This document shows positions 1-13,250 of a stretch of DNA of 13,250 nt, piece after piece. This DNA comes from Candidatus Termititenax sp. GTDB taxonomy: Bacteria > Margulisbacteria > Riflemargulisbacteria > GWF2-35-9 > DYQY01. Position numbers and translations under genes: made by a program. Each line of letters starts with the position of its first letter. Positions within the stretch are counted from its first letter, which is position 1. The notes under the pieces are model-generated. The model was not told the origin of the DNA. It saw only the letters and a program-made list of their open reading frames with translations, and did no database searches. Where the stretch lies: NCBI GenBank assembly GCA_020719045.1, contig DYQY01000012.1, forward strand, positions 31,352-44,601, written 5' to 3'.

Positions 1-507
1 AGTATCGAGGATTCTATCGGATATTCGCTTGTGGATGGTGAGGGAGTTGCTGGTCAGAGAACACAGCTTATCAGTAACGGTGTTTTGCAAGGATATTTGT
101 ATGACCTTAAGTCTGCTGCTAAGGATAATGTTAATTCAACAGGTAATGCTATTAGAGGTGGTTATGATAGTATGCCTTCTATAAAGCCTACGAACTTAAT
201 AGTGCCTACAGGACAGAACACTGTTGTTGAGCTATTGAATCAAGATAGAGTGTTACTTGTAACTAATGTTATGGGGATGCATACCGCAAATTCTATTAAT
301 GGTGAGTTTAGTTTAGGTGCTTCTGGAGTGCTTTTTGAAAAAGGTAAGCCAATTCAATCAGTAAGGCAGATAACAATAGCTGGTGATTTTTTAAGTTTGC
401 TTGCGTCTGTTGCCGAATTAGCAAATGACGCAGATGATTTTCCATATAATGGAAATATCATTACTCCTTCTTGGTTTGTTGAACGATTGATAATCTCTGG
501 GTTATAA
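1..507 (+). CDS. pmbA: TldE/PmbA-family protein, C-terminal part (5' end outside window)
   Basis: The frame is open from base 1 to the TAA at 505-507 (168 codons), so this is the 3' part of a longer gene; the GTG at 31 is internal. The sequence matches the C-terminal domain of the TldD/TldE (PmbA) family by its typical order: a D-G-E-G-V turn, then V-L-Q-G-Y-L and an S-T-G-N motif, then a strand L-L-V-T-N-V-M-G-M, then F-S-L-G-A-S-G-V, then I-T-I-A-G-D near the end. Known TldD/TldE pairs form a metalloprotease complex that processes peptides such as microcin B17 precursors and CcdA; TldE itself lacks the metal-binding HExxxH motif. The TldE assignment rather than TldD rests on the S-x-G-A-S-G / I-T-I-A-G pattern. 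A likely tldD partner would lie upstream, outside the window. The stop codon lies inside a stem-loop at 504-529. Confidence 0.85.
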   Translation, partial: SIEDSIGYSLVDGEGVAGQRTQLISNGVLQGYLYDLKSAAKDNVNSTGNAIRGGYDSMPSIKPTNLIVPTGQNTVVELLNQDRVLLVTNVMGMHTANSINGEFSLGASGVLFEKGKPIQSVRQITIAGDFLSLLASVAELANDADDFPYNGNIITPSWFVERLIISGL

Positions 508-529
508 CTTTTGCTTGATCAAAAGTTAT
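504..529 (+). terminator. stem-loop at the end of the pmbA-like gene, possible terminator
   Basis: A perfect 10-bp inverted repeat (arms 504-513 and 520-529) with a 6-nt loop begins inside the stop codon of the pmbA-like gene. No clean T-tract follows (TCAAAAATC), so it may act as an RNA 3'-end stabiliser rather than a strong intrinsic terminator. Confidence 0.45.
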
Positions 530-692
530 TCAAAAATCAAGAGTGCTACAATTCACTGCGTGACTTTTGGGTAATTTTTATCGCACCCTATTTTTGACTG
601 GAAAATTTTTAGACTAATACGTATGTGGGCATGCTCCTAAAATTACTACAAAGTCATCTGGTTCAAATTCCGCACTCAATATTTAGTGAATA

Positions 693-753
693 GTCATTCC
701 CGAGCCTTGTCAGGGCGTAGCTACCAACTAGCGAAGACTGAAGGCGGGAATCC
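693..753. repeat. palindromic element, ATTCCCG/CGGGAAT type
   Basis: The arms ATTCCCG (696-702) and CGGGAAT (745-751) are inverted around about 42 bp that contain smaller pairings. The first 12 bases, GTCATTCCCGAG (693-704), recur exactly at 9867-9878 upstream of exbB, so this is an interspersed repeat. Similar ATTCCCG...CGGGAAT palindromes are widespread in bacterial intergenic regions. Confidence 0.65.
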
Positions 754-756
754 ATA

Positions 757-806
757 AGGCTCCCTCATGGAGGGAGCTGTCGAACGTTAGTGAGACTGAG
801 GGAGCT
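757..806. repeat. palindromic element with one pyrimidine and two purine arms
   Basis: GCTCCCTC (759-766) can pair with GAGGGAGC at 770-777 (loop ATG) or with a second copy of GAGGGAGC at 798-805. Between them lies a GTCG...GAGAC segment. The layout (pyrimidine arm, purine arm, middle hairpin ending in GAGAC, second purine arm) is the same as in the element at 4061-4110, although the arm sequences differ. This is an interspersed, fold-switching type of repeat. Confidence 0.7.
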
Positions 807-836
807 AATTAACTAGTTGTTGTTTCAGTTTCAGTC

Positions 837-983
837 CTAATATTTTCTTAGCAATTTTGTATATTGTTTAGAAGATTCATTGGAAACTATTATCAATTGT
901 TCTATCAGAGAATTGTAGAAACAATCAACATCAGATAATGTAAAATAACATAATCGTGAAATCTTCTTACTAATAGTAATGTT
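837..983 (-). pseudogene. displaced C-terminal coding segment of the nucleotidyltransferase gene
   Basis: Reading the minus strand from 983 gives 48 open codons to the TAG at 839-837, starting N-I-T-I-S-K-K-I-S-R and ending K-L-L-R-K-Y. This frame joins the upstream nucleotidyltransferase frame if one A is restored to the short A run at about 982-983, giving a protein of about 271 aa. The segment has ordinary protein-like composition, whereas the called tail after residue 223 is short. I infer a 1-nt deletion (real decay or an assembly error), not an independent gene: there is no start codon, and an in-frame stop lies just upstream. Confidence 0.5.
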
Positions 984-1651
984 CTATTTAAATCTTCTAG
1001 CCGAGCTTCACTTAACCCAATTAGTCCTCTAAGTTGCAACCATCTATTCCAATGTAAAATTAATCTTGCTTTTGCAATATAGTAATACGGAGTTAATACA
1101 TTCTTTGCTTTGCAACTATCAAATTCATTTTCCAATCTCATGATTGTAATATGCATTAACTCATGAATTTTTCTATTTGCTAATTGCTTTAATAATAATT
1201 CAATATGATTCTTGAATGTATCATTAAAACAATCGTCGTTGGAAAATATTTGTCCCATTAACAATATGTTCCTTATTGTTTCATTAGATTTAATAGTACT
1301 AACAATATATTTATAATCGAAAGCATTCTCTTGTTTTAATTCAAAAGAAAAATTATGCATTTTTTTATTAGGAACTAAAAATGCAAACTTGTCACAATGT
1401 AATTCTTCGTCAGACTCATCTGTTCTTACAAAGAAATAATCAACATCTGAGCTTATTCCATAAACACCAAAGCAAAGACTTCCCCCTATAAATAATCCAG
1501 TGTTTACTGGTAATTCATAAGAGTGCCTTTTAATTTTTGATATAACAAAATCTTTAATTTCAAAAATTGTTGAAACGTATTCTGATTCATTTTTGCACAA
1601 AGACAGTAAATCTTTCTGAAAAAATGATTCTGATATAACCTTAAAAAGCAT
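905..1651 (-). CDS. nucleotidyltransferase-fold protein, probably frameshifted near its C-terminus
   Basis: A 248-aa protein with the hallmark of the DNA polymerase beta-type nucleotidyltransferase superfamily: G56-G57-S58, then about ten residues, then D69-V-D71, which should bind metal and NTP. A possible third carboxylate is E104 in the strand F-S-F-E-L. Residues from about 130 onward look helical, as in nucleotidyltransferases with an accessory helical (HEPN-like or KNTase C-terminal-like) domain. The ATG at 1651-1649 overlaps the TAA of the preceding gene by one base (TAATG), so translation is probably coupled. Substrate and family are not recognisable; an antibiotic-modifying, toxin or tRNA/protein-modifying role cannot be told apart. 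After residue 223 the frame is probably wrong: a 1-nt indel near 982 would restore a 48-codon extension ending at 837. The gene may therefore be inactive, or the base call may be an error. Confidence 0.7.
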   Translation of the reverse strand: MLFKVISESFFQKDLLSLCKNESEYVSTIFEIKDFVISKIKRHSYELPVNTGLFIGGSLCFGVYGISSDVDYFFVRTDESDEELHCDKFAFLVPNKKMHNFSFELKQENAFDYKYIVSTIKSNETIRNILLMGQIFSNDDCFNDTFKNHIELLLKQLANRKIHELMHITIMRLENEFDSCKAKNVLTPYYYIAKARLILHWNRWLQLRGLIGLSEARLEDLNRTLLLVRRFHDYVILHYLMLIVSTIL

Positions 1652-2121
1652 TATTGGTTGTTAAATAACACTTTATTAAAATCTGACTCTAAATTAGGAT
1701 CATTTAGTTTACTAATAAATGCCTGTTTATACTTATCATCTTTATTGTAAAAATAAATACCAACAAGAAACTCAGCTATTTTAATTGCATTTTTAGTCGA
1801 ATAAATTATCTCCGTATATTCTGCACTATCTATTACCAAGACGGAGACTGCTTCTTCTCCTACATTATCTGACATATTACTTCCGTGTGAAATACGTTTT
1901 TCCCATTGAGTTGAGTAATGAGATTCTTCTGGATGGAATATGCTTATTGATTTAAACTTATTAACAGCTAACAGAATTACATCTTCATCATCTCTTACAT
2001 CTTTTCCTGCAAGTTTTAATATTTCTATTACATCTGAACCTGAAACTTTGTTTAAAGCAATTGTAGCTAATTCTTTATCGCTTCGCTCTAGTGATGAGTG
2101 ATAGGTGATATGTGACTTCAC
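1651..2121 (-). CDS. unknown 156-aa protein, first gene of a pair with the nucleotidyltransferase
   Basis: I do not recognise this family. The protein is soluble-looking and rather acidic, with alternating helical (about 15-60, 110-150) and strand-like (about 88-106) parts, no signal peptide and no obvious catalytic motif. The only available start is a GTG at 2121-2119, with an in-frame TGA two codons upstream and no clear Shine-Dalgarno site. The first ten or so codons are made of a 7-bp tandem repeat array (2091-2136), so the N-terminus is either repeat-derived or the original 5' end has been lost. The next conserved-looking stretch starts at S-D-K-E-L-A. The 1-nt stop/start overlap with the downstream nucleotidyltransferase argues for joint function, perhaps a toxin-antitoxin-like or defence pair. 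That role is inference from context only. Confidence 0.6.
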   Translation of the reverse strand: MKSHITYHSSLERSDKELATIALNKVSGSDVIEILKLAGKDVRDDEDVILLAVNKFKSISIFHPEESHYSTQWEKRISHGSNMSDNVGEEAVSVLVIDSAEYTEIIYSTKNAIKIAEFLVGIYFYNKDDKYKQAFISKLNDPNLESDFNKVLFNNQ

Positions 2122-2136
2122 TGCTCACTGTTCACC
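2091..2136. repeat. heptanucleotide tandem array with a polarity switch
   Basis: Read on the plus strand, four successive 7-bp units begin GTGA (2091, 2098, 2105, 2112). They are followed in the same 7-bp phase by units beginning CAC (2119, 2126, and a partial one at 2133), which are the reverse-complement type. The array runs about 46 bp and straddles the GTG start of the minus-strand 156-aa gene. It resembles the short tandemly repeated heptamer class known from some bacteria such as cyanobacteria; that comparison is by type only. Confidence 0.75.
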
Positions 2137-2216
2137 ATTTCCGAACTTATGAGGTTACGCAATTACGAAGTTACGTATCTTCGTCGCTTCGTTGGTTCGT
2201 AGCTTCGGTCGTTCAA
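2137..2216. repeat. degenerate octanucleotide tandem array
   Basis: Directly after the heptamers, about ten 8-bp units follow in constant phase, each with a core like TTACG or CTTCG at unit positions 3-7. The TTACG cores are at 2155, 2163 and 2171; the CTTCG-like cores are at 2179, 2187, 2195 (GTTCG) and 2203. The first units (2137, 2145) and the last (2209) are more degenerate. CGAAGTTACG (2166-2175) and CGTAGCTTCG (2198-2207) also form a near-perfect inverted repeat, so the array could fold. Confidence 0.65.
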
Positions 2217-2364
2217 ACCATCCAATATATCGTTCCACCAAAAAGATATTCCCACTTTTATCTATTGAAAAATACTATTGCGACGTTGAGTTTTGTGGAT
2301 TGATGAGTTTTTGACGTTTTTTTATGCTTAATTGGCTCCATTCCATTAAGTGAACTTGGTTGTG

Positions 2365-2382
2365 TATACCCAAAAGGGTATA
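2365..2382. promoter_or_regulatory. upstream palindromic operator of the hipBST operon
   Basis: A perfect palindrome TATACCC-AAAA-GGGTATA. It closely matches the second site at 2425-2444 and resembles in design the HipB operators of E. coli (TATCC-N8-GGATA). The centres of the two sites are 61 bp apart, about six helical turns, which would allow two HipB dimers on the same DNA face or a loop. Confidence 0.75.
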
Positions 2383-2397
2383 AATTGTCTGGATTAA

Positions 2398-2426
2398 TTG
2401 AAATTATGAGTTAAATATGTTAAATT
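2398..2426 (+). promoter_or_regulatory. candidate hipB promoter
   Basis: TTGAAA (2398-2403), 17 bp, then TAAATT (2421-2426). It lies between the two palindromic operators, and the -10 box touches the second, so HipB binding would block polymerase. The -10 box is weak, and a different -10 in this AT-rich stretch is possible. Confidence 0.45.
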
Positions 2427-2444
2427 ATACCCGAAAGGTTATAA
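2425..2444. promoter_or_regulatory. downstream operator covering the hipB ribosome binding site
   Basis: TTATACCC-GAAA-GGTTATAA is palindromic at 7 of 8 arm positions and ends one base before the hipB ATG. The AAAGG inside it (2434-2438) is the likely Shine-Dalgarno site, so operator and ribosome binding site coincide. Confidence 0.7.
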
Positions 2445-2445
2445 T

Positions 2446-2646
2446 ATGTTAGCAAAGTACCTAAAAAATAAAAGAAAAATTAATAACATTACACAAGAAG
2501 AACTTGCTATAAGTGCTGGAGTTGGTTTGAGGTTCATTAGAGATATCGAGCAGGGCAAGAAAACTTTACGTATGGATAAAGTTAATCAAGTGCTAAAAGT
2601 TTTTGGTGCTGAGTTGACTCCAATGGATAATAGAAGTTTGCAATGA
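2446..2646 (+). CDS. hipB: HipB-like antitoxin and autorepressor
   Basis: A 66-aa protein consisting of one XRE/HipB-type helix-turn-helix domain: T-Q-E-E-L-A (about 17-22), the recognition-helix region S-A-G-V-G-L-R-F-I-R-D-I-E-Q-G-K (about 23-38) and the closing helix M-D-K-V-N-Q-V-L-K-V-F-G-A-E-L. This is the pattern of HipB/Y4mF family antitoxins. As first gene of a hipBST-type operon it should bind the two flanking palindromes as a dimer and repress its own transcription while helping to neutralise HipT. The ATG at 2446 has an AAAGG site 7 nt upstream inside the operator. Its stop overlaps the start of hipS (ATGA at 2643-2646). Confidence 0.9.
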   Translation: MLAKYLKNKRKINNITQEELAISAGVGLRFIRDIEQGKKTLRMDKVNQVLKVFGAELTPMDNRSLQ

Positions 2647-2960
2647 GAAAAGCAAAAGTTTTTGTTAATGAATTTTTTGCTGGAATGCTTATAGAAACTG
2701 ATGAAGGTTATTTTTTTAACTATGATGAAGATTATTATAACAGTGATTTAACTGCTGTAAGTCTCACATTACCAAAAACAAAAAAGCAATATTATTCCAA
2801 AGAATTTTTTAATTTTTTTAGAGGACTTTTACAAGAAGGTTGGTTAAAGGAATTGTCTGAAGATATTTTAAGGATTGATAAACAGGATGAGTTTTTGCTT
2901 TTAATTAAGAATGGTTCTGATTGTGTTGGTAATGTTTCAGTCGTGGAGTTTCTGGAATGA
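2643..2960 (+). CDS. hipS: HipS-like protein (free HipA N-terminal subdomain)
   Basis: A 105-aa protein matching the HipA N-terminal subdomain 1 (Couple_hipA): K-V-F-V-N-E-F-F-A-G-M-L at the start, F-F-N-Y-D-E-D-Y-Y at about 24-32, then S-L-T-L-P (40-44), F-N-F-F-R-G-L-L-Q-E-G-W (56-67), and a C-terminal D-C-V-G-N-V-S-V motif. In normal HipA this domain is fused to the kinase; here it is a separate gene with 4-nt overlaps on both sides. This is the gene order and size of HipBST in enteropathogenic E. coli O127:H6, where HipS, not HipB, is the main antitoxin of HipT. W67 in the Q-E-G-W motif is a candidate for the residue that contacts the kinase active site, but that is inference. Confidence 0.87.
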   Translation: MRKAKVFVNEFFAGMLIETDEGYFFNYDEDYYNSDLTAVSLTLPKTKKQYYSKEFFNFFRGLLQEGWLKELSEDILRIDKQDEFLLLIKNGSDCVGNVSVVEFLE

Positions 2961-3793
2961 AGGATGATTTGCTTGTTTTGAATTTTTCTTCTAATGATAT
3001 TTCACAAATAGTCACAGATAATCTTATAGGCAGAATCTCTATTTCAGGTGTTCAGAGGAAAATCTCTTTAGTGAAAAGTGGTGATACTTTTATTCCTGTT
3101 GATACTGCTGGAGAGTATATTTTAAAGCCACTAGATAATAATTGGGATCAATTACCAGAGAATGAAAAGTTATGTATGGACTTGGCATCTTTTTTTAATC
3201 TGAAAGTTCCAGAGAATTTTCTAGTTAGATTAGCGGAAGGTTCTATTGCTTATGTCGTTAAAAGATTTGATAGAAATGGACTTAGTAAATATCCAGTCGA
3301 AGATTTTTGTCAAATTTTGGATTTATCTAATAAGTCTAAATATAGTGGTTCTTATGAAAAAATAATTAAAGCATTGGAACAGTATTCTTCGGCTCCAGGT
3401 CTTGATAAGATAATGTTGTTTAGGTCACTTATATTTAATTTCCTAATTTGTAATAATGATGCTCATTATAAGAATTATTCTTTACTTAATACTGGTAATG
3501 GCTACAGATTGAGTCCGTTTTATGACCTAGTTAATACATCCTTAGTTTTAAAGAATAATAATGAGGAAGTTGCACTTACAATGAATGGGAAAAGAAGCAA
3601 TCTAAGAAAGGAAGATATGTTATCTTTTGCAGAATATGCAGAAATACCATCTAAGGTGATAGCTATAGAGTTTGAGAGTATCAGAAGTACTAGAAATAAA
3701 TTTATAGAATGCATTAGTAATTCTTTTCTTAGTAAAAAAAATAAAGATAAATTTGTTGAATTTTATTTGAGTAGATATGATAGATTGATTTAG
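2957..3793 (+). CDS. hipT: HipT-like serine/threonine kinase toxin
   Basis: A 278-aa HipA-family kinase lacking the N-terminal subdomain, which is supplied by hipS upstream. Visible kinase features: Gly-rich loop R-I-S28-I-S30-G-V-Q-R-K, lysine K57 in E-Y-I-L-K-P, catalytic loop N-N-D168-A-H-Y-K172-N173, and metal-binding D190 in P-F-Y-D-L. The S-I-S motif corresponds to the two autophosphorylated serines of E. coli HipT (S57 and S59); canonical HipA has a different loop. E. coli HipT phosphorylates tryptophanyl-tRNA synthetase and halts translation; the same target here is inference. The protein is shorter than E. coli HipT, mainly at the N-terminus. The ATG lies in the ATGA overlap with hipS, with GGAG 8 nt upstream. 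Confidence 0.88.
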   Translation: MKDDLLVLNFSSNDISQIVTDNLIGRISISGVQRKISLVKSGDTFIPVDTAGEYILKPLDNNWDQLPENEKLCMDLASFFNLKVPENFLVRLAEGSIAYVVKRFDRNGLSKYPVEDFCQILDLSNKSKYSGSYEKIIKALEQYSSAPGLDKIMLFRSLIFNFLICNNDAHYKNYSLLNTGNGYRLSPFYDLVNTSLVLKNNNEEVALTMNGKRSNLRKEDMLSFAEYAEIPSKVIAIEFESIRSTRNKFIECISNSFLSKKNKDKFVEFYLSRYDRLI

Positions 3794-3823
3794 TTTTTTC
3801 TGTTTGGATTCATCCAGAAAAGT

Positions 3824-3858
3824 TGGACAAATTTAACATGCAAAAGTGAATTTGTCCA
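3824..3858. repeat. inverted repeat downstream of hipT
   Basis: TGGACAAATT (3824-3833) and its reverse complement AATTTGTCCA (3849-3858) flank a 15-nt loop. No T-tract follows. It may be an RNA 3'-end structure for the hipBST transcript or a leftover of transposon ends; the sequence alone does not decide. Confidence 0.4.
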
Positions 3859-3867
3859 TCTTGTTGA

Positions 3868-4055
3868 CTAATGATTTTTTAAGAAAAATGCACAAATATC
3901 CTCATCTGTTCTGAGCTTTTCTGGTATATGCCTGTATATTTTATCTAAGTCTTTTTCTTTATTTCCTTTATCTTCTTGTAATATTCTTTCCCCATACTAA
4001 GTAACCTTTTTACCTTAATTTCAGGGTAACCATGTTTAGATATACACACATTCTT
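3868..4055 (-). pseudogene. frameshifted remnant of an unknown protein gene
   Basis: On the minus strand an open frame starts just inside 4055 (after a TAA at 4058-4056) and reads N-V-C-I-S-K-H-G-Y-P-E-I-K-V-K-R-L-L-S-M and on, to a lysine-rich end and TAG near 3948. The -1 frame then continues K-D-L-D-K-I-Y-R-H-I-P-E-K-L-R-T-D-E-D and ends F-F-L-K-N-H at the TAG 3870-3868. The two pieces join smoothly in the A-rich run at about 3950-3960, so a 1-nt indel is likely. The family is not recognised. The 5' side stops at the edge of the palindromic element at 4061-4110, which suggests truncation there. Confidence 0.4.
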
Positions 4056-4060
4056 TTAAA

Positions 4061-4110
4061 TCCTTCCCTTTGCAAGGGAAGGTGGCTCAGCTCTGCTGAG
4101 ACGGAAGGGT
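4061..4110. repeat. two-hairpin palindromic element
   Basis: Hairpin 1 has 9-bp arms CCTTCCCTT (4062-4070) and AAGGGAAGG (4074-4082) with a TGC loop. Hairpin 2 has arms CTCAGC (4086-4091) and GCTGAG (4095-4100) with a TCT loop. GGAAGGG (4103-4109) is an alternative partner for the first pyrimidine arm. The layout repeats that of the element at 757-806, including GAGAC (4098-4102) before the final purine arm. Confidence 0.75.
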
Positions 4111-4121
4111 GTCTTTAATCT

Positions 4122-4150
4122 TTTACCTTTAAACTATAAAACGTTACAAT
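4122..4150 (+). promoter_or_regulatory. promoter of the LptC-like gene, probably leaderless
   Basis: TTTACC (4122-4127), 17 bp, TACAAT (4145-4150). The -10 box ends exactly 6 nt before the ATG at 4157, which places the expected start of transcription at the A of the start codon. No Shine-Dalgarno sequence is present upstream. Confidence 0.6.
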
Positions 4151-4156
4151 ATAACT

Positions 4157-5296
4157 ATGAAAAAAATCATCAAAGTAGTAATCGTCTGCGTAGTATTAGC
4201 TGTTCTTTTATATTTACTAGTTTCTTTGCAGGTAAAGCAGGAAATATCTTCAGGTATATCAACTCCAGATTTTATGATGGAGCTTTCTGGTGTTCGTTTA
4301 AGGGGATGGAATAAACAAGTCTTGGCTTGGGAGATGAAGTCTGCAAATGCCTACTATTATGATAAAAACACTTTGGTTTTGACAGGGGTTAATGAAGGAT
4401 ACTTTCTGGATAGTACTGGTAAGAATTTGATAGATGAATTCTTGGTTTCTACTGTTAATGCAAATATTATAAATAAAGAGTTTGTTCTTAATAATGTTAG
4501 ACTTAAACTTCATTCTGATATTAGTTCAAATGTGTTTTTGGCGGCAGAGAGATTTAGTTATCTAGATGGTTCTTTGTATACCGACATGCCATACATTCTA
4601 CAAGTAAATGATTGGCAGGTAACCTCAGGCAAAATGACTTATAATTTAAAAGAAGATAAGATGGAGTTTGCTGACAATCTGCGGATTAATAAAGGTAAAA
4701 GCTCTCTGAGAAGTAACCATGGTGTCTATTCCCCTGTAAGCAATTCTGTTGTGTTAAGTGGAGAGGTTGAGGTTAGTCATAACATTTTACACAAAGGTAA
4801 AGAATATTTACTTAATATATTTTCTGATTCAGTTGATATTTTGCTGCTTAAAGATGAACCAGATTTAACGTTTAATGATGGGATGATTTTTAGGTTCGGT
4901 GAAGATGTTTTATATGCAAGTTACGGTAACTATAATCCTGATAAAAAGATTCTTAAGATGACTGATACTGTAATTAGAATTGATGACGGTTCAGAAATTC
5001 TAGCCAATATTAAAGCTGAGGATATAAAGGGGAGTATTATTAAGGGGCATAAAGTAGATGTTTTGTTTGATGAAAAGAAGATTATTCTTAGTGAAATAGT
5101 TACATATGAAAGAGGAACAAGAAAGATTGTTGCTAATAGTGGGGTATATGATGTAAATGCTGGACTACTTTATTTGCGAGGAGGAGTTGCTATAAATGAG
5201 GGAACAAAATCCATTTATTCAGATGAAGTAACTGTTGATGTTAAAAAAGATGTTATTTTAGCTAAAGGAAAGGTTAAGACAAAAATATCAATATAA
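4157..5296 (+). CDS. LptC/OstA-like lipopolysaccharide transport protein
   Basis: A 379-aa protein with one N-terminal membrane segment (about 4-25, V-V-I-V-C-V-V-L-A-V-L-L-Y-L-L-V) and a long periplasmic part rich in short beta strands. The early part (about 35-150, with M-E-L-S-G-V and later W-E-M-K-S-A-N-A-Y-Y) fits LptC. The later repeats (about 150-375, of the type Y-N-L-K-E-D-K-M-E-F and L-Y-L-R-G-G-V-A-I) fit OstA/LptA beta-jellyroll strands that shield lipid A on its way to the outer membrane. E. coli uses separate LptC and LptA proteins, each about half this length, so this may be a combined bridge protein anchored in the inner membrane. LptB, F, G and D are not in the window. A single-gene unit with its own promoter is likely. 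Confidence 0.7.
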   Translation: MKKIIKVVIVCVVLAVLLYLLVSLQVKQEISSGISTPDFMMELSGVRLRGWNKQVLAWEMKSANAYYYDKNTLVLTGVNEGYFLDSTGKNLIDEFLVSTVNANIINKEFVLNNVRLKLHSDISSNVFLAAERFSYLDGSLYTDMPYILQVNDWQVTSGKMTYNLKEDKMEFADNLRINKGKSSLRSNHGVYSPVSNSVVLSGEVEVSHNILHKGKEYLLNIFSDSVDILLLKDEPDLTFNDGMIFRFGEDVLYASYGNYNPDKKILKMTDTVIRIDDGSEILANIKAEDIKGSIIKGHKVDVLFDEKKIILSEIVTYERGTRKIVANSGVYDVNAGLLYLRGGVAINEGTKSIYSDEVTVDVKKDVILAKGKVKTKISI

Positions 5297-5358
5297 CGTA
5301 ATGTATCTGTGATATTTTTTAGCTAACCAAAATAAATATAAAAAATGATTAATCGTAG

Positions 5359-5387
5359 TTGTGTAGAACCCTTTTCATATATATAAT
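5359..5387 (+). promoter_or_regulatory. promoter of the MerR-DegV gene, probably leaderless
   Basis: TTGTGT (5359-5364), 17 bp, perfect TATAAT (5382-5387), then 6 nt to the ATG at 5394. No Shine-Dalgarno site is seen. MerR-type self-regulated promoters often have 19-20 bp spacers with a dyad between the boxes; neither is seen here. Confidence 0.65.
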
Positions 5388-5393
5388 AAAAGT

Positions 5394-6509
5394 ATGTCTA
5401 ATATGAAAAAAAGCTATAAAATTCAAGACCTAGTAGATATGTTTGGCTTAACTACTCGAACCCTAAGATTTTGGGAGGAAAAGGGATTACTTAATTCGCT
5501 TTTAAGGGTTACAGGCAAGCGTAGAGTTTACGGTGAAGATGTTATTAAGAGGATAAAGGACATTAAGAGTTATAAGGCTAGAGGTTTGTCCTTAGATGAT
5601 ATTAAAATTCAGATAGATAAAAAAGAAAAAAAGAGTAAAGTATTAAAGAATCCCATAAGGATTATTATTGGAAGTTCTTCTGGTATAGAAGAAGCAAATA
5701 TGACTAAGTATGAAATAGACCTTATCCCTTCTTATATTTTGTTAGATGGCAAAAGATTCGTTGATGGGGTTAATATTTCTGAGAATAATATTCAGGAAAT
5801 AGAGTTTACAGAACTGACAACTGAGCCACCAACAGTAGATGACTACATTTATATGTATTCAGAGATGGCAGAAGAAGGTGCGGAGGAAATTATTTCCTTA
5901 CATCCAAGTGAGTCTTATTGTGGATCTCTTGCTAATGCTAGAAAAGCTCTTGAGAGAGCAAAAGGACTAAAAGTTCATTTGTTAGATACATCGTCTTATG
6001 GACAGATTGCTGAACTATTGGCAATCATAGCTAGAGACAAGCTTAGTAAAGGTATGACTGTGGATAAAGTAGTCAAATATCTTAAGCAGCTTATTGCTGA
6101 TCATTCATCCTTTTGGGTTGCCTCTTCTATGTTGAATATGACTAATCTTGGTTTAGTTAATGTGGATTTTAAGAAGATTGTTAATCCACTATTTAGGTCA
6201 ACATTGAATTATCATCCACTTCTTAAGATGAATAATCAAATAGATGAATATCAATTAATTAGCAGAGCTAATGGATTAATAGATGCCGTAGATGATTTGA
6301 TAGCTCAGATTAAAGAAGCACATTCAAGTAGCAAGTTTCCTGTTAAGATGATGGGGGTTTATTATACTTGTGATAAATCTAAATTAAATGCTTTAGTTTT
6401 GTTTTTGAAAGATAAAGGAATTCCAGTTTTCTGGCAGAAAAGCAATTTTTATATGTCAGCAACTCTTGGTACTGAATCAGTAGTAGTAAATATTTTATAC
6501 GAAAGGTAA
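5394..6509 (+). CDS. MerR-family regulator fused to a DegV fatty-acid-binding-like domain
   Basis: A 371-aa fusion. Residues about 5-75 are a MerR winged helix-turn-helix: Y-K-I-Q-D-L-V-D-M-F-G-L-T-T-R-T-L-R-F-W-E-E-K-G-L-L, then R-R-V-Y-G-E-D-V and K-A-R-G-L-S-L-D-D-I. A lysine-rich linker follows. Residues about 88-371 follow the DegV (FakB-type) fold: D-L-I-P-S-Y-I-L-L-D-G-K-R-F-V-D-G-V (109-126), T142-T-E-P-P-T in place of the usual T-S-Q-P-S, and H170-P-S-E-S-Y-C-G-S in place of H-x-S-S-x-L-S-G-T. The usual N-terminal T-D-S-S motif reads G-S-S-S, and the C-terminal H-x-G-P-G motif is gone (S-A-T-L-G). FakB proteins carry fatty acids to the kinase FakA; here the domain more likely senses a lipid for the MerR part. 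Being 6 nt upstream of the TPR gene, it probably heads the envelope operon. Confidence 0.82.
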   Translation: MSNMKKSYKIQDLVDMFGLTTRTLRFWEEKGLLNSLLRVTGKRRVYGEDVIKRIKDIKSYKARGLSLDDIKIQIDKKEKKSKVLKNPIRIIIGSSSGIEEANMTKYEIDLIPSYILLDGKRFVDGVNISENNIQEIEFTELTTEPPTVDDYIYMYSEMAEEGAEEIISLHPSESYCGSLANARKALERAKGLKVHLLDTSSYGQIAELLAIIARDKLSKGMTVDKVVKYLKQLIADHSSFWVASSMLNMTNLGLVNVDFKKIVNPLFRSTLNYHPLLKMNNQIDEYQLISRANGLIDAVDDLIAQIKEAHSSSKFPVKMMGVYYTCDKSKLNALVLFLKDKGIPVFWQKSNFYMSATLGTESVVVNILYER

Positions 6510-6515
6510 GCTTAA

Positions 6516-8300
6516 ATGGTAGGAAAGTGGGGGGTAGTTGTTCTTTTGCTTGGGGCAACCTATGTCTTTCCTAATGAACTTATCGGCGACTTATACCAAA
6601 GAAATAATTTAGTTCATATAAATCTTCTTAGAAACTCTATTTTTTTTGATCAGAACAGTAATGCAAGTGAGCTAAGTGTTTTAGAGAACTATCACATTGG
6701 AAACTATAGTGCATTTATTAAAAGCTATGAAAGCACGTATAAAGATAAAATAAATGCTGATAATCAGCTAATGTTTTATTATTTAATTTCAAAATACAAA
6801 ATTAAAGAGTATTCGTCATTAAAAAATATTTATCCAAGCATTAATGCAGAAATGCTTTCAATAGATAATTGGAGAGATTTACAGAAAGTAAAGGCTATAA
6901 GCTATTATTTAGATGGCAATGAAGCGTCTTTGTCAAAACTTGTTTTAGATGTGAAGGCAGATTCTCGTAGCAACCAGGAACTTATGGATGTCTTAGCCGA
7001 TGTTTATAAGCTTGAACTAGCCAGTAATGGTCTTAATGCAACAGCGAATGTAAATGTGGATTATTATGATGCTTGGACAAACTTAAAAGAAGGCAAGTAT
7101 GGTATTGCAAAGGGTTATTTTGATAAAGCTAAAATGGACATTACTGAAAGTGATTTGAGATGTGAGTTCATTGAGTATGGTCTTGGTGTTGCTTTGTATG
7201 CGTCTGGTAACTATCAAGAGGCAGTGGAGAAATTTCAGAAAAAGTATACTTCGGCAGAGCTTGCTCAGTCTGTAGCTTTTTTTAAGATACTTGCTGCATT
7301 TGATAATAAAAATTATAGCGAGGTTGTTACTCTTTCTGCAGAATTCCTAGCTGATAAACCATCAAATTATGTTTCCCAAACTAACTATTTAAGAGGCGTA
7401 AGCTTATATTCATTAGGAGACAAAGAAAAGGCAAAGAAAGTACTTGAGGAAGTGAAGGATTTTAGCGCATTTGTGAAGTATATTTTGGCAGAAATTTACT
7501 ATGATGAAGGTTCTTATGCGAAGGCTAAGACATATTATCAAGGAGCTAAGTCAAGTAATGATGTTTTAAACAGTTATGTGAATTATGGGTTAGGTTGGGC
7601 AACTTTTAAGTTAGCTCAATACAAAGAAGCTGAGTCAATATTTGATAAAAACCAAGCTAATGAGAATCTATCAGAAAATATTAAACTTGATATGATGCTT
7701 AAGTCTGCAGATTCTTCCTATAATTCTGGAAGTTATAAAGATGCAGCAAAGAAATATATAGAGCTTCTTAATGTTTTATCTAAGAACAAAGAAGGTAATA
7801 GAAGTTTATACAACCAAAATATTTATAATTTAGTTACTGTTTATATGAAGTTAAAGGATTTCAAGAAAGCAAATGAAATATTGGAGAAATATTTTCCAGA
7901 AGTTAAAAACGATAGAGAAAAAGTATTAATTAGAACCTTAATTGGTAACAATAATTATCAGCTTAAGGATTACAAATTAGCTGCAAAAGTGTTTGAGGAG
8001 ATTTTAGTCGTTTATAGTGCTTATAAAGATGAAGATATATACATCTCCTTAGCTAATAGTTATTTTAATGATAAAGAGTATGGTAGAGCCTTAGTCGTAT
8101 ATCAAGATTATTTTAAGGAGTATCCAAAAGGCGAGAAAGATATGGATGCAAAATACGGTATGGTTCAAACATATTATCATTTGAACCAACTTGAGTCAGC
8201 TTTAGCTTTGGCAAAAGATGTTGATGAGACTTATGGTATCGGTTTGGTTAAAGAAATAGAAGGAAAGATAAAGTTTAAAAAGGAGACAGTAATTGAATAA
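6516..8300 (+). CDS. secreted TPR-repeat protein
   Basis: A 594-aa protein with an N-terminal hydrophobic segment (about 5-17, G-V-V-V-L-L-L-G-A-T-Y-V-F) that should act as a signal peptide, followed by tetratricopeptide repeats. Clear units with the G/A/Y spacing of TPRs are near residues 226 (A-S-G-N-Y-Q-E-A-V-E-K-F), 293, 325 (D-E-G-S-Y-A-K-A-K-T-Y-Y), 360, 403 (S-G-S-Y-K-D-A-A-K-K-Y), 442, 481 and 518 (N-D-K-E-Y-G-R-A-L-V-V-Y). The N-terminal third is helical but less regular. TPR arrays are protein-binding scaffolds; the partner here is likely the barrel encoded next, whose TTG start lies 8 nt inside this gene. The GAAAGG at 6501-6506 serves as ribosome binding site. Exact function is unknown. 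Confidence 0.8.
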   Translation: MVGKWGVVVLLLGATYVFPNELIGDLYQRNNLVHINLLRNSIFFDQNSNASELSVLENYHIGNYSAFIKSYESTYKDKINADNQLMFYYLISKYKIKEYSSLKNIYPSINAEMLSIDNWRDLQKVKAISYYLDGNEASLSKLVLDVKADSRSNQELMDVLADVYKLELASNGLNATANVNVDYYDAWTNLKEGKYGIAKGYFDKAKMDITESDLRCEFIEYGLGVALYASGNYQEAVEKFQKKYTSAELAQSVAFFKILAAFDNKNYSEVVTLSAEFLADKPSNYVSQTNYLRGVSLYSLGDKEKAKKVLEEVKDFSAFVKYILAEIYYDEGSYAKAKTYYQGAKSSNDVLNSYVNYGLGWATFKLAQYKEAESIFDKNQANENLSENIKLDMMLKSADSSYNSGSYKDAAKKYIELLNVLSKNKEGNRSLYNQNIYNLVTVYMKLKDFKKANEILEKYFPEVKNDREKVLIRTLIGNNNYQLKDYKLAAKVFEEILVVYSAYKDEDIYISLANSYFNDKEYGRALVVYQDYFKEYPKGEKDMDAKYGMVQTYYHLNQLESALALAKDVDETYGIGLVKEIEGKIKFKKETVIE

Positions 8301-9774
8301 AAGCTTGTTTTTTGTGTTAATTGTTTTTTTGGTTTCTGTGGGTTTTTCGGCTGAACAAGACAGTCAGTTTCTTTTGCCTGATTTATTTGTAACAGCAAAA
8401 GATGAACGAGGTTTGGATAGTTCTGCTAAGATAGATTTAAATCTGAGGACAGGACTTAGAATCCAAGATAACATCGTTGATGGATCACTACAAAAGGACA
8501 TGGTCTATGTTGAGAAGCTTAAGTTAAACGATAATTTAAATAACGCTATGTATAATGATGTAAGCGTTTTTCTTGGTATGCCTTCTTTATATGGAATAAA
8601 CTTTAATCATGGCTATGTTATTTCAAATATTCCATATTTTTTAAGGTTTAATCGTTATGATAATTTGTCTTTATACGGAGTCGCAAATGGTGGTGGTTCT
8701 TTCTTTGTTGCTTTAAAGCCGGATAAAGAGAATGGAATATCTTTTATTTCAAAGCAGAAAAGGATGGATGGAAGTCAGCTAGATGTTCTTGGAATTGGGT
8801 ATAAGCGTTTAGTCGATAATCCTATAAGTTATTCTGGTGTGATGCTTAACGCAAACAGTTATGCTGGTAATGCTGGGCTAACTATGACTGAACATAATCT
8901 TGATATTAATTTAGGTAAAGTTAGTTTGCTTAATAAAGAAATGGATTCAGCTGTATCTTTAATGTATCTTGGTTCAAAGGTTAATAGCCTGTTTTTTGTG
9001 GATTTAGGATTGAATAATGCAATAAATACGTCCAAAGATAGTTTAGATTTAGGTTTACAGCTTTGGTCAAATGCTGGGATTCAGAAGTTTAATATTTTGG
9101 TTGATTATAAGAATTCATTTATGTACGAGTCATTAGCGTTTATGACAAGAACACAGTTGGTTCATGATCCTGTGAATGTTAATAAATTATTTGCAACAGA
9201 TTTTATTGAAATGGATGATGCTGTGATTAAGTGTGATGAAAGATTTTCTTTTAGTGTTTCTGTAAATGGAATATTAAAAGACCAGAAAGAAACATTTTTT
9301 ATGGATATGAACTTCTACAATTATAAGAATGTATTAGATGATATAGAACCACTTGTTGATAAGTATTACTCATACACAGGTATTTCAGATCTGATTATTG
9401 CAAATACTGGTGTTTTATTTCCAGAAGTGAAAGTAGCTTCAGAAACTGTAAGTGTTAAAGTGCAGTTACCAATAGTTTCTAAGAAGGTTCCTAATTTGTT
9501 TAGTAAGTTAATCGAGGTTACTTATGCAAAAGAAATCTTTGAGGGTAATCTGAGTATAGTTAGTAGTTACTGCTTAAGAGAGTTTGGCAGAACAACTGGC
9601 GATGATTATAAGAATGCGTTATTAGATGTAGATGCTTCTTATGAGAAAGCTATTTCTAATGATTGGTCATATGGGCTTTATATGGAAAACTTATTTTCTG
9701 CAGGTAGTCATTATTTGCCTGATAGGAACTTTAGAGATACTGTGCTTTATGGTAAACTAAAAGTGATCTTTTAG
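8293..9774 (+). CDS. outer-membrane beta-barrel protein with a TonB-box-like N-terminus
   Basis: A 493-aa protein starting with TTG (8293), supported by AGGAG at 8281-8285, 7 nt upstream; there is no ATG start nearby. Residues 1-20 are a classic signal peptide ending G-F-S-A, with cleavage before E21. Just after it lies L-P-D-L-F-V-T-A-K (28-36), which resembles the TonB box and its context (D/E-x-V-V-T-A) of TonB-dependent receptors. The rest has alternating amphipathic strands and ends in an aromatic residue (Y-G-K-L-K-V-I-F), the usual signal for barrel insertion. I cannot see a plug domain with its conserved motifs, and the protein is short for a TonB-dependent receptor (usually above 600 aa). 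It may be a plugless TonB client. The location just before exbB-exbD-tonB supports this. The substrate is unknown. Confidence 0.7.
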   Translation: MNKSLFFVLIVFLVSVGFSAEQDSQFLLPDLFVTAKDERGLDSSAKIDLNLRTGLRIQDNIVDGSLQKDMVYVEKLKLNDNLNNAMYNDVSVFLGMPSLYGINFNHGYVISNIPYFLRFNRYDNLSLYGVANGGGSFFVALKPDKENGISFISKQKRMDGSQLDVLGIGYKRLVDNPISYSGVMLNANSYAGNAGLTMTEHNLDINLGKVSLLNKEMDSAVSLMYLGSKVNSLFFVDLGLNNAINTSKDSLDLGLQLWSNAGIQKFNILVDYKNSFMYESLAFMTRTQLVHDPVNVNKLFATDFIEMDDAVIKCDERFSFSVSVNGILKDQKETFFMDMNFYNYKNVLDDIEPLVDKYYSYTGISDLIIANTGVLFPEVKVASETVSVKVQLPIVSKKVPNLFSKLIEVTYAKEIFEGNLSIVSSYCLREFGRTTGDDYKNALLDVDASYEKAISNDWSYGLYMENLFSAGSHYLPDRNFRDTVLYGKLKVIF

Positions 9775-9783
9775 TAAGGTCAC

Positions 9784-9850
9784 CGAGTGATTTTGCGTAT
9801 CTCGATACAATTGCTTCGCAATCACTCGATAAGCGCAAAATTGTATCGAG
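9784..9850. repeat. nested palindromic element between the barrel gene and exbB
   Basis: The main stem has 12-bp perfect arms, CTCGATACAATT (9801-9812) and AATTGTATCGAG (9839-9850). Competing pairings exist: ATTTTGCG (9790-9797) with CGCAAAAT (9834-9841), CGAGTGAT (9784-9791) with ATCACTCG (9821-9828), and ATTGC with GCAAT (9810-9822). It can therefore adopt several exclusive folds in the intercistronic RNA. Confidence 0.75.
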
Positions 9851-9866
9851 GTGATGTTTGCAGATG

Positions 9867-9888
9867 GTCATTCCCGAGCAGTCGGGAT
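9867..9888. repeat. short palindrome before exbB
   Basis: TCCCGA (9872-9877) and TCGGGA (9882-9887) form a 6-bp stem with loop GCAG. Its first 12 bases are identical to 693-704, marking it as a short form of that interspersed repeat. It lies about 10 nt before the exbB Shine-Dalgarno site (AGGAGG, 9897-9902). Confidence 0.6.
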
Positions 9889-9907
9889 TTAAATTAAGGA
9901 GGAAAAA

Positions 9908-10537
9908 ATGTTAGAGATTATTTTAAAGGGCGGGTTCATGATATATATACTATTCTTTTTCTCAATAATGGGGATAGCTATTTTCGTTGAAAGGCTTATT
10001 TTTCTTAGGAATTCTATGAATAAATCTAATGATTTTTTGCCTGCAATTAAAGAATTATATAATACAGAAGGTGTTAAATCTGCTTATCGTTATTGTAATC
10101 TACATCCTTCTGTAATCTCTTCAGTTTTTAAGGTTGGGCTACGTAATGCCAATAAAAGCAGCTCAGAGCTGAGAGCTATTATCGAGAGTACAGGTCAATT
10201 AGAGATTAGAAAGCTAGAACGTAACTTGATATTACTAGCTACACTTGCTGGTGTTGCTCCTTTGCTTGGGTTCTTGGGAACAGTTACAGGTATGATCAAA
10301 GCTTTCCAGGAGATAGAGAATTTGGGTGGAAATGTAAATGCATCAGTTCTAGCTGGTGGTATTTGGGAAGCGCTTATTACTACAGCAGTAGGGCTTGGAG
10401 TTGCGATTGTTTTACACTTGGCATACAACTATTTAATAAATATTATTGAGAAACATATTCTGGATGTAGAAGAGAATTCCATTGAGTTATTAGGGTTCCT
10501 AACAAAGAAGGAAGATAATGAAATCCCCACGGCGTAG
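9908..10537 (+). CDS. exbB: ExbB/TolQ-family proton channel protein
   Basis: A 209-aa inner-membrane protein of the MotA/TolQ/ExbB family, of normal length. It has three membrane segments: about 10-32, 109-131 and 153-177. Signature residues are visible: P118-L-L-G-F-L-G-T-V-T-G-M in segment 2, and G-I-W-E154-A-L-I-T-T-A-V-G-L in segment 3, where E154 matches the key glutamate of E. coli ExbB (E176). It forms the pentameric ring around ExbD that uses proton-motive force to drive TonB. The ATG at 9908 has a strong AGGAGG 5 nt upstream, unlike the other genes of the run, so exbB may be translated at a higher rate, as expected from the excess of ExbB over ExbD and TonB. It overlaps exbD by 20 nt. 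A TolQ role is less likely because tonB, not tolA/tolB, follows. Confidence 0.9.
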   Translation: MLEIILKGGFMIYILFFFSIMGIAIFVERLIFLRNSMNKSNDFLPAIKELYNTEGVKSAYRYCNLHPSVISSVFKVGLRNANKSSSELRAIIESTGQLEIRKLERNLILLATLAGVAPLLGFLGTVTGMIKAFQEIENLGGNVNASVLAGGIWEALITTAVGLGVAIVLHLAYNYLINIIEKHILDVEENSIELLGFLTKKEDNEIPTA

Positions 10538-10925
10538 AAATTATTTAACTTCTATAGAAAGTACAGCACTTACTGACATAGTATTTTTACTACTTATTTA
10601 CTTTATGTTAACCTCATCATTTGTTAATCAAGTTGGTGTTAATGTTGATTTGCCAGATATGAAGAAGCCTCCAATTAACAAGATTCAGAATCCAATATCA
10701 ATCTCTGTTAATGGAGATATGCAAGTTTTCCTCAATGAAGAACTGGTTTTAGATGAAGAGTTAGTATCTAAGCTTACAGCAAAGCTTGCAACCGTAGAGG
10801 ATAAGATGGTTGTTTTTAGACCAGATAAAAGCATCAAGGTTGAGAAACTTATTACTGTAATGGATTTGGCTAGTATGGCAGGTGCAACAAAGTTGGTTGT
10901 TGCTACCAAAGCTTTTGAGGACTAA
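10518..10925 (+). CDS. exbD: ExbD/TolR-family proton channel subunit
   Basis: A 135-aa protein with a short basic cytoplasmic start (K-S-P-R-R-R), one membrane segment (about 18-37) with the essential aspartate D20 in T-A-L-T-D-I-V-F-L-L-L, and a periplasmic domain of about 95 residues typical of ExbD/TolR (V-D-L-P at about 43, I-S-V-N-G, and a closing A-T-K-A). D20 matches D25 of E. coli ExbD, the protonatable residue. The start lies inside the end of exbB, with AAGGAAG upstream; its TAA shares one base with the ATG of tonB (TAATG), so translation of exbB, exbD and tonB is coupled. Confidence 0.9.
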   Translation: MKSPRRRNYLTSIESTALTDIVFLLLIYFMLTSSFVNQVGVNVDLPDMKKPPINKIQNPISISVNGDMQVFLNEELVLDEELVSKLTAKLATVEDKMVVFRPDKSIKVEKLITVMDLASMAGATKLVVATKAFED

Positions 10926-11707
10926 TGAACCATAGGTTTGTAAGATCTTTAGTAGTATCGATTTTTGCACATTTATTGTTGTTTTTACTTATGTACTTTA
11001 TTAGGACAAGTATTGCTATCCCTGAAAAAGAAGTTTATCGAGAAGTTTCCTTTGTAGTCGAACGTGATTTTCCTGAGATGTTGGAAGAAACGCAAACTGT
11101 TTTGGCTCAAGAAGAATTAGTGAAGGCTAAAGAAGAACCTGTTAAGAACGAGATACCACCTAAACCTAAAGAGAAGGTAGAGAAGCCAAAGGAAGTTGCT
11201 GGTCCTATTAAGCAAATTGAGCTACCCAAAGTTAAAGCTAAGCAGCCTGATCCTGTTGTTCCTAATAGTCTAGAACAGAAGAAAGAGGATTCTTCTTCTA
11301 AGATTTTCGTGCCTGAGCAAAAGGTTGAAAATGATAAGAAGGCTAAAGAAAACGTAGTTAAAGATGTTCCTGGTGGTGAGTTTGGGAATTCTGTTGTGGA
11401 TATTAGACCTTCAAGGAATATGGAGATATTTGGGCCTATTGTAAATAGAAGTATAGTGTATTCTGAGATACCAGAATACCCTGATTGGGCAAAGTCTCGT
11501 GGGATAGAAGCAGAAGTCAGGATGAAGTTTTGGGTAGAACCAAGTGGCGAAGTAGTTAATATAGATGTTATTCAGAAGTCTGGATACCTGAAGTTAGACC
11601 TGCTTGCAAAGAATAGTTTAGCAAAATGGAAATTTACTCCTCTTGACGCAAGTGTGCCACAGATTAAGCAATGGGGAGAGATTGTAGTAAGGTTCGTGCT
11701 CTATTAG
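10925..11707 (+). CDS. tonB: TonB energy transducer
   Basis: A 260-aa protein with the three TonB parts. Residues about 8-28 are a single membrane anchor with the S12-x-x-x-H16 motif (S-I-F-A-H) that in E. coli TonB contacts ExbB/ExbD. Residues about 50-145 are a Pro/Lys/Glu-rich periplasmic linker (such as P-P-K-P-K-E-K-V-E-K-P-K). Residues about 178-260 are the C-terminal domain, with P-E-Y-P-D-W-A-K-S-R-G-I-E-A-E-V and later G-Y-L-K-L-D and W-K-F-T-P-L, which binds TonB boxes of outer-membrane clients. This is the last gene of the run; no strong terminator follows before the AbiE promoter, which begins right after its stop codon. Confidence 0.9.
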   Translation: MNHRFVRSLVVSIFAHLLLFLLMYFIRTSIAIPEKEVYREVSFVVERDFPEMLEETQTVLAQEELVKAKEEPVKNEIPPKPKEKVEKPKEVAGPIKQIELPKVKAKQPDPVVPNSLEQKKEDSSSKIFVPEQKVENDKKAKENVVKDVPGGEFGNSVVDIRPSRNMEIFGPIVNRSIVYSEIPEYPDWAKSRGIEAEVRMKFWVEPSGEVVNIDVIQKSGYLKLDLLAKNSLAKWKFTPLDASVPQIKQWGEIVVRFVLY

Positions 11708-11737
11708 TTGACATTTCATTAATTTATTAAATATAAT
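11708..11737 (+). promoter_or_regulatory. consensus promoter of the abiE pair, leaderless
   Basis: Perfect TTGACA (11708-11713), 18 bp, perfect TATAAT (11732-11737), then 6 nt to the ATG at 11744. The -35 box begins directly after the tonB stop. This is the strongest promoter visible in the window, and there is no Shine-Dalgarno site. Confidence 0.8.
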
Positions 11738-11750
11738 AATAAAATGAAAT
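11713..11750. promoter_or_regulatory. candidate AbiEi operator over the abiE promoter
   Basis: ATTTCATT (11713-11720) and its exact reverse complement AATGAAAT (11743-11750) flank the -10 box symmetrically and cover the end of the -35 box and the start codon. AbiEi antitoxins repress their own promoters by binding inverted repeats, so this is a fitting site; the AT-rich context makes a chance match possible. Confidence 0.45.
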
Positions 11751-12343
11751 ATAATGATTTGGATTTAGCAATTAAGACACCATATTTTTCAAAAAAAGAT
11801 TTAATACTCAAAGATCTGAAAATTTATGATTATCAATTAACAGATTGGTGTAATAAGAAGTATTTAATTAAAGTAAAGAATGGTTTGTATCTTTTTAGTA
11901 ATAGACAGAATTATCTGCAATTGGAAGAGTTATCACAATTAATATATGAACCAAGCTATATAAGCCTGGAAAGTGCATTAAGATATTATAATTTTATTCC
12001 AGAAATGGTCTATGCTATTACCTGTGTTACTACAAAAGCTAACAGGAATTTTCAAAATTTAATAGGTAACTATATCTACAGTCACTTAAAGCCTGAATTA
12101 TTTTTTGGATATAACCCAATTAAAACAAAGTATGGTTATTATTATATTGCTGAACCTGAAAAAGCGATTTTAGACTATATTTATTTGAAGCTATCTCAGA
12201 TTAATAATGATGATGAATTCAATGAGCTAAGATTAAATATATCAGAGATATCTAGCACTATTAATAAAAAGAAGTTTACTCAATACCTCAACGTATATAA
12301 TGTTAAGAAGATGAGTGAGGTTGCAAAATTATGCTTACCATAG
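11744..12343 (+). CDS. abiEi: AbiEi-family type IV antitoxin and repressor
   Basis: A 199-aa protein. Residues about 12-52 form a winged helix-turn-helix (Y-F-S-K-K-D-L-I-L-K-D-L, then L-I-K-V-K-N-G-L-Y-L-F), the standard N-terminus of AbiEi-type antitoxins. The C-terminal part has the Y-I-S-L-E-S-A-L-R-Y-Y motif (about 75-85) and A-E-P-E-K-A-I-L-D-Y-I-Y (about 136-147), both typical of this family. AbiEi represses the operon through its helix-turn-helix domain and counters the toxin through its C-terminal domain without stable binding. Length fits the short form. The 3' end overlaps the toxin gene by 13 nt. The start at 11744 lies 6 nt after TATAAT, so the mRNA is probably leaderless. Confidence 0.85.
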   Translation: MKYNDLDLAIKTPYFSKKDLILKDLKIYDYQLTDWCNKKYLIKVKNGLYLFSNRQNYLQLEELSQLIYEPSYISLESALRYYNFIPEMVYAITCVTTKANRNFQNLIGNYIYSHLKPELFFGYNPIKTKYGYYYIAEPEKAILDYIYLKLSQINNDDEFNELRLNISEISSTINKKKFTQYLNVYNVKKMSEVAKLCLP

Positions 12344-13107
12344 ATCAAATATATAATTATTTTGAATTTAATACTGTAAAAAGAAACCCAAGGTCAGTAA
12401 TGGTGGAGTATCTGCAGTATGAAATATTGGATTCGATGTTTAAGTTTGACAAAGCTAAGCACCTTAGCTTCATAGGTGGAACTGCTGTTAGAATCGTGGC
12501 TGGGAGTAATAGATTCTCTGAAGATTTAGATTTTGACAATTTTGGTCTAACATATTTTGAATTCGAAAGTTTATTAAATGATGTGCTAAGAGATATGAAA
12601 TTAAAAGGATTTGAGATTGAGTATAAGTTTGTAGAGAAAGGTGCTTGGCATTGTTATATTAAGTTCCCTGAGATTTTATATAAATTTGGACTTTCAAGCA
12701 ATGATAAAGAAAGAATTTTAATAAGGATAGATATGCAGGAAAAGACTAAGCTGTATGAGCCTTCGATTATTATCCTCAACAAGTTTGGTATATTTAGAAA
12801 GATATTATCAGCATCATTTGAAGTGTTGCTTTCTCAAAAATTGATCACAATTTTACAAAGAAAAAGAGAAAAGGGTAGGGATTTATACGATGTTTCATAT
12901 TTATATGGATTAACCAAAGTAAATGAAGCTTATATTCATAATTATTTAAATATTACGATGGAAAAATTTTATGAAAAATTGAAATTGAGGATAAATGAAA
13001 TTGATTTAAAGGAATTAGCAAAAGATGTTGAGCCATTTTTAATCAATCCAGCTGAAGTAGATAGAGTTCTTTTTTTTAGAGAATTTTTAGAAAGCTTCCT
13101 CAAGTAG
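12331..13107 (+). CDS. abiEii: AbiEii-family nucleotidyltransferase toxin
   Basis: A 258-aa protein of the AbiEii/AbiGii (DUF1814) nucleotidyltransferase family. Motifs: G49-G50-T51-A-V-R, then R-F-S-E-D65-L-D67-F-D (metal ligands), a third carboxylate in R-I-D134-M-Q, and the late motif K170-L-I-T-I-L-Q-R177 followed by G-R183-D184-L-Y-D187. All expected catalytic residues are present, so the toxin should be active. Family members modify tRNA or other nucleic-acid substrates and cause growth arrest, giving phage resistance by abortive infection. The ATG overlaps the end of abiEi, so translation is coupled. Length is close to that of short AbiEii proteins (250-300 aa). Confidence 0.9.
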   Translation: MLTIDQIYNYFEFNTVKRNPRSVMVEYLQYEILDSMFKFDKAKHLSFIGGTAVRIVAGSNRFSEDLDFDNFGLTYFEFESLLNDVLRDMKLKGFEIEYKFVEKGAWHCYIKFPEILYKFGLSSNDKERILIRIDMQEKTKLYEPSIIILNKFGIFRKILSASFEVLLSQKLITILQRKREKGRDLYDVSYLYGLTKVNEAYIHNYLNITMEKFYEKLKLRINEIDLKELAKDVEPFLINPAEVDRVLFFREFLESFLK

Positions 13108-13132
13108 AAGAGAAAATAGTGATTTGACTTTG

Positions 13133-13149
13133 TACCAATAAGTTTGGTA
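13133..13149. terminator. small hairpin between convergent genes
   Basis: TACCAA (13133-13138) and TTGGTA (13144-13149) form a 6-bp stem with a 5-nt loop, followed by TTTAAGCTTTCC. It is weak as an intrinsic terminator but lies between abiEii and a possible convergent minus-strand frame. Confidence 0.35.
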
Positions 13150-13150
13150 T

Positions 13151-13250
13151 TTAAGCTTTCCTGTCTCTGAACATCAAAAACATCATTATTATTTCATTCA
13201 ACGTTAGAACATAATTTTGCCATATATTTAAGCGGGAATTTGTTATCTGT
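13151..13250 (-). CDS. possible C-terminal end of an unknown gene entering from the right edge
   Basis: The minus strand is open from the window edge (first full codon at 13249) for 32 codons to the TAA at 13153-13151. The end reads L-N-E-I-I-M-M-F-L-M-F-R-D-R-K-A. It is too short to identify, and such an open stretch can occur by chance; the convergent position and protein-like residues make it worth recording. Confidence 0.3.
   Translation of the reverse strand, partial: QITNSRLNIWQNYVLTLNEIIMMFLMFRDRKA

Follow-up and report, generated by a model that had tools for sequence, protein, structure and literature searches.

The MerR-DegV fusion encoded in this stretch of Candidatus Termititenax DNA is a real, old and conserved protein of the Margulisbacteria, and on balance it is probably a one-component, lipid-responsive transcription regulator. 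We infer its DNA binding, its ligand (a fatty acid or a related lipid), the direction of its response and its targets. Few bacterial fatty-acid carriers have been studied as thoroughly as the DegV/FakB proteins, yet to our knowledge DegV has not been described before as the sensor domain of a MerR-type one-component regulator, and none of the MerR proteins described so far, as far as we know, has a DegV domain. The first-pass annotation of the DNA likewise knew of no regulator with this architecture, and no description of a MerR-DegV protein was found in the open-access literature, most subscription journals lying outside the scope of that search; throughout the literature searched, DegV/FakB proteins appear only as carriers or as stand-alone proteins. 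Nor do we know of any fatty-acid regulator in the Margulisbacteria, a phylum near the Cyanobacteria. If our reading is correct, a DegV domain acting as a sensor within a transcription factor would represent a new bacterial way of matching gene expression to lipid supply. It would also provide a natural experiment in which the kinase has gone and the kinase-facing residues have decayed while the lipid-facing residues are retained in many lineages.

The fusion is a single open frame without internal stop at positions 5394-6509 on the forward strand of the window, by which we mean the whole 13,250-nucleotide stretch that was analysed, and it encodes 371 amino acids. Judging from the sequence, translation probably begins at 5403 (M4), because the equivalent of 5403 is the only possible start in the congener G001. 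The MerR winged helix-turn-helix (residues 8-72; 5415-5609) matches the Pfam model MerR_1 (PF13411) with E 6.2e-15 and 55.5 bits against a cut-off of 21.6. A short linker (residues 73-85; 5610-5648), placed from predicted secondary structure, leads to the DegV/FakB (EDD) domain (residues 86-371; 5649-6506), in which PF02645 covers residues 88-342 with E 6.1e-24 and 85.2 bits against a cut-off of 27. Among the NCBIfam models, the general DegV family TIGR00762 scores 100.4 bits, just above its cut-off of 99.7, and the FakB1 model NF038249 scores 51.2 bits, far under its cut-off of 350. An AlphaFold2 model of the single chain, built on a 15-sequence alignment, has a mean pLDDT of 84.7 and a pTM of 0.83. 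Its residues from about 86 to 371 match DegV/FakB crystal structures with Z scores of 27-31 over 255-276 residues, and Foldseek E values for this part reach down to 3.5e-24; the DegV domain is therefore complete to the C-terminus. Residues 7-84 align with the MerR-family structures CadR, PbrR691 and TnrA (Z about 12), and nine MerR residues (I10, T20, R25, L32, R38, G41, R44, L67 and I70) are invariant in 15 fused proteins. The last MerR helix spans residues 67-80 and is followed by a strand at 88-93; the long antiparallel MerR dimerisation helix is absent from the single-chain model.

Pfam, NCBIfam and the structural model thus agree on the fusion of a MerR helix-turn-helix to a DegV fold that the first-pass annotation had proposed, and its estimate of the extent of the fold (about 88-371) lies close to the structural match. 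The domain search that it suggested, in which a missing DegV match was to count against it, returned both domains above their cut-offs. A chance match is ruled out by the E values (6e-15 for MerR and 6e-24 for DegV) and by structural Z scores of about 30. The occurrence of one open frame across 24 genomes rules out an assembly artefact or a read-through of two genes, and assembly error is excluded because the neighbours of the fusion differ between families. Amino-acid-changing differences between the congeners are scarce (pN 0.15 compared with pS 0.78; identity 89% in the MerR part and 71% in the DegV part), which argues that both domains are under purifying selection.

When 74 Margulisbacteria genomes were searched with a profile of the fusion, 24 of them, representing 13 families, gave full-length matches with E values between 2e-150 and 4e-76, and more diverged MerR-headed relatives occur in at least four further families of the phylum; the same profile search found no fusion in families f5, f6, f8, f11 and f14. 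Throughout the order to which the window belongs, the fusion is the sole DegV protein of each genome in which a DegV was found; the window's own genome is 1.75 Mb and 99% complete. The census of the architecture that had been suggested at the outset found it within the phylum but not in the two samples taken from other phyla. In a sample of 396 genomes from an actinobacterial phylum, 262 had a match, and those listed were DegV-only, with no fusion; no fusion was seen in 395 Desulfuromonadales-related genomes, a search run without a positive control. The plasmid matches listed were DegV-only and viral contigs gave no match. The samples from outside the phylum did not include Bacillota, and absence beyond the Margulisbacteria applies to the groups that were sampled. 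When the DegV domains were placed in an unrooted tree, the stand-alone proteins formed one clade (support 99/98), and two changes are needed to explain the distribution of fused and stand-alone labels, an arrangement that is compatible with a single ancient fusion event. The fused proteins nearest to stand-alone DegV/FakB are those of genomes G007 and G032. A second type of DegV protein, of about 500-590 amino acids, was seen in several Margulisbacteria families (L047:406-2166, L043:532-2268, L042, L080, L049 and L048); its first 300 residues or so have no significant match in Pfam and lead into a diverged DegV domain, it forms a clade of its own, and FakA is absent from the genomes that encode it.

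The task of FakB proteins is to bring fatty acids to FakA, a kinase. Two arginines of FakB, reported to be "completely conserved", face this task: Arg173 is required for phosphorylation and Arg205 for binding to FakA and to the membrane (PMC8892158; PMC9136124). When the window protein is aligned in S. aureus FakB1 numbering, these positions hold L and N, respectively. Arg173 is lost in 23 of the 24 fusions, being kept in G032, and Arg205 is kept in just one, the diverged protein of G046, with N, G, E, D or K in its place elsewhere; four solved DegV/FakB proteins used as controls have both arginines. The kinase is missing too. The FakA profile TIGR03599 had no match in 73 of the 74 Margulisbacteria genomes, the window's included, in a search that was positive in seven control genomes. 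The single FakA-like match, in G007, is below the cut-off, resembles the first 297 of the 530 FakA positions and is of the DAK2 type. A remnant that resembles DegV/FakA_C and contains a stop comes after this gene (L029:1462-2400 and L050, G007:C60:24609-25923), and the FakA there has the appearance of a broken, frameshifted or truncated one. PlsX is present in 36 of 38 relatives. As far as can be read from the proteins themselves, the general trait of the fusions is the loss of the kinase-facing arginines and not the loss of motifs.

The lipid-facing side has a more varied history. The carboxylate of the fatty acid is held in FakB by a network of Thr62, Ser95, Ser171 and His270 (PMC8892158; PMC9136124). 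In the window protein Thr62, whose role is described in PMC8892158, is kept as T143 (within T142-T143, 5817-5822), Ser95 has become C176 (5919-5921), Ser171 has become L and His270 has become T. The D8-S-T motif reads G-S-S and the A-H270-L-G motif reads A-T-L-G. Two of these changes, Asp8 to Gly and Ser95 to Cys, belong to the window's genus, the latter to that genus only, while His270 is Thr in the window species and the congener still has His. In the neighbouring family the Thr62, Ser95 and His270 positions are still occupied by T, by S, and by H or Y, respectively; Ser95 is kept in 18 of the 24 fusions, and most fused relatives retain DSTA or DSTS together with Ser95 and have either His or Tyr at position 270, with stronger alteration of the carboxylate residues in families f4, f25 and f26. 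Because most other fused relatives retain most of these motifs, their loss in the window's genus is, on the alignment, a late and local change. The first-pass annotation was correct that the T-D-S-S and G-x-H motifs are lost in this protein, but the loss is specific to the genus or species and not a family trait, so it does not mark a switch from carrier to sensor; in the window protein it weakens the case for fatty-acid binding instead of strengthening it. Of the pocket positions that were said to be partly kept, T143 is indeed the equivalent of Thr62, but S172 and S174 are not the carboxylate serine, whose place is taken by C176. Since the carboxylate residues are partly altered, the window species may use a ligand other than a free fatty acid, and its protein may have lost the means of holding such an acid by the carboxylate.

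Gene order provides a suggestive, though not universal, link between the fusion and fatty-acid synthesis. It emerged unexpectedly from a search for plsX: in two genomes, each from a different family, plsX shares a contig with the fusion. The fusion stands directly upstream of yceD-rpmF-plsX in both G007 (family f3) and G032 (family f15). About 40 bases separate the end of the fusion from yceD in G032, where rpmF and plsX follow; the distance in G007 is about 280 bases, and plsX is followed there by fabH, an acyl-CoA dehydrogenase gene, etf, fabD, fabG and acpP. This neighbourhood is found in two of the 13 families, and not in the window or in the other families examined. Most other families have the fusion near rpsB-tsf-dgt-trxA and/or an aspartate aminotransferase gene, and family f4 has it beside proA and holB-like and ricT-like genes, these names coming from a reading of the sequences. 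The neighbours in the window are concerned with the cell envelope. An LptC/OstA-like gene on the same strand (4157-5296; PF06835, 38.3 bits) adjoins the fusion in five of six genomes of the order, and the fusion is followed, also on the forward strand, by genes for a TPR protein, a probable outer-membrane protein, ExbB, ExbD and TonB (6516-11707; identified from Pfam and from the gene order in six genomes). The TPR gene begins a few bases after the fusion, or overlaps it, in all six fusion-holding genomes of the order, and the outer-membrane and TonB-system genes come after it. We rejected the idea that these neighbours point to machinery for secretion or uptake, as position alone ties the DegV protein to them. 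The probable outer-membrane protein (8293-9774; 493 amino acids), which has no Pfam match and lies between the TPR gene and exbB throughout the order, has a TonB-box-like stretch near its N-terminus, LPDLFVTAKD.

The absence of FakA, the loss of the arginines, the presence of a single DegV protein per genome in the order and the position of two relatives upstream of plsX-fab genes favour a regulator over a carrier; it is by these features, and not by motif loss, that the proposed switch from carrier to sensor gains ground. The reading as a lipid switch draws on the missing kinase partner together with the two relatives directly before fatty-acid synthesis genes. We envisage that the N-terminal MerR winged helix would bind promoter DNA and that the C-terminal DegV domain, formerly a fatty-acid-binding domain of the FakB type whose role as a carrier to FakA has been lost, would now serve as the sensor. 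The filling or emptying of the lipid pocket would alter the pairing or the orientation of the DNA-binding heads and so switch transcription. Ancestrally, the fusion perhaps controlled the yceD-rpmF-plsX-fab genes, in a role comparable to that of FapR in Bacillus; in the window's order the gene may also control the envelope cluster (the LptC/OstA-like gene, the TPR gene, the outer-membrane protein gene and ExbB-ExbD-TonB), and the response would feed back on lipid or envelope genes. More tentatively, with the chances a little against it, a new family of fatty-acid-sensing regulators could have replaced the Fak carrier-kinase system in the Margulisbacteria, having originally controlled plsX-fab, the shuttle turning into a sensor after the loss of the kinase.

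Parts of this proposal have parallels in known systems. In Bacillus, fapR stands directly upstream of plsX-fab genes; FapR has a hotdog fold and senses malonyl-CoA, and FabT of Streptococcus is of the MarR type. The likeness to FapR consists of the gene position in two of the fusion families and of the possibility that the fusion senses lipid status; it is functional and not one of homology, as neither FapR nor FabT shares a MerR or a DegV domain with the fusion. The recruitment of an EDD-fold protein from metabolism into transcription control has a precedent in Lactococcus lactis, where DhaQ, a paralogue of DhaK, has dihydroxyacetone as its ligand and acts with the TetR-type partner DhaS as co-activator of an operon. 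That system uses two proteins whereas the fusion unites MerR and DegV in a single chain. The DhaK/DhaQ relatives of the EDD fold appear in our list of structural matches, among them 2iu4 (Z 14.7), which is DhaQ of L. lactis. Like CadR, PbrR691 and regulators of the BmrR/Mta type, the fusion has a MerR winged helix at its N-terminus and an effector domain at its C-terminus, but it is without the long dimerisation helix and its effector is DegV rather than a metal-binding or GyrI-like domain. It resembles the DegV/FakB proteins (PF02645; FakB1 and FakB2 of S. aureus and DegV of B. subtilis) in its complete DegV fold and its Thr62 equivalent, and many fused relatives share the Ser95 and His270 positions as well; it differs from them in that a DNA-binding domain is attached, FakA is missing from the genome, Arg173 and Arg205 are replaced, and the score lies well below the FakB1 cut-off. 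TnrA, GlnR and BldC have a MerR-like winged helix without a coiled coil or dimerisation helix (PMC5859096). They share this feature with the fusion but have no DegV domain, and the lack of the long helix suggests that the pairing of the fusion's heads depends on the DegV domain or takes place on DNA, in the manner of TnrA/GlnR or BldC.

The same missing helix, together with the decay of the pocket in some lineages, could be read differently, with the DegV part sensing something other than a fatty acid or serving as a module for oligomerisation or protein contact, its fold kept and its lipid pocket not. The protein would then be a MerR-type regulator comparable to the co-activator DhaQ, or to BldC and TnrA, which do without the coiled coil. 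The changes of His270, Ser95 and Asp8 in the window's genus, the stronger alterations in f4, f25 and f26, the long branch of f1 in the DegV tree (1.7 changes per site) and the existence of DhaK/DhaQ among the EDD-fold relatives all lean that way. Set against this are the DSTA or DSTS motif, Ser95 and the His or Tyr at 270 that most fused relatives retain, and the two relatives at a fab operon, and we regard such a non-lipid role as rather unlikely, though deserving of serious consideration. It is very unlikely indeed that the protein is still a carrier of the FakB type that has acquired a DNA-binding domain and feeds PlsX/PlsY through an unrecognised kinase: the complete DegV fold, the presence of PlsX and the DAK2-type gene of G007, like the first 297 positions of FakA, are what such a carrier would call for, but 73 of the 74 genomes have no FakA, both arginines are replaced, and the FakB1 model is far from being reached.

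The tight linkage in the window's order raises the further question of whether the protein is a local regulator of the TPR, outer-membrane, ExbBD and TonB genes only, responding to the lipid state of the envelope and having no link with fatty-acid synthesis in that order. The adjoining or overlapping TPR gene in six of six genomes, with outer-membrane and TonB-system genes next, is as such a regulator would have it. The neighbours in other families are quite different, however, the linkage may reflect the inheritance of an operon, and comparisons of inverted repeats and promoters identified no operator, making this an improbable account. Returning to the lipid-responsive regulator, the upstream DNA offers a possible promoter for the fusion gene itself, TTGTGT-17-TATAAT on the forward strand at 5359-5387, a weak candidate from a consensus reading only that the promoter scan did not list; promoter-like matches in the region are no commoner than in shuffled sequences. 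Inverted repeats upstream of the gene did not exceed those in shuffles, and in a six-genome comparison of the fusion promoter with that of yceD, neither did shared 14-mers or palindromes. Operators of the MerR family lie within promoters that have a spacer of 19-20 bases; the promoter-like sites seen here have spacers of 17 bases, and no operator was recognised. In all four neighbouring-family genomes compared (L084-L087) a stretch resembling TTTAACGTTAA lies 17 bases ahead of a TA-rich, -10-like box; three of them have it overlapping the final part of the gene before, and in L084 it is intergenic. Either a -35 box or an operator is conceivable, and the 17-base spacing fits a -35 box.

A stretch of about 3 kb (905-3793) separates the tldD/pmbA genes from the LptC-like gene in the window's species and contains a pair of nucleotidyltransferase-like genes on the minus strand and a two-part HipA (Couple_hipA at 2643-2960 and HipA_C at 2957-3793); this stretch is absent from the congener G001 and is probably a recently gained toxin-type island. 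Right behind tonB, at 11708-13107, is an AbiE-like type IV toxin-antitoxin pair, composed of a gene without a Pfam match in the AbiEi position (11744-12343) and an AbiEii gene (PF08843; 12331-13107), with a perfect sigma-70 promoter ahead of it at 11708-11737 (TTGACA-18-TATAAT).
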